Shown piece after piece: positions 1 to 64,000 of a stretch of 64,000 bases of DNA. The stretch spans positions 20,669 through 84,668 of IMG/VR virus record IMGVR_UViG_3300031746_000007; one strand, 5' to 3'. A program made the position numbers and the translations under genes. Source of the DNA: a virus. Positions within the stretch are counted from its first letter, which is position 1. Each line of letters begins with the position of its first letter. The notes beneath the pieces are model-generated. The model was not told the origin of the DNA, ran no database searches, and worked only from the letters and a program-made list of their open reading frames with translations.

Positions 1-207
1 GTCGACCGATATTTCCTCTGGGGAGAGATCTACCGTCACCTCCCCGATCTCCCCTGTAAACTCTTTCGCGTCAGCCATTTGATCCGACGTCTTCGGTGCG
101 AACTTCTCCTTCAAACCTTCATCGAATAGGATCTGAAGATTGACCACGAGGCTAGGTCGAAAGACGGAATTTGCCGCCGCCGATCCGCTGTTGCCAGATT
201 CGCCCAT
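1..207 (-). CDS. Tail/baseplate protein, N-terminal part only
   Basis: Open frame reading leftward off the window edge. It starts with ATG at 207, one base after the TAG stop of the LysM protein gene, and 69 codons are visible without a stop. The visible part begins MGESGNSGSAAANSVFRPSL and carries an acidic stretch near residues 45-65. Its place just downstream of tape measure and LysM protein, in the same direction, suggests a baseplate component. No family is recognised, and the missing C-terminus prevents a firmer call. Confidence 0.6.
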   Translation of the reverse strand, partial: MGESGNSGSAAANSVFRPSLVVNLQILFDEGLKEKFAPKTSDQMADAKEFTGEIGEVTVDLSPEEISVD

Positions 208-208
208 G

Positions 209-1420
209 CTACGGTGCCCGCAGCGTACTGGCCGGCGCGGGCTGCCCCAGCGAGTTGAGTTGTGGAACGATCACGACGTCTCCCGCGATCAGCCGACTGG
301 TGTTGAAACCGTTATAGAGCATGAGCCGGATCCACTCGTCCGGCGTGCCGTAGTATTGCGTCGACACGTCGCGGAGATCCATCCCGTCTCGAGCGATGAA
401 CGTCGCGAGCGGCTTCGTCTGGTCCTGCGTCTGCGCGATCATCTCTTGCTGCCGGCGAGCCACCTCCGCCTTGAGCTTGCGCGCCGCCCGCTTCGCCTTC
501 CGTATCGCGCGCTCCGCGGCGAGCACCTCGTCTTGCGACTCGGCATTCGGGTCCACACCAGGCAACGCGTTCGGGTCGTCTACCGTCACCGACGACGAGG
601 TCACGGGGTCGAACCCGACAGCTCGCGCGATGCGCGCCGGGATATTCTCTATCGTCTTGACCAGCTCCTTGCACTGGTCGCCGATGGTCTGACACGCTGC
701 GATCATGTTGCCGGCAATTGCATACGGGGCGACGACGAGCTTCGCCGCCTGCTTCGCCAGGTCGACGAGCCCGGACACCGCCGCGACGATGTTGTCGAGG
801 ATGGTGTTGACTGCGTTGATCCAGCTGGCGATAGCTGCGAACTCAGACTTCAATTCGTTGATTGCCCCGATGAGGGAGTTCACCGCGGCGATGATCGAAT
901 TGATCATGTCGGCCAAGCTCGAGAGCACGTTGAATACGATCGGCAGCTCGTCTTCACCCTGGCTCATCCAGGTAAATTCCATCTCCCACTCGACGTCTTC
1001 GGCGCGCAGCCACGTTTGCTTGAACTTCGTGAGGATGCCCTGCCTGACGATGTCATCCCACCCAACCTCGACGAGAGACCCGCGCCGGCGGAACCCGTCC
1101 GCGAGCTTCACGAGGTCCGAGACATTGTCAACGATCGAGCCGTTGTAGTACGCCTTGCCGGTCTGCCCGAGGATCGGGATGCCGAGGTGGCTCGTCGTTT
1201 TGATGAACCGGTCCTTCCACATGCCGTTGATCGACGTCGTTCCTTCTTGTGGCCCAAGCATCTGCACGGTCGCGATTGGGTTGCCCGGGTACCACGTGAA
1301 CTCGGCCCGCATCGAACCTTCGAACGTCATCGGCCGATAGGGCAACGCGCGCCCGACCAGCTCGAGCGAGTTGCGCTCGCCTTGAAGCTCGACGATGACG
1401 AGTGAACTGGGGTCGCCCAT
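209..1420 (-). CDS. LysM-domain tail/baseplate protein
   Basis: 403 aa. The C-terminal 60 residues (about 340-395) look like a LysM repeat (FIARDGMDLRDVSTQYYGTP, then IAGDVVIVPQ), the fold used by XkdP-like and baseplate-hub adaptor proteins of contractile tails. The N-terminal half is a beta-rich region similar in style to tail-hub proteins. Residues about 165-250 are a long hydrophobic and amphipathic helical stretch, followed by a charged helix at 300-335. ATG at 1420 follows a GAGGT that overlaps the tape-measure stop, so the two are translationally coupled. It probably joins tape measure to baseplate. The LysM call is fairly sure; the exact baseplate role is inferred. Confidence 0.7.
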   Translation of the reverse strand: MGDPSSLVIVELQGERNSLELVGRALPYRPMTFEGSMRAEFTWYPGNPIATVQMLGPQEGTTSINGMWKDRFIKTTSHLGIPILGQTGKAYYNGSIVDNVSDLVKLADGFRRRGSLVEVGWDDIVRQGILTKFKQTWLRAEDVEWEMEFTWMSQGEDELPIVFNVLSSLADMINSIIAAVNSLIGAINELKSEFAAIASWINAVNTILDNIVAAVSGLVDLAKQAAKLVVAPYAIAGNMIAACQTIGDQCKELVKTIENIPARIARAVGFDPVTSSSVTVDDPNALPGVDPNAESQDEVLAAERAIRKAKRAARKLKAEVARRQQEMIAQTQDQTKPLATFIARDGMDLRDVSTQYYGTPDEWIRLMLYNGFNTSRLIAGDVVIVPQLNSLGQPAPASTLRAP

Positions 1421-1423
1421 CTA

Positions 1424-3304
1424 CTACCTCAAAGCGAAGGCGGGGGTGAACCCGCTCTGTAGCTTGCGCTCCCCGAGCGCGGCCAGGTCGGACGAGAACG
1501 CGAGCGCGATGCGGTCGGGGTCGAACCCTTCGGAGAACTTCTGCGTGATGTCGAACCGACTGCCGCGGAAGTCGTAGTTCGGCGCCGGCGGTCGGTCCTT
1601 GTTTGCTGCGTCTCGGTCGGCCTTCCGCTTGGCGATGAGGGCATTCGTCCGCGCGATCTCCCGCTGCCGTTGCTTCTCGTTCGTCTGGTCTTCGGTGTAC
1701 TTCCAGGCACGTCCGAGAATGCTCGGCAACCCCTCTTGGAGTGCGGCGACCGGGTTCTTCGCGATGAACGAAATCGTCTCCATGATAGTCTGCAAGAGGT
1801 GGACCTGTGCGTCGAGCACGTCCGAGAAGATCATCACGACGCCGAACACGAACTTGTGAAAGAAGCTGCCGAGCGCCGAGTCTTCGCTGAAGGTCGTGGT
1901 GAACAGGTCGGCGATGACCATGAACCGCGACACGATCTTGTCGAACGCCAGGCTCACGTGCGAGCCGATGCTGTCGACGTTGTTGCGGATGAGGTCGACG
2001 GCCTTGAGAACGGTGGCGATGACTACCGCGAGCACGACCGCGCCACCCACGAGCCGCAACGCCGTAGCCGCGAACCGCGCCATGCCGGGGAGCGCTCGCG
2101 TGAACCGGCCGAACACTCCGGCGACCCCTGGGACCTTCGGCACGGGCACTTTAGATAGCGCGGTTGGGATCCGAGCGATGGTCTTCTCCGAGAACTTGCC
2201 GAGCCCGTCGCCGTAGATTGCTTTCCCCTTGATCGCCAGAACAATGCGCGTCGTGTTCACGTTCATAGCCGTGATGATCGGGGTGTTGGCCGCCGCCTGC
2301 GAAGCCTTCTCCGCCGCCACACCAACGGCAGAAGCCGCGGCGCCGCCGACTTTGACCCCCGCCGACTCCAAGAACCCGCCGCCGAGCTTCTTGCCCCACC
2401 CGACCATGCCGGTGCCGGTCATCTTCATCAGAGAGAAGTTGAGCAGGAGCACCTTCGTGACCTGCTTCACCGTCCCAAGGTGGTCGCGAAGAAAATTCGC
2501 CAACGTCTCGCCGAACTTCTTCGCCTTCGGCAACCATTCTGTGAGCTGGTCGCTCAGACCCCGCATGAGGTCTTCGACGACTGGCAGGAGTTGGATGCCG
2601 ATGATGCGCTGAATGTTCTCCCACGTGCCTCGGATCTTGAGCCCTAGCTCCCGGATTCGCGACTGCCGGTCGATGTTCTCCTGCGTCGCAATGCCGAGCT
2701 TCTTGTACTCCGCGACCTGCTCGCGAATATGCTCCGGTCCTTTCTTGAGCAGGTTCGTAAACTTTCTCGCCGTCTCACCCTGCATTCGGAACAGGAGACC
2801 GACCTTCGCTTGATCGACCGTGCCCTTCTTCGCGTGCTCCGCCATCTTCATAATGGCTTTTTCCGGGCCTTGCGAAAGGTCGATGCCGAGCCGTTGGAAC
2901 TCCTTCCCCATGCCCTGCATGCCGCGGCGCATCCCGTGCGCCGCCATGTTCGCTCGAGCCCCCGCCTTCGACATCTGCATGAGCGCGCGAACGCCTTCGT
3001 TCCCGCTGATCCCGACCGACTCCATGGCATCTATGAGACCGCCGGCGCTGTCCGCCGACATCTTCGTGTAGTCCTGCACCTTCTTGAGCTGGTCGAGGTA
3101 CTCCTGCGTGCCCTTGACGATATGCGTGAGTGACATCGCGCCGCCGGCCACCGCAGCGATCGAACCGAACGTGCCGACAACATTCGACGCCTTGTCGAAC
3201 AATCCACTAACCCTCGACGCCGACGACGTGAGAGCCGACAACGCCGTCGCGCCCTTGTTGTTGACGACGAAATTCGTAGTGACGTTGTTGACAATGTCGG
3301 TCAT
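1424..3304 (-). CDS. Tail tape measure protein
   Basis: 626 aa. Long, helical, Ala/Gly/Lys-rich protein with membrane-like hydrophobic segments around residues 285-330 and 410-440 and repeated amphipathic helices (MAAHGMRRGMQGMGKEFQRL region), typical of tape measures. It follows the tail-chaperone pair, the diagnostic gene order. ATG at 3304 overlaps the TGA of the frameshifted chaperone frame (ATGA). At about 1.5 angstrom per residue the length predicts a tail tube under 100 nm, short for a myovirus. No lytic transglycosylase or peptidase domain is evident. Confidence 0.85.
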   Translation of the reverse strand: MTDIVNNVTTNFVVNNKGATALSALTSSASRVSGLFDKASNVVGTFGSIAAVAGGAMSLTHIVKGTQEYLDQLKKVQDYTKMSADSAGGLIDAMESVGISGNEGVRALMQMSKAGARANMAAHGMRRGMQGMGKEFQRLGIDLSQGPEKAIMKMAEHAKKGTVDQAKVGLLFRMQGETARKFTNLLKKGPEHIREQVAEYKKLGIATQENIDRQSRIRELGLKIRGTWENIQRIIGIQLLPVVEDLMRGLSDQLTEWLPKAKKFGETLANFLRDHLGTVKQVTKVLLLNFSLMKMTGTGMVGWGKKLGGGFLESAGVKVGGAAASAVGVAAEKASQAAANTPIITAMNVNTTRIVLAIKGKAIYGDGLGKFSEKTIARIPTALSKVPVPKVPGVAGVFGRFTRALPGMARFAATALRLVGGAVVLAVVIATVLKAVDLIRNNVDSIGSHVSLAFDKIVSRFMVIADLFTTTFSEDSALGSFFHKFVFGVVMIFSDVLDAQVHLLQTIMETISFIAKNPVAALQEGLPSILGRAWKYTEDQTNEKQRQREIARTNALIAKRKADRDAANKDRPPAPNYDFRGSRFDITQKFSEGFDPDRIALAFSSDLAALGERKLQSGFTPAFALR

Positions 3305-3540
3305 CGATCCACCTTCATTGCTTCGCCCTCGTCTCGGATCAATTGGCCGACCTCAGTCGACAGGTCGCATAGATCCGAGACCGTCATGCCGAGACAGTCC
3401 TCGACGCCCTGGTGCCCGTAGCGCCCCAAGAAAGCGATCGTCTTCCAAATGTCGCGCACATGCTCTGCCACCCCGTGTCGGGCTATGCTGAGCGCGTAGC
3501 TGGCGAAATCTATTCGACCCGAACCTCTCGGCTCCCCAGA
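3301..3540 (-). CDS. Tail assembly chaperone, -1 frameshift extension
   Basis: 80 codons, open from the slippery region at 3531-3543 to a TGA at 3301-3303 that overlaps the tape-measure start. It has no convincing start codon or Shine-Dalgarno of its own. The same frame is closed by a TGA a few codons upstream of the slip region, so it can be reached only by a -1 shift near the end of the upstream chaperone. The peptide reads IDFASYALSIARHGVAEHV onward and is well-formed protein sequence. This matches the G/GT arrangement of tail chaperones that bind the tape measure before tube polymerisation. Confidence 0.65.
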   Translation of the reverse strand, partial: SGEPRGSGRIDFASYALSIARHGVAEHVRDIWKTIAFLGRYGHQGVEDCLGMTVSDLCDLSTEVGQLIRDEGEAMKVDR

Positions 3541-3896
3541 AAATCCTCGACGTCAGACTCCGCCGGCGAGTGCAGCTTCGCATGAGCTGTCATCACGAGG
3601 TTGCGAAGCATTGGGCTCATCGTGTTGAACGCCTTGTCGGCGCTCCCATCCGCGATACTGACGCGCTCGCCGTTCACCTCGGCGATCGATTGCTGCACCT
3701 GTTCATAAGCCAGCTTGATCGGATCTCCGTTAGAACGCTTCGCCGCCATCATCTCCTCGCGCGCAGTCAGCTGCACGAGCCCGACCGTCTTGAAGTCTTC
3801 GCCACCCAACGCCGAAGGCACCTTGTAGGTGTAGATCGGGCGTGATGGTTTCTGAGCCAGTGCTTCCGAAATGTTCTGAGTTGCCTTCGTCGCCAT
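3510..3896 (-). CDS. Tail assembly chaperone (upstream frame)
   Basis: 128 aa from ATG 3896, chosen because GGAGGAG sits 5 bases upstream. A longer in-frame start at 3914 is a GTG upstream of that Shine-Dalgarno. Helical, charged protein (LTAREEMMAAKRSNGDPIKL) ending LGSREVRVE. Its place between tube and tape measure, together with a second overlapping frame, identifies it as the tail assembly chaperone rather than sequence recognition alone. It should act in the cytoplasm, coating the tape measure. Confidence 0.7.
   Translation of the reverse strand: MATKATQNISEALAQKPSRPIYTYKVPSALGGEDFKTVGLVQLTAREEMMAAKRSNGDPIKLAYEQVQQSIAEVNGERVSIADGSADKAFNTMSPMLRNLVMTAHAKLHSPAESDVEDFLGSREVRVE
3531..3543 (-). 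other. Candidate -1 ribosomal frameshift site
   Basis: Coding-strand sequence TTTTCTGGGGAGC, read in the chaperone frame as TTT CTG GGG AGC. A P-site slip of one base on the GGGG run moves ribosomes into the downstream open frame. It is not a canonical X XXY YYZ heptamer, so the exact slip codon is uncertain. The shift must happen between the TGA of the -1 frame and the zero-frame TAG, a window of about 14 codons. Confidence 0.45.
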
Positions 3897-3935
3897 TGTG
3901 TCTCCTCCTGACACGGCACGCGCTCGCGTGCCTGG

Positions 3936-4367
3936 TTACAAGATGGTGCCGTCCGACGCTTGGAAGTCGATGCCGACCGTACCGTAGTCGGCGCGGCTGC
4001 CGAAGCTCAGCGGGATCTCGCCGAAGAACGCGTCGCTGATCAGCACGCGCGGCTTGTCGCCGTTCGGGAAGTTCAGCGTCGCCTTGATGTTGATCTGCGT
4101 GCCCGGGGTGCGCCGCTTGGCGCGGTCGACGATCGACTTGATGATGTCGAAGACATCCTGGTTCTCGTAGTGGAACTCGATGCGCCCGCGCATGCCATTG
4201 AAGATCTCGTCGTAGCGGTTCGTCTTCTCGCCGAGGTAGGCTTCCTCCTTCGTCTCGAGCTTGTAGGCGAACTCAAACGACCGGACGTCGGTCGTGGTGT
4301 CCGCGACCTCGCCGTCGACGATGAGCGAAACCTCGACCTCTTGTCCTTTGATGCGTTGGTCGGCCAC
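3936..4367 (-). CDS. Tail tube protein
   Basis: 143 aa from GTG 4367 with GGAG 7 bases upstream. Beta-rich protein (QRIKGQEVEVSLIVDGEVAD ... GRIEFHYENQDVFDIIKSIV ... GTVGIDFQASDGTIL) of the size and composition of contractile-tail tube subunits. It lies between sheath and tail chaperone, the usual place. It is expected to form hexameric rings inside the sheath around the tape measure. An intrinsic terminator lies just upstream of it, so its expression may be set separately from the sheath. Confidence 0.7.
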   Translation of the reverse strand: MADQRIKGQEVEVSLIVDGEVADTTTDVRSFEFAYKLETKEEAYLGEKTNRYDEIFNGMRGRIEFHYENQDVFDIIKSIVDRAKRRTPGTQINIKATLNFPNGDKPRVLISDAFFGEIPLSFGSRADYGTVGIDFQASDGTIL

Positions 4368-4384
4368 TGGAATCTCCTTTGCGC

Positions 4385-4431
4385 AAAAAGAAAAAAGGCA
4401 CGTGGTATCGCCGAAGCGAAAACCACGTGCC
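4385..4431 (-). terminator. Intrinsic terminator between sheath block and tube
   Basis: Leftward transcript: a 10-bp perfect stem (GGCACGTGGT at 4431-4422 pairing with ACCACGTGCC at 4406-4397), then TTTTTTCTTTTT at 4396-4385. Classical rho-independent structure. It lies 74 bases after the preceding stop codon (4505) and only 18 bases before the tube start codon. Confidence 0.85.
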
Positions 4432-4504
4432 CTATCCCCGGGGGTTTAGCCCGGGTGAAGCCGTGTCATGCCAAGCCCGATACTGCACCGGGCTCAGTCT
4501 ACCG

Positions 4505-5068
4505 TCAAGCCCTGGTCACCAGGATGATGATCTCGCCGGCGACCGTGTTCTTGCTCCGACGAAGCACGAGCGTCCCGCCGGCCGGGATGACCGGCGTCTC
4601 TTGCACGATGACGCCGCCGTCGCGCCCCTTCGACGCCGTCGACGTGTCAAAGGCATCCGACAAAGCGCTTCCGCCGCCACCGGTAGCGTTGCGCAGCTGC
4701 GCCGACGATGCCGACACCGCCGTCTTGACGAGCACCATCGCGTCGAGGATGCGGAACGCATACGGGGCGTTCGCGTTGTAGAGGATGACATCGTCCGCCG
4801 TCCCGCCGACGCCAGCCGTGAACTGTTGCCGAATCACGTTCGCGACCGGGATGCTCGGGAGCGCGTCGTGAGACGTCGCCACGTCACCGCTCTTCGTGAG
4901 CGTCACGTGGAACACCTTCGCCGCCGCCGCGCCGCCGAGCGCATCAGTGAGCACGGAACGACTGGCCGCGGTCAGCACCGCGATCTCCCGGTTTGCCAGC
5001 ACACCCCGATAAGGGGCGGGCAACGCGACCGTGTCGCCCGCGATGTTCTCGACCTTGAAGAGAGGCAT
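4505..5068 (-). CDS. Structural protein downstream of sheath, function unknown
   Basis: 187 aa from ATG 5068 with AAGGAG 8 bases upstream. Beta-rich, Ala/Thr/Val-rich sequence without transmembrane segments. It has a glycine run near residue 130 (TGGGGS) and a C-terminus of alternating hydrophobic residues (GTLVLRRSKNTVAGEIIILV) typical of virion surface or decoration folds. It follows the sheath gene after 10 bases and is the last gene before the terminator. I infer a virion protein, possibly a tail-associated or decoration subunit; no family is recognised. Confidence 0.55.
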   Translation of the reverse strand: MPLFKVENIAGDTVALPAPYRGVLANREIAVLTAASRSVLTDALGGAAAAKVFHVTLTKSGDVATSHDALPSIPVANVIRQQFTAGVGGTADDVILYNANAPYAFRILDAMVLVKTAVSASSAQLRNATGGGGSALSDAFDTSTASKGRDGGVIVQETPVIPAGGTLVLRRSKNTVAGEIIILVTRA

Positions 5069-5078
5069 GGGTGTCTCC

Positions 5079-7058
5079 TTACGCCGCGGTGACCTTCACG
5101 CCTTCGCCGGCTTCGATCTGAAGCACGATGAAGTCGGCGGTCGCCAGCGTCCGGACCTTGCCGATGAGAACCCAGATACCCTTCGCCTCGAGATCGGGGG
5201 TGTTGCCCGACTTGTCGTCGAGCAGGTAGCCCGAGATCCGCTGCGCCGGCGGGTTGTTCTCGGAGAACAACCCGGACAAGAACGCGTCGGCCTCACTGAG
5301 GATCGCGTCCTTGAGCGAGTTGGTGAGCGGCAGTTTCGAGAAAGCCACGAACCGCTGCGCCAGGCTGTCTTCGATGAAGTCAGCCATGCGCCGGCGGTTG
5401 ATGTTCTTCTCGCCCGAGGTCAGGCTGGTCGTGATGCCGCTCTGGAAAATGGGCCCGACCGTCCGATCGATCCGCAGCGCGGCGATGCCGCTCGAGCGGA
5501 AAGCGATGTAGTCGGACATGAGCAGACCGCTCACGAGCCGCTGGAACCCGATGACCGGAGCCATCACATCCGGGACAGGCGCGGTGCCTTGGCCCGGGTT
5601 GCGCTCCGGCGGCAGATTCGAGAGCAGGCTCGCCATCCACGCATTGAGGTGCGTGTCGAGCAACCCGTCCGTGTGCACGAACCCATCGGCGCCCTTCATC
5701 TGGTAGCCGACCGCCTCGGGGACGAACGTCTGCGCGCCCGGCCAACACCAGATCACGCGCTCGTGCCGGTAGGTCGAGAGCAGCGCCGCCTGCGCCGACG
5801 CCGTGTCGACGACGGTGAGCGCCGGCGACATGACGGTGATGCGCCCGACGCCCTGGCTCGAGGCGGAGAGCACGTGCGCCTTCTGCGCGGTCCGGATCTC
5901 GGCGCCCGTGCGAGCCGGGAGCAGGATGTTGACGTCGCGCGCCGGCGACTCTTCGGTGAGCAGCGCGTCGAACGCGGTCGCGTAGAGCGCCGCAATCGCC
6001 ACGTCATACACCGCGTTGGCAGCCTGCACGGCAGCCGTGTAGGTGAGCGCGCCGCTCGGGTGCGTCCGGAGCTTCAGCCCGGTGAGCGCTTCCCACGACT
6101 TGCCATCGGTGCCCGGACCGGCCGGGACCAGCGACGGGGAGACGACGGTAGCGAGCGCCACCGTCGAGTCGAGCGGGCGAGCCGGGACGAGGCACGCGCT
6201 CGTCGAGCTGAGCGAGCCCGCACCGGACTCACCATCGCTCGCCGGGTGAACGCGCCACGCCAGAGCGATGCCGCTCGTCCAATCGAACGCGGAGCCGTCC
6301 TGCTTCTCGACGGTGAGCTGCGTCGCGGACGCGGCATCCACCGTCACGCGGTACGTGTCGGCATTCGCGCCTTGCGCCAAGGTGGCACCGATGACGCCGA
6401 GAACGAGCAGATCGCCGGCCTGAACCGGGCCGCCGTTCTTGGCAGTCAGGAAGCTGCCGGTCGCCGAACCGAATACCTGCGTCGCCGCCGGCGCCGTCGC
6501 GGTGACCGCGCCGTCGATGCCCGAGGCGAACTGACCGGTCGAGGTGAAGACGACCTGCTTCATGCTGCGGATGCGGTTGCCGCCCGACTTGAACTCGCGC
6601 CCGGCATACACGACGCCGGCGGCGAGGGTGACGATCGGAACCGCGCGCGTAGCGCTCGCGTTCGTCGGCAGCGTGCGCCACATGCGCGTCGCCTTGTCGG
6701 AAGCGAGGTTGATCGGGATGAGAACGAGCCGCGAGAACTTCTTGTTGCGCAGCGCCAGGAAGCCGCTGCCGCCGCTGATCCCGGTGTCGCCGATCGTCGC
6801 GTCGAACCCGCCGACCTTGTTCGCCAGATCTTGCCCCGAGAAGACCTCGACGGGCTGCGGCTTCGTCGTGACGGTGCCGGTCGTGTCTACCGCCACACCA
6901 TAGGTCACATCGGCGAACTCGCCGACGCAACACACCGTGCCGACCCCGACACCGTTGACCGCGCCCGGCGGCGGCAGATCGACGATGACGACACCCTCGA
7001 TGAGCGTGATGATCTCAGTGCCCGGGAAAAACTGATAGCGACGAATGAAGCCGGCCAT
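5079..7058 (-). CDS. Tail sheath protein (contractile tail)
   Basis: 659 aa from ATG 7058 with AGGAG upstream. The N-terminus (MAGFIRRYQFFPGTEIITLI, then EGVVIVDLPPPGAVNGVGVG) resembles the opening strand of sheath proteins. The C-terminal 150 residues (GIAALRIDRTVGPIFQSGIT, then INRRRMADFIEDSLAQR, ending LATADFIVLQIEAGEGV) match the conserved sheath C-terminal domain that meshes with neighbouring subunits. The variable middle domain is expected to face outward. It makes this phage a myovirus and is followed by the unknown structural protein and the tube. Confidence 0.88.
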   Translation of the reverse strand: MAGFIRRYQFFPGTEIITLIEGVVIVDLPPPGAVNGVGVGTVCCVGEFADVTYGVAVDTTGTVTTKPQPVEVFSGQDLANKVGGFDATIGDTGISGGSGFLALRNKKFSRLVLIPINLASDKATRMWRTLPTNASATRAVPIVTLAAGVVYAGREFKSGGNRIRSMKQVVFTSTGQFASGIDGAVTATAPAATQVFGSATGSFLTAKNGGPVQAGDLLVLGVIGATLAQGANADTYRVTVDAASATQLTVEKQDGSAFDWTSGIALAWRVHPASDGESGAGSLSSTSACLVPARPLDSTVALATVVSPSLVPAGPGTDGKSWEALTGLKLRTHPSGALTYTAAVQAANAVYDVAIAALYATAFDALLTEESPARDVNILLPARTGAEIRTAQKAHVLSASSQGVGRITVMSPALTVVDTASAQAALLSTYRHERVIWCWPGAQTFVPEAVGYQMKGADGFVHTDGLLDTHLNAWMASLLSNLPPERNPGQGTAPVPDVMAPVIGFQRLVSGLLMSDYIAFRSSGIAALRIDRTVGPIFQSGITTSLTSGEKNINRRRMADFIEDSLAQRFVAFSKLPLTNSLKDAILSEADAFLSGLFSENNPPAQRISGYLLDDKSGNTPDLEAKGIWVLIGKVRTLATADFIVLQIEAGEGVKVTAA

Positions 7059-7069
7059 GTTCTTGTCTC

Positions 7070-7744
7070 CTAGCAGTCAGTCAAAACTAGACCCGGTATT
7101 ACCACATCCGGCCCGACCGCGTCCAAGTGGAACGAGGGCTTCGCCAGCGGGTAGGTGAAGATGTTCATCACGGGGACCTCCCCCGCGATCGTGAACGCAG
7201 CCTTGCGGTAGCGCCGCATGGCATCCTGTTCGTTGTCGAGATAAGCCATCCCCTTGAGAAAGTACCGCGCGCGTGAATTGAAGTAGAACGGCAGCTCGAG
7301 AAAAAACCCACTCATGTAGTCGACCGGGTTGAACGCCGTCTCGAGCCCGGCCACGATCGCGCGCCGCGCCGGCGGGTCGTTCGCCCACACCTCGACCGTC
7401 AAATCCTGCACGAGCGCGCACGCACTCACGAGATAGCGACCGTCCGGCGGCCCGGGGAGCTTGTTGCGGCTGGTCGGCTGATCGGGCGTGAAGCCCGTCG
7501 AGTCATACGTCCCCTCGCCGATGCCGCCGACGTACGCGCGCGGGAACTTCGCCTCGTCTTCAGGCTCCGCCCACGTGTCGAGCACCTTGTTGAACCGCAG
7601 CTCGCGCCCGCCCGGGGCTTTGAATACGAGCATCGACAGGTACTCGGCGAGACCCCGCGTTAGCGCCGTGCGAGAATCCGTCTCCTGATCGCCGGTGTAT
7701 GCGATAGGGATGCCTGGCTTCGTGATGAGCGTCGCCTTGTTCAT
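7070..7744 (-). CDS. Tail terminator/neck-region protein, putative
   Basis: 224 aa. ATG at 7744 overlaps the stop of the upstream gene (ATGA). No clear family motif. It is a globular protein with aromatic-rich segments (GFFLELPFYFNSRARYFLKG, residues about 140-160). It lies directly before the sheath and after a morphogenesis-like protein, where tail terminator or tail completion proteins are usually encoded. The assignment rests on position. Confidence 0.5.
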   Translation of the reverse strand: MNKATLITKPGIPIAYTGDQETDSRTALTRGLAEYLSMLVFKAPGGRELRFNKVLDTWAEPEDEAKFPRAYVGGIGEGTYDSTGFTPDQPTSRNKLPGPPDGRYLVSACALVQDLTVEVWANDPPARRAIVAGLETAFNPVDYMSGFFLELPFYFNSRARYFLKGMAYLDNEQDAMRRYRKAAFTIAGEVPVMNIFTYPLAKPSFHLDAVGPDVVIPGLVLTDC

Positions 7745-8259
7745 CGCCGCGTCAGCTCCACATCCATCTCGTGACGAATCTCAGCATGCACCGCTTTCGA
7801 CATCTCGTCTATCCCGTCCGACATGACGTTGCGCGCTTGCAATCCTCTCTTCTCGATCGACTTGGCGATCGCCCACGCCGCGGCCTTGGCGGCATCCCCG
7901 GAGAGCTTGAGCTTGTTGTGCGCCCATCGCTCGAGGTTCACGATGCCCGACCTACCTACCGCCGCCGGGCGCCGACCGCCGTCGATCACAGGGGAGTAGG
8001 GCTGCGCGTTGAATACCTGCGCACCATTCGACAGCGGCGCGGTTTTCCAGGCTGCCTTGTAGAGACCGGTGTTGACCGCGCCCACGGTGCCGTGCTCGCT
8101 CGCAGGCGGCGCGAAATCAGTGCGACGCTGCATGATGCCGATGCACCGCATCGCCCCGGACTGCACCCCGCGGATCGCTGCCGGAAAGAACCGCGTCCCG
8201 AGCCGCTTCATGTAGGCAGCCCATTCCGGCCCGGTCATGTTGAACGTGACGGTCGCCAT
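7741..8259 (-). CDS. Neck/head-tail joining protein (HK97 gp10-like), putative
   Basis: 172 aa, basic. ATG at 8259 shares a base with the upstream stop (TGATG). The N-terminus (FNMTGPEWAAYMKRLGTRFF) and the pattern of helix, arginine-rich segment (FAPPASEHGTVGAVNTGLYK) and helical C-terminus (AAKAAAWAIAKSIEKRGLQA) resemble the gp10-like head-tail joining family. Its position among neck genes agrees. Not certain without a profile search. Confidence 0.5.
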   Translation of the reverse strand: MATVTFNMTGPEWAAYMKRLGTRFFPAAIRGVQSGAMRCIGIMQRRTDFAPPASEHGTVGAVNTGLYKAAWKTAPLSNGAQVFNAQPYSPVIDGGRRPAAVGRSGIVNLERWAHNKLKLSGDAAKAAAWAIAKSIEKRGLQARNVMSDGIDEMSKAVHAEIRHEMDVELTRR

Positions 8260-8792
8260 CAGAGAAGGTCCCCATTCTCTTGACGATCAGCGTGCGCCTT
8301 CTCGAGCCGTACCTGCCAGTAGAACTTTCCGGAGAAGTACATCGGTGCCGATCGGAGATAGAACCGCCGCTTGTCGCTCGAGCCATCCGACTTCGGGAAC
8401 TCGATCTCGTAGAAGACCTCTTCGTCCGGGCCCGGCTCCTTGCCGTCTTCTTTCATCGACCGGAGCTGCCCGTCCGTGAAGCGACCGCTGATCTCCGACA
8501 CCGAGATCATACCGACCTCGTCGAGCCCGATAGGCTGCACGATCTCGGTCATGGTCGTGAGATCTTGCACGAGCGGGGTCGGAAGGATGTCGAGAGCCGC
8601 CTCGATGACCGGTGTCCCGACGCCGCGCTGCCCGGAACTCCACCGCACCCGCACGACCCGGACCTTGTAGGGCCGCATGCCGAACTTCGTGAAGAGGTCG
8701 CGAACGCGGTCGGCGACGGGGATGAGCTTCTGCGCGAGCGTCTTGCCGAGCTGCAAGCTCGTCGGATCGGTGTATGTAGGGCGCGCGGGCAT
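8259..8792 (-). CDS. Neck protein, function unknown
   Basis: 177 aa from ATG 8792, three bases after the preceding stop. A helical N-terminus (QLGKTLAQKLIPVADRVRDL) is followed by a beta-rich body with an acidic loop (EDGKEPGPDEEVFYEIEFPK). No family is recognised. Translational coupling to its neighbours and its place between capsid and sheath suggest a head-to-tail connector component. Confidence 0.5.
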   Translation of the reverse strand: MPARPTYTDPTSLQLGKTLAQKLIPVADRVRDLFTKFGMRPYKVRVVRVRWSSGQRGVGTPVIEAALDILPTPLVQDLTTMTEIVQPIGLDEVGMISVSEISGRFTDGQLRSMKEDGKEPGPDEEVFYEIEFPKSDGSSDKRRFYLRSAPMYFSGKFYWQVRLEKAHADRQENGDLL

Positions 8793-8795
8793 GGG

Positions 8796-9200
8796 TTAGT
8801 GCACCGGGATCGAGCCCGCCTTGACCCCCGAAAACGACCGGTACCTCGTCGAGTAGGGATAGATCGGGGCGCCGAGGATGTCGGCGAGGCGGAAGCCCCA
8901 CCGAACATACTCGCGCTCGAGCATGTCGGGCTCGTTCTCGCGGAGCTTCAAGGAGTCGAGCGCGCTCGCCGCCAGTCGATCCTGCGCCTCGACGAGCTTC
9001 GCCTCGATGTCATCCATGATCTTGAGGATGCGGCGCACTCGGTCGGTCGCCTCCTCGATGAGATTATTCAGCGACGTCTCGACGAGAAACATCGTCTGAA
9101 TCGGGCGCGGGATGCCGTACGAGATCGACGCCGCGGGTTGCACAGCCAGGTAGCCGAGGTGATACCTCGCGCGCTCCTTCTCTCGTGCATCCAACGGCAT
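8796..9200 (-). CDS. Head-tail connector protein, putative
   Basis: 134 aa from ATG 9200. Mostly helical, with a heptad-like middle (LIEEATDRVRRILKIMDDIE, residues 47-66) and a tyrosine-rich end (GAPIYPYSTRYRSFSG). Such short helical proteins after the capsid gene commonly form the connector ring below the portal. The call is by position and secondary-structure character. Confidence 0.5.
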   Translation of the reverse strand: MPLDAREKERARYHLGYLAVQPAASISYGIPRPIQTMFLVETSLNNLIEEATDRVRRILKIMDDIEAKLVEAQDRLAASALDSLKLRENEPDMLEREYVRWGFRLADILGAPIYPYSTRYRSFSGVKAGSIPVH

Positions 9201-9209
9201 CGTCGACCC

Positions 9210-9482
9210 CTACTTCACTTCTTCGATGTCCGCCCCGCTGTCGATCAGCCGCTTGATCCCATCGGCCCCGCCGTACCCGGACGAGTCGATGACGTCATCC
9301 TTGCGGAGCTTGATCGCCTGCCCGAAGAACGACGCCTTGCAGTTCGACTTCACCCGATACTTCGGGGAGACGGCTGCCACGACCGGAACAACCATCGCCG
9401 GCGAAACCGCGGAAATCTCGAGCACGGGCTCGACGCCGGTCTCCGGCAGCTGCTTCTTCTCGATCTTCTTGGTAGACGCCAT
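9210..9482 (-). CDS. Small head/neck protein, unknown
   Basis: 90 aa from ATG 9482 with AAGGAGAAG upstream. Residues 1-20 are lysine-rich; the C-terminal part (CKASFFGQAIKLRKDDVIDS) resembles the short beta proteins (gpFI-like or fibre-trimer) seen next to capsid genes. It is the first gene after the structured gap following the major capsid gene, so it may be translated from a separate or processed transcript. Confidence 0.5.
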   Translation of the reverse strand: MASTKKIEKKQLPETGVEPVLEISAVSPAMVVPVVAAVSPKYRVKSNCKASFFGQAIKLRKDDVIDSSGYGGADGIKRLIDSGADIEEVK

Positions 9483-9504
9483 GTTCTTCTCCTTCGAAAA
9501 AGTA

Positions 9505-9580
9505 AGAGGCGCAACAGCGAAACAGCTCGATCAACAAGCCCCGATCGAAGGGGATGCAATAGTCTCCCTATTGCGCCTCT
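9505..9580 (-). other. Folded leader in capsid-neck gap
   Basis: In the leftward transcript AGAGGCGCAA (9580-9571) can pair with TTGCGCCTCT (9514-9505). The second arm is followed by TACTTTTTC, giving a terminator-like outer stem. Inside lie GCAATAG/CTATTGC (9574-9568 with 9562-9556) and a CCCC/GGGG stem. The two inner options compete with the outer stem, as in attenuators. No gene is visible between 9483 and 9909. Confidence 0.45.
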
Positions 9581-9837
9581 CACCCAACGCGCCCACACCA
9601 CGCCGACAAGCGACGGGGGATTCAACCGAAACAGAAGTCGCCAAGTGACCTGGATTAGAGGTCGACATTTTGACCAGCTCCGATGAGAATCCGAGGCGCT
9701 AAAAACAGCCCAGAAGCGTTGACGCTACACAAGGCAGCATCGCCGGGCTGAACGCCCACAACAGCAACTCGCAAAAGCCGTGCAGTGGGCAACTTGATCA
9801 CGCTCGCCACCCTTCGATCCTACCTACCCGGCTGCGC

Positions 9838-9898
9838 GGGTCAAGGCGAACCTTGACCCACGACAGCCGAGCAGGAGGAGGAGACACCCGAAGGTGTC
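9838..9898 (-). terminator. Tandem UUCG hairpins after the capsid gene
   Basis: Two perfect hairpins capped by TTCG follow the major capsid stop in the leftward transcript: a 6-bp stem GACACC-TTCG-GGTGTC (9898-9883) and a 9-bp stem GGGTCAAGG-TTCG-CCTTGACCC (9859-9838). No U-tract follows, so they may be factor-dependent terminators or 3-prime stabilisers protecting abundant capsid mRNA. Confidence 0.6.
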
Positions 9899-9909
9899 AC
9901 CGTGCTCGA

Positions 9910-11316
9910 TCACTCACCGTGCTCGATCACCTGGACCCGCTTGTAGCGGGCGCCGTCGCCGGTGGTCGCGTCGGTGCGGATCGGCCAGGCGCCGATGAAC
10001 TTCCACGACGTGCTCACGAGGTCTTGCAACCTATTGAGCGGCGCGCGGATGATCAGCTGGATCCGATCCGAGAACACCTCGATGCCGTTGTTCGTGATGC
10101 GCGGTTCGCCGATACGACCCGTCACGCCGGCCTCGGTGATGAGCCCGGAGAGATCCTGGTAGTATTCGTACATCGCGCCTTGGCCAACGAACAGCGGGCG
10201 GTGCACCTTCATGCCGGTCGACGGGTTGCCGTTGTTGAACAGCTCGCCGGCGAACGGATCGTCCTGCGTGAAGGTCGCGGTGAGCCCGCCTTCGACGGTC
10301 TCCGGCAACGGGCATTCGCTGTTGCGGAAGAAGACGCAGTTCAGCAACTCGCCGACCGCGAACTGCCGATACATGAAGTGATCGGGCAGCGCGGTGAGCA
10401 GTCGCTGGAACTCGTCGTCGCCGAAGATCTGCGCCTGCGACGTCGGGTCGAGGTGGCAATGGAAACGACCGTCCGGCATCTCCGGGACGTTCATCTGCCA
10501 GAACCGCGCGACCGCCGTGCGGATGGTCGCCAGATCGAGCTTGTCGCTCGAGCCGACGTCGTCGACCTTGAAGCCGCCGCCCACGCGCACCAGGCTGGTG
10601 CGATCGTCGGCGATGACGTAGGCGCGATCGGCGGTCGAGGTGAGCGCTCCGCTGAGCGTGAGCACACCCGGACCGACTTCGTCGCCCGCGGTGTCGGGCG
10701 AGAATCCGATGACGGTGTCCGCGAGAGCGGCGCCGTTATCGAACACCACGACCTTGAGCGGGTTGTTCGTCGACACGACGTCGAACCGAACGGGGCTGCC
10801 GGCGGGGAGATCCGGCCGACGAGCGCGGGTGAACCCGTTCAGCCGCTTGACGCGGAGACTGGTGCCCGACTGCGGACCGCCATCGGCGACGGTGTGGCCG
10901 GCGAGGGCAGCACCGTACAGTTGATTGCGCGGGATCCGGTTCATCGCCTGCGCGGCCGACATGCCGAGCTGGTGCGCGTTGCGCAAGAACAGGTTCGCGA
11001 TCGCCGAGATCGACGTCGGCATGTGGGTGTCGATGCTGTCGCTGTACTGGTTCAGCATCGCGGTCCACTGCTCTTCGGTGTAGCTCGAGGGCAGCGGATC
11101 GGTGCCGGGGACGAGCGGCTTCATCTTCGGCTTGATCAAGCCGACGCCGGTGAACACCATCGTGTCGCCGACGTTCGCCGGCCACAGCTGCGGCACGGCT
11201 TCGCCGCGGAACAAGAGCCGCGGGAACAGCGCGTCGTGAAAGGCGCGCTCGAGAAGGTTTTCCTGAACCAGTGCGCGGATCGCCGGGTCCTGAGTAATCG
11301 TACTAAAATCGGGCAT
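9910..11316 (-). CDS. Major capsid protein
   Basis: 468 aa from the ATG at 11316. Another ATG lies 6 bases upstream at 11322 but directly abuts the Shine-Dalgarno GAGGAG; the second ATG has the proper spacing, so the protein starts MPDFSTITQDP. Size, position after a scaffold-like gene and features such as an N-terminal helix (RALVQENLLERAFHDALFPR) and a large mixed alpha/beta body identify the shell subunit, probably with the HK97 fold. It has its own candidate promoter and is followed by strong hairpins, consistent with high-level separate expression. Confidence 0.8.
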   Translation of the reverse strand: MPDFSTITQDPAIRALVQENLLERAFHDALFPRLLFRGEAVPQLWPANVGDTMVFTGVGLIKPKMKPLVPGTDPLPSSYTEEQWTAMLNQYSDSIDTHMPTSISAIANLFLRNAHQLGMSAAQAMNRIPRNQLYGAALAGHTVADGGPQSGTSLRVKRLNGFTRARRPDLPAGSPVRFDVVSTNNPLKVVVFDNGAALADTVIGFSPDTAGDEVGPGVLTLSGALTSTADRAYVIADDRTSLVRVGGGFKVDDVGSSDKLDLATIRTAVARFWQMNVPEMPDGRFHCHLDPTSQAQIFGDDEFQRLLTALPDHFMYRQFAVGELLNCVFFRNSECPLPETVEGGLTATFTQDDPFAGELFNNGNPSTGMKVHRPLFVGQGAMYEYYQDLSGLITEAGVTGRIGEPRITNNGIEVFSDRIQLIIRAPLNRLQDLVSTSWKFIGAWPIRTDATTGDGARYKRVQVIEHGE

Positions 11317-11350
11317 CGCCATCTCCTCTAAAAGTGAGAGTACACGTTCA

Positions 11351-11380
11351 CTACTACGACCAAAACCCTACAGTCGTCAA
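11351..11380 (-). promoter_or_regulatory. Candidate promoter of capsid gene
   Basis: TTGACG (11380-11375), 18-base spacer, TAGTAG (11356-11351), reading leftward in the 89-base gap before the capsid start. The -35 is good and the -10 weak (3 of 6). Confidence 0.4.
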
Positions 11381-11411
11381 GCGTGCCCGCAACCTCTCGA
11401 GGAGACGACGA

Positions 11412-12263
11412 CTAGATATTGATACCCAGTCCCCGCTTCGCGAGCAGCGCCCTGAATTCCGTGGGCGACAACTTGGTAGCGTCCACCTTGCCATTCTGTG
11501 CGGCAGCTACTGCGGCCTCACCCGGCTTCGGAGCCGCGGGGGCTCCTGCGCCTGTGCCGGTCGTCGCCGGTTTCACAACCTCACCGAACAGGTAGGGGTG
11601 CGACGAACGCAGGTCGGCGAAGTATTTTCCGTGGTCGAACTTCGCCAGCTCGTCTTCGCTCTTGCTCTCGAGCGACCGAGTCAGGAGACGAATGGCATAG
11701 TCGGGATCCTTGATCCCGGCGATGACCGCCGACTCCCGCAACTCCATCTCCGCCTCTTTGGCATCGAGCTGGCGTTGCAACTCCTTGCGCCCGTCCGTCT
11801 CCGTCTTCACGCGACGCCCGAGATCATCGATCTGCCGTTGCAGCTGCACGCGCTCGCGATCCCACTTGTCGGTTCCCGACTTCGGGGGATTCTCGGGCGC
11901 TTGAGCCGGCGGCTTCGCCTCGGGTGTCTGCGGCTGTGCAGGATTCTTGAACCCCGAAAGGGCTCGTTGCAGATCCTCCACCGTCGTGAATCCGGAGTCC
12001 TTGGCGAACGACGACAGCGCTTCTTTCCGACCCTTCTCGCGAGCTTCGTCCTTCAATCGCTTGTAGGCCGACTGCGAGAGAACCTGAATGCGCCCGTCCT
12101 TGCCCGGGACCATCCCTTGCGGCAACGACTCCGCCGCCGGTTGAGCCGGAACTGGCGAAGGTGTGGCGACCGGCGCGGCTGGCGCCGTCACGATCTCCGG
12201 CACTGTCTGGGGTGCCGGTACCACTGTTGCTTGCGGGGGTGCTACTACCTGTGCGTCTGGCAT
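11412..12263 (-). CDS. Scaffold-like capsid assembly protein
   Basis: 283 aa. The N-terminal 45 residues are Pro/Ala/Val low complexity. A coiled-coil region at about residues 130-185 (WDRERVQLQRQIDDLGRRVK and following) and an Ala/Gly/Pro linker lead to a C-terminal helix (SPTEFRALLAKRGLGINI) of the kind that binds capsid subunits. It lies immediately upstream of the major capsid gene. It should act as an internal scaffold removed from the procapsid; no protease gene is visible in this window. Confidence 0.65.
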   Translation of the reverse strand: MPDAQVVAPPQATVVPAPQTVPEIVTAPAAPVATPSPVPAQPAAESLPQGMVPGKDGRIQVLSQSAYKRLKDEAREKGRKEALSSFAKDSGFTTVEDLQRALSGFKNPAQPQTPEAKPPAQAPENPPKSGTDKWDRERVQLQRQIDDLGRRVKTETDGRKELQRQLDAKEAEMELRESAVIAGIKDPDYAIRLLTRSLESKSEDELAKFDHGKYFADLRSSHPYLFGEVVKPATTGTGAGAPAAPKPGEAAVAAAQNGKVDATKLSPTEFRALLAKRGLGINI

Positions 12264-12386
12264 ATCGCTTCCTCTTGCCCGTGGGATACTCCGCTTGGTC
12301 GAACCGGCAAGTTACCGCCGCCGTCGCGTAGACGGCGAAGTTTCTGCCGGGCGCCAGTCGGCGAATCGCCAACGCTATGAAAGTCA

Positions 12387-12406
12387 CGGCGGGGATGTCC
12401 CCGCCG
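12387..12406 (-). terminator. GC-rich hairpin upstream of scaffold
   Basis: Perfect palindromic hairpin CGGCGGGG-ACAT-CCCCGCCG in the 170-base gap between the decoration-like gene and the scaffold gene. No U-tract, so it could be a weak terminator or an mRNA stabiliser. Confidence 0.4.
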
Positions 12407-12433
12407 CTACAGTTGCAGAACTACGACCTCGAG

Positions 12434-12859
12434 CTACGCTCGCGTGAACGCGCCGTTCATGTCGACGGCCGGACGCGGGATGTACTCGATCACGAACGCG
12501 GTGACGTCGGCAGTCGCGAAGGTCAGCGTCTTGCCGTCGTCGCTCAACTTGGCGATACCCATCGCCGCACTGGTCGCCGGAGAGACGACGGTGCCGGCGG
12601 CATCGGTGATCCCGTAGGAGCCGACCGCGGTGCCCGTGGTCGCGGCAGTGACGCGAAGCGCTACGACCGCGAGGATCGCCGGGTTGCGACCGTGAGCCGC
12701 GTCGGTGATGTCGTGCGTGGCACCGGTCAAACCGGTCAACGTGACCTTCTTCGGCGTCAACATGGTGCCGAGATCCATCTGCGCGAGCACGTCGGCGATC
12801 TTGCCCAGGCTGGCTTCGTCGAGAGCGCTCTTGAGAGTTTCCTTGAATGTCGTGGTCAT
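12434..12859 (-). CDS. Capsid decoration/structural protein, putative
   Basis: 141 aa from ATG 12859 with GGAGAAG upstream. A helical first 40 residues is followed by a Thr/Ala/Val-rich beta region (VTLTGLTGATHDITDAAHGR, then LAVVALRVTAATTGTAVGSY) typical of beta-sandwich virion proteins. Lying just upstream of scaffold and capsid genes, it is likely a decoration or minor head protein. No specific family is recognised. Confidence 0.5.
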   Translation of the reverse strand: MTTTFKETLKSALDEASLGKIADVLAQMDLGTMLTPKKVTLTGLTGATHDITDAAHGRNPAILAVVALRVTAATTGTAVGSYGITDAAGTVVSPATSAAMGIAKLSDDGKTLTFATADVTAFVIEYIPRPAVDMNGAFTRA

Positions 12860-12932
12860 CTCTTCTTCTCCTTCCGATCTCTCGGAAAAATTACAATCCT
12901 GTGACTACCGCAGGCAGAACGGCGTTGTCAAA

Positions 12933-13313
12933 TCACGCGCGCTCGCCGAGGTAGATGCGTACCTGAGTCGGGGTCGCCGGCACGCGCGTCAGATCGATCG
13001 CGGTGATCGGCACGCTCTGCGACAGAAGGATGAAGGTCGAGTCGACCGGCACGGACTGTTGCGTCCCGTCCGCGCTCGTGATCCGAACCTTCACCTTGCC
13101 GCCGATCGTCTTCACGATGACCACGTTCGCATTCGTGACGCCACCGAACTGCACCGGCACCGGCGTGTCGACGGTGAGATCAACGTCATACTCCGTCTTC
13201 TTGGTGACGACCATCGACTCGTCCATAGGCGCGTCGACGTTCGGCGCGAGCGACGGCACCCCATCGAGCGGGGTGTTCGTGTAGCCGCCGGTCAGTGCGA
13301 ACTGGTAGGCCAC
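12933..13313 (-). CDS. Head-associated beta protein, unknown
   Basis: 126 aa from a GTG at 13313, which lies 3 bases past the upstream stop. Almost entirely predicted beta (VDLTVDTPVPVQFGGVTNAN, then VVIVKTIGGKVKVRI), ending in a strand VRIYLGERA. Such small beta-sandwich proteins beside capsid genes often decorate the shell. Function inferred from neighbourhood only. Confidence 0.5.
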   Translation of the reverse strand: MAYQFALTGGYTNTPLDGVPSLAPNVDAPMDESMVVTKKTEYDVDLTVDTPVPVQFGGVTNANVVIVKTIGGKVKVRITSADGTQQSVPVDSTFILLSQSVPITAIDLTRVPATPTQVRIYLGERA

Positions 13314-13316
13314 GAG

Positions 13317-13529
13317 CTACCGCCCGCCGCTCGACATCGGGCCGAGGGTGAAGGGGCTCGGGTCCGGAGCCTTCGGCATCTGCGCGGTCGGGAGACGATC
13401 ATCGGTCGGCACCGAGACGATGTTGTCCTTGTAGGTCCCGACCTCCGAGTCGTAGCGCTCGGTGAAGTCCTTGAACTGCTTGTCCTGGCCGACGTTGCTG
13501 GTCTCTTCGGCGTTGGGCTTGTCCGGCAT
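13317..13529 (-). CDS. Small head-region protein with PFTLG tail (paralog A)
   Basis: 70 aa, ATG 13529 with AGGAG upstream. Residues about 13-35 (NVGQDKQFKDFTERYDSEVG) closely resemble the next gene, so the two are tandem duplicates. The C-terminus ends DPSPFTLGPMSSGGR. Polar and probably unstructured. Three further genes nearby share the terminal (S/T/L)P-F/I-x-L motif, suggesting a docking peptide. Confidence 0.6.
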   Translation of the reverse strand: MPDKPNAEETSNVGQDKQFKDFTERYDSEVGTYKDNIVSVPTDDRLPTAQMPKAPDPSPFTLGPMSSGGR

Positions 13530-13540
13530 GGTGCTCTCCT

Positions 13541-13726
13541 CTACTTCTTCAGGTTGATCGGGCTCGGGGTGTTCGGGAGCGTCGCGGTCGACTGCGTCGG
13601 CTTGCCGCCTTCGGCGCTCTTGTACTTACCGTACTCGGCATCGTACCCGTCGACGAAGTCCTTGACCGGCTTGTCCTGCCCGACGTTGGCCGCCGCGCAC
13701 GCGTTCTTGGATCCGCTCTCTGCCAT
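13541..13726 (-). CDS. Small head-region protein (paralog B)
   Basis: 61 aa, ATG 13726 with AGGAG upstream. It shares NVGQDK-x2-KDF-x3-YD-x-E-x-G-x-YK with its downstream neighbour and ends TPSPINLKK, a degenerate version of the PFTLG tail. It has 11 bases to the next start, and each tandem copy has its own strong Shine-Dalgarno, implying real and probably abundant expression. Confidence 0.6.
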   Translation of the reverse strand: MAESGSKNACAAANVGQDKPVKDFVDGYDAEYGKYKSAEGGKPTQSTATLPNTPSPINLKK

Positions 13727-13735
13727 GATGCTCTC

Positions 13736-13963
13736 CTACTTCTTGCCGCCGAGGGTGAAGGGGGTCGGCGTGTCGATCGCCGAGGCACCGCCGCCGACTT
13801 GCGGCGGCTTCTCCGCGTAGTGCTGCGTCGGCAGACCGGGCGCGATCGGATGCCCCGCCTGCGGATCGTAGTTCGGCCCGTCTTCGAAAGACTCGGGACG
13901 AGCGAACCGCAGCGCGAGCTTGCGCAAGCCACGAAACACTCCGGGGGGTCCTTGATACGGCAT
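13736..13963 (-). CDS. Small head-region protein with PFTLG tail (C)
   Basis: 75 aa, ATG 13963 with AAGGAG upstream. A basic helical N-terminus (GVFRGLRKLALRFARPESFE) leads to a proline-rich linker and the C-terminus DTPTPFTLGGKK. Only the tail is shared with the two downstream mini-proteins. The amphipathic N-terminus could bind DNA or capsid. Confidence 0.55.
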   Translation of the reverse strand: MPYQGPPGVFRGLRKLALRFARPESFEDGPNYDPQAGHPIAPGLPTQHYAEKPPQVGGGASAIDTPTPFTLGGKK

Positions 13964-13983
13964 GCTGTTCTCCTTCTGCTCTA

Positions 13984-14466
13984 CTACACGACGCTTCTCT
14001 GAACGTCAACGATCGTCTCACCAAGCGCGGTCTGACATCTCTGAAGATATCGCGCGCCTGCCTCCAAAATCGACGGGGCGTCGTTCGCCATCGCCACCAT
14101 CGTATTGCACTTGGCGCACAGCAACCCTCTAACCCTACTGCTCCGATGATCGTGATCCACGACTGGGCGTGTGGTTACCAGCGGCTTTTCACAACACGCG
14201 CAACACCCGCGCTGCTCCGACCACATTTTCTGAAAGCGGTCGAGCGTCAAACCGTATCGTCTCCGCAACGCACACGCGCGCTGCTTCTCCCGGCGAATCG
14301 GATCCGAATCTCGAGCCCGGACCTTCTCCTTGTTCGCCGCACGCCACGCCCTTGTTCTATCACTCAGCTCTTTCCTATGCGCGTGCCGATACGCGCGAGC
14401 CTCTTCTTTGTGAGCGTCGCGATACGCTTTTCGCTTTTCCAACCGCGTCTCGATCCGGTTACCCAT
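13984..14466 (-). CDS. HNH / recombination endonuclease VII-like nuclease
   Basis: 160 aa, ATG 14466. The first 60 residues are strongly basic and helical. A zinc-finger nuclease core follows: CxxC at GCCACCEK (residues about 92-99), the catalytic VVDHDHRSSRVRGLLC, then CAKCN with a downstream helix. This is the T4 endonuclease VII/HNH pattern (CxxC, DHDH, GLLCxxCN). It is inserted between small head genes and runs into the next gene without a gap, so it may be a free-standing homing endonuclease or a packaging-associated nuclease. Confidence 0.8.
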   Translation of the reverse strand: MGNRIETRLEKRKAYRDAHKEEARAYRHAHRKELSDRTRAWRAANKEKVRARDSDPIRREKQRACALRRRYGLTLDRFQKMWSEQRGCCACCEKPLVTTRPVVDHDHRSSRVRGLLCAKCNTMVAMANDAPSILEAGARYLQRCQTALGETIVDVQRSVV

Positions 14467-15108
14467 CTACTTACGGCGTGGCTCACTCAAATGTACCGAC
14501 ATCGGCAGCCCTTGGTGAAAGCGTTGGTTGCTCATGTGCCCGATCGTTTCCGCACCGGGGTTGCTCTTGACGTAGACCTTAGCACCGGTCGCCGCGACGT
14601 AGTATCGCCCGCCTCGAGCGCCTTCTTGCACCGCCTTTGCCTCGGCAGTGTGCGCGTGGGTAGACAACTCCTGCGCCGAACGGCTCGCCTGAGATTTGAC
14701 GTCGTCGGTCTTGCCTTGGTTGTGTTTTGCCGCCGCTTCGAAATGCGACCACGCAGCGGTAGAGTGCCACGACGCCGCATCCGTGTGTCCGGCGGCGCGT
14801 AGCTGTTCGGCTTTTTCTCGATGATAGACGTGCGCTACCTCGTGATCGACCGGACCTTGTGCTTTCTCGGCGTTCTTGCCGTCCTGGCTCATCTTCGGCT
14901 CGCGGGCTTTCTTGAGCTGCTCCGCCATCTCGCGGCCTTGGGCCATGCGACCGCGGGCCCGCGCCTCTAGCCCTTCGATGCTGCCGAGCTTGCCTTCCTT
15001 GTCGCCCGGCTCCCACTTCTCGCCGTGTGACTCGGGTGTCTCTCCGCCAGCCTTCTCGGTCGAGACATACTTCCGCTGCCCGAACTTGTCTTCGTGCCAG
15101 TATCCCAC
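14467..15108 (-). CDS. Virion-associated protein with GGRYYV motif
   Basis: 213 aa, apparently from GTG 15108, four bases after the preceding stop. The N-terminus MGYWHEDKFGQRKYVSTEK is followed by charged helices. Residues 163-180 read EGARGGRYYVAATGAKVYV, a motif shared with the 172-aa protein two genes upstream and, as I recall, found near minor head proteins and their toxin fusions. Histidine-rich middle (HEVAHVYHREKAEQL) but no HExxH. Possibly a virion-packaged protein; function unknown. Confidence 0.5.
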   Translation of the reverse strand: MGYWHEDKFGQRKYVSTEKAGGETPESHGEKWEPGDKEGKLGSIEGLEARARGRMAQGREMAEQLKKAREPKMSQDGKNAEKAQGPVDHEVAHVYHREKAEQLRAAGHTDAASWHSTAAWSHFEAAAKHNQGKTDDVKSQASRSAQELSTHAHTAEAKAVQEGARGGRYYVAATGAKVYVKSNPGAETIGHMSNQRFHQGLPMSVHLSEPRRK

Positions 15109-15111
15109 GAC

Positions 15112-15348
15112 CTATCCCTTCCCGGGCTTCAGCTCGAAAGGCAGACCGGGGTGCGACAGCGGCTTCGTCTCGAGCCCGGGGATCACGACCTCGCCGAGGT
15201 CGCCCTTGTCGGCGCGCTCGGGGTGCTCGGGCGGAAGCGCGAGCCACTTCGCGTTGCCGTGGTAGTCCGCTTCTCGGTGCATGACCCCGGGACGTTCCAC
15301 GATTGGAGTGTCGACCGGGATCCCGACGTTCGAATAGCTCTTTGGCAT
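15112..15348 (-). CDS. Small head-region protein with PFELK tail
   Basis: 78 aa, ATG 15348. Polar, proline-rich, no helices of note, ending HPGLPFELKPGKG. The ending is similar to the PFTLG tails of the three mini-proteins about 1.5 kb downstream. Weak Shine-Dalgarno. Function unknown. Confidence 0.5.
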   Translation of the reverse strand: MPKSYSNVGIPVDTPIVERPGVMHREADYHGNAKWLALPPEHPERADKGDLGEVVIPGLETKPLSHPGLPFELKPGKG

Positions 15349-15387
15349 GACCCAAACCTACACGCGAGCGACGAGGTCGTCAACCGC

Positions 15388-15906
15388 CTAGCGCTGCCAC
15401 GGTCCCTTGCCCCGCGTCTGCGCTGCGTCGTGGTGTTCGTTGTTGCCGACGTAGTGCTTCTCGCCGGACGCGGTCACGACGTACTGTCCACCGCGCACGC
15501 CGGTCTGCAAAGGCTGCGCCCCCTTCGCCGGCAGCTTGCCCTTCTGATACTTGCGGATGTCGCCCGGCGACGTGTAGCCGCCTTGATCCATCTGCTTCAT
15601 CCCGGGTCCGACGTCCCGATACTTTCCGGAGCGCACCGCAAGCTCACGCCCGATCGCTCGAGCCTCGTCGTGCGTCTGCTTCTTGAACGTCGCGAACGAC
15701 CCTTTGCCGCCAGACAGCCACGGTCGCGGTTGTTCGCCGGTTGCCCGCTCATACTCCAAACGCGCGATTGCGACTTTGTGCGGCGCCGTCGCTTCTTCAT
15801 ACCTCGCCTGGCTCATCGACCCCTTGTGCTCTTCTTCCATCATCCGCAAGAATGCACGACGCTGCGACAGATCGGTGTCGATCGACTCCGTAGATCTCTT
15901 GGTCAT
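15388..15906 (-). CDS. Virion-associated protein with GGQYVV motif
   Basis: 172 aa, ATG 15906 with AAGGAG upstream. Helical N-terminal half (SQRRAFLRMMEEEHKGSMSQ). Residues 136-153 read GVRGGQYVVTASGEKHYVG, the same motif as in the 213-aa neighbour (G-x-RGG-x-Y-x-V-x-A-x-G-x-K-x-YV). It lies downstream of the MuF and HNH genes. I infer a structural or packaged protein; there are no catalytic residues I can point to. Confidence 0.5.
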   Translation of the reverse strand: MTKRSTESIDTDLSQRRAFLRMMEEEHKGSMSQARYEEATAPHKVAIARLEYERATGEQPRPWLSGGKGSFATFKKQTHDEARAIGRELAVRSGKYRDVGPGMKQMDQGGYTSPGDIRKYQKGKLPAKGAQPLQTGVRGGQYVVTASGEKHYVGNNEHHDAAQTRGKGPWQR

Positions 15907-15909
15907 CGC

Positions 15910-16260
15910 CTACTCCTTCGCCTTCACGGTCCCGCCCATCTTCTTGAAGACGTGCGTGACGACCGCCCAATAGTCCCCGGCTTCCGCCTCGCCCTCGGGC
16001 CCGGCCGCCGCGAGCGCCTTCTCCCAGATCGGCTCCTCCGCCGGGTCGACCCACGACGGCGGGTTGCCGTCCGCCTCGGGGTCGTAGCCGTCGACGAGCG
16101 CCATGATCTCCTCGTCGCCGCCCCCGTCCTTGAGCTGTTGTCGGATCTCGTCGACGTCGATCGGCGGCAGCTTGATCTTACCCTTCACGAACGGCGGAGC
16201 GTTGGCCGCCTTCACGAACGTCGCGAGCTGCTTCGGCTTGATCTTGGCCATGACCGTCAT
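15910..16260 (-). CDS. Head-operon protein, unknown
   Basis: 116 aa, ATG 16260 (a second ATG at 16251 is possible; GGGGAG sits 3 bases before the first and 12 before the second). Acidic, with a Pro/Glu/Asp-rich middle (DGYDPEADGNPPSWVDPAEE) and a basic C-terminus (HVFKKMGGTVKAKE). No recognised domain. Confidence 0.5.
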   Translation of the reverse strand: MTVMAKIKPKQLATFVKAANAPPFVKGKIKLPPIDVDEIRQQLKDGGGDEEIMALVDGYDPEADGNPPSWVDPAEEPIWEKALAAAGPEGEAEAGDYWAVVTHVFKKMGGTVKAKE

Positions 16261-16668
16261 CTACTCCCCTCCCGACCGCTCTGACAAGGGTGGTCGGCGA
16301 AGGTTGCGCGCCTTCGTCTCATACTCGAGCCGGAGGTCAGGGTTCGCTCGCACGATGTCTGCGTCAGCCACGACGTGCGGATTCCAGAACCGCATCGCCC
16401 CGTCGCCCCCATGACCGAGCCGCACGTGACACTCGAGCGGCGACATGCAGAGCGAGACCATGTTCGACTCATCGAATTCCAGCTCGGGATAACGGTCGAC
16501 CGGCAGCACGTGATGCACCTGAACCCGATCGTCTCCACCGCACGCCGCACACCTCGAGTGCTCCTTGAGAAACCAGCGGGCCGCCTCCGCCCACTGTGCC
16601 GACCTGCGCCGGCGGAGCCACTCGTGCACACGCGACCTCGTCCACCGGTAGCGGTACCCCAGGCTCAT
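16261..16668 (-). CDS. HNH endonuclease domain protein
   Basis: 135 aa from ATG 16668, which overlaps the MuF stop (ATGA). Residues about 35-80 carry an HNH core: CAACGGDDRVQVHHVLPVDR, then an asparagine (ESNMVSLC) and CHVRLGH. The N-terminus is arginine-rich. Phage HNH proteins beside head and packaging genes can assist terminase; others are mobile. The context of head genes slightly favours a packaging role. Confidence 0.75.
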   Translation of the reverse strand: MSLGYRYRWTRSRVHEWLRRRRSAQWAEAARWFLKEHSRCAACGGDDRVQVHHVLPVDRYPELEFDESNMVSLCMSPLECHVRLGHGGDGAMRFWNPHVVADADIVRANPDLRLEYETKARNLRRPPLSERSGGE

Positions 16669-17606
16669 CGGTCCACCCGCTCCCCGTCGACCCACTGCCA
16701 CGCCGGCACACCCCAGTGTGGGCGCCACGGTTGCAACGCCTCACGCCCATTCGGCCGGAGCACCGGCAGCCCCCGCCACCCGCGGAACCGCTCGAGCCGC
16801 TTCACCCTCTTCGGATCCCCTCCGACGACGTCGGCGAAATCGTCAGGCCACACGAACATCCCGCCGGCCGGCGCGACCTGCCCGTGCATCACGAGCGAGT
16901 CGTCGTCGACGCGATCGTCTAGCGGGTTGCCGGCGTCGTCGACGTGCTCGCACCAGCGAAGCATGAGGTCGGGCAACTCGTCTGCCGCCGCCTTCACACC
17001 ATCAGCCTGCGTCGCGGCGAACGCGGTCATCGTCTCGGTGCGTACCACGCGCTCCGCCTGCCACCATTGCTCATCCATGACGTCCATGACGCGCTCGGTA
17101 GCTTCCCCGAGTGTTTCGCCAGTCACGAGAGACATCGCGAGCGCCGACTCGGCGGCTTCGACGTTGCGCACCATCATCGCTGCCGCGTTCTGTTCGTTGC
17201 GCAACCGGAGCATTGACTCCCGCTTGCCGAGCACGCCTTCGAACCGCGACGCCTCCTCGATCGGGAGCACGACCTCGGCACCGGTGTAGCGCGCCTCGAG
17301 TTTTTTGATGTTGCCGATGAGCCCGCGCAACGCGTCCGTGCGCGCCGCCCGTCCGACCTCATGCACGTGCGACCTCATTTGCTTCGCGAGCTGCGCCTGC
17401 CCGGTCAAGATCTGTGCTTTGTAGAGCCGGAGCTGGTGCGCGGTGAACTTGTCGCTCGTCTTGCCAACGTGCGCGAGCTTTGCTTCGATCTCCTGCAACG
17501 CGCGCGTGTAGAAGTCGCGCACCTGTGCCACACCGCCGCGCTCTACCACACGAGCGAGCCGGCGGCGGCTCTCCTCGACCATGATCTCATACGGTGCGCG
17601 TGCCAC
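16665..17606 (-). CDS. MuF-like minor head protein
   Basis: 313 aa from GTG 17606. Helical N-terminal half with heptads (VRDFYTRALQEIEAKLAHVG) and the hallmark helix with VVRTETMTAF at residues about 187-196, as in the phage Mu F / SPP1 gp7 family. A globular C-terminal segment follows (WCEHVDDAGNPLDDRV, HGQVAPAGGMFVWPDDF). MuF proteins sit at the portal, enter with DNA and are often fused to toxins. Here the potential toxin (an ADP-ribosyltransferase) is the separate gene immediately upstream. Confidence 0.75.
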   Translation of the reverse strand: MARAPYEIMVEESRRRLARVVERGGVAQVRDFYTRALQEIEAKLAHVGKTSDKFTAHQLRLYKAQILTGQAQLAKQMRSHVHEVGRAARTDALRGLIGNIKKLEARYTGAEVVLPIEEASRFEGVLGKRESMLRLRNEQNAAAMMVRNVEAAESALAMSLVTGETLGEATERVMDVMDEQWWQAERVVRTETMTAFAATQADGVKAAADELPDLMLRWCEHVDDAGNPLDDRVDDDSLVMHGQVAPAGGMFVWPDDFADVVGGDPKRVKRLERFRGWRGLPVLRPNGREALQPWRPHWGVPAWQWVDGERVDR

Positions 17607-17609
17607 AGC

Positions 17610-18560
17610 CTAATCCGATCGCGTCCTACCGAGGTACTGCCGCGCGTAATCCTCGAGCGACGTCCCCGAATAGGTCGACTTCTTCTCCTTCTTCTCGGTG
17701 TACTCCCCGCGCTCCGCCTTCTTCGCAATCACCTCGAGCCCGCGCCCCGGACGGTCCTGAGCTTGCACGATGTCGCGCGCTCGAATTTTGATGCTCCCGC
17801 TCGTCAGAACTGTGACCTCTTGCTCGCCTTCGTTGCCCGGATCGAAGCCGCCTTTCAGGCGATGCGTCATCACGATCGATTCTCGTGGCACCGTGACCTT
17901 GAAATAGAACCCGTTCCCTTCGTCGCCTCCGGCCGACGACAGCGCGGCGAACGTCTGCGCTACTTCTGGCGACTCTGAGAACGACGACAGAACGCCGGCG
18001 TCGAGGGTGATCTCGGCGTCCGGATCCTCTTGAACAGCCTGATATGCTTCGTCGTACATATACGCGAGCGACGAGTTTCCGCGAATGCCTCGCCACAGTT
18101 CTATCTTGGGCTTGTCGTACAGAGACTGCGACACAGCGGCGACGGCTGCGATGTCCCGCCGAACACCGTCATCTGCGAGCCCTTTGTTGAACGCACGGCT
18201 AACCTGCCCGACGTACTTACCCACATCCTTCACGGCATACTCGATGTTGGCCGCCTTCTCGGCCGCGCGCGTGCTGCGTTCCAACTCCTTCTGAATCAAC
18301 GCACCGCGATCGCCGTGCACCGCTTTCGCGCACGCCGCCCGCATCGTCGCCGTCTCCGACGTCCCGGGGGACGCCCGCCAGCCATCCACCAAGCGCCACA
18401 ACCGGGTCGAGTCACCGCCGGCGCGCGCGATCGCCTTGTCCGTGTTGCCCTTCTTCACGAGCCCGCGCAGCTCCTCGGGCTTCACCCAGTAGCGTTGCTT
18501 GTGCGCCTTCCCGAGACGCTCGACCACCTTCTCGATCGCGATGAGCCCGGAGCCGGCCAT
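17610..18560 (-). CDS. Mono-ADP-ribosyltransferase, putative virion effector
   Basis: 316 aa from ATG 18560 (GGAGGAG 5 bases upstream). Residues 1-30 form the module shared with two other proteins of this phage (GLIAIEKVV, then KAHKQRYWVKPEEL). The C-terminal half has the three signatures of R-S-E toxins: an arginine in IELWRGIRG (R157), an STS-like SFS at 193-195 followed by the usual helix (EVAQTFAAL), and ExE at E246-Q-E248 in GEQEVTVLT. It would transfer ADP-ribose from NAD+ to a protein target, as T4 Alt does. Placed between MuF and head genes, it is likely packaged and injected; the target is unknown. Confidence 0.8.
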   Translation of the reverse strand: MAGSGLIAIEKVVERLGKAHKQRYWVKPEELRGLVKKGNTDKAIARAGGDSTRLWRLVDGWRASPGTSETATMRAACAKAVHGDRGALIQKELERSTRAAEKAANIEYAVKDVGKYVGQVSRAFNKGLADDGVRRDIAAVAAVSQSLYDKPKIELWRGIRGNSSLAYMYDEAYQAVQEDPDAEITLDAGVLSSFSESPEVAQTFAALSSAGGDEGNGFYFKVTVPRESIVMTHRLKGGFDPGNEGEQEVTVLTSGSIKIRARDIVQAQDRPGRGLEVIAKKAERGEYTEKKEKKSTYSGTSLEDYARQYLGRTRSD

Positions 18561-18562
18561 GT

Positions 18563-18742
18563 TTACTCCTCCTCGCGAATGTCGCGCGGGGGCCACGGAT
18601 CGTCGTCGAGGTCCGGTCCCGGCACCGGGCTCGGGGGTTCCCCGAACGGGGTCGGGAAGTCCGGACCGTCCATCGGCTCTTGCAGCTTCAGCTCGCGGCG
18701 AATGAGCGCGGCGAGCGCCTTCGCGTCAATCGGCTTTGTCAT
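18563..18742 (-). CDS. Small acidic, proline-rich protein
   Basis: 59 aa, ATG 18742 with GAGGAG 4 bases upstream, ending 2 bases before the ADP-ribosyltransferase start. A helical first 20 residues (KALAALIRRELKLQEPM) leads to a Pro/Asp-rich tail ending in Glu residues. The acidic character and coupling to the upstream side of a toxin-like gene would suit a chaperone or inhibitor. That is speculative. Confidence 0.6.
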   Translation of the reverse strand: MTKPIDAKALAALIRRELKLQEPMDGPDFPTPFGEPPSPVPGPDLDDDPWPPRDIREEE

Positions 18743-19109
18743 TTTGCTCCTCGTGTGCGTCGTCGTGACACTCCTCGCAGACCGTCACGATGTTGCTCGG
18801 GTCGTTCGAATGCCCCTTGTTGCTGCGCAGCGCTCGACTCACGAGGTTCGGCGTCCCACCTTTGTGGTGCACGCTGAGCATCTTCTGACCGCCGCACTCC
18901 TTGCACTTCCACTCGTCCCGCCGGAACACACCGAGCACGAGCGACGGCGGGAGCCCGCCCTTACCACCGGTCGCGAGCGTGGCACCCTTCTCCTTCGCCT
19001 CTGCCTGCATCTTCGCGAGAGCCTTCTCCTCGTTCTGCGAGAGCTTGGGCTCCTCTTCTTTGGCGGGAGGTGTCCGGTTCTTCGCCAGCTTCACGACCGC
19101 TTCGCTCAT
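18726..19109 (-). CDS. HNH endonuclease domain protein
   Basis: 127 aa from ATG 19109, overlapping the upstream stop (ATGA). The N-terminal 60 residues are charged and helical. The HNH core follows: FRRDEWKCKECGGQKMLSVH with a second His, an asparagine (DPSNIVTVC) and CEECHDDAH. CxxC pairs bind zinc and HH-N-H is the catalytic set. It is the third HNH gene in the head operon and overlaps the following 59-aa gene by 17 bases. Confidence 0.78.
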   Translation of the reverse strand: MSEAVVKLAKNRTPPAKEEEPKLSQNEEKALAKMQAEAKEKGATLATGGKGGLPPSLVLGVFRRDEWKCKECGGQKMLSVHHKGGTPNLVSRALRSNKGHSNDPSNIVTVCEECHDDAHEEQNDKAD

Positions 19110-19531
19110 TGCAGCGTCACCTTCCCCGGCATCTCCGGTACCTGGAACAACACGGGGTTCTTGTCTTCCGGCGGCGCCGAGATCTCGACGAGGCACCACG
19201 ACGGACACTTTGCCGCCGCGATCTCCGCCGCACTGCGGCAGCTGTCACACGCCCCGACGTCGGACACCTTGATCATCGGACCGTACTTCGTTGGGATCGT
19301 CGGCACCGTGCACGAACCATCCGGGTTCGACACCATGATCTGCGCGACGAACTCGGGGTTGCGCTGCACCAGCTCGTCGAGCAACACGAGCACGCGAATC
19401 CGCACCGACGCCGGTCGACCGCACTGCTCGCACCGCTTATTGAGAGCGGCGATATGCGTCTCGCGCGCTGTCATCTCGCCGCTCACGAACTTTCGAATGT
19501 GCTCCGGCGTCCGATTGTTCATCTTCTTCAT
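19106..19531 (-). CDS. Zinc-binding-like protein, unknown
   Basis: 141 aa, ATG 19531 with GGAGGAG upstream. It contains two CxxC pairs (CEQCGRPA at about 34 and ACDSCRSA at about 95) and a further cysteine (CPSWCLVE), so probably a zinc-binding fold. No catalytic motif. It is coupled to the HNH gene downstream and the phosphatase upstream. Confidence 0.55.
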   Translation of the reverse strand: MKKMNNRTPEHIRKFVSGEMTARETHIAALNKRCEQCGRPASVRIRVLVLLDELVQRNPEFVAQIMVSNPDGSCTVPTIPTKYGPMIKVSDVGACDSCRSAAEIAAAKCPSWCLVEISAPPEDKNPVLFQVPEMPGKVTLQ

Positions 19532-19998
19532 CGTTTCGCTCCTCCTGCGAAAACAGGTTCACCGTAGATCTGACTCACCACTGACCAGCTCACAGCCATC
19601 GGACCGTGCCCGAGTCGCAACCCCCGATCATCGACGAACAAGTCGGCGATCGGTTTGCCTTGCGCCCCGTCGTCGATCGCATCGAACACCCCCGGCAGCT
19701 CCTTCGCGACAAAGTCGAGCATCTGTTGATAGCGCGCCTGGTTCAGAACCTTGTCGGCATCCCACGTTTTCTGGTGCACCTTTCGCACCCCCGCGCGCAC
19801 CATAGGGTCGAGCGCCGCATCCTCGCGCAGCGCTCGGTTCGCTCGAGCGGAGTACAGTAGCAGACTGTGCCCGGCCGCCTTGAGAGACGCTAGCCCGGCC
19901 TTCGCCCCGGGTACGAACATGAGCCCCGACGTGACGTCGTCGTACCCGCGCCCGTGCGCGTCGACGACGGTCCCGTCGAAGTCGACAGCGATGAGCAC
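19528..19998 (-). CDS. HAD-superfamily phosphatase
   Basis: 156 aa from GTG 19998, overlapping the neighbouring genes by a few bases. Motif I DFDGTVVD (nucleophile Asp at residue 6 and acid/base Asp at 8), motif II serine in LLLYSAR, a conserved lysine region and the acidic motif FVDDRGLRLG. This is a minimal HAD hydrolase such as phages use on nucleotides or 5-prime/3-prime phosphates. The substrate cannot be told. Its presence within the head operon is unusual. Confidence 0.78.
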   Translation of the reverse strand: MLIAVDFDGTVVDAHGRGYDDVTSGLMFVPGAKAGLASLKAAGHSLLLYSARANRALREDAALDPMVRAGVRKVHQKTWDADKVLNQARYQQMLDFVAKELPGVFDAIDDGAQGKPIADLFVDDRGLRLGHGPMAVSWSVVSQIYGEPVFAGGAKR

Positions 19999-19999
19999 G

Positions 20000-20500
20000 T
20001 CATCCCCCGAATCGCTTGTTCTTCTTCGAAGGCTTGACCTCGGGAACGATCTCCGCGTTCTTCACCACGTCCCCGCTCGTCGTGAGGATGCCGACCTCTT
20101 CGGTCGCGTCCTTGCGCGAGGTCGGGTGCGTCACCTCTTCGACCAGAACGGTCGGGACATTCTGCGCCACCGCCCGCACGACCGCCAGGAACAACCGATC
20201 CTTGACCTGTTGCTCCGCCGGCAGCTGCTCCCACGGAACGAGACACGGATGCTCGAGCGCCTCCGGTCGTTTGGCCGGTCCGTACTTCCACCCGGCCTTG
20301 AGCTTGTGCTCCATCCATTCAAAGTGACTCTGCTCCGGCGACTTGCCGGGGTCGGCGATCGCCGACGTGACGCCGGCGATCGCGCTTTCCCGCTGCCATT
20401 CCGGAGCGGCGTCCCACGACGGGATAGTGTGATCCCCGAGCGTCGTGCAGTAGGCACGGTTTGCTTCGTGAGCAATGCGCGCGATTTCTTCTGCGGTCAT
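20000..20500 (-). CDS. RyR-domain protein
   Basis: 166 aa, ATG 20500 with AGGAG upstream. Residues 5-115 match the RyR repeat: IAHEANRAYCTTLGDHTIPS, WQRESAIAGV, HFEWMEHKLKAGWKYGP, HPCLVPWEQLPAEQQVKDRL. This domain, first seen in ryanodine receptors, is common in phage and prophage proteins and in TIR/NAD-linked systems, and may bind nucleotides. The C-terminal 50 residues are a basic tail. It lies next to the portal gene; its role is unknown. Confidence 0.8.
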   Translation of the reverse strand: MTAEEIARIAHEANRAYCTTLGDHTIPSWDAAPEWQRESAIAGVTSAIADPGKSPEQSHFEWMEHKLKAGWKYGPAKRPEALEHPCLVPWEQLPAEQQVKDRLFLAVVRAVAQNVPTVLVEEVTHPTSRKDATEEVGILTTSGDVVKNAEIVPEVKPSKKNKRFGG

Positions 20501-20509
20501 CGACAGCTC

Positions 20510-22261
20510 CTACTCTTCATACGACTCGGAACCAGAAGTCGGCTCCTCGGGGTACTGTTCCTCGGGGTACTGTTCGGGACCGCCCGGCACCCCCTCGCCG
20601 CCGAGCATGCCCATCGCTTGCTGCATCATCGCTTGTTGCTGCCCTTGCGCCTCGGATTTGAGACGCGCGATCAACGCCTGCACGTCTTCGACGTCGTAGT
20701 ATTCGGCGACGAACTGCACCGCGTGATCGAGGTCGAGCACACCCCCGGTGCGTGCGGCGATTGCCGCTCGAGTCGCCAGCTCGACGTCGGAGAGCAGCGG
20801 TTCGAAGTAGTGCGGCCACTGAATCGAGACCGAGCCACCCTTGCCGAGCTTCGGCTCGACGTAGCTCGTCTCGCCCGTCTCGGGGTCGATGACCTTGCGC
20901 TTCGGCAAGATCACGCCAGCGCGTACCGTCTCCCCGGTCAGGGGATCCGTGGTCTTCGTCTCCTTGAGCTTCTGAACCGCGGCGAGCATCATCTCCGCCA
21001 GAACGAGAACGAGCTTCTGCCCGTACTGCTCACGCAGCACGTCGGCCTTCGCCAGCATCGACGAGAACGCGCGCTCGATCTCCGTCGCCGTGCTCCGCGA
21101 CATATCCGGCCGCTCGAGCACGCACTGCGCACTCTCGAGCGTGAACCCACGCAACTGACCAGCCAGGTCGAGAGCTGCCTTCGGACCGGAGCCGGAGATC
21201 TCGATGTAGCTGCTACTGCTCCCGGTCGGCAGCTTGATCGCGTTGTCGCTGCCCTTCTTGACGTCGGACATTTCGGCGTCGGTGATGAGGCTCAGCGTCG
21301 GATCGCAGTTCGCCACGATGCCCTTGTTGGCTTGTGCGATGAGAGCGTCGATCGCCGCGATCATCTCGTAGACGCCGTGACAGTCGGGGTCGCCGTCGAC
21401 GTCGTCCTGCACCGGCAGGTTCTGCGCCCACACCACCGGGCAGAACCCGAGCCCGTGCTCGACTACCGTCGACCCGACCGCCGCCCAATCCGGCTCGTCG
21501 CCGTCGCCGACCGGCACCGGGTTGAAAAGCACGTCTTTCTCTTCGTCGATGATGCGCCGGTACCAGTACGCTTCCTCGCGCCACACGCCGGCAGCGTCGC
21601 GCTGCTCGACCGGGTACATGTAGCGCTTCTCGATCGACTTGAGCTTGTGCGTCATCCGGTCGGCGAACGTCGGCTGCACCCACCGGGGGTCATGCACCTC
21701 GATGACGATCCTGCCTTCGACAAACTGGAACCCGACGCACGCTGAGCCCATCGCTCCGCCGTACTGCCGCGCCAAAAGCATGAGCGCCCACAACCGCCCC
21801 GAGTCGACGAGCGCCCCGAGATAAGCCTCGGTGTCGGGGTCAGACTCGACCTTCAGAGTCGGGTGTCGCTTCTCCGAGAAGAGCAAGCCGGTGAACCGGT
21901 CGACGATGACGCGCACCAGCGGGTATGGTGCCGAGGGTCGACGGAACTTGATCGGCATCGTCGAGCCCGCGTCGTAGAACCCGGGAGGGATAGTCCCCTG
22001 CGACGCGATCGCTTCCGTCTCAATCGGATCGCAGGCAGTCCCACCATTCCAGTCCACCCGCCGACCGCTGTATGTCTCGCACCGATGCCATGCCCACAGG
22101 TAGTTCAGGCGTTGTTGTCGAGGGCTGAGCCCGAGCCGGGCAACCCGATCGTTCGTTTGCTGCGCAGTCTCGGCAGCACCTACGCTCTTCAGCGTCCGCT
22201 GCGCCAATCCGCCCAACAACCTCCGGACCAAGCCCGGCTCGTAGCTCGTGCCGCTGGACAT
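20510..22261 (-). CDS. Portal protein
   Basis: 583 aa from ATG 22261 with GGAG 6 bases upstream. N-terminal wing region with LPYPL-like strands (SAPYPLVRVIVDRFTGLLFS), a central stem/clip (DDVDGDPDCHGVYEMIAAID, ALIAQANKGI) and a helical crown. The C-terminus is Gln/Met/Glu-rich (AQGQQQAMMQQAM and the EQYPEEQYPEE repeat). Size, helix pattern and adjacency to the terminase fit a dodecameric portal. Confidence 0.8.
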   Translation of the reverse strand: MSSGTSYEPGLVRRLLGGLAQRTLKSVGAAETAQQTNDRVARLGLSPRQQRLNYLWAWHRCETYSGRRVDWNGGTACDPIETEAIASQGTIPPGFYDAGSTMPIKFRRPSAPYPLVRVIVDRFTGLLFSEKRHPTLKVESDPDTEAYLGALVDSGRLWALMLLARQYGGAMGSACVGFQFVEGRIVIEVHDPRWVQPTFADRMTHKLKSIEKRYMYPVEQRDAAGVWREEAYWYRRIIDEEKDVLFNPVPVGDGDEPDWAAVGSTVVEHGLGFCPVVWAQNLPVQDDVDGDPDCHGVYEMIAAIDALIAQANKGIVANCDPTLSLITDAEMSDVKKGSDNAIKLPTGSSSSYIEISGSGPKAALDLAGQLRGFTLESAQCVLERPDMSRSTATEIERAFSSMLAKADVLREQYGQKLVLVLAEMMLAAVQKLKETKTTDPLTGETVRAGVILPKRKVIDPETGETSYVEPKLGKGGSVSIQWPHYFEPLLSDVELATRAAIAARTGGVLDLDHAVQFVAEYYDVEDVQALIARLKSEAQGQQQAMMQQAMGMLGGEGVPGGPEQYPEEQYPEEPTSGSESYEE

Positions 22262-22264
22262 CGG

Positions 22265-22660
22265 TTACTCCTTCACAGGCTCCGGCACGCGACGCGCGAG
22301 CGGGCGATCCCCGAGCACGTCTGCCTTCTGCGCGAGGTCGACCGCGACCGAGGCGACGATCATCCACTTCTCGGATGACTCGGGCCGCGGGGGTTTGCCC
22401 TCGACCATTTGCTGCCCCTTCTCGTCCTTGGTGATCTTCTGATCGACCGGCTGCATCGCCAACATCGTGCACGCGCGCGCGACGTCGAGCATGCTGAGCG
22501 ATACGGTCTTCGCCAACACCGCGATCTTCTCGTCGAGCTGCCGGCCGATCGACACGATCGACACAGGGGTCTGCATCATCTCCGGCGGGATGCCCGGCAC
22601 CGCAGACAACCGCGCTGCCTGGTCGTGATTCAAAGCCTGCTTCAAGTCTTCGCCTTCCAT
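22265..22660 (-). CDS. Protein between terminase and portal, unknown
   Basis: 131 aa, ATG 22660 with AAGGAGG upstream. All-helical (MLDVARACTMLAMQPVDQKI; IVASVAVDLAQKADVL), no zinc or catalytic motifs. First gene after the candidate promoter inside the end of the terminase gene. Its position suggests a portal- or head-associated factor. Confidence 0.55.
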   Translation of the reverse strand: MEGEDLKQALNHDQAARLSAVPGIPPEMMQTPVSIVSIGRQLDEKIAVLAKTVSLSMLDVARACTMLAMQPVDQKITKDEKGQQMVEGKPPRPESSEKWMIVASVAVDLAQKADVLGDRPLARRVPEPVKE

Positions 22661-22680
22661 TGTCGTCTCCTCCTTGTGGT

Positions 22681-22709
22681 TTTCTACGCTACACTGCCCG
22701 ACCCGTCAA
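22681..22709 (-). promoter_or_regulatory. Late promoter for the head operon
   Basis: TTGACG (22709-22704), 17-base spacer, TAGAAA (22686-22681), reading leftward into the portal region. The TGA in the -35 box is the stop codon of the terminase gene. The leader to the next ATG is short. Confidence 0.55.
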
Positions 22710-24160
22710 CGCGACGTGAGATCGACACGCCCCGTCTGCATCTTCTTCGAACCCATGCGAGCGCCTTCTCGGGCAAACCAGCTCGCCATGAGCGTGTCGC
22801 CGGTGTGCGCGTTGGGGTCGAAGAACAGCATTTCTTGAATCCACTGCGCGACTTCGGGGTGCATCACACCCCCGCCGTCGTTCGGGATGATCCACTTCCC
22901 GTTGCTCATCTCGACCGCGATCGACTCGACACCGAACTCCGGGCTCGCCTTGTTCTTGCCGGTCGTGAACGCCCGGATAGGGACCGCGCTGCCGGCGCGC
23001 GCGAACTGCAACAAGTAGTCCTGCGCCGCGTTGTTCTCGACGACCACAATCGAATTGTAGCGATGGTGTGTGTCGATAAGCCGGTTGACGATGTCCGGTC
23101 CCGCCCACTTGCCGGCGTCGATATTGATGAGCTGTCGGGATTCGTCCGGGTGCACGAAGATGGTAAACATCACCGTGCGACCGGCCGCCGCGTGCTTCTG
23201 CACCCCGAGGTCGACCCCCGTGAATGACCGCCCGCGAGTGACGCCGGCCATGATCGGCAAGAGCTTGAGCCCGCGCCCGCGCTCGAGACACAGATCGATC
23301 CAGGCTTGCTTGAACCGCGACTCGCTATCGTCGCGCGCCTGGCACATCATCTGCCGAGCGAACTCGAGCGGGCCCAGCTCGAGACGCCGCTCCTCGATGC
23401 GCGACTTCGGCCACCTCTCCGGCCAACGCGGCTCACCCGTCGAATCCATGACCGGATACCGGAGAGCCGTCCAGGTTGGTTGACGCGCGAACCGGTGCAA
23501 CGAATCGTCGGGATGATACGCGTTGCCGACAATCCACACCCGCGCGTCGCGCGTCAGTCGACCGATGAGCGTCGCGTGAATCCACTTCCAAAGGTCTTCG
23601 CGCGCCGCCGGCGTCCGACAGTTTTCATAGTCGAGGATGTCGTCGAAGATCAACAAGTCGATGCGTGCCCCGACTATGTTGCCGTGGATACCGCACGCCT
23701 GTAGCGAGGGGTCTTTGCCAACGACCGTGCGCTGCACGAACAAGTGATGCGACGTCCAGGGGTCGCCCTTCTTGAGGTGCGGGAACACCATCGCCAGCTC
23801 CGCCGAGCTTTCGATGTACTTCGCCACCGTCCGAACGATCTTCGCCGCCTGCTCGTGCGTGTTGCTGATCACGACGACGCGCGAATTCGGGTTACGCCCC
23901 AGCTCCCACAGCACGCGCCCGATCGAGACCTGTTGCGTCTTGCCGCCTTCGGTGTGGCTCCACAACAACAGTCGTCGATGCGACGACATGAGCCCTTGCC
24001 AGGCGACGTGCATCGGCGCCATCTCGATCGGCGCCCCCGTCATCTCGTCCTTGAGCACGAACTCCATGAAGGCAGAGGGGTCCACCCGCGCCGCTTGCGC
24101 GTGGATCTCCTGCGCCTGACGCAGTCGATCTAGGAACTCCTGACCGGCATCGTCGCTCAT
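22706..24160 (-). CDS. terL: Terminase large subunit
   Basis: 484 aa from ATG 24160, which shares a base with the upstream stop (TGATG); the open frame extends further upstream without a better start. ATPase Walker A WSHTEGGKTQ (residues 67-76), Walker B LLIFDDILDY, and the C-terminal RNase H-like nuclease with a catalytic aspartate in SFTGVDLGVQKH. It packages DNA into the prohead through the portal. A plausible small subunit lies 22 kb away rather than next door. Confidence 0.9.
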   Translation of the reverse strand: MSDDAGQEFLDRLRQAQEIHAQAARVDPSAFMEFVLKDEMTGAPIEMAPMHVAWQGLMSSHRRLLLWSHTEGGKTQQVSIGRVLWELGRNPNSRVVVISNTHEQAAKIVRTVAKYIESSAELAMVFPHLKKGDPWTSHHLFVQRTVVGKDPSLQACGIHGNIVGARIDLLIFDDILDYENCRTPAAREDLWKWIHATLIGRLTRDARVWIVGNAYHPDDSLHRFARQPTWTALRYPVMDSTGEPRWPERWPKSRIEERRLELGPLEFARQMMCQARDDSESRFKQAWIDLCLERGRGLKLLPIMAGVTRGRSFTGVDLGVQKHAAAGRTVMFTIFVHPDESRQLINIDAGKWAGPDIVNRLIDTHHRYNSIVVVENNAAQDYLLQFARAGSAVPIRAFTTGKNKASPEFGVESIAVEMSNGKWIIPNDGGGVMHPEVAQWIQEMLFFDPNAHTGDTLMASWFAREGARMGSKKMQTGRVDLTSR

Positions 24161-24675
24161 CAGAACTCGTGACCGCAGTTCGGACACGTGGTCAGCTTGC
24201 CCTCGCGTGCCGTGAACGTCACCTCGCGCGTCGCGTGCGAAGCCTCCGCCGACGCCTCGCTCGCCGTCTTCTCTGCCGCCGAGCACAGCTTCGCAATGTC
24301 GGCCGCATCGAACCCGGTGCTCTCGAGCAACCCGTCCGCGGTCTCATTGATCTCCTGTAAGAGGTCGGCGAGCTGCGGTCGGTTCCATTCCGCGGTCTCC
24401 GCGCTCCGATTGAGAGCTACCCCGAGAGCGATCGCCTTGCGGTCGTCGATGTCGAGGCGCACGATCTTGACGACCGTCCACCCCAGATCGCGCATGACCT
24501 GCAACCGACCGTTGCCGCCGATGACCCGCCCGGTCGACTTCTGCACGACGAGCGGCTCGACCTGCCCGAACTGCAACAGGCTCGCCTTGATCGCGGCAAG
24601 GTTGTTCGTCGGATGCTTCCGAGCGTTGCGCGGGTCTTCAGTCAGCGACCCGATCGGCATGACCTCGACGATCAC
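24160..24675 (-). CDS. ParB-like nuclease-domain protein with zinc ribbon
   Basis: 171 aa from a GTG at 24675 that overlaps the upstream stop (GTGA). Residues 5-100 match the ParB N-terminal domain: DPRNARKHPTNNLAAIKASL, GQVEPLVVQ, GRVIGGNGRLQVMRDLGW. The C-terminus ends TTCPNCGHEF, half of a zinc ribbon. Lacking the ParB HTH and partition partner, it is more likely a CTP- or DNA-binding phage regulator or nuclease working with the terminase just downstream. Confidence 0.75.
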   Translation of the reverse strand: MIVEVMPIGSLTEDPRNARKHPTNNLAAIKASLLQFGQVEPLVVQKSTGRVIGGNGRLQVMRDLGWTVVKIVRLDIDDRKAIALGVALNRSAETAEWNRPQLADLLQEINETADGLLESTGFDAADIAKLCSAAEKTASEASAEASHATREVTFTAREGKLTTCPNCGHEF

Positions 24676-24932
24676 GCGGCTGCCCGGCGCGGCTTCTCGA
24701 GCCACTCCTCGACCGGAATCTTGAGCTGCTTCTCGACGGCTACCGCGAGCCACAGAGGTATCGCGCGGTCACCCTTGAGGTACCGCGAGAACGCCGACAG
24801 CGACGCGCCGAGCTTCAACGCCAGCTGCTCGCACGTCAGCGCATCCTCCTTGAGCAAGAGCGTGACGATCCTCTCAGCCGCCCGCGAATCGGGCTTGAGC
24901 GTGATGTACCGCCCCGAAGTAGGTCCACCCAT
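24672..24932 (-). CDS. Small HTH DNA-binding protein
   Basis: 86 aa from ATG 24932 with GGAGG 6 bases upstream. A helix-turn-helix sits at residues about 30-55 (LTCEQLALKLGASLSAFSRY), followed by a helix with WLAVAVEKQL and a C-terminal VEEWLE segment, like short XRE-type regulators. It is the first regulator-like protein of the late block and the best candidate for controlling it; a terminase recognition role is an alternative. Confidence 0.65.
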   Translation of the reverse strand: MGGPTSGRYITLKPDSRAAERIVTLLLKEDALTCEQLALKLGASLSAFSRYLKGDRAIPLWLAVAVEKQLKIPVEEWLEKPRRAAA

Positions 24933-24934
24933 GA

Positions 24935-25294
24935 TCAACCTCCGCGTGCTTCCTGCACCCACGCTGCCAGCTGCGGCAGCCCATTGTCATCGACGAAAAA
25001 GCGCGGCAGCCCGAGCCGTCGCGCCTCCGCCTCTTCTCCTCGAGCGCCGGCGGAACCCTTCCACCGAGCCGTGAATACTACCGCGTGACACATCCGAAGC
25101 AGGTCGAGCGTTGCCTCGAGCCAGAACTGATCCGACAACGTCCGGTCATAGAACCGGTACATTGAATGCGGACACACCGGCACCGCACCCGTGAGCGCTA
25201 CGTGAAACGCGAGTGCCTCTGCCTCGCGCACGTTGCACTCGACCAGCCACCCCGACTCGGCTCGGAATGGCCCGGCTATGTAGACGCGTCTCAT
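24935..25294 (-). CDS. DUF4406 / nucleoside deoxyribosyltransferase-like protein
   Basis: 119 aa taken from ATG 25294, giving MRRVYIAGPFRAESGW, the typical family N-terminus. ATG 25300 with GGAG 11 bases upstream is an alternative. Rossmann-like, with YIAGP at the nucleotide site, a PHSMYRFYD loop, and W-K-G-S-x-G-x6-E-x3-A in KGSAGARGEEAEARRLG. DUF4406 proteins resemble nucleoside 2-deoxyribosyltransferases but their activity is uncertain. Confidence 0.65.
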   Translation of the reverse strand: MRRVYIAGPFRAESGWLVECNVREAEALAFHVALTGAVPVCPHSMYRFYDRTLSDQFWLEATLDLLRMCHAVVFTARWKGSAGARGEEAEARRLGLPRFFVDDNGLPQLAAWVQEARGG

Positions 25295-25302
25295 AACCAT
25301 AA

Positions 25303-25331
25303 CATTTACCACTCCGTTTGTCCTGAGTCAA
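25303..25331 (-). promoter_or_regulatory. Promoter of the terminase-side operon
   Basis: TTGACT (25331-25326), 17-base spacer, TAAATG (25308-25303). The predicted start of transcription falls at or next to the ATG at 25294, so the mRNA could be leaderless. Confidence 0.55.
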
Positions 25332-25350
25332 GCCCCTTGGCAAAAGAAAC

Positions 25351-26304
25351 CTACAGCCCGATCCCGTCCGCCGCGTTGTCGTCGAAGAGCCCGGCGTCGC
25401 GAATGTACCGGCGCACCATCGTCACCGACCGATGTCCAGTCTGGCCCATGATCGCGCGCTCCGACTTGCCTGCTCGAGCCGCCGTCGTCACGAGCCCGGC
25501 CCGGAGCGAGTGACCGGAGACCTTGGCCGGGTCTAGCCCGGCAGCCTTGGCCGCCGACTTGATCAGGTTCGCGATGTCCTTGCCGTCGAGCCGCAGCCCG
25601 GTCGACTTGCCATGCCTGGTCAGCCCGACGAACAGCGGGCCCGCTACGTCTCCGCGCTCGCCGAGCCACACCGTGACCGCGCGCACCGGGCAGAGCGACC
25701 CGCCGCGCGGGATGCCGACCTTCCGGCCGGCTCCTTCCTGGTCGGTCTTCGACCGCCGCAGCGTCACCGTGAGCCCATCCTCGGACGTCGCCAGGTCGAC
25801 GACGTCGAGCCCTACCAGCTCCGATCGGCGGAACGCACCGGCGAACCCGAGGAGGAGGATCGCGCGATCGCGCGTGCCCTTGAGCCCGGACGGAAGGGTC
25901 GACACCATAGCCCGGAGGTCCGACAGAACGATCGGCGCGACCTGCCGCTGAGCCGTGAGCTTCGTCCGGCGGATGCCTTGAAGCACCGACCGCACCGGTG
26001 CCGACGCTCGAGGAGAAGGATACCCGCCGGCGCGCTGCGCCTCAGAGATCGCGGCGAGAGCCCTCTCGATGGTCGCCACCTTGCGACCGGAATCGGCGAG
26101 CTTGGCAATGTAGACGGCTACGGTCTCCGGCGTCGCCGGCATGAACGAGAGATTGCGCGACCCGCACCACGCCGTGAACGCACCCCAGCTCGTGCGGTAG
26201 GCGCGTCGTGTCGCGTCCGACTTGGCCGCCTTGGCATAGGTGCGTGCCGACTCGAGCGAACGAGCTAGCGCCGCCGGTGCCGCGGGGATGAGGTCAGCAC
26301 CCAT
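25351..26304 (-). CDS. Tyrosine recombinase (integrase)
   Basis: 317 aa from ATG 26304 with GGAG 7 bases upstream, overlapping the upstream gene by 11 bases. N-terminal SAM-like core-binding domain (RRAYRTSWGAFTAWCGSRNL). The catalytic domain has Arg in FAGAFRRSELVGL, Lys in LRRSKTDQEG, H-x-x-R in HSLRAGL, His in GQTGHRSV and the tyrosine nucleophile in VRRYIRDAG. All residues are present, so it should be active. It lacks an arm-type N-terminal domain, like XerC/D-type or simple integrases. No obvious att site or CI-type repressor neighbours it. Confidence 0.9.
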   Translation of the reverse strand: MGADLIPAAPAALARSLESARTYAKAAKSDATRRAYRTSWGAFTAWCGSRNLSFMPATPETVAVYIAKLADSGRKVATIERALAAISEAQRAGGYPSPRASAPVRSVLQGIRRTKLTAQRQVAPIVLSDLRAMVSTLPSGLKGTRDRAILLLGFAGAFRRSELVGLDVVDLATSEDGLTVTLRRSKTDQEGAGRKVGIPRGGSLCPVRAVTVWLGERGDVAGPLFVGLTRHGKSTGLRLDGKDIANLIKSAAKAAGLDPAKVSGHSLRAGLVTTAARAGKSERAIMGQTGHRSVTMVRRYIRDAGLFDDNAADGIGL

Positions 26305-26635
26305 AACGCCGCTCCGATTCGCACTCGGCGCGGTACTCGTCATCCTCGGCGCACTTGCCCTCCCAGGCTTCGCGCTCCTCATCGGTCAGAGCCTTCACGT
26401 CGACGACCTTGACCTTGCCGGTGCCGTTGCACTCGTCGCAGGGTCGGTCGTAACCGCCGCGCATGTACTCGGCGAACTCGTCTTCGTCCCAGTCGCGTTC
26501 GCGGTCAGCCTCGGTGATTGCCCCGAGGTACGCACTGCTCTTGCCGTGACCGTCGCAGCTTCCGCAGATCTCCCAACGTGTCGGGAGCACCCGCTCGTTA
26601 CCGTCCGCATCCTCGATCGTGTAGTCCCGCGGCAT
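26294..26635 (-). CDS. DnaJ-type zinc-finger mini-protein
   Basis: 113 aa, ATG 26635 with AAGGAGG upstream. Two CxxCxGxG-like motifs (CGSCDGHGK and CDECNGTGK) form one DnaJ-like zinc module; the rest is very acidic (TEADRERDWDEDEFAEYMRG). Second gene of the operon from promoter P1 that ends with the integrase. Confidence 0.6.
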   Translation of the reverse strand: MPRDYTIEDADGNERVLPTRWEICGSCDGHGKSSAYLGAITEADRERDWDEDEFAEYMRGGYDRPCDECNGTGKVKVVDVKALTDEEREAWEGKCAEDDEYRAECESERRYGC

Positions 26636-26649
26636 CCTCGCCTCCTTCT

Positions 26650-26934
26650 CTAGTAGTCGCTTCCGAACCGCAACTCGCGCTCGATGTCGAGAGCGTCGGC
26701 GACCTCGTCGCCGAACATCGCGCGGTCTTCTTTCCAGCGGTTGTAGTCGGCGACGCCGGCGTTGTACTCGGCGTTGTCGCGAGCACGCTCGGGGTCACGC
26801 TCCACCGCTTCCGGCTCCGGGCAGCTCGTGTGCCGCGAACCCAGGCAGCGATCCCACATGATCTTCTCGCCAGCTTCGAAGCGCTCGTTGCACTTGCGAC
26901 ACTTGCCGGCGAACTTCGCAGTGATGATTCTCAT
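26650..26934 (-). CDS. Zinc-finger mini-protein
   Basis: 94 aa, ATG 26934 with GGAGG upstream. The N-terminus ITAKFAGKCRKCNERFEAGE and a later Cys/His (HTSC) make a single zinc site of the kind found in PARP-finger-like phage proteins. The remainder is charged helix. First gene after promoter P1. Confidence 0.6.
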   Translation of the reverse strand: MRIITAKFAGKCRKCNERFEAGEKIMWDRCLGSRHTSCPEPEAVERDPERARDNAEYNAGVADYNRWKEDRAMFGDEVADALDIERELRFGSDY

Positions 26935-26955
26935 CGCCTTGCCTCCTCGATTGTC

Positions 26956-26984
26956 AGCTTCTCATTCTCCCCGTCACTTGTCAA
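26956..26984 (-). promoter_or_regulatory. Array promoter P1
   Basis: TTGACA (26984-26979), 17-base spacer with GAGAATGA at its end, GAAGCT (26961-26956). Drives the zinc-finger genes and the integrase. Least typical -10 of the array. Confidence 0.65.
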
Positions 26985-27009
26985 GAGAATTCGTACCCCC
27001 GTATCCTGG

Positions 27010-27474
27010 TCACCGACCGGAGCCGCGGAGCATCGACTTCTCGGCGAAGCTCATCGTTCGCTCACCGGCGACGATCACGTGGTCGAGCACCGGGATCCCG
27101 AGAATCTTGCCGGCGTCGACCAGCCGACCGGTCAGCGCGACATCTTCGGCACTCGGTGTCGGGTCGCCTGAAGGATGGTTGTGCACGACGATCACGGCGG
27201 AGGCACCGAGCAGCACCGCGGTTCGAAACACCGTCCGCGGGTCGACCCCGACCCCGTCGATGCTGCCGCGAGCGACCTCGACGTAGCCGAGCACCCGGTT
27301 CTTGACGTCGAGCGGGAAGGCGAGAAACACCTCCTGCTCTTCACCCTCGAGCAGAGCCGCCGCGATGCTCGCCGCGTCCCGGGGCTCGCGTATCGGGGTC
27401 TCGTAGTCGACTTTGGAGTCAGCCGCCACCGGCACCCGGCGCGACCGCAGCTCGAGCTTCTTGACCGTCTTCAT
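27010..27474 (-). CDS. radC: RadC-like JAMM domain protein
   Basis: 154 aa from ATG 27474 with GGAGGAGAC upstream. The MPN/JAMM metal site reads VVHNHPSGDPTPSAED, with the upstream glutamate in the LLEGEEQEVFLAF region, and the domain ends with DHVIVAGERTMSFAE. RadC-family proteins are common on phages and mobile elements; their biochemical role (once linked to DNA repair, now questioned) is unclear. Its N-terminal HhH part is absent, as usual for mobile copies. Downstream partner of the 77-aa gene. Confidence 0.85.
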   Translation of the reverse strand: MKTVKKLELRSRRVPVAADSKVDYETPIREPRDAASIAAALLEGEEQEVFLAFPLDVKNRVLGYVEVARGSIDGVGVDPRTVFRTAVLLGASAVIVVHNHPSGDPTPSAEDVALTGRLVDAGKILGIPVLDHVIVAGERTMSFAEKSMLRGSGR

Positions 27475-27484
27475 GTCTCCTCCT

Positions 27485-27718
27485 TCAGCCACCGGCCCCG
27501 TAGGTCGTCTCGGCGAGAGCCGAGCCGGCGTCGATGGTCTCCTCGAAAGTCCGGGCTTCCTCGAGCCAGTCCCAGGTCTCGAGAGCCTTGGCGAAGGCGG
27601 CGCCGACCGGACACTCAGCCTTGTGGGGTTCGTGGGTGTCCCAGGAACCGCAGGAGCAGCGGCGACCGCGAAGCGTCGCTTTCATCAGCCGGCGAAGCAC
27701 TGAAGCGCGAGTCATCAT
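27485..27718 (-). CDS. Early mini-protein, unknown
   Basis: 77 aa, ATG 27718 with GGAGG upstream. It contains CSCGSWDTHEPHKAECPVG, probably a small zinc knuckle, then an acidic helix (TWDWLEEARTFEETIDAG). First gene after promoter P2. Confidence 0.6.
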   Translation of the reverse strand: MMTRASVLRRLMKATLRGRRCSCGSWDTHEPHKAECPVGAAFAKALETWDWLEEARTFEETIDAGSALAETTYGAGG

Positions 27719-27736
27719 GGCGACCTCCTACGCTCA

Positions 27737-27765
27737 GAGTGTCTCATTATCCTGTACAGTTGTCA
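27737..27765 (-). promoter_or_regulatory. Array promoter P2
   Basis: TTGACA (27765-27760), 17-base spacer ending GATAATGA, GACACT (27742-27737). Drives the 77-aa gene and radC. It lies 61 bases from the divergent rightward cassette. Confidence 0.75.
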
Positions 27766-27814
27766 ATAGAATATGGCACACCGCGCCCCCTGTTTTTTCT
27801 TAGTGTTTTCGTGC

Positions 27815-27820
27815 TAGATC
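27815..27820 (+). promoter_or_regulatory. -10 element of leaderless rightward transcript
   Basis: TAGATC, six bases before the ATG at 27827, so +1 would coincide with the A of the start codon. No Shine-Dalgarno is present and no good -35 is visible; the region upstream is T-rich. Confidence 0.4.
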
Positions 27821-27826
27821 TCACAC

Positions 27827-28963
27827 ATGGCCGACTTTCGCGAAGAGCTTCACCCGCGGGACCGTGGCAGATTCGCTGAAAAAGCGCGCGAAGCCGAAGC
27901 ACTTGCCACCCTCGCCGACATCAAACACACCCGGGACGCTCGCGAGCGCTCCGCCTCCCACCCCATCATGCGCGAGCCGACGACCCCGCCCCCGGGCGAG
28001 CGAGCGGCCTACGCGCCCGACATCCGACGCGACGACAACGATGACGGCATCGCCGACCGCTCTCGTGTCGGTCTCGGCGGGCGCGACACGTGCCCTCCCG
28101 GCGAGATCCCTCGCCTCCCGAACCTCACCGAGCGCGAGCGCGAGGTCGAGTCTCACTTCGCCGACGCATACGAGCGCGACCCACAGGCCAAGGTCGACGA
28201 GTACCGCGCCACCGTGAAGAACAACGTCTTCAACACCGACGACGCGAAGATGCTTTCGCCCGACTACAACCCTCCGAAGGAACTGGGCTACTCACGCGAC
28301 GCGATCAATGACATGCGCTCGCAGAACAACGTGCTCGTGCACCAGACCGCGAACGCGATCGCGAAGACCGCGTTCCTGCAACGTCTCGACGAGCTGCCCG
28401 CCGGCTCGAGCGTGCTCGTCACTGCCGGCGGCTGCGCGGCTGGCAAGGGCTACGCGATCGGACACGTCGAGCAGGCCAAAGCGCTCGAGAACATCGTGGG
28501 CGCAACCTGGGATGCGGCCGGCGAGCAGAACAGCACCGAGAACCCCTGGATCCTCGACGAGTGCCGAGCCCGTGGGCTCAAACCGATCTACACCTTCGTC
28601 GACGCCGACCCGCTCGCACGCTGGTCGAGCGACCATCCGCACGGGGTCATCGAGCGCGCCGCCGGCAAAGGTCGCATGGTCGACGCCCGGCTCTTCGCTG
28701 ACAGCTACGCCGAGGGGTCGAAGAACTTCGCCGCCTTTCACGCCGCCCACAAAGACGACGCCGACGTCGGCTTCATCCTGATCGACGCGCGCACCGACTC
28801 CGCTACCCCGCGCCTGCTCGAGAACTTCCCCGAGGTCGCGCTGCGCGCTGACTCCGACGAGATCTATGCGCAGGCGTCCCGCATCGTCGACGAGAAGCTC
28901 GACCTGAACCCGGCGATCCGCCGCGGCGCTACGGTCGGACGCAGGATCTGGGGAGCCCCGTGA
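27827..28963 (+). CDS. Zeta-toxin-like P-loop protein, putative effector
   Basis: 378 aa. The N-terminus MADFREELHPRDRGRFAEK carries a motif familiar from proteins associated with phage heads and from MuF-linked toxins. Residues about 195-330 form a P-loop kinase-like domain: Walker A GGCAAGKG (201-208), a strand with YTFVDADPLARW, a basic lid (IERAAGKGRMVDARLFADSY) and FILIDARTD. This pattern resembles zeta toxins and AAA_33 kinases, which phosphorylate UDP-sugars or nucleotides. There is no Shine-Dalgarno. It runs opposite to its surroundings and is coupled to the ART/zincin gene. Toxicity and substrate are inferred. Confidence 0.65.
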   Translation: MADFREELHPRDRGRFAEKAREAEALATLADIKHTRDARERSASHPIMREPTTPPPGERAAYAPDIRRDDNDDGIADRSRVGLGGRDTCPPGEIPRLPNLTEREREVESHFADAYERDPQAKVDEYRATVKNNVFNTDDAKMLSPDYNPPKELGYSRDAINDMRSQNNVLVHQTANAIAKTAFLQRLDELPAGSSVLVTAGGCAAGKGYAIGHVEQAKALENIVGATWDAAGEQNSTENPWILDECRARGLKPIYTFVDADPLARWSSDHPHGVIERAAGKGRMVDARLFADSYAEGSKNFAAFHAAHKDDADVGFILIDARTDSATPRLLENFPEVALRADSDEIYAQASRIVDEKLDLNPAIRRGATVGRRIWGAP

Positions 28964-30267
28964 GCCCGGCCGCTCGCGAAGGTCTCGTCGCCGTCGAGCG
29001 GGAAGTGTCGCGCTCCACAGGCGAGACCCACACGCAGCGCTTTTGGGTACGGCGCGAAGATCTGAAAGACACCGTGCGCGCCGACCCCCGCCTTCGTGTG
29101 GTCGCGAGCAGCAACGCTCCCAACCTCACAAAGCTCACCGCTAGCGAGCGCAAACGAACATCATGGGACCGGGCCCCACCCATCGTCAAATCGGCGGCCC
29201 GCTCTCTGCTTCAAGATGCCGGCGGTTTGTCGGCAGCGCTCGAGGCGATTCAGAACTCCAAAAAAGACGACCTGCTCATCGACCCGGTATCCAAACAACC
29301 GACGACAGCCCTTCGTGTTCGCAACGCGCTCGAGGCACTGCGCCCGCAACCCCTCCCCAAAAACGAGGAGTATGTCACCGTTCACCACGCCACGGACGCC
29401 GCGAGCGCGGCGACGATCTTGAAGGACGGGCTCATCCCCGAACTGAAGCCCCACACGCTCGCCTCCGAGCGCTACGAAAAAGGCGAGGCTGCCACCTTCT
29501 CCCCGGGCTCCGGGCTGTCCCGCGGCACCTACGTCGCCGAGCCGGGCAAAGCCGAGAGCTACGGGCGGGTCGTGCTCGAGCTGAAGATCCCGAAGTCCTA
29601 TCTCGAGGTCTCTCCCGAGCAGACCACCCTCGGTGTCACCGACGCCGGCGAGTCTCTGAAAACTCACGACGGTGCGGTCATCACCAAACCGATCCCGCCA
29701 TCCGCCATCCGCGACGTGGCGGCGCCGCGATTCACCTTCGAAAAGCCGCTGCCGGCCGGGATACACGAGCCGGTTGCTGCCGCCCTGACCACCCTTCTCG
29801 ACACCTACCCGGAGATCAGCGGTCTCAAGATCAACATGAGCGAGCTGTCCGGCACTGGCGTCATGGCGCTAGGCGGGAAGACCAGCATCACCCTCAATAC
29901 CCAGATCTGGGATGACCCCGCCAAGCTCGCCGAGCATGAGAAAGCGTGGACCGGTCTAGTCATCGACGCCACCCCCGCCGGGACCGTGGTGCACGAGGTC
30001 GGTCACGTGATGTCGAAGTACGTTCACGATCAGCTCGGAGACGACGACTTCGATCGCATCATCACAAAGCACGCGCCAGACCACGGCTCTCTCTCCTCCC
30101 CCTCAGTGTATGGACAAGAGTCGCCCGGTGAATTCTTGGCCGAATCGTTCTCTGCCCGGCACTTCGGTCACCACGCGAACAGAGACACTGAAGAAATGCA
30201 GCGCTACCTTGCGGCATCGGTCTCCTTGTGGGACGAGCTGATCTCCGAAGCGAGGAAACCCCGATGA
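28960..30267 (+). CDS. ADP-ribosyltransferase/zincin fusion, putative effector
   Basis: 435 aa from GTG 28960, overlapping the upstream stop (GTGA), GGGGAG 5 bases before. Residues 7-37 form the module also seen on two other proteins (EGLVAVEREVSRS, THTQRFWVRREDL). Residues about 137-260 look like an ART of the H-Y-E or DarT/ART-like type: VTVHHATDAASAATILKDG, SRGTYVAEPGKAESYGRVV. Residues 340-400 form a metallopeptidase site: VVHEVGHVMSKY (HExxH at 345-349) and a third ligand in SPGEFLAESFSARH. The ART/protease pairing in one chain is unusual. The ART assignment is less sure than the HExxH. Confidence 0.65.
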   Translation: MSPAAREGLVAVEREVSRSTGETHTQRFWVRREDLKDTVRADPRLRVVASSNAPNLTKLTASERKRTSWDRAPPIVKSAARSLLQDAGGLSAALEAIQNSKKDDLLIDPVSKQPTTALRVRNALEALRPQPLPKNEEYVTVHHATDAASAATILKDGLIPELKPHTLASERYEKGEAATFSPGSGLSRGTYVAEPGKAESYGRVVLELKIPKSYLEVSPEQTTLGVTDAGESLKTHDGAVITKPIPPSAIRDVAAPRFTFEKPLPAGIHEPVAAALTTLLDTYPEISGLKINMSELSGTGVMALGGKTSITLNTQIWDDPAKLAEHEKAWTGLVIDATPAGTVVHEVGHVMSKYVHDQLGDDDFDRIITKHAPDHGSLSSPSVYGQESPGEFLAESFSARHFGHHANRDTEEMQRYLAASVSLWDELISEARKPR

Positions 30268-30521
30268 TCCCCGTCACCCCGCCCCCGCACCTCCGCATCA
30301 CCGCCGACCCCGAGCCCGACGACACCGTCGTCAGCGACCCGAAGCAACCGCTCTACGACCTCGCCGAGATCCTCCGTTCGAACCTCGAGAAGAACCTCGC
30401 CGACCCCGAGACCTTCTCGATCGAGCGCGAGCTTCAAGAAGACGCGATCGAACCGAGCCCCGACCTCGGGTTCCCCGTCGAGCTACCCGACCTGAACCCG
30501 GACGGTTCGACGAAGCCCTAA
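30264..30521 (+). CDS. Small acidic protein of the effector cassette
   Basis: 85 aa from ATG 30264, overlapping the stop of the fusion gene (ATGA). Very acidic and proline-rich (ITADPEPDDTVVSDPKQPLY; ERELQEDAIEPSPDLGFPVE), no zinc or membrane motifs. Coupled to the potential toxin, it would suit an inhibitor or a chaperone. Its stop codon overlaps the convergent stop of the next gene (CTAA). Confidence 0.6.
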   Translation: MIPVTPPPHLRITADPEPDDTVVSDPKQPLYDLAEILRSNLEKNLADPETFSIERELQEDAIEPSPDLGFPVELPDLNPDGSTKP

Positions 30522-30811
30522 CCGACGCAGATCACCGTCGCGACTTGGTACCGCTCGCCGTCCGACGACAGCTTGATCGCGACGCCGGAGAAGAACGAGT
30601 CGCCGTGAAAACCGTCGTACCCGAGCAGCGACAGGTCCCCCGTACGCATGAACTGGTCGAGGTGGTACCACGTCCCGCGGTAACACAAGAACCCGTCGAC
30701 GACCTCCTCGGGATCCTGGTAGTCGAACTCCCGCTCGAGCACCGCCGCCGGCACCTCGGTCCTGTAGGCGAACGGCTTCCACTTGTGGTCAGTCTTGATC
30801 AACGTCTTCAC
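30518..30811 (-). CDS. Early mini-protein, unknown
   Basis: 97 aa from GTG 30811 with GGAGG 7 bases upstream, overlapping the upstream stop (GTGA). Aromatic-rich (YRTEVPAAVLEREFDYQDPE; CYRGTWYHLDQFMR), no cysteine cluster; ends ATVICVG. Co-transcribed with the membrane peptide from promoter P3. Confidence 0.55.
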   Translation of the reverse strand: MKTLIKTDHKWKPFAYRTEVPAAVLEREFDYQDPEEVVDGFLCYRGTWYHLDQFMRTGDLSLLGYDGFHGDSFFSGVAIKLSSDGERYQVATVICVG

Positions 30812-31014
30812 GTCAGCACCTCCGCCACGGGCTCGACAGCCTTCCACACGTCGCGAGCCGTCTTGACCGTCTTGAACGCATCGATCGCGAGCGCACCCGC
30901 AGCCCCCGCCGGCGCACCGAACACCATCGCACACACGAACGCGAGCACTGCCGCAGCCGACATCACCTCCGCCGTCCGGAGCCCCTTCCCGCACGCACTC
31001 ACCAGGCTTCCCAC
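30808..31014 (-). CDS. Small membrane protein
   Basis: 68 aa from GTG 31014 with GGAGG 7 bases upstream. One hydrophobic stretch at residues about 17-45 (MSAAAVLAFVCAMVFGAPAG, then AAGALAI) forms one long or two short membrane helices; the C-terminus is a charged helix. First gene after promoter P3. Function unknown. Confidence 0.6.
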   Translation of the reverse strand: MGSLVSACGKGLRTAEVMSAAAVLAFVCAMVFGAPAGAAGALAIDAFKTVKTARDVWKAVEPVAEVLT

Positions 31015-31040
31015 GACCGCACCTCCTCACCACAATCACT

Positions 31041-31069
31041 ATCGTGACATTCTCGCCTTCGTTTGTCAA
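31041..31069 (-). promoter_or_regulatory. Array promoter P3
   Basis: TTGACA (31069-31064), 17-base spacer ending GAGAATGT, CACGAT (31046-31041). Deviates at one base of the otherwise fixed ATGAGAC block. Confidence 0.65.
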
Positions 31070-31082
31070 GAGAAAAGAGACG

Positions 31083-31361
31083 TCAGGCCGACATCACCTT
31101 CGACCCGTTATCCTCCGCGCTACCGGTCTCGTCCCAGTTGACCAGATCGAGCGTCCCATCCTCCCGCACCGCCGGTACCCGGTCGTATGCCTCGCGCGCC
31201 GACGACTCGAATGCCCGAACCAGGAAGTCGAGCACCACCGTCTCGCTCTTGCCCGATTCCTTGACGAGCCAGTCGACCCAATCCTTTCGGATCCGCACCT
31301 CGACCCGCCGGGTCGTTCTCACGACCCCGTCCTTGCTCATCGTCCACTTCACTCGAGCCAT
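31083..31361 (-). CDS. Early mini-protein, unknown (possible DNA-binding)
   Basis: 92 aa, ATG 31361. A strand of alternating basic residues (VVRTTRRVEVRIRKDWVDWL) followed by two helices (SETVVLDFLVRAFESSAREA), a ribbon-helix-helix-like layout. An acidic C-terminus follows. Last gene of the P4 operon. RHH identity is only suggested by the pattern. Confidence 0.5.
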   Translation of the reverse strand: MARVKWTMSKDGVVRTTRRVEVRIRKDWVDWLVKESGKSETVVLDFLVRAFESSAREAYDRVPAVREDGTLDLVNWDETGSAEDNGSKVMSA

Positions 31362-31364
31362 CGT

Positions 31365-31694
31365 TCAGCCCTCCTCCGCCATCCGCCGGCGAGCCGCGTG
31401 GAGCGCTCCCATCGGCGTCCCCTTCGTGGTGAGCAACCCGACCGACCGGCAGGCTTCGTGAGCCGCGGCGCCGCACGTCGTGCAGGGCTTCCGGCGCATC
31501 CACTCTTCCGGAGCGTACCGAAGAAAGGTCTCGGTGCCGTCCGACCCAACCCGGTACATCTCGAATCGAGTCGTTTTCTTCGACCCCTTGAACCCCTCGA
31601 CCCGCTTCACTTTGAACGTCGCACCCTCGAGCGACGTGAACGTGAAGCACCCGGTCACCTCGAGCCACCCGTAACCCCTCGTTCGCATCGTCAT
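31365..31694 (-). CDS. Early protein with small zinc site
   Basis: 109 aa from ATG 31694 with GGAGGG upstream. A beta-rich N-terminus (GWLEVTGCFTFTSLEGATFK) leads to a C-terminal motif CTTCGAAAHEACRS, a compact Cys2-His-Cys zinc site near residue 75, and a basic helix (HAARRRMAEEG). Middle gene of the P4 operon. Confidence 0.55.
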   Translation of the reverse strand: MTMRTRGYGWLEVTGCFTFTSLEGATFKVKRVEGFKGSKKTTRFEMYRVGSDGTETFLRYAPEEWMRRKPCTTCGAAAHEACRSVGLLTTKGTPMGALHAARRRMAEEG

Positions 31695-31705
31695 CGCACC
31701 CTCCT

Positions 31706-31882
31706 TCAAGCGGCCTTCTTCACCGGCTCCGCGTCCCCGTAGCAGGGGAGGTCGCAGAGATCTTCCGCCGCGTGTTTCCAGCAGTACCAGCTGCCCTTCT
31801 CAGCCCGGCAATCGCAACCGGGGTGCCCGCAGCTCGGTGCCCCAACCATCCGGAGCCCGCTCTTCTTCGTTCCTTTCTTCAT
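31706..31882 (-). CDS. Cysteine-rich mini-protein
   Basis: 58 aa from ATG 31882 with AGGAGG upstream. Basic N-terminus, then C/H-rich CGHPGCDCRAEKGSWYCWKH and CDLPC, enough ligands for two zinc ions. First gene after promoter P4. Confidence 0.55.
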   Translation of the reverse strand: MKKGTKKSGLRMVGAPSCGHPGCDCRAEKGSWYCWKHAAEDLCDLPCYGDAEPVKKAA

Positions 31883-31906
31883 CGCGAGCCTCCTTCCCAC
31901 GATGCA

Positions 31907-31935
31907 AGTGTCTCATTATCCCGTACGAATGGCAA
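31907..31935 (-). promoter_or_regulatory. Array promoter P4
   Basis: TTGCCA (31935-31930), 17-base spacer ending GATAATGA, GACACT (31912-31907). The only copy with an altered -35. Confidence 0.65.
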
Positions 31936-31976
31936 TAGAAAACGACAAGCCGCGGTCGATTCTTTGACGCTGTGCG

Positions 31977-32276
31977 TCAGGCAGCCGCAGCGGTGAAGCC
32001 ACACACCCCGGCAGTCGAATCACCCATCCCGAGCATCGCAGCCGCGGCAGTCTCGGCAGCCTCGGCGGCAGCCACCGCAGCCTCGGCCGCCTTCTTGGCG
32101 ACGGCGAGCATGGCGGCGACCGCATACTTGGCTTTGTCCGAGCCGTCCGACTCCTCGGCAGCGGTGCCGGCGGCATCCGCGGCGAACGCCGAAGCCGACG
32201 ACGACTCGCGAGCGATGTAGGCCAGGGCTTTCATCGCCTCACCCATCGACGATCCGCTCTTCTTCTTGCCCGCCAT
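31977..32276 (-). CDS. Alanine-rich helical mini-protein
   Basis: 99 aa from ATG 32276 (GGAGG upstream). About half alanine, with repeated AAEAAVAAAEAAETAAAA-type segments; a single long helix or bundle is likely. Sole gene of promoter P5. Its low complexity makes function guessing pointless. Confidence 0.5.
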   Translation of the reverse strand: MAGKKKSGSSMGEAMKALAYIARESSSASAFAADAAGTAAEESDGSDKAKYAVAAMLAVAKKAAEAAVAAAEAAETAAAAMLGMGDSTAGVCGFTAAAA

Positions 32277-32299
32277 GACACCCTCCTTCCTACAGGCAG

Positions 32300-32328
32300 A
32301 GTGTCTCATTCTCCCGTACGATTGTCAA
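32300..32328 (-). promoter_or_regulatory. Array promoter P5
   Basis: TTGACA (32328-32323), 17-base spacer ending GAGAATGA, GACACT (32305-32300). Upstream AATTCTC block intact. Drives the alanine-rich protein. Confidence 0.8.
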
Positions 32329-32333
32329 GAGAA

Positions 32334-32609
32334 TTAGCGCTGTTGCTGGTATCCGATCGCCTCGAGCGCAGCGACCTCGAGCAGCGCCCACTCCTCCGGC
32401 GTCTCCGGTCCCTCCGGCTTGCGCAACGCCGCGAACCGGTCGTCGCCCATGAGCTTGCGCCGCATCGCGCCCGATCGGCGCGCGAGCCAGACCTCCTCGG
32501 CGTGATCGTGAATTCGCTGGAACCGAAAGTCGAGCTGGTCCCATACCGTCGTCATCCGCCCGATCGACGCCATGTTGTCGACGACCTTGTTGCCGCAGTC
32601 GCTTCCCAT
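32334..32609 (-). CDS. Early mini-protein, unknown
   Basis: 91 aa, ATG 32609 with GAGGG upstream. Helical and charged (FRFQRIHDHAEEVWLARRSG; EEWALLEVAALEAIG), ending YQQQR. Last gene of the four-gene P6 operon; its stop lies next to promoter P5. Confidence 0.5.
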   Translation of the reverse strand: MGSDCGNKVVDNMASIGRMTTVWDQLDFRFQRIHDHAEEVWLARRSGAMRRKLMGDDRFAALRKPEGPETPEEWALLEVAALEAIGYQQQR

Positions 32610-32619
32610 CGCACCCTCC

Positions 32620-33102
32620 TCATCCGCTCGAGTCGTAGCTCGAGATCTCGCCGCACTTCTTGCAGCGGGTCACGTGCCAACACATCCCGAAGTGTTGCAC
32701 CCCGAGCTTCCGCGCCTCGTCCCCCGAGATCTCTTCGAAGTCGTGCTCGCATGCGAGCGTGTGCCAGCAACCCTGGCACCGCGCCGGGTCGGTCACGTTC
32801 TCGTGATCAGGCGACCCGTACTCGATCAGGTGCGCCCGGCAGCTCTTGTGCAGCCGGAGCTTCGCAGCCGCAGCCTCAAGCTCAGCCGTGACACCCTCGG
32901 GCGTCAGCGAGATCTTGCCGCTCTTCACGTCGTCGATGAACTTGCGCCACTCGTCATCCCAGCCCTCGATCCCGCGCACCCACTTGGCGCGACACGTGAG
33001 CTTGAAAAGCTCTTGCTCCTTCTGGTAGACGGCATACTCAGCCGCCCGCTTCGCCTCGAGCGCTCGTCGCTCCGCGGCTTTCATCCTCGGCTTTCGTGGC
33101 AT
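32620..33102 (-). CDS. Zinc-binding early protein
   Basis: 160 aa from ATG 33102, with GGAGGG 4 bases upstream. Basic helical N-terminus (AAERRALEAKRAAEYAVYQK), then several Cys/His pairs: CQGCWHTLACEHDF, CWHVTRCKKCGEIS. These form one or two zinc ribbons near the C-terminus. Third gene of the P6 operon. Confidence 0.55.
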   Translation of the reverse strand: MPRKPRMKAAERRALEAKRAAEYAVYQKEQELFKLTCRAKWVRGIEGWDDEWRKFIDDVKSGKISLTPEGVTAELEAAAAKLRLHKSCRAHLIEYGSPDHENVTDPARCQGCWHTLACEHDFEEISGDEARKLGVQHFGMCWHVTRCKKCGEISSYDSSG

Positions 33103-33113
33103 CACACCCTCCT

Positions 33114-33503
33114 TTAGAAGCTGAAGTCGTGATACTTGCCGCGGCGCCCGATGCTGAGCCCTTTGCCGCCGCCGCGGAGCTTATTCAGCCGGCCGGTCAC
33201 CGGGTTCTCGACCATCTCCCCCCACTTCCCGCTCGGAGCCCGCTTGAAGTAGAAGACCCGTCCGTCCGGGTTCGGGGTGAAAACGTAGTCCTGACACTCG
33301 CTCATCCCGTTTTTGTCGACCCGCTTGGCGTCATCTTCGACGACCTTGACGACCACCGAGCCCTTGTCGCGAAGGATGTCGACGATCGTCCCGGCGTCGC
33401 GGTCCGACCAGCCGCACATCGTGACCCCCATCCCGATCTCGGGCTCGGGCTGTCCGATGACGCTCCTTGAAATGATGTCGTTGGTGATGCTGCCGAAAGC
33501 CAT
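33114..33503 (-). CDS. Early protein, unknown
   Basis: 129 aa, ATG 33503 with AGGAGGG upstream. Beta-rich with a KOW/SH3-like pattern (VTMCGWSDRDAGTIVDILRD, GSVVVKVVEDDAKRV, YVFTPNPDGRVFYFKR), basic C-terminus. Such small SH3-like folds are frequent among early phage proteins. Second gene of the P6 operon. Confidence 0.5.
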   Translation of the reverse strand: MAFGSITNDIISRSVIGQPEPEIGMGVTMCGWSDRDAGTIVDILRDKGSVVVKVVEDDAKRVDKNGMSECQDYVFTPNPDGRVFYFKRAPSGKWGEMVENPVTGRLNKLRGGGKGLSIGRRGKYHDFSF

Positions 33504-33512
33504 GATGCCCTC

Positions 33513-33710
33513 CTAGTTCTTGCGGATGGTATCGACGAAAGCGCGAATCGTCTCACCGAGCACCGTGTCATCGACCCCGCCGGCGACTGCCGCCATGCCG
33601 ACTTCGAAGACCGTGCAAATGTCCATCATGTCGATCTGAATCCCCGAGCACGTCGCGTAGTAGGCTTTACTGACGCGCGCCTCGGCTGCCCTGGTTTCCT
33701 TCTTTGTCAT
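33513..33710 (-). CDS. Early mini-protein, unknown
   Basis: 65 aa, ATG 33710 with AAGGAGG upstream. Helical; two cysteines (YYATCSGI, MDICTVFE); ends TIRAFVDTIRKN. First gene after promoter P6. Confidence 0.5.
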   Translation of the reverse strand: MTKKETRAAEARVSKAYYATCSGIQIDMMDICTVFEVGMAAVAGGVDDTVLGETIRAFVDTIRKN

Positions 33711-33731
33711 CGCTGCCCTCCTTCGATTGTC

Positions 33732-33760
33732 ATCGTCTCATTCTCCGAGACGATTGTCAA
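33732..33760 (-). promoter_or_regulatory. Array promoter P6
   Basis: TTGACA (33760-33755), 17-base spacer ending GAGAATGA, GACGAT (33737-33732). A second TGACAATCG copy follows the -10, as also in P7. Confidence 0.8.
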
Positions 33761-33766
33761 GAGAAT

Positions 33767-34066
33767 TTAGCGGAGGTAGGTGCCCCCGTACTCGGTCACC
33801 CCGAGCGCCCCCGTGAAGATGTTGCCGCGAGCGTGCTTCGCCGGCTTCTTCCACCCATCGGCCTTGAGCACGTCGCCGTTCGTGGTGTCGATGAAGCAGT
33901 GCACCGACCGGCTGTCGTCCTCGCGAACGACCCGGATGTAGCGCCGACCGGGGTCGAGCTTCAGCACCGGGCGCGTCAGGTTCGGATAGCGTTCGTGACC
34001 TTTGTCGACGATCGCCTGTGCTTTCGCGAGCCAGGTCTCGAGCGCCGCTGTGAACTTGGGATCCAT
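33767..34066 (-). CDS. Early protein, unknown
   Basis: 99 aa from ATG 34066 with GGAGG upstream. Helical first third (AALETWLAKAQAIVDKGHER), then beta (GRRYIRVVREDDSRSVHCFI, GDVLKADGWK). Sole gene of promoter P7. Resembles the many phage proteins that begin with a helix and end with a small beta-sheet; no family recognised. Confidence 0.5.
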   Translation of the reverse strand: MDPKFTAALETWLAKAQAIVDKGHERYPNLTRPVLKLDPGRRYIRVVREDDSRSVHCFIDTTNGDVLKADGWKKPAKHARGNIFTGALGVTEYGGTYLR

Positions 34067-34088
34067 TGTTCTTTCCTCCTCGATTGTC

Positions 34089-34117
34089 ATCGTCTCATTC
34101 TCCGAGACGATTGTCAA
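34089..34117 (-). promoter_or_regulatory. Array promoter P7
   Basis: TTGACA (34117-34112), 17-base spacer, GACGAT (34094-34089). The core is identical to P6 from the -35 through the second TGACAATCG. Confidence 0.8.
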
Positions 34118-34136
34118 GAAAATTGTCAAAAAAAGG

Positions 34137-34361
34137 TCAGTCGGTCCTGACCTGCCAGGTGATGTTGAACCCATCCTCGCGCGCGACCTTGTCGGCGAGC
34201 CGCTCGCCCGCCGGCGTGAGCTTGCCCCACTCGTCGACGAGCCCGGCTCGAGCCCACTTGCCGGTGAAGTCGGCGATCGGCAGCGTCCCGCGAAAGGCTC
34301 GCATGACGACGATCATCGATCGTTGCGTGCCGGTCAGTTTGTCGGGGTCGATGAAATTCAT
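34137..34361 (-). CDS. Early mini-protein, possible winged helix
   Basis: 74 aa, ATG 34361. Helix-turn-helix-like layout: KLTGTQRSMIVVMRAFRGTL, then VDEWGKLTPAGERLADKVAR, where LTPAGERLA resembles the wing segment of small winged-helix proteins. Could be a DNA-binding regulator. Last gene of the P8 operon, overlapping the previous stop (ATGA-type). Confidence 0.5.
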   Translation of the reverse strand: MNFIDPDKLTGTQRSMIVVMRAFRGTLPIADFTGKWARAGLVDEWGKLTPAGERLADKVAREDGFNITWQVRTD

Positions 34362-34588
34362 GGTCTACTCCCCCGTGCTTTCCAGAACGGTTCGAACGCG
34401 AACGGAATGTCGGCCCAGAGCTTGCCGTCGACCGCGCTCCTGAAATGGGTGGCGCCGTGAATCTCCCCGGAGCCGATATGCTCGGCGATGATCTTCTCGG
34501 CGATCGGCGTCGCTTCGACGTATAGGTCCGACTCGTGCGAATCGATCTTGCACCCCGCGCTCACCAGAGCTTCATACACACTTGCCAT
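34358..34588 (-). CDS. Early mini-protein, unknown
   Basis: 76 aa from ATG 34588 with GGGGGAGATC upstream. Mixed alpha/beta (VEATPIAEKIIAEHIGSGEI; DGKLWADIPFAFEPFWKARG), one cysteine. Second gene of the P8 operon. Confidence 0.5.
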   Translation of the reverse strand: MASVYEALVSAGCKIDSHESDLYVEATPIAEKIIAEHIGSGEIHGATHFRSAVDGKLWADIPFAFEPFWKARGSRP

Positions 34589-34601
34589 GATCTCCCCCTT
34601 C

Positions 34602-34790
34602 TTATGTCGCCGAGAGCCAGCTCTCGGCTGCTTTCGGCGTCGTCGGAATCGGCCCGACGTCGAGGTCGATGTCGACCCCACCGCACTTCGGGCAGCCCTC
34701 GCTCGAGGCGCGCGTCGCGCCGGCGACAGTCTTGAAAACGTGCCCGCACTCGAGGCACTTGTAACCGCTGGTGTGCTTCGTGGTTTTCAT
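34602..34790 (-). CDS. Zinc-ribbon mini-protein
   Basis: 62 aa from ATG 34790 with AAGGAG upstream. Classical two-knuckle ribbon: YKCLECGHVF and EGCPKCGGVD, 20 residues apart, near the FmdB/regulatory zinc-ribbon pattern. First gene after promoter P8. Probably binds nucleic acid or host RNA polymerase; inferred. Confidence 0.6.
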   Translation of the reverse strand: MKTTKHTSGYKCLECGHVFKTVAGATRASSEGCPKCGGVDIDLDVGPIPTTPKAAESWLSAT

Positions 34791-34814
34791 CGCTGGTCTC
34801 CTTCCCACGACGCT

Positions 34815-34843
34815 ATCGTCTCATTATCCCTTCCGTGTGTCAA
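34815..34843 (-). promoter_or_regulatory. Array promoter P8
   Basis: TTGACA (34843-34838), 17-base spacer ending GATAATGA, GACGAT (34820-34815). AATTCTC block intact. Confidence 0.8.
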
Positions 34844-34853
34844 GAGAATTCGA

Positions 34854-35156
34854 CTAGACCCTCGGTGCCATCAGGTCGCGCGCGAGCATCATGCACCACT
34901 TCGACCGGTTCAACATTTGCCGCATCCGCTCCCGATCGGCCGGCGTCGAACCCGGGACCGCGACCAATTCCTGCACGTCGCTCGCGATGCTCATCGCGAG
35001 CATGACCACGTCGCGCGCGTCGGTGAAGTCGGTCATCGTGCAGCCGGTCTTGAAATCGGCGTTCGTCGCGCCGAACATCGTGCGCTCACGCGCCTGCCGG
35101 CGCTCCGCCTCGAGCGCGTCAAGCTCGTACGCCGCCACCTGTTTCTCCCGTGCCAT
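34854..35156 (-). CDS. Early protein, unknown
   Basis: 100 aa, ATG 35156 with AAGGAGG upstream. Entirely helical (YELDALEAERRQARERTMFG; ARDVVMLAMSIASDVQELVA; RMRQMLNRSKWCMML). Second gene of the P9 operon. No motif. Confidence 0.5.
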   Translation of the reverse strand: MAREKQVAAYELDALEAERRQARERTMFGATNADFKTGCTMTDFTDARDVVMLAMSIASDVQELVAVPGSTPADRERMRQMLNRSKWCMMLARDLMAPRV

Positions 35157-35169
35157 CGTCGCCTCCTTC

Positions 35170-35508
35170 TCAGTCGCAGTTGCACATCACCAGGCACCGC
35201 GCGTAGTCGATACCCGTCTCCTCGTGCAGCGTCGCAGCCGCGTCACCGGGGCGACCGATGTCACCCGGGTCACGAGCGCGGTCGGAGAGCCGGCGGAACT
35301 CGGCGTTGTAGGCATCCTCTGCGATCTCCTCTGCCATCCGCGCCTTGATCGCCGCTGCTTTGAGATCGACGAACCGGCTTTCCGCTTTCGCGGCGACTTC
35401 CATGACCTTCTTGTAGCGCGTCTCCGCGCGGTTCATCCGCGTCCACGCCTTACCCGCTTTGCGCTCCGCTCTGTTGCGGTGCGCTTCCAACCTCTCGAGC
35501 TTCGTCAT
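35170..35508 (-). CDS. Early coiled-coil protein
   Basis: 112 aa, ATG 35508 with GAGG upstream. Basic coiled coil over residues 1-80 (LERLEAHRNRAERKAGKAWT; AAKAESRFVDLKAAAIKARM), ending CLVMCNCD with three cysteines. First gene after promoter P9. Confidence 0.5.
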   Translation of the reverse strand: MTKLERLEAHRNRAERKAGKAWTRMNRAETRYKKVMEVAAKAESRFVDLKAAAIKARMAEEIAEDAYNAEFRRLSDRARDPGDIGRPGDAAATLHEETGIDYARCLVMCNCD

Positions 35509-35526
35509 GTTGCCTCCTCGATTGTC

Positions 35527-35555
35527 ATCGTCTCATTCTCCGTGCCGAGTGTCAA
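35527..35555 (-). promoter_or_regulatory. Array promoter P9
   Basis: TTGACA (35555-35550), 17-base spacer ending GAGAATGA, GACGAT (35532-35527). A second TGACAATCG-like copy follows. Confidence 0.8.
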
Positions 35556-35566
35556 GAGAATTCGAC

Positions 35567-36037
35567 CTACCCGCCGGTGATCTTCATCCCCTTCGACCGG
35601 CGCTTCAGATCTTCGAAGAGCTTCCGGTTCGGGTGAAGCTCCCAGAGCTTCGGCTCGTTCACCGGTCCCCAGACCATCGTGCGGCAGAGGGTTTTGCGAA
35701 TCTCGTCCTTGGTGTACGTGTGGCTCTCGTGGTACTCGCCGCCGGGCGGCAGCGTCAGGTCGACGACTTTGCCGTTCCAGGTCAGCCAGGCGTGCTCGAT
35801 CGGGATCCCGAGCAGGCTCGCTCCCGAGGCATACCCCTCGTGGTACTCGATGCCGGGCAGCTCCGTGTAGAGCATGAACCGCGCGCAGTTCTCGTAGCAG
35901 CTTTTCATCTTCGGCACGAACCCGATGCGCCGAATCTCCGCCTTGATCTCCGGCGGAAGGTGCGACCACGGCACCGGACACCAGCCGCGGGTCGAGTACA
36001 ACTCGATCCGCCGGTCAGTCGTCAATCGCTTCCTCAT
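35567..36037 (-). CDS. Early protein, unknown (possible transglutaminase-like fold)
   Basis: 156 aa from ATG 36037 with AAGGAGGG upstream. Pattern KSCYENCARFMLYTELPGIE, then IEHAWLTWNGKVVDLTLPPG: a cysteine in a helix, a histidine in a strand, and an aspartate (VVDLTL) form a possible Cys-His-Asp triad, as in small papain/transglutaminase-like phage proteins. That reading is tentative. Sole gene of promoter P10. Confidence 0.5.
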   Translation of the reverse strand: MRKRLTTDRRIELYSTRGWCPVPWSHLPPEIKAEIRRIGFVPKMKSCYENCARFMLYTELPGIEYHEGYASGASLLGIPIEHAWLTWNGKVVDLTLPPGGEYHESHTYTKDEIRKTLCRTMVWGPVNEPKLWELHPNRKLFEDLKRRSKGMKITGG

Positions 36038-36060
36038 CGCGCCCTCCTTCCTACGATGAG

Positions 36061-36089
36061 AGTGTCTCATTCTACCGTCCGTGTGTCAA
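36061..36089 (-). promoter_or_regulatory. Array promoter P10
   Basis: TTGACA (36089-36084), 17-base spacer ending TAGAATGA, GACACT (36066-36061). Drives the 156-aa gene. Confidence 0.8.
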
Positions 36090-36094
36090 GAGAA

Positions 36095-37321
36095 TTAGGC
36101 GGCGACCGGCACCTCCTCGACCTTCCCGACCGCCTTCACCCGGGTCACCACCGTCTCGGTGATGCCGTTCCGGGTCGCGTGTTTCTTGACCGTGGCCTTC
36201 ACTTTCCAGGTCTCCCCGACCTCCCCGAGCGTCCCGCCGGCGGAGGCGAACCAGACCGCCACGTTGCCCTCGGGAGTCAGGAACCGGTGGATCCGGGTCA
36301 GCCCGTACATCCCCTCGACGTCGAAGCGGTCGATCAAGGTCAGGGTCAGGTCGAGCCGCTTGCCGGGCTCACCGAAGGCTACCGAATTCTCGAGCCGCTT
36401 GCGCTTGATCTCGTTCCCGACCTCCTTGTTGTAGGCGGAGACGATCGAGGCGGCGATCCCGCCTTCCTTGTACCCCACGTGACCGAACCGGGCGACCAGC
36501 CGCACGTTCCAGAGGTAGTCGCTCGAGGCGTTCTCGGTGAGCCCGACCGCCCACTCGGCGGCAGCCCCCGCGAGTTTCTCATCCTCGGGAGTAGGCACCG
36601 GGCGCGAACCCGGATTCTCGCGCCAGTGGCGGAGCAGGTAGCTGTCGGGGTTCAGCGTCGACCAGACCGTGTCAGCCGTCGCGGTCCGCGGAGGGTTCGA
36701 ATCCCGTGCAGCCCCTCGGCTCATCCACCCGTCCCGGCGGATGATGCAAGCGGTCATGGCCAAGAAATCGGCGAGCGGGACCACGTTGTACCCACCGCGA
36801 CCGCCGCCCCCGAAATCCTCGGCCTCGCGGCAGAGAGCGTCGATTTCGAAGAGCACCTCGGCCCCCGCCGCGAGAGCTTCCGGGCTCTTGTGGCCCAGGA
36901 AGTCTTTCAGGCAGGAGCGGCCGACGAGCTTGAAGGTCCCGTCGTCGTGGGCGACCACGAAGACCTCGAGCCGCGAGCGGGTCAGGCGGCAGTGGTCGCA
37001 GGCGATCGGCGCGGTCCGGTAGCCCTCGGGGACCTCCTCACCCGGCACCGACCGGATGACGTTGCCCTCACCGAGACTGGCGACGACGGCGATGAGGCGC
37101 CACCCTTCGAACTTGGGTGCCTTGCCCTCGACGTCGACCTCGCAGAACTTCATGCTCGGGCGTTTCTTGGTGTCCGGGTCGACCTCGCCATACTCCTTGA
37201 CGAAGGGCTCCCCGACCGTCCAGGTCGGAGGCTCGACCCCGAGCTTCGTCGCGCGCTTCACCAGCTTGCCGAGCCCGGCGACCAGGCGCGAGACGTTGAA
37301 TTCGGGAACCGTGACTTTCAT
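36095..37321 (-). CDS. Large early protein, unknown
   Basis: 408 aa from ATG 37321 (ATG at 37330 is also possible; GAGGTGAGGG precedes both). Residues about 95-130 carry CDHCRLTRSR and a following cysteine (GRSCLKDF), a zinc site. A Gly-rich linker (FGGGGRGGYN) follows, then a helical middle and a C-terminal OB-like beta region (DLTLTLIDRFDVEGMYGLTR, WKVKATVKKHATRNG). Similar proteins occur on phages and plasmids of GC-rich bacteria without assigned function. The C-terminal OB-like part suggests nucleic-acid binding. Sole gene of promoter P11 and the largest in the array besides the effectors. Confidence 0.6.
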   Translation of the reverse strand: MKVTVPEFNVSRLVAGLGKLVKRATKLGVEPPTWTVGEPFVKEYGEVDPDTKKRPSMKFCEVDVEGKAPKFEGWRLIAVVASLGEGNVIRSVPGEEVPEGYRTAPIACDHCRLTRSRLEVFVVAHDDGTFKLVGRSCLKDFLGHKSPEALAAGAEVLFEIDALCREAEDFGGGGRGGYNVVPLADFLAMTACIIRRDGWMSRGAARDSNPPRTATADTVWSTLNPDSYLLRHWRENPGSRPVPTPEDEKLAGAAAEWAVGLTENASSDYLWNVRLVARFGHVGYKEGGIAASIVSAYNKEVGNEIKRKRLENSVAFGEPGKRLDLTLTLIDRFDVEGMYGLTRIHRFLTPEGNVAVWFASAGGTLGEVGETWKVKATVKKHATRNGITETVVTRVKAVGKVEEVPVAA

Positions 37322-37339
37322 CTCCCTCACCTCAAGAGT

Positions 37340-37368
37340 ATCGTCTCATTATCCTGTACGGTTGTCAA
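37340..37368 (-). promoter_or_regulatory. Array promoter P11
   Basis: TTGACA (37368-37363), 17-base spacer ending GATAATGA, GACGAT (37345-37340). Strong match; drives the 408-aa protein. Confidence 0.82.
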
Positions 37369-37386
37369 GAGAATTCGCAACAAAGA

Positions 37387-37584
37387 TCAACCCGCAGCCG
37401 GCTTCACCCTCGGCTCGACCACGGCAATGACTTCGAACACACCGCTCCCGCGGTCTACCGTGCGATAGATGCACATCGGGCAGTTGTGGAACTTGACGCT
37501 CTTGCGCGCCTCTCGGAGACACGCCGCCTTGCTCGTGCGCGGGTAGATCGAAGTACCGTAAAAGTACAACGCCTTGTTTTTCAT
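37387..37584 (-). CDS. Early mini-protein, unknown
   Basis: 65 aa, ATG 37584 with GAGG upstream. Basic; two cysteines close together (FHNCPMCIYR) and a strand-rich end (GVFEVIAVVEPRVKPAAG). Sole gene of promoter P12. Confidence 0.5.
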   Translation of the reverse strand: MKNKALYFYGTSIYPRTSKAACLREARKSVKFHNCPMCIYRTVDRGSGVFEVIAVVEPRVKPAAG

Positions 37585-37601
37585 CGCCTCACCTCAAGCT
37601 T

Positions 37602-37630
37602 AGAGTCTCATTATTCGGTACGGTTGTCAA
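37602..37630 (-). promoter_or_regulatory. Array promoter P12
   Basis: TTGACA (37630-37625), 17-base spacer ending AATAATGA, GACTCT (37607-37602). Confidence 0.8.
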
Positions 37631-37643
37631 GAGAATTCAAACC

Positions 37644-37988
37644 TCAATCGTCGCGATCGGCCAGTCTGTGTGCGACCCGCTCCCGCAGCCACATCGGCAC
37701 CTCGCTCGCGTACACCCGCAACCGCGGTGTATTCAGCGCTCGAGCCGCGCGCATCGTGTCCCAGAACCACTCACTCGCCCACTTGCGCCCTTTGCCGTAC
37801 GTGGGATCGTGCCGGTTGATGCGGTCGTGAACCCCCTCGCGGAATTCCGCGAGCACCGTCGCACCCGTGACCGGCGCCCACCCCGTGAGCCCGTGGTCGT
37901 AGGTGCGCGCGGGGTCGACCGCTTTGACCGCGGCGACGTACGCTTTGAGCGACACCGAGTGACCATTTCCGAGTCGGATGGTTTTCAC
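37644..37988 (-). CDS. Early protein, unknown
   Basis: 114 aa from GTG 37988 with GGAGG 6 bases upstream, overlapping the upstream stop (GTGA). Globular, Trp-rich (GWAPVTGATVLAEFREGVHD; WASEWFWDTMRAARALN), ending in a basic helix (WLRERVAHRLADRDD). Last gene of the P13 operon. Confidence 0.5.
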   Translation of the reverse strand: MKTIRLGNGHSVSLKAYVAAVKAVDPARTYDHGLTGWAPVTGATVLAEFREGVHDRINRHDPTYGKGRKWASEWFWDTMRAARALNTPRLRVYASEVPMWLRERVAHRLADRDD

Positions 37989-38191
37989 GAAGCACCTCCT
38001 TTTTTTCGCAAAGAGTGCCCGACGCTCGGCTTCTCGCCGACCACCCTCACGACGCGGATGCCGGTCCATCCGTACGCATGCGTCAACTCGTCGACCCGTT
38101 TGCGAGCGTCGGCTTCCAGAGAATTGCCCCACACACTGTGCACCACGTTCTGCGCGTCTACGACGCAATGCCAAACACCACTCGTTCTCAT
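37985..38191 (-). CDS. Early mini-protein, unknown
   Basis: 68 aa, ATG 38191 with AAGGAG upstream. Beta-hairpin start (WHCVVDAQNVVHSVWGNSLE) then helix and strand (TGIRVVRVVGEKPSVG), a small alpha/beta fold. Middle gene of the P13 operon. Confidence 0.5.
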   Translation of the reverse strand: MRTSGVWHCVVDAQNVVHSVWGNSLEADARKRVDELTHAYGWTGIRVVRVVGEKPSVGHSLRKKGGAS

Positions 38192-38241
38192 GGGTCTCCT
38201 TCACGAACGTACCCTAAAACAGCCAGACCAATCACACCCTC

Positions 38242-38463
38242 CTAGCTGAGTGACACCGGGCGCGAATCGGTCTCGAGCATTCGGTAGTTGACCGGCTCGT
38301 CGCTCGTGAGAACGACGAAGTCCGAAGGCATGAACCATCGCATGAGCAGCTCGACTCCGGCGCGGGTCGCCTCTTCGAAGGTAGAGAACGCGCACCCGTT
38401 TGAGCACGCCGTCTCCTTCGTGCTGCCCGTACCGCCTCCGTAAACGCCAACCTTGAACGACAT
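38242..38463 (-). CDS. Early mini-protein, unknown
   Basis: 73 aa from ATG 38463 with AAAGGAG upstream. Gly/Ser-rich start (GVYGGGTGSTKETACSNGCA) then helix and strand (TRAGVELLMRWFMPSDFVVL). First gene after promoter P13. Confidence 0.5.
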   Translation of the reverse strand: MSFKVGVYGGGTGSTKETACSNGCAFSTFEEATRAGVELLMRWFMPSDFVVLTSDEPVNYRMLETDSRPVSLS

Positions 38464-38496
38464 CGCAGGCTCCTTTCCGTTTCTCCCCACGATCGG

Positions 38497-38525
38497 ATGG
38501 TCTCATTATCGTGTACGATTGTCAA
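38497..38525 (-). promoter_or_regulatory. Array promoter P13
   Basis: TTGACA (38525-38520), 17-base spacer ending GATAATGA, GACCAT (38502-38497). Confidence 0.8.
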
Positions 38526-38568
38526 GAAAATAGAGACACGAATCGACCGGGCTCGAGCGGAGCCCGCG

Positions 38569-38754
38569 CTACTTGATCGGCTTCGTCAGCTTGACCAGCC
38601 GCGCAGCCGGGCTCGAGCGCCCGGGAGGCAGCGACGCCTTCAACCGCGCCGCGCTCGTGAGCACCCTCTTGCCTTGCGCGTCGTACTCGATGAACTCCCC
38701 GGCGTCAGCCAGCGACAGCAACTCGGCGCCCTCGTCGACCTGCGGCTTCGTCAT
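38569..38754 (-). CDS. Small partner of the GNAT protein
   Basis: 61 aa from ATG 38754, overlapping the GNAT stop (ATGA), so translationally coupled. Acidic first half (VDEGAELLSLADAGEFIEYD), basic second half ending LVKLTKPIK. No motif. Last gene of the P14 operon; could be an inhibitor or chaperone of the acetyltransferase. Confidence 0.55.
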   Translation of the reverse strand: MTKPQVDEGAELLSLADAGEFIEYDAQGKRVLTSAARLKASLPPGRSSPAARLVKLTKPIK

Positions 38755-39722
38755 AGTCCTAGCCGTCCCTTCGCCACTTCGAACCCGGGGTCGCCGTCGC
38801 GCAACGACAGCTCGCCTTGCCACGACGTGTCACCGAGCAGGAAGTCCTTGCCGACCGGTTTGCCATCGACCTTGATCGATGCGACCTCCCACGCCCGATC
38901 GGCGTGTCGATCGGCGAGCGCCCGCGCCTCGGCCGGCGGCATCCCCGCCTGCTCGAGCACCTTCGGGAATTCCTGCCGCACCTGATCGGCGTGCTCCTTG
39001 TTCCAGTTGAACCCGAACCGCGCCCACGTGTAGCGACCGACACTCCCGGCCGCCATTGTCACCTTCGACACCCCGAGCTTGCGGTACTCCTCGAAAGCGT
39101 TGCGCGTGATCTCGGCACCGATGCCCTTGCCCTGTTGATCCTCGTCCAGAAACATCCCGACGTGGTGCACCGTCAACGCACCGGACGAATCGCGCGCGAA
39201 CTGCCGCGTGATCGTGCCGACCTGTTGACCGCTCCGATCGTGCAGCGTCGCCGCCACTAGCACCGCCGGAGAATACTCCACCGTCGACCGCGGAGCCCCG
39301 AGATTCGAAAGCGCCTGATAGCGAATCGTCTCCTCGTCCAACATCTCCTCACCAGGATTGTCGGCTGCGAACTTCGCTCGCACCGTGTCCATAGCCATGC
39401 GAACCGTGCTCTCGTCGTGCGTTACGACCACGCGCTTGTCGGCACGCTCGTCGTCGACGTGGTCTATCTTCACCGCGTAGCCGGGCGGGGGGCGCATGGT
39501 CTGCCGCAACTCCGCCGGCGTGATCTTCTTCTGGAACACGCGCTCGACGTTCTCATCGAAGTGTTCTGGAAACTCCTCGGGGTTCTTCGACTCGACCGCC
39601 GCCGAGCCCTCGCCCGTCAGCTGATCCTTGAACCCGCCTTCGCGAATCCAGAACCGCTGCGTGTGCGTCCGCCCCGACCGCGACACCTCACGCTCGACTG
39701 CGATCAAGCCTTCACGTGGCAT
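38751..39722 (-). CDS. GNAT acetyltransferase with effector-type N-terminus
   Basis: 323 aa, ATG 39722. Residues 3-27 (REGLIAVEREVSRSG, RTHTQRFWIRE) nearly match the N-terminus of the ART/zincin fusion and resemble that of the head-operon ADP-ribosyltransferase. Residues about 150-240 form a GNAT domain with the acetyl-CoA loop Q/R-x-x-G-x-G at DEDQQGKGIGAEI (196-202), followed by a helix and YTWARFGF at the end. It would acetylate a protein or small molecule. No Shine-Dalgarno is as strong as its neighbours have. Fourth gene of the P14 operon. Confidence 0.75.
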   Translation of the reverse strand: MPREGLIAVEREVSRSGRTHTQRFWIREGGFKDQLTGEGSAAVESKNPEEFPEHFDENVERVFQKKITPAELRQTMRPPPGYAVKIDHVDDERADKRVVVTHDESTVRMAMDTVRAKFAADNPGEEMLDEETIRYQALSNLGAPRSTVEYSPAVLVAATLHDRSGQQVGTITRQFARDSSGALTVHHVGMFLDEDQQGKGIGAEITRNAFEEYRKLGVSKVTMAAGSVGRYTWARFGFNWNKEHADQVRQEFPKVLEQAGMPPAEARALADRHADRAWEVASIKVDGKPVGKDFLLGDTSWQGELSLRDGDPGFEVAKGRLGL

Positions 39723-39736
39723 GCTCGCAACCTACC

Positions 39737-40030
39737 TCACTCCGACTCGATCGGCCAGAGCCCGAAGTCCCCGTCGCGCCAGCCCCAGCTCGCGCCCTCG
39801 ACCGGCACGCACTGCTCGAGCAGCTCGCACGCCTCATCCTCTTCGTGAGCGTCGTCGCTCATGTCGTCTCGCAGCGCCGCCGACAGCGCGCGCACCTCGT
39901 CCTGGTGACCCGCCATCGCACAGAACGCCGCGAGCGCATCCGCGCATCGCCGGCGCGTGTGCTCGTGCCCGAGCGCCCCGTCTCCGAAACACCCGCAATC
40001 CTCTAACCCGAGCTTCGTCCACCCTGCCAT
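39737..40030 (-). CDS. Early mini-protein, unknown
   Basis: 97 aa from ATG 40030 with GAGGG upstream. Cysteine/His pattern LEDCGCFGDGALGHEHTRRR may bind one metal; acidic second half (DDMSDDAHEEDEACELLEQC) ends WPIESE. Directly upstream of the GNAT gene in the P14 operon. Confidence 0.5.
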   Translation of the reverse strand: MAGWTKLGLEDCGCFGDGALGHEHTRRRCADALAAFCAMAGHQDEVRALSAALRDDMSDDAHEEDEACELLEQCVPVEGASWGWRDGDFGLWPIESE

Positions 40031-40040
40031 GTTGCCCTCC

Positions 40041-40334
40041 TCACAAGCATCCGTCGTCATAGTGGTCTTCGTCGAGCCCGGCCGCCTTCGACGTCTCCGG
40101 CTCCTCCGGGAAAAGCTCCGCCGCCGTGCAGCCATCCCACGTGATCTTCGCGTCGCCGTACGCGCCCACCGCGTAGCCGAACGTCGCACTGATGTCGGGG
40201 TGCGGTCCGACGTACCGGTGAGCGAACTTGCGCGCACCCTCGAGCGTCTTGAACTTGCCCCGCTTGTGGTAGTGGTCGATCGTCGTCAGCCGCACCACGA
40301 TCTCCCTGCCCCCGGTCCCCTTCGTCTCGCTCAC
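40041..40334 (-). CDS. Early mini-protein, unknown
   Basis: 97 aa, ATG 40334. A beta-rich N-terminal half (EIVVRLTTIDHYHKRGKFKT) is followed by an acidic C-terminal third (AAELFPEEPETSKAAGLDED). It starts within two bases of the preceding stop. Second gene of the P14 operon. Confidence 0.5.
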   Translation of the reverse strand: MSETKGTGGREIVVRLTTIDHYHKRGKFKTLEGARKFAHRYVGPHPDISATFGYAVGAYGDAKITWDGCTAAELFPEEPETSKAAGLDEDHYDDGCL

Positions 40335-40335
40335 G

Positions 40336-40593
40336 TTAGACCTCCTTCCATGTCAACCTGTACTCCCAGAACCGACGCACCATCATCCCGGTCCCGCCGA
40401 ACAGCCCGTGCCGATTGTGCTGATGGTCGTACCGCTTGCCCTTGCGAGCCTCGACCCTGCCCTCGGCGACGAGCTTCCGGAGCACCTTGCGAGCCGCGAC
40501 CGGGGTCAGCCCCATCGCCACCGCGACCTCCTTCGTCGGGCACCATGCCCCGGCGCCAGCAAGAAACCCGAGAGCCTTCGTTCGCGCATCCAT
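40336..40593 (-). CDS. Winged-helix DNA-binding protein
   Basis: 85 aa from ATG 40593 with GAGG upstream. Helix-turn-helix plus wing: GAWCPTKEVAVAMGLTPVAA, RKVLRKLVAEGRVEARKGKR, then a strand and HNRHGLFG, typical of small MarR/ArsR-like regulators. First gene of the operon that carries the GNAT effector, so a candidate regulator of it or of the array. Confidence 0.65.
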   Translation of the reverse strand: MDARTKALGFLAGAGAWCPTKEVAVAMGLTPVAARKVLRKLVAEGRVEARKGKRYDHQHNRHGLFGGTGMMVRRFWEYRLTWKEV

Positions 40594-40610
40594 CGCCTCA
40601 CCTCGAGCAT

Positions 40611-40639
40611 AGCGTCTCATTCTCCCGACCGTTTGTCAA
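40611..40639 (-). promoter_or_regulatory. Array promoter P14
   Basis: TTGACA (40639-40634), 17-base spacer ending GAGAATGA, GACGCT (40616-40611). Drives a five-gene operon ending with the GNAT pair. Confidence 0.8.
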
Positions 40640-40644
40640 GAGAA

Positions 40645-41145
40645 TTATCGATCTTCGACGAGCACGAGGTCGCAGTTGTAGGAATCGAAGGAGAAGAACG
40701 GCACCCCCTCCGCCTTGGCCCGCTCGCGAGCCTCGGACCCGACCGTGTCGATCATGCTGCCGTCCTTGGCGCAGTAGACCCCGTTACCCATCCCGCAGTA
40801 CGCGAAGACGCCGGCCGCGCACGGCACCGGCTTGAGAGGGGTGTTGGCGTGAATCCACCGATCCCCGTAGGGCTTCAGCATGTAGACGTCGCCCGGCTTC
40901 CACACCTTGCGCCGCGCGATCTTCGCCGCTACCGCGTCGAGCTTGGCGAGCATCGCGGCATCGACCGGCTTCAGCTCGCGCATCGCGGTCAGCGCTTTCG
41001 AGACCGCCTCGCTCGTGGCGAGCAGCGCGGAGAGCGCCCGGTGATAGGTCGCCTCGTCGACGAACTTGTCCGAGAGGTACGTGCGCATCGTGCCCTCCTC
41101 GAGCACCGGCACCCCCTTGAGATTGAACAGCACGCGCTCCGTCAT
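40645..41145 (-). CDS. Early protein, unknown
   Basis: 166 aa from ATG 41145 with AAGGAGGG upstream. Helical first half (YHRALSALLATSEAVSKALT; PVDAAMLAKLDAVAAKIARR), then a beta/Cys segment (FAYCGMGNGVYCAKDGSMID). Last gene of the P15 operon. Confidence 0.5.
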   Translation of the reverse strand: MTERVLFNLKGVPVLEEGTMRTYLSDKFVDEATYHRALSALLATSEAVSKALTAMRELKPVDAAMLAKLDAVAAKIARRKVWKPGDVYMLKPYGDRWIHANTPLKPVPCAAGVFAYCGMGNGVYCAKDGSMIDTVGSEARERAKAEGVPFFSFDSYNCDLVLVEDR

Positions 41146-41168
41146 CGCACCCTCCTTTTGGTTGTCAC

Positions 41169-41504
41169 TCACGACGGGTAGAACCCGAGCACGAACCCGT
41201 TGTAGGGTTCGGCGTTCCAGCCCTCACCGCGCAGCCCGGTCGGGAACGGTCCCGGGGTCGAGTAGTTCCCCAGCTCGCCGGCGCTGATGTCGCTCCCGGC
41301 ACTCACCATCGTCCACTCGAATGGGCCCTCCTCCCAACACACCGACCAGCCCGAGCCCCAGCCGCGCTCCTTCGTCTCGGCCGGCGACCAGAGCACCGCG
41401 CCCCGCGCGTCCCAGGTCTCCGTGAGCCACGTGTGGAACCTCTTCGCCGCAGCCGCCGGCGTCTTCGCCTCGAGCACCTTCGCCGCTGTCACCTTCACTG
41501 GCAT
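41169..41504 (-). CDS. Early protein, unknown
   Basis: 111 aa, ATG 41504 with GAGGG upstream. A helical start (AKTPAAAAKRFHTWLTETWD) is followed by a Trp/Gly-rich beta region (WGSGWSVCWEEGPFEWTMVS) with many prolines. Middle gene of the P15 operon. Confidence 0.5.
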   Translation of the reverse strand: MPVKVTAAKVLEAKTPAAAAKRFHTWLTETWDARGAVLWSPAETKERGWGSGWSVCWEEGPFEWTMVSAGSDISAGELGNYSTPGPFPTGLRGEGWNAEPYNGFVLGFYPS

Positions 41505-41514
41505 CGCACCCTCC

Positions 41515-41772
41515 TCAAGCCGTCGCCGGCTTCATTGTGAGCCCCGCACACTTCCAACCGTGGTACTGAGCGGGGGTGGTCGCGATCAACTTCGTCCCGT
41601 GGCGCTTCGTGATCAGCGTCCCGTCGTGGCCGAAGAACAAGAACAAGGGCAGCGTCGCATCCTCGGCGAGCTTGCCGAACATCGACTCGTCGAGCAGCAA
41701 CTCAAACGCCGCGGCAGCCTTGGCCGCCTTCAACGCCCACATCGCCTTCATCCGCTTGGCCGTCTTCGACAT
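41515..41772 (-). CDS. Early mini-protein, unknown
   Basis: 85 aa, ATG 41772 with GAGG upstream. Ala/Lys helix (RMKAMWALKAAKAAAAFELL) then strands (LPLFLFFGHDGTLITKRHGT). First gene after promoter P15. Confidence 0.5.
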   Translation of the reverse strand: MSKTAKRMKAMWALKAAKAAAAFELLLDESMFGKLAEDATLPLFLFFGHDGTLITKRHGTKLIATTPAQYHGWKCAGLTMKPATA

Positions 41773-41796
41773 CCCGCACCTCCTCGCTACATGAGG

Positions 41797-41825
41797 AGTG
41801 TCTCATTCTCTGAGCCGAGTGTCAA
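41797..41825 (-). promoter_or_regulatory. Array promoter P15
   Basis: TTGACA (41825-41820), 17-base spacer ending GAGAATGA, GACACT (41802-41797). Its -35 supplies the stop codon of the upstream-lying gene. Confidence 0.8.
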
Positions 41826-42031
41826 GAGAATAGTGGCGTCAGTCGGCCCGAGACGCGCACCAGAAGATTCGCCTTGTACGCGAGCGGTGTCGGCGTGCCG
41901 CAGTGCCCGTCCCACACGACATAGACCGTGTCGGCGCAGAGACTCTTGACCGTGCCGAGATTGCCGAAGTCGTGGTCGACGTCGACCGACTGCGTCACCC
42001 GATCCCCTACCAGCATGTTCGTGTTCGCCAC
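41822..42031 (-). CDS. Early mini-protein, SH3/KOW-like
   Basis: 69 aa from GTG 42031 with GAGGG upstream. Strands (VGDRVTQSVDVDHDFGNLGT, TVYVVWDGHC) resemble a small SH3-like or KOW fold. Its last codons (CTATTCTCTTGA, LFS-stop) lie inside promoter P15. Last gene of the P16 operon. Confidence 0.5.
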   Translation of the reverse strand: MANTNMLVGDRVTQSVDVDHDFGNLGTVKSLCADTVYVVWDGHCGTPTPLAYKANLLVRVSGRLTPLFS

Positions 42032-42041
42032 GTTGCCCTCC

Positions 42042-42554
42042 TCACTCTTCGATCCGGGCCGGCGCCTTGTTGCTGCCGCGGCACTTTCGAGTCGACGAGT
42101 ACCGGGCGTAGAACCCGTACCCACCGCGGTCAGGCTCGTCGTGACTCGGGACCTTGCCGCGCTTCACCTCGAGCGCCGCGCCACAGACCTTGCAGATCCC
42201 GACCGGCGGCACCTCGGTCTCGACCGAGCCCTCGGGAGCCGGCCGCGCCGTGATGTAGAGGTAACCGTAGCTCGCGTTCGTGGAGCACGTGAACTCTACC
42301 CCGCCGATGACGACCGCTTCGACGTCAGCCCTCGAGGGTTCGAACCGGTCCTTGGCCCAGCGGATGAACTTCCGGAGCGGTCCCGCGTTCATCTTCTCGC
42401 GGAATGCCTTGCGATCCTCCTCGGTGCCGACCATGTCCTGACGGTCCGGCAGGAGATCGACGACGAGCCCCGTGTAGATGGCGCGTGCGCCCCACAGCAC
42501 CGGCGCCTCGACCCCGGCGCTCTTCAACCCGAATGCCAACTCGCTCGACTTCAT
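42042..42554 (-). CDS. Early protein with zinc knuckle
   Basis: 170 aa, ATG 42554 with GGAGGAG upstream. Helical region (RKAFREKMNAGPLRKFIRWA), beta middle (VIGGVEFTCSTNASYGYLYI), then GICKVCGAALEVKRG and a further cysteine (RKCRGSNK), a probable zinc site. Middle gene of the P16 operon. Confidence 0.55.
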   Translation of the reverse strand: MKSSELAFGLKSAGVEAPVLWGARAIYTGLVVDLLPDRQDMVGTEEDRKAFREKMNAGPLRKFIRWAKDRFEPSRADVEAVVIGGVEFTCSTNASYGYLYITARPAPEGSVETEVPPVGICKVCGAALEVKRGKVPSHDEPDRGGYGFYARYSSTRKCRGSNKAPARIEE

Positions 42555-42570
42555 TTGCTCTCCTCCTCCG

Positions 42571-42669
42571 TTAGCGAACCGTCATCGGCTTCATCGCCGT
42601 CTCATCCGGCGACGCCGGGAACAACAGACAACCGAGCAGCAACCCCAGAACCAGAACCATCGCGCTCAT
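42571..42669 (-). CDS. 32-aa membrane peptide with lipobox-like LLGC
   Basis: 32 aa, ATG 42669 with GGGAGG 5 bases upstream, immediately downstream of promoter P16. Hydrophobic residues 4-18 (MVLVLGLLLGCLLFP) contain LLGC, close to a lipobox, then a short polar end. Either a tiny lipoprotein or a single-span membrane peptide. Promoter and ribosome site both support it. Confidence 0.6.
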   Translation of the reverse strand: MSAMVLVLGLLLGCLLFPASPDETAMKPMTVR

Positions 42670-42690
42670 CGTGACCTCCCTTCGATTGTC

Positions 42691-42719
42691 ATCGTCTCAT
42701 TCTCTCGTACGCTTGTCAA
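42691..42719 (-). promoter_or_regulatory. Array promoter P16
   Basis: TTGACA (42719-42714), 17-base spacer ending GAGAATGA, GACGAT (42696-42691). A second TGACAATCG copy follows, as in P6, P7 and P9. Confidence 0.8.
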
Positions 42720-42732
42720 GAGAATTCGACGG

Positions 42733-42918
42733 TCACTCCGCCGAGCCGGCGTCGACCGTGCAGCCGCACCGGGCGCACTTGACCGACCAGTAGCTCTTGA
42801 CCCAGGCCATGCCGCGGAGCACCCAGGTCGTGAAGCACGTCGCCTCCGCGCAGCCGCAGCGCTCGCACTCCCCGATCTCGCAGCTCGCCTCCGTCACCCT
42901 CGTCGTTCTCTCTGGCAT
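42733..42918 (-). CDS. Zinc-finger mini-protein
   Basis: 61 aa from ATG 42918 with AAGGAGG upstream. Eight cysteines in pairs: CEIGECERCGCAEATC and VKCARCGCTVDAG, enough for two zinc sites. Last gene of the P17 operon. Confidence 0.55.
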   Translation of the reverse strand: MPERTTRVTEASCEIGECERCGCAEATCFTTWVLRGMAWVKSYWSVKCARCGCTVDAGSAE

Positions 42919-42929
42919 CGTGACCTCCT

Positions 42930-43166
42930 TCACTTCTTCGTGAGCCCCAACTCGTACGCGAGATCCTCGAGAGTGTCGCCGTACTCGGTCGGCTTCCCCG
43001 GCGCTTCGGCTTTCCAGGCCCAGCGCGACTCTGGGAGACACCACTTGTGGCGCCCGACCTTGTAGACCGTGCCGTCCGGCCCGGTCGCCTCGTACTTCGG
43101 ACCGTAGTCGAGACCGGGGACGAACCCCGGCAGCTTCCGAAACAGTGCCATCATCGCCTTCGTCAT
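42930..43166 (-). CDS. Early mini-protein, unknown
   Basis: 78 aa, ATG 43166 with AGGAGGG upstream. A helix (MTKAMMALFRKL) leads to a beta/Trp region (YKVGRHKWCLPESRWAWKAE) and an acidic C-terminal helix. Middle gene of the P17 operon. Confidence 0.5.
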   Translation of the reverse strand: MTKAMMALFRKLPGFVPGLDYGPKYEATGPDGTVYKVGRHKWCLPESRWAWKAEAPGKPTEYGDTLEDLAYELGLTKK

Positions 43167-43177
43167 CGCCGTCCCTC

Positions 43178-43426
43178 CTACTTCAACCCGAGTCGCTTGG
43201 CCGCTTTCGCGAGCGTCGTCAGGCGATGCCCGCCGCGGAAGCAGCGAAAGACCTTGCCGTCGTTCCGAACGAAGAACCGCGCTCGCGCGCGACCCTTGCC
43301 GGTCGAGAGCAGCACCCCGCCAGTCAACCAGTCGTTGATGTCGATGCCTTCCCCGTGATGCCGCGCCAGGCTCGCCGCCATCAGCAACTTTCCGGCCCCC
43401 GTCCTGCTCGTCAGTGCCAGTGCCAT
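43178..43426 (-). CDS. Early mini-protein, unknown
   Basis: 82 aa from ATG 43426 with AAAGGAG upstream. Basic; GAGKLLMAASLARHHG superficially resembles a P-loop start but lacks the following strand. RARARFFVRNDGKVFRCFRG is a basic beta-hairpin. Ends in a lysine-rich helix. First gene after promoter P17. Confidence 0.5.
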   Translation of the reverse strand: MALALTSRTGAGKLLMAASLARHHGEGIDINDWLTGGVLLSTGKGRARARFFVRNDGKVFRCFRGGHRLTTLAKAAKRLGLK

Positions 43427-43455
43427 GACCGCCGCTCCTTTCACCCTACGATCGG

Positions 43456-43484
43456 AGTGTCTCATTCTCCCTTCCGACTGTCAA
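43456..43484 (-). promoter_or_regulatory. Array promoter P17
   Basis: TTGACA (43484-43479), 17-base spacer ending GAGAATGA, GACACT (43461-43456). Confidence 0.8.
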
Positions 43485-43503
43485 GAGAATTCGACAGGTC
43501 CCG

Positions 43504-43944
43504 CTAGACCTTGAACTTCTTGTCGGCCCGGACTCGAGCCTCGGCGCCGTTCGGGAGAGTGAAGACGTTCGCCGGGTGACACACGAGGTGGTAGCGGTGC
43601 TCCTTGCTGTGCTCGTCGTACAGTGTCGCGTGCTCGTGCTCACACTCGGGGTCGATGCACTCCCCGCCTGCGACATCCGGCAGCTCCACCGTGCCGACGC
43701 TCCGCTTGGCGCCTTTCCAGGGGTTCCCGGGAGCCGGCGGCTTGACCGCCCGCTCGCGCTCGAGCTTCTTCAGACGCGCGATCTCGACCATCGCCGCCGT
43801 ATCTTTGAAGCCGAGATCCTCCGCCGTGCAGTTCTTACGCAACCCGCACCCGCAGGCGCAGGTCTTACCGTGCTGATGCTGCTCGGTCTCGTGCCGGGGC
43901 AACCCGCCCGGATGGTACAACGTGAACAAACTGAATGCCGCCAT
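43504..43944 (-). CDS. Cys/His-rich early protein
   Basis: 146 aa from ATG 43944 with GAGGAGG upstream. His/Cys cluster RHETEQHQHGKTCACGCGLR near residue 20 and CIDPECEHEHATLYDEH later give probable metal sites; charged helix between (VEIARLKKLERERAVK). Second gene of the P18 operon. Confidence 0.55.
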   Translation of the reverse strand: MAAFSLFTLYHPGGLPRHETEQHQHGKTCACGCGLRKNCTAEDLGFKDTAAMVEIARLKKLERERAVKPPAPGNPWKGAKRSVGTVELPDVAGGECIDPECEHEHATLYDEHSKEHRYHLVCHPANVFTLPNGAEARVRADKKFKV

Positions 43945-43958
43945 GACCCCTCCTCGGC

Positions 43959-44105
43959 TCACGCCCACGCGCAAGCCAAAAATGTCGTTCGCTCCCCCGT
44001 GAGAACCGCGCGCCAGCAACGCCAGTAGCAGCGCCACCCGAATCCTCGCACGATCGCCGTGGCGTCCGTGACGAGGTGCCGGGTCGTGATCACTCCTGAA
44101 AGCAT
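43959..44105 (-). CDS. 48-aa Trp/Cys-rich peptide
   Basis: 48 aa, ATG 44105 with GGAAGGAG 6 bases upstream, first gene after promoter P18. Sequence includes GFGWRCYWRCWRAVLTGE, rich in Trp, Cys and Arg, and ends LACAWA. Possibly membrane-active. Nothing else is recognisable, but promoter, ribosome site and spacing to the next gene argue that it is real. Confidence 0.55.
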   Translation of the reverse strand: MLSGVITTRHLVTDATAIVRGFGWRCYWRCWRAVLTGERTTFLACAWA

Positions 44106-44128
44106 CGCGGGCTCCTTCCCACGATCAG

Positions 44129-44157
44129 AGTGTCTCATTCTCAGGTACGGTTGTCAA
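44129..44157 (-). promoter_or_regulatory. Array promoter P18
   Basis: TTGACA (44157-44152), 17-base spacer ending GAGAATGA, GACACT (44134-44129). Core identical to P19. Confidence 0.8.
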
Positions 44158-44173
44158 GAGAATACGACGGGGG

Positions 44174-44452
44174 TCAGCCCTTCTTCTTGATCACGTGCCG
44201 CCGGTAGCAGTCCGACCCGATCGGCCAGTAGCCCATGTACCCGCCGTCGTTCCCGTCGCTGTCGTGGTCACCCCACTCGGCGCCGCCGCGGATGACGACC
44301 GCGGTGTGCGGCCAGGGATCGAGCACGGGCTTGCCGCAGATCGCGCACGGGGTCGCCGCACTGTGAGCGCCCTCGAAATTCTTGTGGTAGCGCTTCCCGC
44401 TGAACGGCTTCACCTTGAACTTCGGAGAAGCCTTGTCGCACGTCTTGCACAT
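44174..44452 (-). CDS. Zinc-binding mini-protein
   Basis: 92 aa from ATG 44452, overlapping the previous stop. CKTCDKASPKF at the start and CAICGKPV in the middle make a split zinc ribbon; a Gly/Asp-rich stretch (WGDHDSDGNDGGYMGYWPIG) and a basic end follow. Last gene of the P19 operon. Confidence 0.55.
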   Translation of the reverse strand: MCKTCDKASPKFKVKPFSGKRYHKNFEGAHSAATPCAICGKPVLDPWPHTAVVIRGGAEWGDHDSDGNDGGYMGYWPIGSDCYRRHVIKKKG

Positions 44453-44811
44453 CACCGACCCCCTTCCGGCACCAGCTCGATGTTGTCGCTGTTCGAACCC
44501 TTGGTGATCACGTACCCGCGACCGTCGACGACGAGCACGTCGCCGAGCTTCGCGTCGATGACGTTGCCGGCGGCGCGCTCGCGCGCGATCTCCGCCCCGG
44601 TCCCGCCATAGTTGTCGATGACCGAGCAGAGCGGGAACGCGTACGCCCACGGTCCCGGCACGAGCGGCCCCTGGTGCTCCTGCCGGCCCGACTCGCCTTC
44701 GCGTACGCACCCGACCGCGAACGCCGACACCGAGTAGCCGGCGACCTTCACGCGCGTGTAGTCGAACGGTCGCGCCTTATCGTTGTAGAGCTTCCGAACC
44801 ATCACTCGCAT
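44452..44811 (-). CDS. Early protein, unknown
   Basis: 119 aa from ATG 44811 (GGAGG upstream; overlaps the previous gene by 10 bases). Beta-rich (RVKVAGYSVSAFAVGCVREG; LGDVLVVDGRGYVITKGSNS), ending LVPEGGR. Third gene of the P19 operon. Confidence 0.5.
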   Translation of the reverse strand: MRVMVRKLYNDKARPFDYTRVKVAGYSVSAFAVGCVREGESGRQEHQGPLVPGPWAYAFPLCSVIDNYGGTGAEIARERAAGNVIDAKLGDVLVVDGRGYVITKGSNSDNIELVPEGGR

Positions 44812-45056
44812 GCTGCCTCCTCCTTCGCAGTTCTCGCCTCGACCTTTTCGAGCGCCGCCTCGAGCGCCTTGAGCTTCGCCTCGGCTTCGCGCAGCATCGT
44901 CTTCGACGACTCCGCGAGAATGGCGACGAGCGCTCCGCCGGCGCACGTGCGCTGTTTCTTGATCAGCCGCCGGCTCTCGGCGACCACCTTGCGCCACTCG
45001 GCTACGCGCTCGCGCGCCGCCGCCACCTCACCGCACGTCTTGCACTCACAGCTCAT
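44802..45056 (-). CDS. Coiled-coil mini-protein
   Basis: 84 aa from ATG 45056 with GAGGAGG upstream. N-terminal CECKTCGE zinc-knuckle-like start, then continuous heptads (ARERVAEWRKVVAESRRLIK; EAEAKLKALEAALEKVEART). Second gene of the P19 operon. Confidence 0.55.
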   Translation of the reverse strand: MSCECKTCGEVAAARERVAEWRKVVAESRRLIKKQRTCAGGALVAILAESSKTMLREAEAKLKALEAALEKVEARTAKEEAACE

Positions 45057-45067
45057 CCCGCACCTCC

Positions 45068-45265
45068 TCACCCGCAGGGGTTCCGATTCCACCATCGTTC
45101 GATCTTCGCCGCGCGCCGCCATGCCGCGTCGAACTCCTCGCGGAGCAACCGCTTCGCTTCCGCGTACCCGGGAGCGCTCGGGCTCAGACTCATCAGCCGA
45201 TCGCGGAGGGATTCGCGGGCCCGCCGCGCCTCCTCCCTTTCAGCTAACGTGTACTTCGCAGGCAC
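45068..45265 (-). CDS. Early mini-protein, basic helical
   Basis: 65 aa, ATG 45265. Mostly basic helix (LAEREEARRARESLRDRLMS; AKRLLREEFDAAWRRAAKIE), ending RWWNRNPCG. First gene after promoter P19. Confidence 0.5.
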   Translation of the reverse strand: MPAKYTLAEREEARRARESLRDRLMSLSPSAPGYAEAKRLLREEFDAAWRRAAKIERWWNRNPCG

Positions 45266-45289
45266 CGCCGACCTCCTTCCTACACCCGG

Positions 45290-45318
45290 AGTGTCTCATT
45301 CTCAGGTACGGTTGTCAA
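45290..45318 (-). promoter_or_regulatory. Array promoter P19
   Basis: TTGACA (45318-45313), 17-base spacer ending GAGAATGA, GACACT (45295-45290). The -35 contains the stop codon of the neighbouring gene. Confidence 0.8.
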
Positions 45319-45491
45319 GAGAATTCGACCTCGTCGGCAGGGGACACCCAGACCACCCGGAACCCGCGCGCGTGCGCCCACCGCATGACCTCGGCGCGTG
45401 CGGTCGGGATCCGCAAGAACACCCGGCGCCCCTCGCTCAGCGCGTACCCGACCCACCGACCGCCCGACCGCTCGACATAGAGCTTATCCAT
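45315..45491 (-). CDS. Early mini-protein, unknown
   Basis: 58 aa from ATG 45491, sharing a base with the upstream stop (TGATG). Beta start (DKLYVERSGGRWVGYALSEG), then helix and strand (RGFRVVWVSPADEVEFS). The last codons GAA TTC TCT TGA are the promoter P19 sequence itself. Last gene of the P20 operon. Confidence 0.55.
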   Translation of the reverse strand: MDKLYVERSGGRWVGYALSEGRRVFLRIPTARAEVMRWAHARGFRVVWVSPADEVEFS

Positions 45492-46024
45492 CACACCCTC
45501 TCCTTCCGCGGCGTCCCCGCCTTGGTGAGCGTGGCCTGGTAGTCGAGCGCCTTCCGCAGGTTGGCCGCCTTCTCCTCGGCACCCCAGCCGCGCTCGACCG
45601 GCGACCCGTGGCCGCAGACTTTCGTGCTCCGCCCGAGCTTCTCGTGCTCGGTCGTGATGTCCCGGAGGTCGGCCGGCGTCACCACCGTGAACACGTCCCC
45701 GACCTGGGAGGTCCCGCCGCCGCAGCACCGGCTCGGGGTCACGACCTCGACCACCCGAGCGAAGTATTCGAAGGGCTGGCAGCCCATCGTCATCCCGCCC
45801 ACCCGGATGAGGTCGCCCACCTTGACTTCGTCGGCCCGGCACTTGCGCAGGTTGCGCAGGAACTCGGCCGCCGCGCGACCCCGCCGGGTCAGGCGAACGC
45901 CTTTGCCGTGGCAGTCGAAGCACTTGCCGCCGTAGACCGACGTCGGGCCGTAGCGCCCATCGCCCCCGCAGCGCCCGCAGGGCTCGCGTTCGAACTTGTC
46001 CGGGCTGTTGACCACCTCGACCAC
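45491..46024 (-). CDS. DnaJ-type zinc-finger protein
   Basis: 177 aa, start at 46024. CGRCGGDGR and CFDCHGKGV form a DnaJ-like zinc module at residues 16-45. A helix (RAAAEFLRNLRKCRADEVKV) and a small beta domain (VGDLIRVGGMTMGCQPFEYF; RVVEVVTPSRCC) follow. Middle gene of the P20 operon. Confidence 0.55.
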   Translation of the reverse strand: MVEVVNSPDKFEREPCGRCGGDGRYGPTSVYGGKCFDCHGKGVRLTRRGRAAAEFLRNLRKCRADEVKVGDLIRVGGMTMGCQPFEYFARVVEVVTPSRCCGGGTSQVGDVFTVVTPADLRDITTEHEKLGRSTKVCGHGSPVERGWGAEEKAANLRKALDYQATLTKAGTPRKERV

Positions 46025-46051
46025 GACCGCCTCCTTCGGGCTCCCGCCCCG

Positions 46052-46312
46052 CTAGATCTTCTCGATCTCGACCACCTCGTACCGTGCCACCCGGCGGCTG
46101 GTGTAGCTCCCGAGCTTCAGCTCCGAGAGCGACAGCCCCATCGTGCCGCAGTGCGTCTTGTCGGCGACCACGTACCAGCCGCCGCCGTACCCGAGCGCCT
46201 TGACCTCGAGCACCTTGACACTCCGGCGACCGCGGCCGGCGCCGCTCGAGGCGTAAACCGGCAACCGCTCGACCGTCACCCGGACCGTGTCACCTACCGC
46301 CAGCGTCATCAT
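46052..46312 (-). CDS. Early mini-protein, SH3-like
   Basis: 86 aa, ATG 46312 (second ATG 3 bases on) with AAGGAG upstream. All-beta: LAVGDTVRVTVERLPVYASS, RSVKVLEVKALGYGGGWYVV, ARYEVVEIEKI. First gene after promoter P20, the rightmost of the array. Confidence 0.5.
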   Translation of the reverse strand: MMTLAVGDTVRVTVERLPVYASSGAGRGRRSVKVLEVKALGYGGGWYVVADKTHCGTMGLSLSELKLGSYTSRRVARYEVVEIEKI

Positions 46313-46337
46313 CCCGGGCTCCTTTCCCTACGCTCAG

Positions 46338-46366
46338 AGGGTCTCATTCTCCTGTCCGTTTGTCAA
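46338..46366 (-). promoter_or_regulatory. Array promoter P20
   Basis: TTGACA (46366-46361), 17-base spacer ending GAGAATGA, GACCCT (46343-46338). The upstream block is slightly altered (ATTCTTC). Confidence 0.78.
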
Positions 46367-46395
46367 GAAGAATGTCGGGGGTATCTGGAATTTTA

Positions 46396-46537
46396 TGACG
46401 CACCGCGTCAGAGGGCTTCACCGGCGCGTGTTCGGGAGCGAGGGGGGGTGTGTTTTCGGCCGGCGGCCGGGGGGCCCGGGGGGAGGGTAGCCCCCCCCTA
46501 TGACGCGCGAGTCAGGTGGGATCTGACAGGGGTGTCA
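46396..46537. repeat. Three TGAC-N-GTCA palindromes and G-runs
   Basis: Between promoter P20 and the terminase-like gene lie TGACGC-ACC-GCGTCA (46396-46410), TGAC-GCGCGA-GTCA (46501-46514) and TGACA-GGGG-TGTCA (46524-46537). Between the first and second, runs of six or seven G and C (46442-46497) can form a strong hairpin. Possible operator cluster or terminator. Confidence 0.45.
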
Positions 46538-46560
46538 TAGCGCCCGAGAAGTGTACGTTC

Positions 46561-47325
46561 TCAGGTGCCAGTCTTGTCCTTGGCTTCGGGCTCGAGGTGC
46601 GCCTCGAGCACGCGCGCGCGTGGCGCCTCGCTCGAGAAAAGCCCTTGCGTCTTCGCGCGATCGAGGGCGCGCATTGCTGCCTGCATGCGACGATCTGCCT
46701 CCTCTTGCGTGATGTCATCCATGCGATGCACGACCCCGAGGATCTGCGTGGGCTCACCTAGCACGAGACGCTCTGACTCGATGACACCCTGTGCTGCGTC
46801 AGTGACCTGCTTCAGTGTCTGCCCCACACGTGCGAGCAGCGACACCAGGCCACGCACCTCCTGCATGGTGAGCTGCCGAGGGTTGCCCTTCTCATCCTTC
46901 ACAGCCCCGAGGCTCGAGATCGAATCAGCGACAGCGTCGCCGACTTTCGCAGCGCCTGCCGAGATCTTCACCAGGGAGGCGAGCAAGCCCGTCGTCGACG
47001 CTCGAGCCAGCCGAACCATTTGCGCCTCGGCGAGCTGCGTCTTCTCGGCGTCGTCGCGCGCGTCCTTGCGCACGCCGGTCGCGACGGCGACCTCCTCGCG
47101 CACGAGCGCCGCGCGCTTGTGCGACGACTCCTCCTCGAGCACGGTGCGGATCGGCGAGCGCGCATCGGGGAACGTCGACCAGGCGATCCCCTTCTCCCAC
47201 GCGCGCCGACAGAAGTGATAGTCGAGCCCGGTCGCTTTGTGGGCGGCATTGATGTTGCCCGGGTCCGTGCGGAATGCGGCGACCAGCGCCTGCCACTGCT
47301 CTCTGCTTATATGCCGCTTAGGCAT
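46561..47325 (-). CDS. Terminase small subunit, putative
   Basis: 254 aa, ATG 47325. The N-terminal 45 residues look like the HTH of small terminases: ISREQWQALVAAFRTDPGNI, NAAHKATGLDYHFCRRAWEK. A helical oligomerisation region (DDAEKTQLAEAQMVRLARAS; QEVRGLVSLLARVGQTLKQV) and a charged C-terminal tail follow. Domain order and size fit DNA-recognition subunits. It is separated from the large subunit by 22 kb, and repeats that could be its binding site lie just upstream. A transcription regulator is the alternative. Confidence 0.55.
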   Translation of the reverse strand: MPKRHISREQWQALVAAFRTDPGNINAAHKATGLDYHFCRRAWEKGIAWSTFPDARSPIRTVLEEESSHKRAALVREEVAVATGVRKDARDDAEKTQLAEAQMVRLARASTTGLLASLVKISAGAAKVGDAVADSISSLGAVKDEKGNPRQLTMQEVRGLVSLLARVGQTLKQVTDAAQGVIESERLVLGEPTQILGVVHRMDDITQEEADRRMQAAMRALDRAKTQGLFSSEAPRARVLEAHLEPEAKDKTGT

Positions 47326-47341
47326 CGACTACTTCCCTTGT

Positions 47342-47391
47342 GTGTCTCGAATCCTAGACACTGTTTTTCGAGTGTCTCGATTCCGAGACTT
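47342..47391. repeat. Paired palindromic repeats upstream of terminase-like gene
   Basis: GTGTCTCGAATCCTAGACAC (47342-47361) and GTGTCTCGATTCCGAGACTT (47372-47391): two copies 30 bp apart, about three helical turns, each a near palindrome. The rest of the 214-base gap to 47539 is AT-richer with T-runs and one further GGAGACAC near 47495; no gene is seen there. Confidence 0.6.
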
Positions 47392-47539
47392 GAATTTCGA
47401 CCGCAACACCGACCCCTTGGCCGCAGGTTAATGTTCCGAGGGCGCTTTTTTCGGTTCCAGAGCCTGTTTTCGCCGTTATGTCGCCTTTTGGAGACACTTT
47501 TTTCAGTTCGTAAATGTTCGTTGGCATTGGATTATTGTT

Positions 47540-47959
47540 CTAACGAGAAACCTTAATCCAATCAACCGACTTCATTGCCAAGGCGTAAGACGCGACCACA
47601 ACGGCAGCCGTGACCGTGGCCACGAACCAAGGACGCTCGTAAACGGGTGGAGTCACTGCTTCCAACTGTTGACGAAGCACCTCGTCAGTCGCTCGAGCCT
47701 TGACCGTGTCGATCGCCCGCAGCTGCCGCTCGAGGTCCAGGTCGACTCGAGCAAGCGCTCGAGCGTGCTCGACCTCGAGCCCGATCCTGGCGTCGCAGAA
47801 CTGCGCCTTGAGCCCGAGGTCGACGGCGAGCGCCGGCGTGAGCAGCTGCCCGGCGAACGGAGCCGCCACCCCTTGCGTGAGCGGCGCCGAGCACTTCGAC
47901 GGGTCGGAAGGGTCACACACAGGCGTGGCCAACACGAGAACGGTGATCAGCGACAGCAT
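47540..47959 (-). CDS. Membrane protein of lysis-like cluster
   Basis: 139 aa from ATG 47959 with AAGGGGAAAAG upstream. An N-terminal signal-like segment (MLSLITVLVLATPVCDPSD) has a cysteine near a cleavage site, so a lipoprotein is possible. A middle coiled coil (HARALARVDLDLERQLRAID) and a C-terminal membrane span (WFVATVTAAVVVASYALAMK) follow. Layout and location suggest a spanin- or holin-associated protein; not diagnostic. Confidence 0.5.
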   Translation of the reverse strand: MLSLITVLVLATPVCDPSDPSKCSAPLTQGVAAPFAGQLLTPALAVDLGLKAQFCDARIGLEVEHARALARVDLDLERQLRAIDTVKARATDEVLRQQLEAVTPPVYERPWFVATVTAAVVVASYALAMKSVDWIKVSR

Positions 47960-48069
47960 GCTTTTCCCCTTCCGTGCGCTCACCAGCTCACCGGAGCGCG
48001 TTTTTCAGCGCGAGTTGACGTCCGGATGACACCCCGCTCGTTTGCGGAGCGTGGCGACCCCGCCAAAGC

Positions 48070-48426
48070 TCAAAAAGGCGGCTTCTTGTCGTTCGGCTTC
48101 GGTGTGCCGCCGGCTCGCACCAGGAACTGAGCCAGTGCTACCGGGTCGTTGCGCAGCTCGTCAGCCTTGCGCTTCTGCTCGACGTCGAGCGCGATGATCT
48201 CGCTCCGGTAGGTCGCCTCGACCTGCTCACGAGCCCGCTCAGCGCCGAGCAGCTCTTGAGCCCGGCGAGCTTCGGCCTTGGCACCGATCGAGTCAAGCTC
48301 GAGCCGCACGCGCGCAGCGACATCCGCCGGCGACACACGACGCGACCAGATCGCGACGAGCACGAGCCCGACCGCGAGCACGACGAGGTACCAGCGATCG
48401 ACGAGCCAGTGCAGCGCTCGCTTCAC
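48070..48426 (-). CDS. Inner-membrane spanin-like protein
   Basis: 118 aa from GTG 48426, overlapping the upstream stop (GTGA). One N-terminal membrane span (WYLVVLAVGLVLVAIW, residues 12-27), then a charged periplasmic coiled coil (KAEARRAQELLGAERAREQV, EATYRSEIIALDVEQKRKAD) and a proline-rich end: the topology of Rz-type i-spanins, which help fuse the membranes at lysis in Gram-negative hosts. No nested o-spanin frame was confirmed. Confidence 0.55.
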   Translation of the reverse strand: MKRALHWLVDRWYLVVLAVGLVLVAIWSRRVSPADVAARVRLELDSIGAKAEARRAQELLGAERAREQVEATYRSEIIALDVEQKRKADELRNDPVALAQFLVRAGGTPKPNDKKPPF

Positions 48427-48914
48427 GGGGCGCCGCCGTCCGGCGGCGTCGCCGGCAGCTCGAGCCGCGAGTCCTTGCCGAGCACCGACTGCACGCCGAT
48501 CTTGTGCGACTGCCCGACCACGAACCCGAGGATGATGCCGAGCAGAATCGTGTCGGCGAGCGACGCAGTCACGTCACGCAACCCGGGGATCCACACGCCG
48601 ATCGAGCACAGCACAATCGCGAGCACCGGCTCAGCCCGAACCCACGCCTGCGACTTGAAGACCTTCTCGGGGATGAGTCGACGCGTGGTCTGAATCAGAG
48701 CCCACGTCGCCGCCATGAGCGCGACGTTTGCCTTGGTGAGAATCAGGTCCGTGAGCACACCGGCGATGCTCGAGCCGAGGTCGCCGGCGGTCTCCGGCGG
48801 AGCGACCGGCGTCGCCGGCAGAGCCGCAGGGTCGAGGTTGCCTTGCGCGAGAGCGCCGACAGCGAACACGAGCACCGCGAGCGCGAGCACCGTCCAGACC
48901 ATGAATCGTTTCAT
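48423..48914 (-). CDS. Holin-like membrane protein
   Basis: 163 aa from ATG 48914. Signal-like N-terminus (MVWTVLALAVLVFAVGALAQ), then two or three hydrophobic stretches (NVALMAATWALIQTTRRLIP; VLAIVLCSIGVWIPGL; TILLGIILGFVVGQSHKIG). Similar small multi-span proteins beside spanins act as holins. No endolysin was found next to it in this window. Confidence 0.5.
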   Translation of the reverse strand: MKRFMVWTVLALAVLVFAVGALAQGNLDPAALPATPVAPPETAGDLGSSIAGVLTDLILTKANVALMAATWALIQTTRRLIPEKVFKSQAWVRAEPVLAIVLCSIGVWIPGLRDVTASLADTILLGIILGFVVGQSHKIGVQSVLGKDSRLELPATPPDGGAP

Positions 48915-48946
48915 GCCGCATTCACTACGCGAGCGCGAGCCACGCG

Positions 48947-49279
48947 TCAAGATCTCGATGCGCGCACCGAGCCCGCTCGAGCCGAGCCCGCTCGAGCCGC
49001 AGCTCGAGCCGAGCCCTTGGGCGCATACCGAATCTTCGGCGCGAAGAACTCTCCTCGAGCCGCGAGCCGAGCGACGGGATCGGGCAACCCAACGCGCACC
49101 GCGGCGAGCGTGCCGCCAGGCGCGGCTTCCCTCTCCCGGAACAGCATCGACGCGAACTTCACGCGAGCCACCTCGAGCGCGAAGAGCGCGTCGACCGCCG
49201 GCACCGAGCCGAGGCGGCGAGATTGCCACTCCGAGATGAACCAGACTCCCCACCGAATTGGCTGCATCGACCGAATCAT
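48947..49279 (-). CDS. Unknown basic protein with Ala-Arg-Gly-Ser tail
   Basis: 110 aa from ATG 49279 (ATG 49267 also possible); weak Shine-Dalgarno. A Trp-rich start (MQPIRWGVWFISEWQSRRLG) resembles short phage proteins that bind DNA or membrane. The end is a repeat-derived tail (ARAGSARAGSVRASRS) built on the tandem 15-bp repeat at 48969-48998. The upstream ATG at 49354 would place the start in the AT-rich gap, with poor sequence. Confidence 0.45.
   Translation of the reverse strand: MIRSMQPIRWGVWFISEWQSRRLGSVPAVDALFALEVARVKFASMLFREREAAPGGTLAAVRVGLPDPVARLAARGEFFAPKIRYAPKGSARAAARAGSARAGSVRASRS
48969..48998. repeat. Tandem 15-bp repeat
   Basis: Two exact copies of GAGCCCGCTCGAGCC (48969-48983, 48984-48998), followed by partial copies; encodes part of the Ala-Arg-Gly-Ser tail. 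Looks like recent slippage. Confidence 0.8.
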
Positions 49280-49392
49280 CGGCTCACCCCACCGAAAGTT
49301 GCGTCCCGAAACCCTTGTTTGCTGGCACACCCCGGCACATTCGCCCCAAGACAAGATTTCGTTCGCCGAGTCGCGGGGTTAGCCCGGAAAAC

Positions 49393-49650
49393 GCTGTCAC
49401 ACGTTATCTACTCTAAAGAGTTTTTTCTTATACACATATTCGTGATTTCACGAGAATGTTTTTTTCCAGTACAAATCCAAACGACTTTTTCTGTGACACC
49501 CAAAAACCCTTCCAAAAAACCGAATCCATTGCACTTTTTTTCGGAAACCCCTCAAAAACGCCCGTGTGCCGACCTGTGCCGACACGCTTGGCACACCAAA
49601 AACAATTCCCAGAAAATGCCCGCGAACATTCTCACGAATGCTGTCACACG
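49393..49650. other. Candidate origin region (AT-rich gap)
   Basis: The 466-base stretch 49280-49745 has no convincing gene and is clearly AT-richer than its surroundings. It holds a perfect DnaA box TTATACACA (49428-49436), an adjacent palindrome CGTGA-TT-TCACG (49441-49452), and two copies of GCTGTCACACG (49393-49403 and 49640-49650) flanking T/A runs. It lies 2.4 kb from the replication block. Candidate replication origin. Confidence 0.5.
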
Positions 49651-49745
49651 CGACACACTCAAACGAGAACATTTCACACGCTCCTGAACATTCTTATTTG
49701 CGTGTGCCGCTGAGTCAGTGTCTACGCCAATCGCGCGTGGTCACG

Positions 49746-49997
49746 TCATCGATCTCTAGCAGCGCGCCGCAGCGTCCACCTCGAGCGGGCGATGACCTCC
49801 GACCCGATCGGGCCGAGGTCGACCTCGACCTGGCAGCGCACGAACGACCGAATCGACACGTCGAGCCGCCGAGGCTCGTCCGGCTCGAGCGTGAGTCGCA
49901 CCCGCGGCATCACCGCGAAGCGCACCTCGCGCGCGCCGTCGAAGTCGCTCGACCAGAACTGCACGCCGGCTTTGGTGATGAAGAGCGACTCGGTCAT
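49746..49997 (-). CDS. Small protein, unknown
   Basis: 83 aa from ATG 49997, overlapping the upstream stop (ATGA). All-beta with alternating Arg/Val (EVRFAVMPRVRLTLEPDEPR; LDVSIRSFVRCQVEVDLGPI), basic C-terminus. Last gene of the leftward operon that starts near 52.0 kb. Confidence 0.55.
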   Translation of the reverse strand: MTESLFITKAGVQFWSSDFDGAREVRFAVMPRVRLTLEPDEPRRLDVSIRSFVRCQVEVDLGPIGSEVIARSRWTLRRAARDR

Positions 49998-50185
49998 CGC
50001 TTCCACTCCTCCTTCGCCTTCTCGGTCCACCCACCGTCATCAGTCCAGTAGCCCTCGCGCCGCATGCGCTGCCAATACTCTCGGCAGTCGTCGCACGGCT
50101 CCCCGCGCTCCGGCGGGCACGGTCGACCGCAGTTTGGGGATTGCTCCGCCTCTTCGTCGGGCGCGTCACCGCGCGGGATAGGCAT
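49994..50185 (-). CDS. Small zinc-knuckle-like protein
   Basis: 63 aa, start at 50185. Cysteines in NCGRPCPPERGEPCDDCREY can bind one zinc; Trp-rich and acidic afterwards (GYWTDDGGWTEKAKEEWKR). It overlaps its upstream neighbour by 20 bases. Confidence 0.5.
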   Translation of the reverse strand: MPIPRGDAPDEEAEQSPNCGRPCPPERGEPCDDCREYWQRMRREGYWTDDGGWTEKAKEEWKR

Positions 50186-50690
50186 TGCCCCGCCTTTTCT
50201 CGAGCAGCGCTCGCAGCCGGATACACTTCGGCGTCACGCACAGACCGTTGTCGGCAGGACACCAGCACAACCCTTGTTTCAAAACCAGGGAGTCCCACCC
50301 CGCGGCGTCGTGCAGTGCCTCCTCTAGCACGCGTCGACGCTCGACCACGCGCCTCGCCGCGTCGAGCGTCGTCTCGTCTTCGCCAGCCTCGAGCGCCGCG
50401 CGCACGAGCACGAGCGCACCGAGCCCGAGAGGTCGGTCTGCCTTCGCCCCCTCGAGCAAGAGCGCCATGTCGGCGTTGTCCTTCTTCAGCCGCGCGATCG
50501 CCGCCACGAGCGCCGAGTGTGCGCCGTCCGACCCTACCAGCCGGTGCGCCTCGACGATCTCGCGCGTCAGCCGCTCACGCTCACGGTTAGCGACCTCGAG
50601 TGATGCCTTGAGGTCGCGCACCTCACCCTTGAGACACGTCGGGCACTCGACGTGCATCGAGTTGCCGCAGTCGGGACACTGACCTGCCAT
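50166..50690 (-). CDS. Zinc-ribbon/coiled-coil protein
   Basis: 174 aa, ATG 50690. CPDCGNSMHVECPTC at the N-terminus is a zinc ribbon, followed by a coiled coil (LKASLEVANRERERLTREIV) and a helical, acidic middle; CWCPADNGLCVTPKC near the end gives a second metal site. Three bases separate it from the dNMP kinase stop upstream. Confidence 0.6.
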   Translation of the reverse strand: MAGQCPDCGNSMHVECPTCLKGEVRDLKASLEVANRERERLTREIVEAHRLVGSDGAHSALVAAIARLKKDNADMALLLEGAKADRPLGLGALVLVRAALEAGEDETTLDAARRVVERRRVLEEALHDAAGWDSLVLKQGLCWCPADNGLCVTPKCIRLRALLEKRRGNAYPAR

Positions 50691-50693
50691 AGC

Positions 50694-51365
50694 TCACGCC
50701 CCCTTCTTGTTCTTCAAGAGCACGTCGAGGATCTCAGCCGCCGGCCCGACCCCAACCTGCGCAGGTCGCCAGCTGCCGGCGGGACCTTTGAGCGACAGGT
50801 CGTCGTCGGCGGGGTTGCGTCGCAGCACCTCGAGCATGATGTCGACCTTCGCGTGCAGGTCGTCGAGCGTGAGGTTGTTGATCAGCTGGTAGTGCCACCC
50901 GCACCAGCGCTCGAGCGCGGTCTCGCTCGCGTGCTGCCCGGTCGCGATCGAGGGCGCGTCAGGCCGCTCGATGCGTACGAGCTTCCCGCCCCACTCGTGA
51001 ATCGCCTCGCACTCATTCGGGAAGCGGCAGTCGCTCACGACCCAATCGGCGTCGACCGTCTCCGGGCTCGCCGGGTCGCGGATCTCTCGCTCGAGCGCCT
51101 TGATCCACACGTCGTCGCGGTACCCGCGCCGCAGACACTCGGTGCCGACCTTCTGAAGGATGTTGCGGGGCGTGTCATCCCAGAAGGGATCGAGTCGATC
51201 CTTCTGGTCGCCGTAGACCTGCGACTCTGTGAGCCCGAAGATCTCGACGCACGCGCGCTTGAGCGCATCGGCGAACGCGACCTCGATGAAGCCGTGCCGA
51301 CGCACGAGCCAGCTCGCGACCTCGCCCTTGCCCGTCCGCGCCTTGAAGCCCAAGCCGATGATCAT
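50694..51365 (-). CDS. Deoxynucleoside monophosphate kinase
   Basis: 223 aa from ATG 51365 (GGAG upstream). P-loop near the start: IIGLGFKARTGKGEVASWL. Helical lid region (FGLTESQVYGDQKDRLDPFW; NILQKVGTECLRRGYRDD), Walker B-like DWVVSDCRFPNECEAI and arginine-rich LVRIERPDAP. Matches the T4 gp1-like dNMP kinase family, which converts dNMP to dNDP for phage DNA synthesis and can tolerate modified bases. Confidence 0.8.
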   Translation of the reverse strand: MIIGLGFKARTGKGEVASWLVRRHGFIEVAFADALKRACVEIFGLTESQVYGDQKDRLDPFWDDTPRNILQKVGTECLRRGYRDDVWIKALEREIRDPASPETVDADWVVSDCRFPNECEAIHEWGGKLVRIERPDAPSIATGQHASETALERWCGWHYQLINNLTLDDLHAKVDIMLEVLRRNPADDDLSLKGPAGSWRPAQVGVGPAAEILDVLLKNKKGA

Positions 51366-51661
51366 GGTCTCTCCTTCAAATCGTTCGCAGTCACGCGACG
51401 CGCGACCTCTGCCTTCGATAGCCACTTGCGCTCGACGTCCGTGTGCCGCGACCAACCCGTGTGACCACACTCGAGACACCGGTACTCGTAGCGCACGTGC
51501 GCCACACGACGACCGCCACAGCTGCGTTGCGCGCCCGTCAACTGGCGCACCCGACCTGTCGCTTCGTATTCGAAGCCGTACCTCGAGCCATGACCGCCGA
51601 GCTTGCGACACCGTGCGCAACGGAAATGAACGGGTCGACCTGTGCCTGTCGAGCCTGGCAT
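51362..51661 (-). CDS. Zinc-binding small protein
   Basis: 99 aa from ATG 51661, sharing a base with the upstream stop. CARCRKLGGHG and YRCLECGHTGWSRH make a split zinc ribbon; basic throughout. Likely nucleic-acid binding. Coupled to the kinase. Confidence 0.6.
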   Translation of the reverse strand: MPGSTGTGRPVHFRCARCRKLGGHGSRYGFEYEATGRVRQLTGAQRSCGGRRVAHVRYEYRCLECGHTGWSRHTDVERKWLSKAEVARRVTANDLKERP

Positions 51662-51999
51662 CACTGCCTCCACCAAAGGTAGTAGGGACGCTCGCGCAGC
51701 ATCGCCGTGATCTCCGCGTCCGTGTACCCATTCGCGCGGTACGCTTCGCGCTCCCACTTCGCGCGCCAAGGGTTCACGCCGAACGGCAGCGCGAGCAGGT
51801 ATAGAAGGTGCCACACGAGCAACCCGACCCCGATCCCGTAGAGCGCCCACCGGCGTTGCTGCGCGCAGTGCACGCGCTCGTGTGTGAGGATGACCTCGCG
51901 AGCGCGCGCGGGCACGAATGGCGAGATGAAGACGAATGGCCAGACCGTGATCGCCGCAGCGCCAACGTACTCGACCAGGCTTGACTCGACGACGCGCAT
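51661..51999 (-). CDS. Membrane-embedded zincin-like protein
   Basis: 112 aa, start 51999. HExxH site in VILTHERVHCAQQRRW (residues about 39-43), with a possible third ligand in WEREAYRANGY. It is flanked by two hydrophobic segments (AAITVWPFVFISPFV; YGIGVGLLVWHLLYLLALPF). Looks like a small membrane metallopeptidase. The HExxHxxQ plus ExxA pattern is shared by many phage and effector-linked peptidases. First gene of the leftward operon at 52.0 kb. Confidence 0.65.
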   Translation of the reverse strand: MRVVESSLVEYVGAAAITVWPFVFISPFVPARAREVILTHERVHCAQQRRWALYGIGVGLLVWHLLYLLALPFGVNPWRAKWEREAYRANGYTDAEITAMLRERPYYLWWRQ

Positions 52000-52017
52000 G
52001 CCCCACCTCTATCTGGC

Positions 52018-52046
52018 ACAGTAGTATTTTCCGGTTGACTTGTCAA
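52018..52046 (-). promoter_or_regulatory. Leftward promoter of divergent pair
   Basis: TTGACA (52046-52041), 17-base spacer, TACTGT (52023-52018). Its -35 abuts the -35 of the rightward promoter in a TTGACTTGTCAA near palindrome. Confidence 0.65.
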
Positions 52047-52063
52047 CAGATTATTGATAGGCT
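52035..52063 (+). promoter_or_regulatory. Rightward promoter of divergent pair
   Basis: TTGACT (52035-52040), 17-base spacer, TAGGCT (52058-52063). Start of the replication block. The two -35 boxes form a shared palindromic core, so one regulator could control both directions. Confidence 0.65.
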
Positions 52064-52090
52064 CGTTTGGCAACCTTGAAGGAGGAGACG

Positions 52091-52342
52091 ATGGGCAACA
52101 GGAACAACGTCGGGCACCCGCGCTGCGAGGCTCACTACCCACCGGCGGGAGCCTGCGAGAAGTCGCGCGTGCGCTGCAAGAAGAAGGCGCTGCCAGGCAA
52201 GAGCTACTGCCGTGACTGCGACCCGCAGCGCGCCGACGAGCACTACGTCGCTCTGATGAAGGCGCGGTCGAATCGCGCGGTGCGTCCGTCGAAGAAGGAA
52301 CGCAGGAAGCTCGAGAAGCGTCGGGCGGCGCTATCGGCGTGA
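52091..52342 (+). CDS. Small zinc-binding protein
   Basis: 83 aa from ATG 52091 with GGAGGAGACG upstream. CEAHYPPAGACEKSRVRC and SYCRDCDP provide Cys/His ligands; basic C-terminus (SKKERRKLEKRRAALSA). First gene of the rightward block. Confidence 0.6.
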   Translation: MGNRNNVGHPRCEAHYPPAGACEKSRVRCKKKALPGKSYCRDCDPQRADEHYVALMKARSNRAVRPSKKERRKLEKRRAALSA

Positions 52343-52593
52343 CTCGCGCCGAACTCGAGCGGCTCTTCGTCAACTGTGGGCGACCCGACACGCTTGTGAC
52401 GATCGACGTGCTGCTCGACATCCTCGAGAAGACGCACGTGCTCGAGCGTCCGAAGGCGGGCCAGACGCGAGAGCCGATCTGCCCGCGCTGCAACAAGATG
52501 CGGTCGGGGTGGCCTGACGACTGGCGTTGGAGCACGGCGTGCGGTGGCTACATTTGCGGTTTGTGTGTCGTGATGACTGAGAGGGGCGGATGA
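52339..52593 (+). CDS. Small zinc-ribbon protein
   Basis: 84 aa from GTG 52339, overlapping the upstream stop (GTGA). A helical start (RAELERLFVNCGRPDTLVTI) is followed by CPRCNKMRSGW and GGYICGLCV, a zinc ribbon at residues 48-76. Coupled to the ASCH gene downstream. Confidence 0.6.
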   Translation: MTRAELERLFVNCGRPDTLVTIDVLLDILEKTHVLERPKAGQTREPICPRCNKMRSGWPDDWRWSTACGGYICGLCVVMTERGG

Positions 52594-53003
52594 AAGCTCT
52601 AACGCTCCTGCGACCGTGGTCGAACGCGATCATCCGGTTCGGCAAGGACGTCGAGAATCGCACGTGGGCTCCGGCGTCCGTGATCCTCGGTCAGCGCATC
52701 GCGATACACAGTGGGCGCGAGGTCGACGAGCGCGGCGTCGGGTTCGTCATGGCGCTACTTCGCGGTGACAAGCTCGCGAGCGCGATGCACACCGACGATC
52801 TGCTCGGGCCGCCGATGAGCATCATCGGCACGGTGAAGCTCGTCGGGGTCGTGCGTCAAAGCTCGAGCCCCTGGTTCTCGGGACCGATCGGCTGGCAGCT
52901 CGCCGACCCGCGCCCGTTGCGCGAGCCTCTGTTCTGCCGCGGGATGCAGCGGTTGTGGACCGTGCCACCCGAGATCGAGGAGATCATCCGTGAGTCGCTG
53001 TGA
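52590..53003 (+). CDS. ASCH-domain protein
   Basis: 137 aa, ATG 52590 (ATGA overlap). Typical ASCH start MKALTLLRPWSNAIIRFGKD, then VENRTW, and later strands (IGTVKLVGVVRQSSSPWF; WQLADPRPL). ASCH/PUA-like folds bind RNA or modified DNA; some remove or recognise modified bases, which would suit a phage replication block. Activity is not predicted. Confidence 0.75.
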   Translation: MKALTLLRPWSNAIIRFGKDVENRTWAPASVILGQRIAIHSGREVDERGVGFVMALLRGDKLASAMHTDDLLGPPMSIIGTVKLVGVVRQSSSPWFSGPIGWQLADPRPLREPLFCRGMQRLWTVPPEIEEIIRESL

Positions 53004-53259
53004 CTCGTGCGGTGCGGACGAGGGCGCCGTGTACCTCTTCAACATAGAGGGTGATCGACTCTGCGGCACGTGCTGCGCGTCGTTCTTGCGCAGCGCTCGC
53101 ATGATCACCGCCAGGCAAGCGGTCGACGAGGGTCTCTGGTTTCAAGTCGAGACCGCTACCGAGGCGTATCTGCAAGAGGCGCTGCGCAAGCTGCACCTCG
53201 CCGTCGCAAAAGATCGTCCGGTGTCGAATTCTGGCACGCGACGCCACAAAAAGGCTTGA
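52990..53259 (+). CDS. Small zinc-finger protein
   Basis: 89 aa, start at 52990, overlapping the ASCH gene by 14 bases. CDSCGADEGAVYLFNIEGDR and LCGTCCASF form a zinc ribbon, then a helix with TATEAYLQEALRKLHLAV; basic C-terminus. Its stop codon lies in the next -35 box. Confidence 0.6.
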   Translation: MSRCDSCGADEGAVYLFNIEGDRLCGTCCASFLRSARMITARQAVDEGLWFQVETATEAYLQEALRKLHLAVAKDRPVSNSGTRRHKKA

Positions 53260-53284
53260 CGCCGTGATCTGGCTTGCGTACAAC
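53256..53284 (+). promoter_or_regulatory. Promoter of primase-helicase
   Basis: TTGACG (53256-53261), 17-base spacer, TACAAC (53279-53284). The TGA in the -35 is the stop of the upstream gene. The 155-base leader that follows has no gene I trust. Confidence 0.55.
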
Positions 53285-53439
53285 CGTCAGCCAATGCACT
53301 ACCGTAATCGAACAAGTTAGGCTGGCAGGGGGGCGACGCGCGGGTCGCGTGACCGGATCCCTCGCCGTAGTGGCGATGCGGGACCGCGTCTCGTGCATTG
53401 GCGCGGTTCCGCGTCGCCCTTCTGTCGTACGAGCGCGAC

Positions 53440-55872
53440 ATGCCGACAACCGCCCCTCGCGATCTCTCGTTCACCTACTACGCCAACATCTACGACTCGA
53501 CCGGAGGGCAACCCTACACGTTGCCGTGGGACAAATGGCGCGAGGGTTTGTCGAAGCACGTCGTGAGGGGTTCGCCGGCGGATAGCGACAGCAAGGACGC
53601 GCTCGAGGTCGCGAAGGTCGGGCCGGCAATCGTGCTCGCCGACATCGTCGCCGGGCAGCCTCGCAAGATCGCGAGTGTCGTCGCCGTGCACGCGATGAGC
53701 CTCGACATCGAGAACGTCGACGACGAGGAGATCAAGCGGGTGTTGCAGGGCCCGCTCGCACCTTACGAATGGTTCGCGCACACGACGCACAAGCATGGCG
53801 CGCGCTGCCTCGGCGGCGCTACCCGGCTCCGAGTCATCATCCCGCTCGCCGCTCCGATCCTCCCCGCCAATTTCAAACCGGCGTGGGCCGGGCTGAACAC
53901 ACTCGCCGGCGGCATCAACGATCCGCAGACAAAGGACGCGAGTCGAGCGCTCTACCTGCCGTCGACGTTCGACCTGACAGTCGCCTGGTCGCTGCACCAT
54001 CCGGGGCAGTGGCTCTCGCCCGACGAGATCCTCGAGTCGGGGCAGTCGGCTGAGCTATCGGGACGAGCCGACGACGACGCAGTGCGATCGATGCGCCGGC
54101 GCATGAAGCGCATCGAGAACGCCGACCCGGTCAAGGACATCGCCAAGGCGGTGCTCGAGGGTCTGCCTCTCGCGAGCGCCGGCGGCAGGCACGAAGCGAT
54201 TCGCGACCTCACTTGGTGGATGGCGGGACGCGACGACAGCCTCTCCGACAAAGCGCTCGAGCTGCTCTTCACACCGTCCGTCATGGCGATGAAGGCATCG
54301 GACGCAAGCGCGCCCGGTCTGTCCGACGTCGCCACGTGCTACCACGGTGCGTGCACCCGCATCAAAGAAACGGCGGAGCAAGCGGCGCGACAGCGGCAGC
54401 AACAGGAAGCGCAGCCGGGCGAGACACCCTACGACGAAGACGACCTGGCGCGCATCGCCGCCGCGCAAGGCTGGCAGGCTGCCGAGTTGCGCAGGCGTTG
54501 GCTCATTCAAAAGGACACGACGTTCTACTTGCTCGACAAGCTCGGAGCCTACCGCGGACCGTTCGCGCAGTCAGAGGCGCGCATCAACGCGCTCGACTAC
54601 TTCGCGTGCGCGCCCGTCGTGCTTTTCGAGCCGACAGAGAACGGCTACCGTCGCCGCAACATAATGGAGATCGCCGAAGACAACGGCAGCGGCGCGAGCG
54701 AGATCGTCGCCGACTTGTGCGAGCAGTATTCGACCTTCGAAGCGCCGACCGGCGTGTTCCGCGAGGCGGTGCGACCGCGGCGCGTGCTCGAGCCGACCTA
54801 CAACCCGGAGATCGACGCGTGGCTGCGAGTGTTCGCCGGGCCGCAGTACGAGAAGCTCTGCGATTGGCTCGCGTGCGCGCCCGACCTGTCGAAGCTCTTG
54901 TGTGCGCTCTACATCGCCGGGCACCCGGGCGCAGGCAAGACGCTGCTCGCTCACGGGCTCGCTCGGATCTGGCACAAGGGACCGCCGGCAGAACTCGACC
55001 GCATCCTCACCGACTTCAACGAAGACCTCGTGCAATGCCCGCTCATCCTCGGCGACGAGGCGTTGCCGAAGCAGTGGAAGGGCACGCCGATCACGACGAA
55101 GCTCCGCTCAATCGTCTCGACGACGTCGCGAGCGCTCTCGAGAAAGTACCGGGCACCGGCGACGCTTCAAGGCTCGATCCGTCTCATCCTGACAGCGAAC
55201 AACGAATTCCTGCTCGACAGTCGCGAGGTCAGCTCGAGCCAGGATCTCGAGGCGATCGCGAAGCGGTTCATGTATATCGAAGCGCCGGCCGAAGCCGCTG
55301 GGCACCTCAATCCCGACATCGCCGACACGGTGTGGCTCGGGCAGGACGCGATCGCGAAGCACGCTCTGTGGCTCATGGTGAATCGGCAGGTCAAGCGGGG
55401 TCAGCGCTTTTGGGTGGAGGGCGAGACCAGCGACATGCACCTCATGCTGGTGTGCGGCTCACGCTGGAACGGGCTCGTCGTCGAATGGCTCGCGCGCTAC
55501 CTGATCAACCCGCAGCCGTACGAGTCGCGAGGCGAGCTGCTCATCCGCCGCGGCGAGGGGCAGCTGCTCGTGAACGACAACGCGATCCTCGACGCGTGGA
55601 AGCTCTACCTGCCGAACTGCCAGCTCGAGCCTGAGACGGCGAAGATCGGGGCAGCTCTGCGCGCCCTTTCAGGCAAGGAGACGGTGCAGGGGCGAGTCGG
55701 TGAGAAGGGGCGTCGCGTGCGCTACCGCATCGTGAACGTCGACATCGTCGCCGCATGGGCCGATCGCGCCAATATGGCCGACCGCGAGACCATCCTCGCT
55801 GCCGTGGGTGTCCTACCGGACCGGCAACCTGGGGACGATGCCGGGCAGACCGCGCTCCGGCTCGTGAAGTAA
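53440..55872 (+). CDS. PrimPol-SF3 helicase (primase-helicase)
   Basis: 810 aa from ATG 53440 (TTG 53398 would add 14 residues; neither has a strong ribosome site). The N-terminal archaeo-eukaryotic primase domain has AMSLDIENVDDEE (catalytic D-x-E), CLGGATRLRVIIPL and DASRALYLPSTF. The C-terminal superfamily 3 helicase has Walker A AGHPGAGKTLLAH, Walker B LILGDEAL and motif C RLILTANNEF. It should prime and unwind the phage genome at the fork, replacing separate primase and DnaB-type helicase genes, neither of which is visible here. Confidence 0.8.
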   Translation: MPTTAPRDLSFTYYANIYDSTGGQPYTLPWDKWREGLSKHVVRGSPADSDSKDALEVAKVGPAIVLADIVAGQPRKIASVVAVHAMSLDIENVDDEEIKRVLQGPLAPYEWFAHTTHKHGARCLGGATRLRVIIPLAAPILPANFKPAWAGLNTLAGGINDPQTKDASRALYLPSTFDLTVAWSLHHPGQWLSPDEILESGQSAELSGRADDDAVRSMRRRMKRIENADPVKDIAKAVLEGLPLASAGGRHEAIRDLTWWMAGRDDSLSDKALELLFTPSVMAMKASDASAPGLSDVATCYHGACTRIKETAEQAARQRQQQEAQPGETPYDEDDLARIAAAQGWQAAELRRRWLIQKDTTFYLLDKLGAYRGPFAQSEARINALDYFACAPVVLFEPTENGYRRRNIMEIAEDNGSGASEIVADLCEQYSTFEAPTGVFREAVRPRRVLEPTYNPEIDAWLRVFAGPQYEKLCDWLACAPDLSKLLCALYIAGHPGAGKTLLAHGLARIWHKGPPAELDRILTDFNEDLVQCPLILGDEALPKQWKGTPITTKLRSIVSTTSRALSRKYRAPATLQGSIRLILTANNEFLLDSREVSSSQDLEAIAKRFMYIEAPAEAAGHLNPDIADTVWLGQDAIAKHALWLMVNRQVKRGQRFWVEGETSDMHLMLVCGSRWNGLVVEWLARYLINPQPYESRGELLIRRGEGQLLVNDNAILDAWKLYLPNCQLEPETAKIGAALRALSGKETVQGRVGEKGRRVRYRIVNVDIVAAWADRANMADRETILAAVGVLPDRQPGDDAGQTALRLVK

Positions 55873-55892
55873 CCGAACGCAACAGAAAATAC

Positions 55893-55922
55893 TTGACGCC
55901 GATACTGTGTTCGTGGCATAGA
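55893..55922 (+). promoter_or_regulatory. Promoter of Pif1-like helicase operon
   Basis: TTGACG (55893-55898), 18-base spacer, CATAGA (55917-55922), in the 88-base gap before the helicase. The first ten bases CTTGACGCCG repeat those of the promoter at 53256. Confidence 0.45.
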
Positions 55923-55960
55923 GTGACAGACCGGACAACGACTAGACCAAGGCCAATACC

Positions 55961-57253
55961 GTGTTGAAGACTGACGACCAGACTGTCGCGCTCGAGGCTC
56001 TCGACTCCGGCCAGAACGTGTTTCTCACCGGTGCCGGCGGTTGCGGCAAGACGTACACGACGAAGCAGTGGATCGAGCAGACCGGACGAAAGGTCGCGGT
56101 GACTGCCACGACCGGTGTCGCCGCTTTGAACCTCGGCGGCGAGACGATTCATCGCTTCTCCGGTATCGGCATCACACCGCGGCCGGAGCTAGCTCCCGGT
56201 GTGATCTCTCAGTGGAACCGACGCCGGTTCGGCAAGTGGCGCGACCGCGACCGCTGGGACGTGCTTCAGAGCGTCGACACGATCATCATCGACGAGGTGT
56301 CGATGCTCCGGCGCGACCAGCTCGAGCTGATCGACAAGGTGCTCCGCGGGGTGCGCGACAAAGACGCGCCGTTCGGCGGGGTGCAAATGGTGTGCGTCGG
56401 CGACTTCTTTCAGCTGCCGCCGGTCGTCACGTCAATGGATGCGTCGACGTTCCCCGACCTCGTGCGCCCGTTCTGCTTTCAGTCGAAGATCTGGGACGGG
56501 TTCGCCGACATCGAACTGACTCGGAACTGGCGCCAGTCCGACAATCACTTCAAAAGCATCCTTGAGTCGATTCGCTACGGGCATATCACGCCCGAGGTGC
56601 GCGACGCGCTCGAGGCGGCGCGCGAGAACACGCCCGACATGAACGTCGTGCCGATGCGGCTGTTCCCGTTCCGGCGCGACGTCGACGCCGAGAATCACGC
56701 GCAGCTCTCCGCTCTGCCGGGCAGCTATCGCGAGTCGATCGCTGAATTCTCGGGCTCTCCGGGGTGGGGCGAAGCGCTGAAGCGCGAGTCGCCGGCCGAC
56801 GAGGTGCTGCTCTTGAAGGAGGGCGCACAGGTGATGATGCTCGTGAACGACTGCGAGAACGGGCAGTGGGTGAACGGGTCGATGGGTATCGTGCGCTCGA
56901 TCGAGTCGGGCTCGGTGACGGTCGACCTCGCCAACGGCAACACGGTCGTCGTCGGCAAGCACACGTGGGAGAAGAACGAACAGGTGCTCGACGGCGACGA
57001 GCTTGTCACGAAGATGCTCGCCGGGCTCACACAGTACCCGCTCAAGCTCGCGTGGGCTTCGACGATTCACAAGTGTCAGGGGCTCACGCTCGACACGATC
57101 GAGACCGACCTCGCCGGGTGCTTCACGCACGGGCAAGCCTACGTCGCGTTGTCGCGGGTCAAGACGCTCAAGGGGCTCGTGCTCCGCGGCTGGTCTGAGG
57201 AGACGATCCGCGCGTCAGCCGACGTCGTGCGGTTCTACGGGGAGCGACAATGA
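55961..57253 (+). CDS. Pif1/RecD2-like superfamily 1 helicase
   Basis: 430 aa from GTG 55961. Walker A TGAGGCGKTYTTKQW, motif Ia TATTGVAALNLGG, Walker B IIIDEVSML, motif III VGDFFQLPPV, motif IV ELTRNWRQ, motifs V/VI WASTIHKCQGLTLD and YVALSRVKTLKGL. All helicase motifs are intact. Likely unwinds 5-prime to 3-prime at stalled forks or during recombination, like T4 Dda. First gene of a four-gene coupled series. Confidence 0.88.
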   Translation: MLKTDDQTVALEALDSGQNVFLTGAGGCGKTYTTKQWIEQTGRKVAVTATTGVAALNLGGETIHRFSGIGITPRPELAPGVISQWNRRRFGKWRDRDRWDVLQSVDTIIIDEVSMLRRDQLELIDKVLRGVRDKDAPFGGVQMVCVGDFFQLPPVVTSMDASTFPDLVRPFCFQSKIWDGFADIELTRNWRQSDNHFKSILESIRYGHITPEVRDALEAARENTPDMNVVPMRLFPFRRDVDAENHAQLSALPGSYRESIAEFSGSPGWGEALKRESPADEVLLLKEGAQVMMLVNDCENGQWVNGSMGIVRSIESGSVTVDLANGNTVVVGKHTWEKNEQVLDGDELVTKMLAGLTQYPLKLAWASTIHKCQGLTLDTIETDLAGCFTHGQAYVALSRVKTLKGLVLRGWSEETIRASADVVRFYGERQ

Positions 57254-57777
57254 CAGGCTACCGGTGTGTCATGGCTGATCCCCCCTGGTTTGAGACCGGT
57301 GGGGGCAAGATCAAGCGAGGTGCGGATCGACACTACGGTCTGATGAAGCACCCCGAGATCCTCACGCTCATGCACTCGGTGCTCGACGGCAAGCTCGACG
57401 AGAGCTGTCACCTCTGGCTTTGGGCGACCGACAACCATCTTCTCGAGGCGATCTACGTGATGCAGGGGCTCGGGTTCCGGCTCATCCGCACAATGTGTTG
57501 GGTGAAGATGCGCGAGGGCAAGTTGCAGATCGGGCTCGGGCAGTACATGCGCGGCTCGCACGAGTCGTGCCTCTTCGGGGTTCGCGGGCCGACGTGCAAG
57601 CCTCCGACCTCGCAGCGGCAGCCGTCCGTCGTGCTCGCGGCGCGTCGACTGCACTCGCAGAAGCCTGACGAAGCCTATCGGGCGATCGAGTCGACGTCGC
57701 CTGGCCCACGGCTCGAGATGTTCGCGCGCTACGAGCGCCCGGGGTGGGACCGCTGGGGCAATGAGGCGCCGACATGA
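57250..57777 (+). CDS. MT-A70 family adenine methyltransferase
   Basis: 175 aa, ATG 57250 overlapping the helicase stop (ATGA). Catalytic DPPW in CVMADPPWFETGG, then HYGLMKHPEILTLM, LWLWATDNHLLEAI, and RTMCWVKMREGK, the family pattern; C-terminal PGPRLEMFARYERPGWDRWG. Should make N6-methyladenine in DNA, perhaps against host restriction or as a timing mark. No restriction partner is encoded nearby. Confidence 0.85.
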   Translation: MTGYRCVMADPPWFETGGGKIKRGADRHYGLMKHPEILTLMHSVLDGKLDESCHLWLWATDNHLLEAIYVMQGLGFRLIRTMCWVKMREGKLQIGLGQYMRGSHESCLFGVRGPTCKPPTSQRQPSVVLAARRLHSQKPDEAYRAIESTSPGPRLEMFARYERPGWDRWGNEAPT

Positions 57778-59318
57778 GCGGGCCCGAGATCTGGCTTTCC
57801 CCGTCGCAAGTCGCGACGAAGCGCCGGTGCTTTCGATGCTGGGGGTATCAGTACATCCTCGGGTTCAAGCCGCCGCAGACCGGCGACCAGCAATTCGGCA
57901 TCGACGGGCACCTCATCGTGCAGAGGTATCTCGGGCAGGGGATCCAACCGCCGAACGACGACGTCGGCAGGACCGCGCTGCAAGGCATCGAGCGCGGCTT
58001 CCTGCCGGCGCCCGGTCCGGGGCTGCACCTCGAGCACAAGATCAAGGCGCAGATGGCGCAGGGGTTCGTGCTGAACGGGGTCGTCGACCTCATCAATGCT
58101 CGCGACCCTATCCTGCACGTGCTCGACCACAAATTCGTGAAGAGCCTGAAGTACGCGAAGGAGCCGGCCGACGCGCTCGACGACCCGCAGAGCGTCATCT
58201 ACTGCGCCGTCGCGCTGTCGATGCGACCGGCAGCTGAGATCGACTGGTCGTGGGTGTACTACGCAGCGAAGGGCAAGGAGCGACCGCGCATCCCTTGCGG
58301 CGCGCGCAAGGTCACGCGTCGAATGACGCCGGCCGACCTCGAGCCCGGATGGCAGAAGGTGCTCGCCGACTGCAAGGAGATGGTCGACGCGAAGCGCGCG
58401 GGCACGCGACCCGAAGAGCTGCCGCACAACCCGCTCGCGTGCGACGACTACAACGGTTGTCCGTGGCGCGAGATCTGCCCGGTCGACCACGGCAAGCGGC
58501 TGAGCATGATGATCGCCTCCGCGCCGATGCCGGGCGAAAACATCTTGACACACAGTGCCAGTATATCATACAACCCGGGCTCGAGCCAGCCCGATCACGA
58601 GGAGGATGACGTGGGACTACTTGACGATCTGAAAGCAGGCATGCCGCAGGCACCGCAACCGGCCGCCGCACCGCAGTCGATGCCGGCAGGGCTTCCGGGC
58701 CCGGGGACTGTGAATCCGCCCGAAGGTCCGACGACAGCCGCCGCACCGGTTCCGCAGCCGGCGCAGACCACGGCACAGATCCCGCTCTTCAACGGGCAGA
58801 CTGCCGCACCGCCGTCGCCGCAAGTTCTCGCCGGACAGCCGACGATGTTCCAGAGCATGCCGATCGCATCGCCGCCGGTCGCACCCGCAGCCTACATCCC
58901 GCCGCCGGCGCCGCAGCCTGCCCCGCCGCCCCCGGCGCCGCCGCAGCAAGTCGTGCTCGCGATCGGCACGCCGATGCCGCCCTCGATCCCGAGTCGCAGC
59001 GGTCAACCGTTGCACGGTTTCATTGTGCTCATCGACTGCCTCAAGGCCAAAGGCGAGCAAGGCACGCAGCTGATCGACGCACTCAAGCCGATCTGCCAAT
59101 GGCTCGAGCAACAGTACAAGGTCGGGCACTGGTCGGCGATCTCCTACAACCCGCACGGGGCTCCGGGCTCGGCGTTCTTGGCGAAGGCGTTCGACGACTG
59201 GTGCCAGGGCACGAAGCCGACCGGCACCATGCTCGTCGACTCGTCGACGGCGGAGGCGCGCGCGGTCATGGAGGTGCTGCTCTCGCGAGCCGACGTCGTG
59301 ATCCGAGGCATTCGCTAG
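57774..59318 (+). CDS. RecB/Cas4-like nuclease fused to Pro-rich C-terminal domain
   Basis: 514 aa, ATG 57774 overlapping the upstream stop. Residues 1-250: PD-(D/E)XK nuclease of the Cas4/AddB type, with GVVDLINARD, LHVLDHKFV (catalytic Asp and D-x-K-like) and cysteines KRRCFRC plus CDDYNGCPWREIC that could hold a 4Fe-4S cluster. Residues about 260-280 are encoded by promoter and ribosome-site sequence. Residues 280-400 are Pro/Gln/Ala-rich and 400-514 a distinct globular domain (LHGFIVLIDCLKAKGEQGTQ; LLSRADVVIRGIR). The second part has its own start at 58611, so this looks like two genes joined by loss of a stop. Confidence 0.7.
   Translation: MSGPEIWLSPSQVATKRRCFRCWGYQYILGFKPPQTGDQQFGIDGHLIVQRYLGQGIQPPNDDVGRTALQGIERGFLPAPGPGLHLEHKIKAQMAQGFVLNGVVDLINARDPILHVLDHKFVKSLKYAKEPADALDDPQSVIYCAVALSMRPAAEIDWSWVYYAAKGKERPRIPCGARKVTRRMTPADLEPGWQKVLADCKEMVDAKRAGTRPEELPHNPLACDDYNGCPWREICPVDHGKRLSMMIASAPMPGENILTHSASISYNPGSSQPDHEEDDVGLLDDLKAGMPQAPQPAAAPQSMPAGLPGPGTVNPPEGPTTAAAPVPQPAQTTAQIPLFNGQTAAPPSPQVLAGQPTMFQSMPIASPPVAPAAYIPPPAPQPAPPPPAPPQQVVLAIGTPMPPSIPSRSGQPLHGFIVLIDCLKAKGEQGTQLIDALKPICQWLEQQYKVGHWSAISYNPHGAPGSAFLAKAFDDWCQGTKPTGTMLVDSSTAEARAVMEVLLSRADVVIRGIR
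58545..58574 (+). promoter_or_regulatory. Promoter inside the nuclease fusion gene
   Basis: TTGACA (58545-58550), 18-base spacer, TACAAC (58569-58574), 37 bases before the GTG at 58611, which has GAGGAGG 5 bases upstream. Located entirely within an open reading frame. Confidence 0.5.
58611..59318 (+). CDS. Internal start: Pro-rich C-terminal protein
   Basis: 235 aa from GTG 58611 in the same frame as the nuclease. Starts GLLDDLKAGMPQAPQPAAAP; low-complexity Pro/Gln/Ala region to about residue 125, then a helical domain with ALKPICQWLEQQYKVGHWSA and GAPGSAFLAKAFDDWCQG. No recognised family. Its own promoter and ribosome site suggest it is also made alone. Confidence 0.5.
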   Translation: MGLLDDLKAGMPQAPQPAAAPQSMPAGLPGPGTVNPPEGPTTAAAPVPQPAQTTAQIPLFNGQTAAPPSPQVLAGQPTMFQSMPIASPPVAPAAYIPPPAPQPAPPPPAPPQQVVLAIGTPMPPSIPSRSGQPLHGFIVLIDCLKAKGEQGTQLIDALKPICQWLEQQYKVGHWSAISYNPHGAPGSAFLAKAFDDWCQGTKPTGTMLVDSSTAEARAVMEVLLSRADVVIRGIR

Positions 59319-59325
59319 GTCAAGG

Positions 59326-61074
59326 ATGCTCGCACCGATGACACAAGGACCCCTGCTCGGCATGGATCAACTGATCGCGGATGCGGTCGGCATGACCATC
59401 CCGCCGAACAGCAAGCTCGGGAAGCTCATCCGAGAAGGCGGGGTCGTGCGCTCGGTCGAGTTTCGCAGGATCGCCGCCCTCCCCCGGCGCGATTGGGAGA
59501 AGGATCCGCAGCTCGAGGAGTTGCGGATCCTTCTGACCCAACATCTTCGCCGGCCGGGCGGGACAATGGAGCTGAAGGCGAACCAGGCTGCCGCTCTCCG
59601 GGACCTCGCCGATCACGGCGGGCTCTTCGGGCCGCAAGCGGTCGGGGCGGGCAAGACGTTGATCACGCTGCTCGCTCCGGTCGTGCTGCAAGCTCAGCGA
59701 CCGTTGCTGCTCGTTCCGGCGAGCGTTCGCGACCAGACACTGCGCAAGGTGATGCCGCAAATGCGTAAGCACTGGCGTTTGCACCCGATGCTCCGGGTCG
59801 AGAGCTACACCGCACTCTCGCTCGAGAAGAACGCCAACCTCCTCGAGAACTACGCGCCCGACCTCATCCTCGCCGACGAGTGTCACTGCCTGGCGGGGCG
59901 CACGAGCGGGCGCACGAAGCGCGTTCGCCGCTACGTCGACGCGCACCCCGAGACGCGGTTCCTGGCAGTGTCGGGCACGGTCGCGAATCGCACGCTGCTC
60001 GCCTATGCCGAGATCGTCTACTGGTGCCTCAAGGGCAACAGCCCGCTACCGACGAACTGGCAGGAGTTGCAGGACTGGGCTCGAGCGCTCGACGAAGACG
60101 TTCCCGAAGACAAGCGGCTGCCGCCGGGCGCGCTCGCGTTGTTCTGCACGGAGCCGGGCGAGACGGTTCGCCACGGGTTCCGCCGGCGACTGTCGGAGAC
60201 GCAAGGCATCGTCGCGACTCGAGACGGCGAGCTAGGGACGTCGCTTCGCCTGCACAAGCGGGAGATCGACGCGCCGCCGCACGTGCACGCGATGATCGCG
60301 AAGCTCCGGCGCGATTGGGAGACGCCGAACGGCGACCTCATCGTCGAAGCGGTCGAGGTCTGGCGTCACGCTCGAGAGTTGGCGCTCGGGTTCTGGTACC
60401 GGTGGGATCCGCCGGCTCCGCACGATTGGATGGAAGCGCGCAAGGCGTGGAATCAGCACGTGCGCGAGACGCTCAAGAACAACCGCCGCGGGCTCGACAC
60501 TCCGCTACAGGTGTGGATGGAATGCGAGCGCAACCCGGTGCCGCTGAAGGTGTGGCGCGATTGGAAGGAGATCAAGGACTCGTTCGAACCGCGCACCGTC
60601 GCGGTCTGGGAGTCGAACTACATGCTCCGCGATGCGGCGGAGTGGCTGCAAGACGGCGAGAACGGCGGGGGCATTGCGTGGGTCGAGCACGTCGTTTTCG
60701 GCGAGCGGCTTGCTGCCGTCGCCGGCGTCCCCTACTTCGGCGGGGGCGAGAAGGCGTCGCACGACATCCTCGACGCGACCGGTCCGTGCGTCGCGTCGAT
60801 CGCGGCGCACTCGACGGGCAAGAACCTCGTGCAGTGGAATCGCAACCTCGTCACGTGTCCACCGACAGCGGGCAAGACGTGGGAGCAAATGATGGGGCGC
60901 ACGCACCGGCAGGGGCAGCTCGCCGACGAGGTCGAGAACTGGGTCTATCAACAGACCGACGAATTCCGCGCCGCGTTGTCGCAGGCGATGCGAGACGCGC
61001 GCTACTTGCGAGACACGCTCGGCGGAGCGCAGCGACTGCTCTACGCCGACGTGACGTTCGACGTTGAAGAGTAA
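59326..61074 (+). CDS. SNF2/DEAD-like helicase
   Basis: 582 aa, start 59326 (ATG 59338 also possible; only a weak AAGG precedes). Motif I PQAVGAGKTLITLL, Ia LLLVPASVRDQT, II LILADECHCLAG (DECH), III FLAVSGTVANR, and C-terminal motifs IASIAAHSTGKNLVQW-like (residues about 485-500) and MMGRTHRQGQL (VI). This is a superfamily 2, SNF2-like ATPase, common in phages as a recombination or replication remodelling factor. No nuclease domain. Confidence 0.8.
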   Translation: MLAPMTQGPLLGMDQLIADAVGMTIPPNSKLGKLIREGGVVRSVEFRRIAALPRRDWEKDPQLEELRILLTQHLRRPGGTMELKANQAAALRDLADHGGLFGPQAVGAGKTLITLLAPVVLQAQRPLLLVPASVRDQTLRKVMPQMRKHWRLHPMLRVESYTALSLEKNANLLENYAPDLILADECHCLAGRTSGRTKRVRRYVDAHPETRFLAVSGTVANRTLLAYAEIVYWCLKGNSPLPTNWQELQDWARALDEDVPEDKRLPPGALALFCTEPGETVRHGFRRRLSETQGIVATRDGELGTSLRLHKREIDAPPHVHAMIAKLRRDWETPNGDLIVEAVEVWRHARELALGFWYRWDPPAPHDWMEARKAWNQHVRETLKNNRRGLDTPLQVWMECERNPVPLKVWRDWKEIKDSFEPRTVAVWESNYMLRDAAEWLQDGENGGGIAWVEHVVFGERLAAVAGVPYFGGGEKASHDILDATGPCVASIAAHSTGKNLVQWNRNLVTCPPTAGKTWEQMMGRTHRQGQLADEVENWVYQQTDEFRAALSQAMRDARYLRDTLGGAQRLLYADVTFDVEE

Positions 61075-61127
61075 GAGAACGGCGCGCATTCCGCGAGCCG
61101 GTGACTGAGACTACAGAGGAGACTGTC

Positions 61128-61880
61128 GTGTTTAGAGGAATCGAAAACGCTCAGATGTCGCGAGGTGGTAACTGGATCCAGCCGGGCAAGTTCGTGCTCA
61201 TGCTCGACTTCCTGAAGGTCCATATCAACACGGTGAAGAACGGGGAGCAGTTCATCGCCGAATTCTTCGTGCTCTACTCGACGAACCCGAACCAGCCGGC
61301 CGGGTCGAAGGTGTCGTGGTGCGCCTCGAGCTGGCACCCGAGCGCCGCTGGCAACATCAAAGCCTTCTTTGTGAGCCTGCTCGGGATTCAGCCGCAGCAA
61401 GTGACCGAGGCGGGCTGTGCGATGGCAGTGTCGCCGCAGCAACCGATGCAGGGCAAGCTCGTGCTCGCCGAAGCGTACAACAAGAAGACGCAGAAGACGG
61501 GCAGCGACTTCACCGCGATCAACTGGGGCAACGCCGACGCGTCGTGGCAACAGCGCGCGGTCGAGCTGGTCAAGACTCTCGGCATCGCTCTGACGCCGAA
61601 AGACCAGATCAACCAACCGCCGGCGCAGCCGCAGAGCTTTGGCGGCGGGCAGATGCAGCAACCGTACCCGCAGCAACCGGCCGCGCCGCAAGGCGGTTTC
61701 CAGGGGGCGCCGCAAGGCTTCCCGCAACAGCCGTTCCCGCAGCAACAGGCGCAGCCGCAAGGCTTCCCGCAGCAACCGGCTCCGCAGGGCTTCCCGCAGA
61801 TGGGTCAACCCCTGTCGGGTGGTTTTGGCCCACCGACCGGCTTCCCGCCGGCGGGCGGGCAGGGACCGACACCGTTCTAG
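61128..61880 (+). CDS. Single-stranded DNA-binding protein with Gln/Pro-rich tail
   Basis: 250 aa from GTG 61128, chosen because GAGGAG sits 6 bases upstream (the frame extends to 61101). Residues 1-150 are beta-rich with an OB-like pattern (FVLMLDFLKVHINTVKNGEQ; FFVLYSTNPNQPAGSKVSWC; SSWHPSAAGNIKAFF). Residues 165-250 are repeats of PQGFPQQPFPQQQAQ type, ending GGQGPTPF. The tail lacks the acidic tip of SSB but still ends in Pro-Phe. Lying between helicase and polymerase, it is most likely the replication ssDNA-binding protein. Confidence 0.65.
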   Translation: MFRGIENAQMSRGGNWIQPGKFVLMLDFLKVHINTVKNGEQFIAEFFVLYSTNPNQPAGSKVSWCASSWHPSAAGNIKAFFVSLLGIQPQQVTEAGCAMAVSPQQPMQGKLVLAEAYNKKTQKTGSDFTAINWGNADASWQQRAVELVKTLGIALTPKDQINQPPAQPQSFGGGQMQQPYPQQPAAPQGGFQGAPQGFPQQPFPQQQAQPQGFPQQPAPQGFPQMGQPLSGGFGPPTGFPPAGGQGPTPF

Positions 61881-61924
61881 GTTTCAGAGTCGGACGGCAA
61901 CAGACTAGGGCTTGAACAAGGCCC

Positions 61925-61958
61925 GCGGCGCACGAGGAGCCGTCCCCTCGTGCGCCGC
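61925..61958 (+). other. Perfect 13-bp hairpin before DNA polymerase
   Basis: GCGGCGCACGAGG (61925-61937), 8-base loop, CCTCGTGCGCCGC (61946-61958), ending 12 bases before the polymerase ATG. No U-tract. Could terminate, stabilise or limit translation of the polymerase message. Confidence 0.7.
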
Positions 61959-61970
61959 ACGGATCGACCA

Positions 61971-63821
61971 ATGGACATCATCGGCATCGACACAGAGACG
62001 TTCCGATTCGTCCAAGGCAACATGAGCCCGAAGGTCGTGTGCCTGTCGTGGGCGATGGCCGGCGGGGCGGGCGTGTTCCGCCGGCAGGACGCGTTCGATC
62101 GCTTGCGCAAGATTCTCGGCGCCGCGATCGACGGGCAGGCGAAGGTCATCGGGGCGCGTATCTCGTACGACGCGCGCGTGTGCATGCGTACGTTCCCCGA
62201 GCTGGCGCCGCTATGGTGGAAAGCGTACGAGGCGGGCAACGTCGAAGACGTCCAGATCCGCGAGAAGCTGCTCGACATCGGCAACGGGGTTCACGGGCAA
62301 TTCAAAGACTCGAGAGGCTACTCGCTCGCCGCGCTCGCCAAGCAAATCCTGAACGTCGACCTCGACAAGACGACCTGGCGAATGGACTACGGGGCGCTCG
62401 ACGACCTGCCGCTCGAGCAGTGGCCGGCAGGCGCGCGCGACTACGCGACGACCGACGCCTCGATCCTCCTTCCGATCTGGCACAGCCAGGAAGAACGGGC
62501 GGGGCGGATGGGCTACGCGCTCGTCGACGGGCACCGCCAGGCGCGAGCCGACCTCGCGTTGCAGCTCGCCTCCGCTTGGGGCATCCGCACGGATGCCGAG
62601 AGGGTGCGCAAGCTGAACGACGACATCGCCAAGAAGCTCGGGGAGCTAGCCGACAAGCTCCGGCGCGAGGGCATCATGCGACCGGACGGGTCGAAGAACG
62701 TCAAGGCGATCCGCGACCGCGTCCAGAAGACATACCCGGGCGGCGAGCCGCCTCGCACCGAGGGTGGAGCCGTCTCGACCGGCGGCGAGGTGCTCGAGGA
62801 GTGCGACGATCTCGTGCTCGGCATCCTCGCGACCTACAACGGGCTCGAGAAGACGGGCTCGACGTTCGGCGCGAAGCTCTTCGAAGGCACAGTCGGGCCG
62901 ATTCATTGCGGGTTCGACGTGCTCGGAGCCGACACCGGTCGGATCTCGAGCTTCGACCCCAATCTCACGAACCAGCCGCGCGCGGGCGGAGTGCGCGAGT
63001 GCTTCGTCCCGCGGCCAGGGAGCGCGTTCATCGCTTGCGACTTCGACTGTCAGGAGATGCGGACGTGGGCGCAGGCGTGCACCGATCTGGTCGGGCAGTC
63101 GACGCTCGCCGAGTCGTTCCGGCGCGACCCCGACTTTGATCCGCACACGCTGTTCGCGTCGAACCGCCTCGGCATCACCTACGAAGAGGGCTTGAAGCGC
63201 AAGGCAGCTGACGAAGAGGTGTTGAAGACGGCGCGACAGCGCGCGAAAGCCGCCGACTTCGGGTTCCCGGGCGGCATGGGCGCGAAGACGTTCCGAGCGT
63301 ACGCGAAGAACTATGGGGTGTACCTCACGCTTCAAGAGGCGGAGAAGGTCAAAGCAGAATTCATGGGGCAGTACCCCGAGGCGCCCGCGTTCTTCAACTG
63401 GGTGTCGGCGATGGTGCCGGATGGCGGGACCGTGACCGCGCGCATGGTGCGCAGCGGTCGGTGGCGCGGCAACTGTCGGTTCACGCAGCTCGCCAACATT
63501 CAGTTCCAGGGCCCGGCGAGCGACGCGAGCAAGACCGCGATGTTCGAAGTGTCGAAGCGCTGCCACAATGAGCCGGCGTCGGCTCTCTACGGTAGTCGAC
63601 TGCTCTTGTTCGTGCACGACGAGCTGGTGCTCGAGTCACCGCTCGATCGAGTGCACGAGGCAGCGCTCGAGCTTGAGAATGTCATGGCGCGTTCGCAAGA
63701 GTTGTGGACCCCGAACGTGCCGGCTCGAGCGTCGGCGACTGCGATGCTCCGGTGGAGCAAGAAGGCGAAGCGGGTCAAGGGACCGGACGGCAGGCTGATC
63801 CCGTGGGATGAGAAAAAATGA
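61971..63821 (+). CDS. Family A DNA polymerase with 3-prime-5-prime exonuclease
   Basis: 616 aa from ATG 61971 (MDIIGIDTETF); an ATG at 61992 or GTG further up are weaker. Exonuclease motifs: DTETF (I), ARISYDARVCMR (II), DYATTDAS (III), all with acidic residues. Polymerase motifs: A ACDFDCQEMRTW, B RQRAKAADFGFPGGMG, C LFVHDELVLE. There is no 5-prime nuclease domain, so this is the replicative phage type. The phenylalanine in motif B (DFGFPGG) replaces the usual tyrosine (NFGVIYG-like). Ribosome site is poor and a strong hairpin sits just upstream. Confidence 0.9.
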   Translation: MDIIGIDTETFRFVQGNMSPKVVCLSWAMAGGAGVFRRQDAFDRLRKILGAAIDGQAKVIGARISYDARVCMRTFPELAPLWWKAYEAGNVEDVQIREKLLDIGNGVHGQFKDSRGYSLAALAKQILNVDLDKTTWRMDYGALDDLPLEQWPAGARDYATTDASILLPIWHSQEERAGRMGYALVDGHRQARADLALQLASAWGIRTDAERVRKLNDDIAKKLGELADKLRREGIMRPDGSKNVKAIRDRVQKTYPGGEPPRTEGGAVSTGGEVLEECDDLVLGILATYNGLEKTGSTFGAKLFEGTVGPIHCGFDVLGADTGRISSFDPNLTNQPRAGGVRECFVPRPGSAFIACDFDCQEMRTWAQACTDLVGQSTLAESFRRDPDFDPHTLFASNRLGITYEEGLKRKAADEEVLKTARQRAKAADFGFPGGMGAKTFRAYAKNYGVYLTLQEAEKVKAEFMGQYPEAPAFFNWVSAMVPDGGTVTARMVRSGRWRGNCRFTQLANIQFQGPASDASKTAMFEVSKRCHNEPASALYGSRLLLFVHDELVLESPLDRVHEAALELENVMARSQELWTPNVPARASATAMLRWSKKAKRVKGPDGRLIPWDEKK

Positions 63822-64000
63822 GAGTGATGGCATTCGATCCTGGCAAGCTCGCGGTCGGGTGGGCGACCGCTGACGAAAAGGGCATCATGCGGTGCGGGCT
63901 CGTGAGCGACAAAACGCAGCCCGGCCTTTTGCGCAAGCTCCGCGACATGCAGCTCGGGGTCGCGACGCAGGGCATCCGCGTCGTGATCGAGGTGCCGCAG
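63818..64000 (+). CDS. RuvC-like Holliday junction resolvase, 5-prime part
   Basis: 61 codons to the window edge, ATG 63818 overlapping the polymerase stop (ATGA). Starts MRVMAFDPGKLAVGWATADE, with the catalytic Asp in FDPG of the RuvC/RNase H fold, and VVIEVPQ, where Glu matches the second catalytic acid. Likely resolves recombination intermediates before packaging. Confidence 0.75.
   Translation, partial: MRVMAFDPGKLAVGWATADEKGIMRCGLVSDKTQPGLLRKLRDMQLGVATQGIRVVIEVPQ

What the first reader, a model, noticed from the sequence alone, without database searches (positions are those of the whole stretch)
57774..59318. Nuclease gene fused to the next gene through a translated promoter
Residues about 260-280 of the fused protein are encoded by a TTGACA/TACAAC promoter and a GAGGAGG ribosome site that precede an in-frame GTG. 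Two genes appear joined by loss of a stop, with the second still able to be made alone. Alternatively the two-product design is functional.
Basis: seen in the sequence. Interest (0 to 1): 0.6.

Follow-up and report, generated by a model that had tools for sequence, protein, structure and literature searches.

The report
Phage nuclease gene with nested second product
A virus of bacteria carries a DNA-cutting enzyme gene whose back half can very probably also be made as a separate protein from a hidden start signal inside the gene, and about sixty distantly related viruses keep the same arrangement, so it is a maintained design and not an accidental fusion.

Summary
The 514-aa frame (57774-59318) is real: a Cas4/RecB-type PD-(D/E)XK nuclease (residues 1-249), a disordered linker, a short helix motif, a Pro-rich tail and a small α/β domain without known relatives. 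At residue 280 an in-frame GTG follows a near-perfect ribosome site (GAGGAGG). I found 67 homologous viral loci beside the neighbouring SNF2 gene. All but one are fused as here, at about 27% median nuclease identity, so the fusion is ancestral and not a recent stop loss. In 60 of 63 distinct loci an in-frame start (51 ATG, 8 GTG, 1 TTG) sits at the matching place, before a conserved helix motif (LLxxLKARK). The ribosome-site energy there is far stronger than at other in-frame ATG/GTG codons of the same genes (83% vs 27% at or below -5 kcal/mol). The one split relative (L015) starts its separate second gene in this junction. The promoter is weak, absent from relatives and probably incidental. 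Best reading: one gene, two products (nuclease-X and X alone), like endolysin LysIME-EF1, T7 gene 4 and Cas8b/Cas11b. The kind is known; its use in a phage Fe-S nuclease with an unknown C-terminal domain appears undescribed. Neither product has been observed.

The parts
57774..59318 (+). fused ORF, 514 aa: nuclease-X long product
   Evidence: 66 of 67 relatives fused in frame
57774..58520 (+). PD-(D/E)XK nuclease domain of Cas4/RecB type with four conserved Cys (C19, C223, C229, C235) and H46, D105, D118-x-K120, Q139-x3-Y143
   Evidence: PF12705 E 4.6e-15; invariant or nearly invariant in 42 aligned relatives; ordered in AF2 model; fold matches to Cas4 and RecE
58545..58574 (+). promoter-like TTGACA-18-TACAAC, translated as residues 258-267; probably incidental
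58599..58605 (+). internal ribosome site GAGGAGG (translated as part of residues 276-278)
   Evidence: -11.8 kcal/mol, rank 0.012; SD-like core in 54 of 60 loci, in all three codon frames
58611..59318 (+). predicted nested short product X, 235 aa, GTG start (residue 280)
   Evidence: aligned start column in 60 of 63 distinct loci: 51 ATG, 8 GTG, 1 TTG; split homologue in L015
58617..58640 (+). conserved helix motif LLDDLKAG just after the internal start (family LLxxLKARK)
   Evidence: blind motif search with Met masked; helix 283-288 in model
58641..59009 (+). Pro/Ala-rich disordered linker; holds the VNPPEG motif at 58710-58727, recurrent in the family as (V/I)NPPE
59010..59315 (+). C-terminal small alpha/beta domain (LYVDCxP ... 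YGKG ... VDSRT ... VVRGxR in the family)
   Evidence: pLDDT 91, pTM 0.81; no Pfam, PHROG, PDB-sequence or significant Foldseek match
59326..61074 (+). next gene, SNF2-type helicase, used to find syntenic relatives

Best explanation
The gene encodes two in-frame products. Translation from ATG 57774 gives a 514-aa Cas4/RecB-like Fe-S nuclease tethered by a flexible linker to protein X. Translation from the internal GTG 58611, driven by GAGGAGG on the same mRNA, gives X alone (235 aa). The fusion, the internal start and its ribosome site are shown by comparison. That both proteins are made is inferred. The most likely role, also inferred, is that X assembles with the nuclease-X long form in an uneven ratio, so that one nuclease is carried by several X copies within the replication/recombination module (SNF2 helicase, DNA polymerase A, Pif1-like helicase).
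For: 66 of 67 loci fused. Internal start in 60 of 63 distinct loci. SD energy mean -6.9 vs -3.3 kcal/mol at 1328 other in-frame ATG/GTG (Mann-Whitney p 2.5e-19); strict core 43% vs 3.6%. The result holds with one locus per 50%-identity cluster and hand-picked starts removed (39 loci, p 1.6e-14). SD cores fall in all three codon frames (26/17/11), so DNA is conserved and not amino acids; V at the start is always GTG and L is TTG (joint chance 1.5e-5). Blind Met-masked motif search: ATG within 9 aa upstream in 42 of 63 vs 16% at random. The spacer is 7-48 aa long and always in frame; the other frames are open in only about 43%. L015 encodes X as a separate gene with an ATG in this junction, before the same helix motif. 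The junction is predicted disordered and ordered structure resumes at the motif helix. About ten loci keep the internal start although their C-terminus differs.
Against: No protein, ribosome-profiling or transcript data. Against synonymous shuffles that keep the amino acids the SD signal is weaker (Wilcoxon p 5e-5, Fisher p 0.05), because the residues themselves (KE, GG, EE) spell AGGAG. Two distinct loci (L013, L059) lack a clear internal start and some have weak SDs (L039, L050, L061). The assembly role rests on analogy only. Start choice was by reading the motif, which controls only in part.
Confidence: 0.85

Rival explanations
1. Recent fusion: two genes joined in this phage by loss of a stop, with the second gene's promoter and ribosome site left behind as a relic.
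For: Promoter-like and SD sequences lie inside the frame. The spacer here (44 aa) is among the longest. Stops occur nearby in the other two frames, one at 58607.
Against: 66 of 67 loci at about 27% identity are fused; the split locus is nested inside a fused clade. A relic SD would not persist across such divergence.
Confidence: 0.03
2. Only the long fusion is made; the internal Met and purine-rich stretch are conserved as protein (a linker and helix cap) and not as a start.
For: SD excess over synonymous shuffles is modest; the helix motif is conserved as protein.
Against: Met is replaced only by GTG-coded Val or TTG-coded Leu, and SD cores lie in all three codon frames. The spacer is disordered and hypervariable. 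L015 starts a separate gene there.
Confidence: 0.1
3. A sequencing or assembly error hides the nuclease stop codon.
For: A one-base shift would end the nuclease at TGA 58607, just before the GTG.
Against: Third-position GC stays high across the junction (0.80, then 0.63), and the same fusion is seen in dozens of independently assembled contigs.
Confidence: 0.02
4. The second product is made from its own transcript, started at the internal TTGACA/TACAAC promoter.
For: TTGACA is exact and is the only one of 28 such sites in the window with a 4-of-6 partner.
Against: The -10 lacks the last T, the spacer is 18, the strict scan does not list it, and no promoter signal exists at the junction in relatives. 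A host sigma factor match is unknown.
Confidence: 0.1

Closest known systems
Endolysin LysIME-EF1 of an Enterococcus phage (PMC7098653); also Lys170 and CTP1L (PMC4777826)
   Same: One phage gene; N-terminal catalytic domain plus C-terminal domain; internal AAGGAGA site and in-frame start give the C-terminal part alone, which assembles with the full-length enzyme (1 full-length + 3 C-terminal domains). The published comparative argument is the same: start and ribosome site conserved in 36 homologues.
   Different: Lysis enzyme with a cell-wall binding domain; product and structure shown by experiment. Here the enzyme is a Cas4-like DNA nuclease, the C-terminal domain is unknown and nothing has been shown at the bench.
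Phage T7 gene 4 (63-kDa primase-helicase and 56-kDa helicase; PMC9198812)
   Same: Replication gene of a phage; internal in-frame start (codon 64) gives a shorter form lacking the N-terminal function.
   Different: Only the zinc-binding domain is left out; here the whole nuclease is left out. Unrelated proteins.
Cas8b/Cas11b internal translation (PMC11899642)
   Same: The C-terminal part of a large subunit is also made alone from an internal start and is needed at higher copy number in the complex.
   Different: CRISPR interference complex; unrelated sequence.
Cas4-like pfam12705 nucleases of phages (PMC5704561)
   Same: Same nuclease family (PF12705) with catalytic and four Cys residues; known in phages of Mycobacteria, Bacillus, Thermus and others.
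   Different: Passages read describe fusions to Cas1 or UvrD helicase, none to a domain like X and none with an internal start.

Membership tests
Cas4/RecB-type PD-(D/E)XK nuclease (PF12705) | profile match above curated cut-off | tested here: met
   56.7 bits vs cut-off 22
Cas4/RecB-type PD-(D/E)XK nuclease (PF12705) | catalytic H, D, D-x-K and QxxxY motifs | tested here: met
   H46, D105, D118, K120, Y143 invariant and Q139 in at least 90% of 42 sequences
Cas4/RecB-type PD-(D/E)XK nuclease (PF12705) | four cysteines for an Fe-S cluster | tested here: met
   C19, C223, C229, C235 invariant; the cluster itself not testable
Cas4/RecB-type PD-(D/E)XK nuclease (PF12705) | Cas4-like fold | tested here: met
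   Foldseek: Cas4 SSO0001 E 2.7e-5, RecE 3.1e-5, MGME1 1e-4
Two-product gene with internal in-frame start | in-frame start with SD inside the longer ORF | tested here: met
   GTG 58611, SD -11.8 kcal/mol
Two-product gene with internal in-frame start | start and SD conserved in homologues beyond chance | tested here: met
Two-product gene with internal in-frame start | both products detected; short one lost when the internal start is changed | not testable with these tools
   needs expression
Two-product gene with internal in-frame start | short and long products assemble together | not testable with these tools
   needs purified proteins; no multimer prediction available
Known family of the C-terminal domain | match to any Pfam, PHROG or PDB family | tested here: not met
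   no meaningful match in 49 members; best Foldseek E 0.07 viral and 0.13 PDB

The most novel reading that the evidence does not exclude
A widespread, undescribed class of phage DNA-processing enzyme: a Cas4-like nuclease built as a mixed assembly with free copies of its own C-terminal protein X, whose helix motif, NPPE motif and new alpha/beta domain recruit it to the phage SNF2 helicase and replication proteins, the ratio being set by the internal ribosome site.
Probability: 0.4. Interest if true: 0.65.

Novelty: new variant of a known kind. Interest (0 to 1): 0.5.

Why it matters
Gene finders call this a single fused protein and would miss the second product in every relative. If true, a replication nuclease joins endolysins, T7 gene 4 and Cas8b among enzymes that set subunit ratio with an internal start, and a small domain of unknown fold and role gains dozens of examples and a testable partner (SNF2 helicase). 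It also shows how a suspected 'gene fusion by stop loss' can be told from a maintained nested gene by comparing start codons and ribosome sites across relatives.

Tried and rejected
Single-protein scans of viral contigs with the nuclease, the SNF2 gene, the polymerase and P0002, and scans with alignments A1 and A2, found no relatives; only the cropped SNF2 C-terminus alignment A3 worked. Promoter repeats elsewhere in the window: none. Promoter conservation in relatives: rejected. Domain identity for X by Pfam, PHROGs, NCBIfam, PDB sequence and Foldseek: nothing significant. AT-hook-like motifs in the linker: only 15 of 67, not in this phage.

Full report
What is there. The window is bases 20669-84668 of a virus record of 84,668 bases. 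The frame 57774-59318 codes for 514 aa without a stop. Residues 93-236 match PDDEXK_1 (PF12705, E 4.6e-15). Sequence at the junction: TTGACA 58545-58550, TACAAC 58569-58574, GAGGAGG 58599-58605, GTG 58611 (residue 280). The neighbours are an MT-A70 methyltransferase overlapping at ATGA, a Pif1-like helicase, an SNF2-type helicase just downstream and a family A DNA polymerase.

Relatives. Direct searches gave one distant annotated relative, MW202816.1 from a spring-water virome. Its nuclease is 27% identical, is fused in the same way (596 aa), and ends AVIIRGVR against DVVIRGIR here. The last 64 residues of the SNF2 protein, aligned with MW202816.1, retrieved 80 viral loci with flanks. In those loci 67 nuclease ORFs were found, counting the window and MW202816.1. 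All but one continue in frame for more than 100 residues past the last nuclease cysteine. Median pairwise nuclease identity among 39 representatives is 27%. The fusion is therefore old. The exception, L015, lies in a seven-member clade with the window in the SNF2 tree (SH-aLRT 99), so its split is most simply derived.

The internal start. Past the last cysteine comes a spacer of 7-48 residues that does not align, then a conserved helix motif, typically M-S-x-L-L-x-x-L-K-A-R-K. Taking the start codon before this motif gave 60 loci of 63 distinct ones: 51 ATG, 8 GTG, 1 TTG. Val at that place is GTG in all 8 cases and Leu is TTG; given codon use in the same ORFs the joint chance is 1.5e-5. SD duplex energy averages -6.9 kcal/mol against -3.3 at 1328 other in-frame ATG/GTG codons of the same ORFs (p 2.5e-19); a strict core is present in 43% against 3.6%. 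With hand-picked cases removed and one locus per 50%-identity cluster, 39 loci still give p 1.6e-14. The SD cores fall in all three codon frames with 5-14 nt between the GG of the core and the start, so the DNA signal and not a peptide is kept. A motif search with Met masked, blind to DNA, finds the same motif; an ATG lies within 9 residues upstream in 42 of 63 against 16% for random anchors. A weaker point: against synonymous shuffles the excess is only modest (Wilcoxon 5e-5, Fisher 0.05), since the residues used can themselves spell AGGAG.

The split locus. In L015 the nuclease ends with TGA overlapping the ATG of a separate X gene (ATGA, 2178-2181), preceded by GGGAG; that X reads MNEKTMTLKERLQAIK...LVNPPA, so its ATG falls in the same junction, a few residues before the helix motif. 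This shows X as an independent gene product in nature, with one caution: the split depends on the length of a run of seven A.

Architecture. In the AF2 model of the window protein (42 sequences) residues 6-249 and 416-511 are ordered, 255-282 and 289-410 largely disordered, and a short helix forms at 283-288 right after the internal start. The nuclease has H46, D105, D118, K120, Y143, C19, C223, C229 and C235 invariant and Q139 nearly so, and its fold matches Cas4, RecE, MGME1 and EXO5. The C-terminal domain alone is predicted with pLDDT 91 and has no significant match. About ten loci have a different or shortened C-terminus yet keep the internal start and helix motif, so these look like the core of X.

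The promoter. TTGACA is exact, but TACAAC lacks the last T and the spacer is 18. It is not listed by the stricter scan. In relatives the junction has no better promoter score than other parts of the ORF (median rank 0.61). It may be a weak promoter private to this phage or chance; among 28 TTGACA sites it alone has a 4-of-6 partner.

Mechanism. Shown by comparison: fusion, internal start, ribosome site. Inferred: both proteins are made from one mRNA. Inferred by analogy: X and nuclease-X assemble with more X than nuclease, as LysIME-EF1 does with its wall-binding domain, Cas8b with Cas11b and T7 gene 4 with its short form. The neighbours point to DNA replication or recombination. That L015 may lack the covalent link suggests the long form is not strictly needed if X binds the nuclease anyway.

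Verdict. The stop-loss reading is rejected; the two-product reading is well supported by comparison but unproven at the bench. The principle is known; I found no description of it for this nuclease family in the papers searched, a limited library.

Noticed in passing
L015:2171-2181: The split relative has a canonical A_AAA_AAA heptamer in the nuclease frame right before its TGA; a -1 slip there would enter the X frame at its ATG, so even this locus might make some nuclease-X fusion. Alternatively the A-run is a sequencing error.
   Followed up: partly
window 49300-49720: AT-rich stretch (down to 23% GC in 30 bases) with several GTGTGCCG/TGTGCCGAC/GGCACACC-like copies and hairpins in a 65% GC genome, near where AT skew changes sign; perhaps an origin or a divergent control region.
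   Followed up: no
related loci, linker of X (L009, L026, L038, L050, L067 and others): 15 of 67 relatives carry an AT-hook-like GRPK/GRPR motif in the linker, suggesting DNA binding by X in those phages; the window protein has none.
   Followed up: partly
window 58710-58727 and relatives: The (V/I)NPPE motif recurs in the otherwise low-complexity linker (27 of 67 by a strict pattern); it looks like a short binding motif.
   Followed up: partly
L007, L021: In these loci the ORF carrying the nuclease is much longer (1048 and 1136 aa) with about 520 residues ahead of the nuclease, so the frame is joined upstream as well.
   Followed up: no
window 58601-58611: The out-of-frame TGA at 58607 lies four bases before the internal GTG, close to the ATGA overlap layout of the split locus L015.
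   Followed up: no
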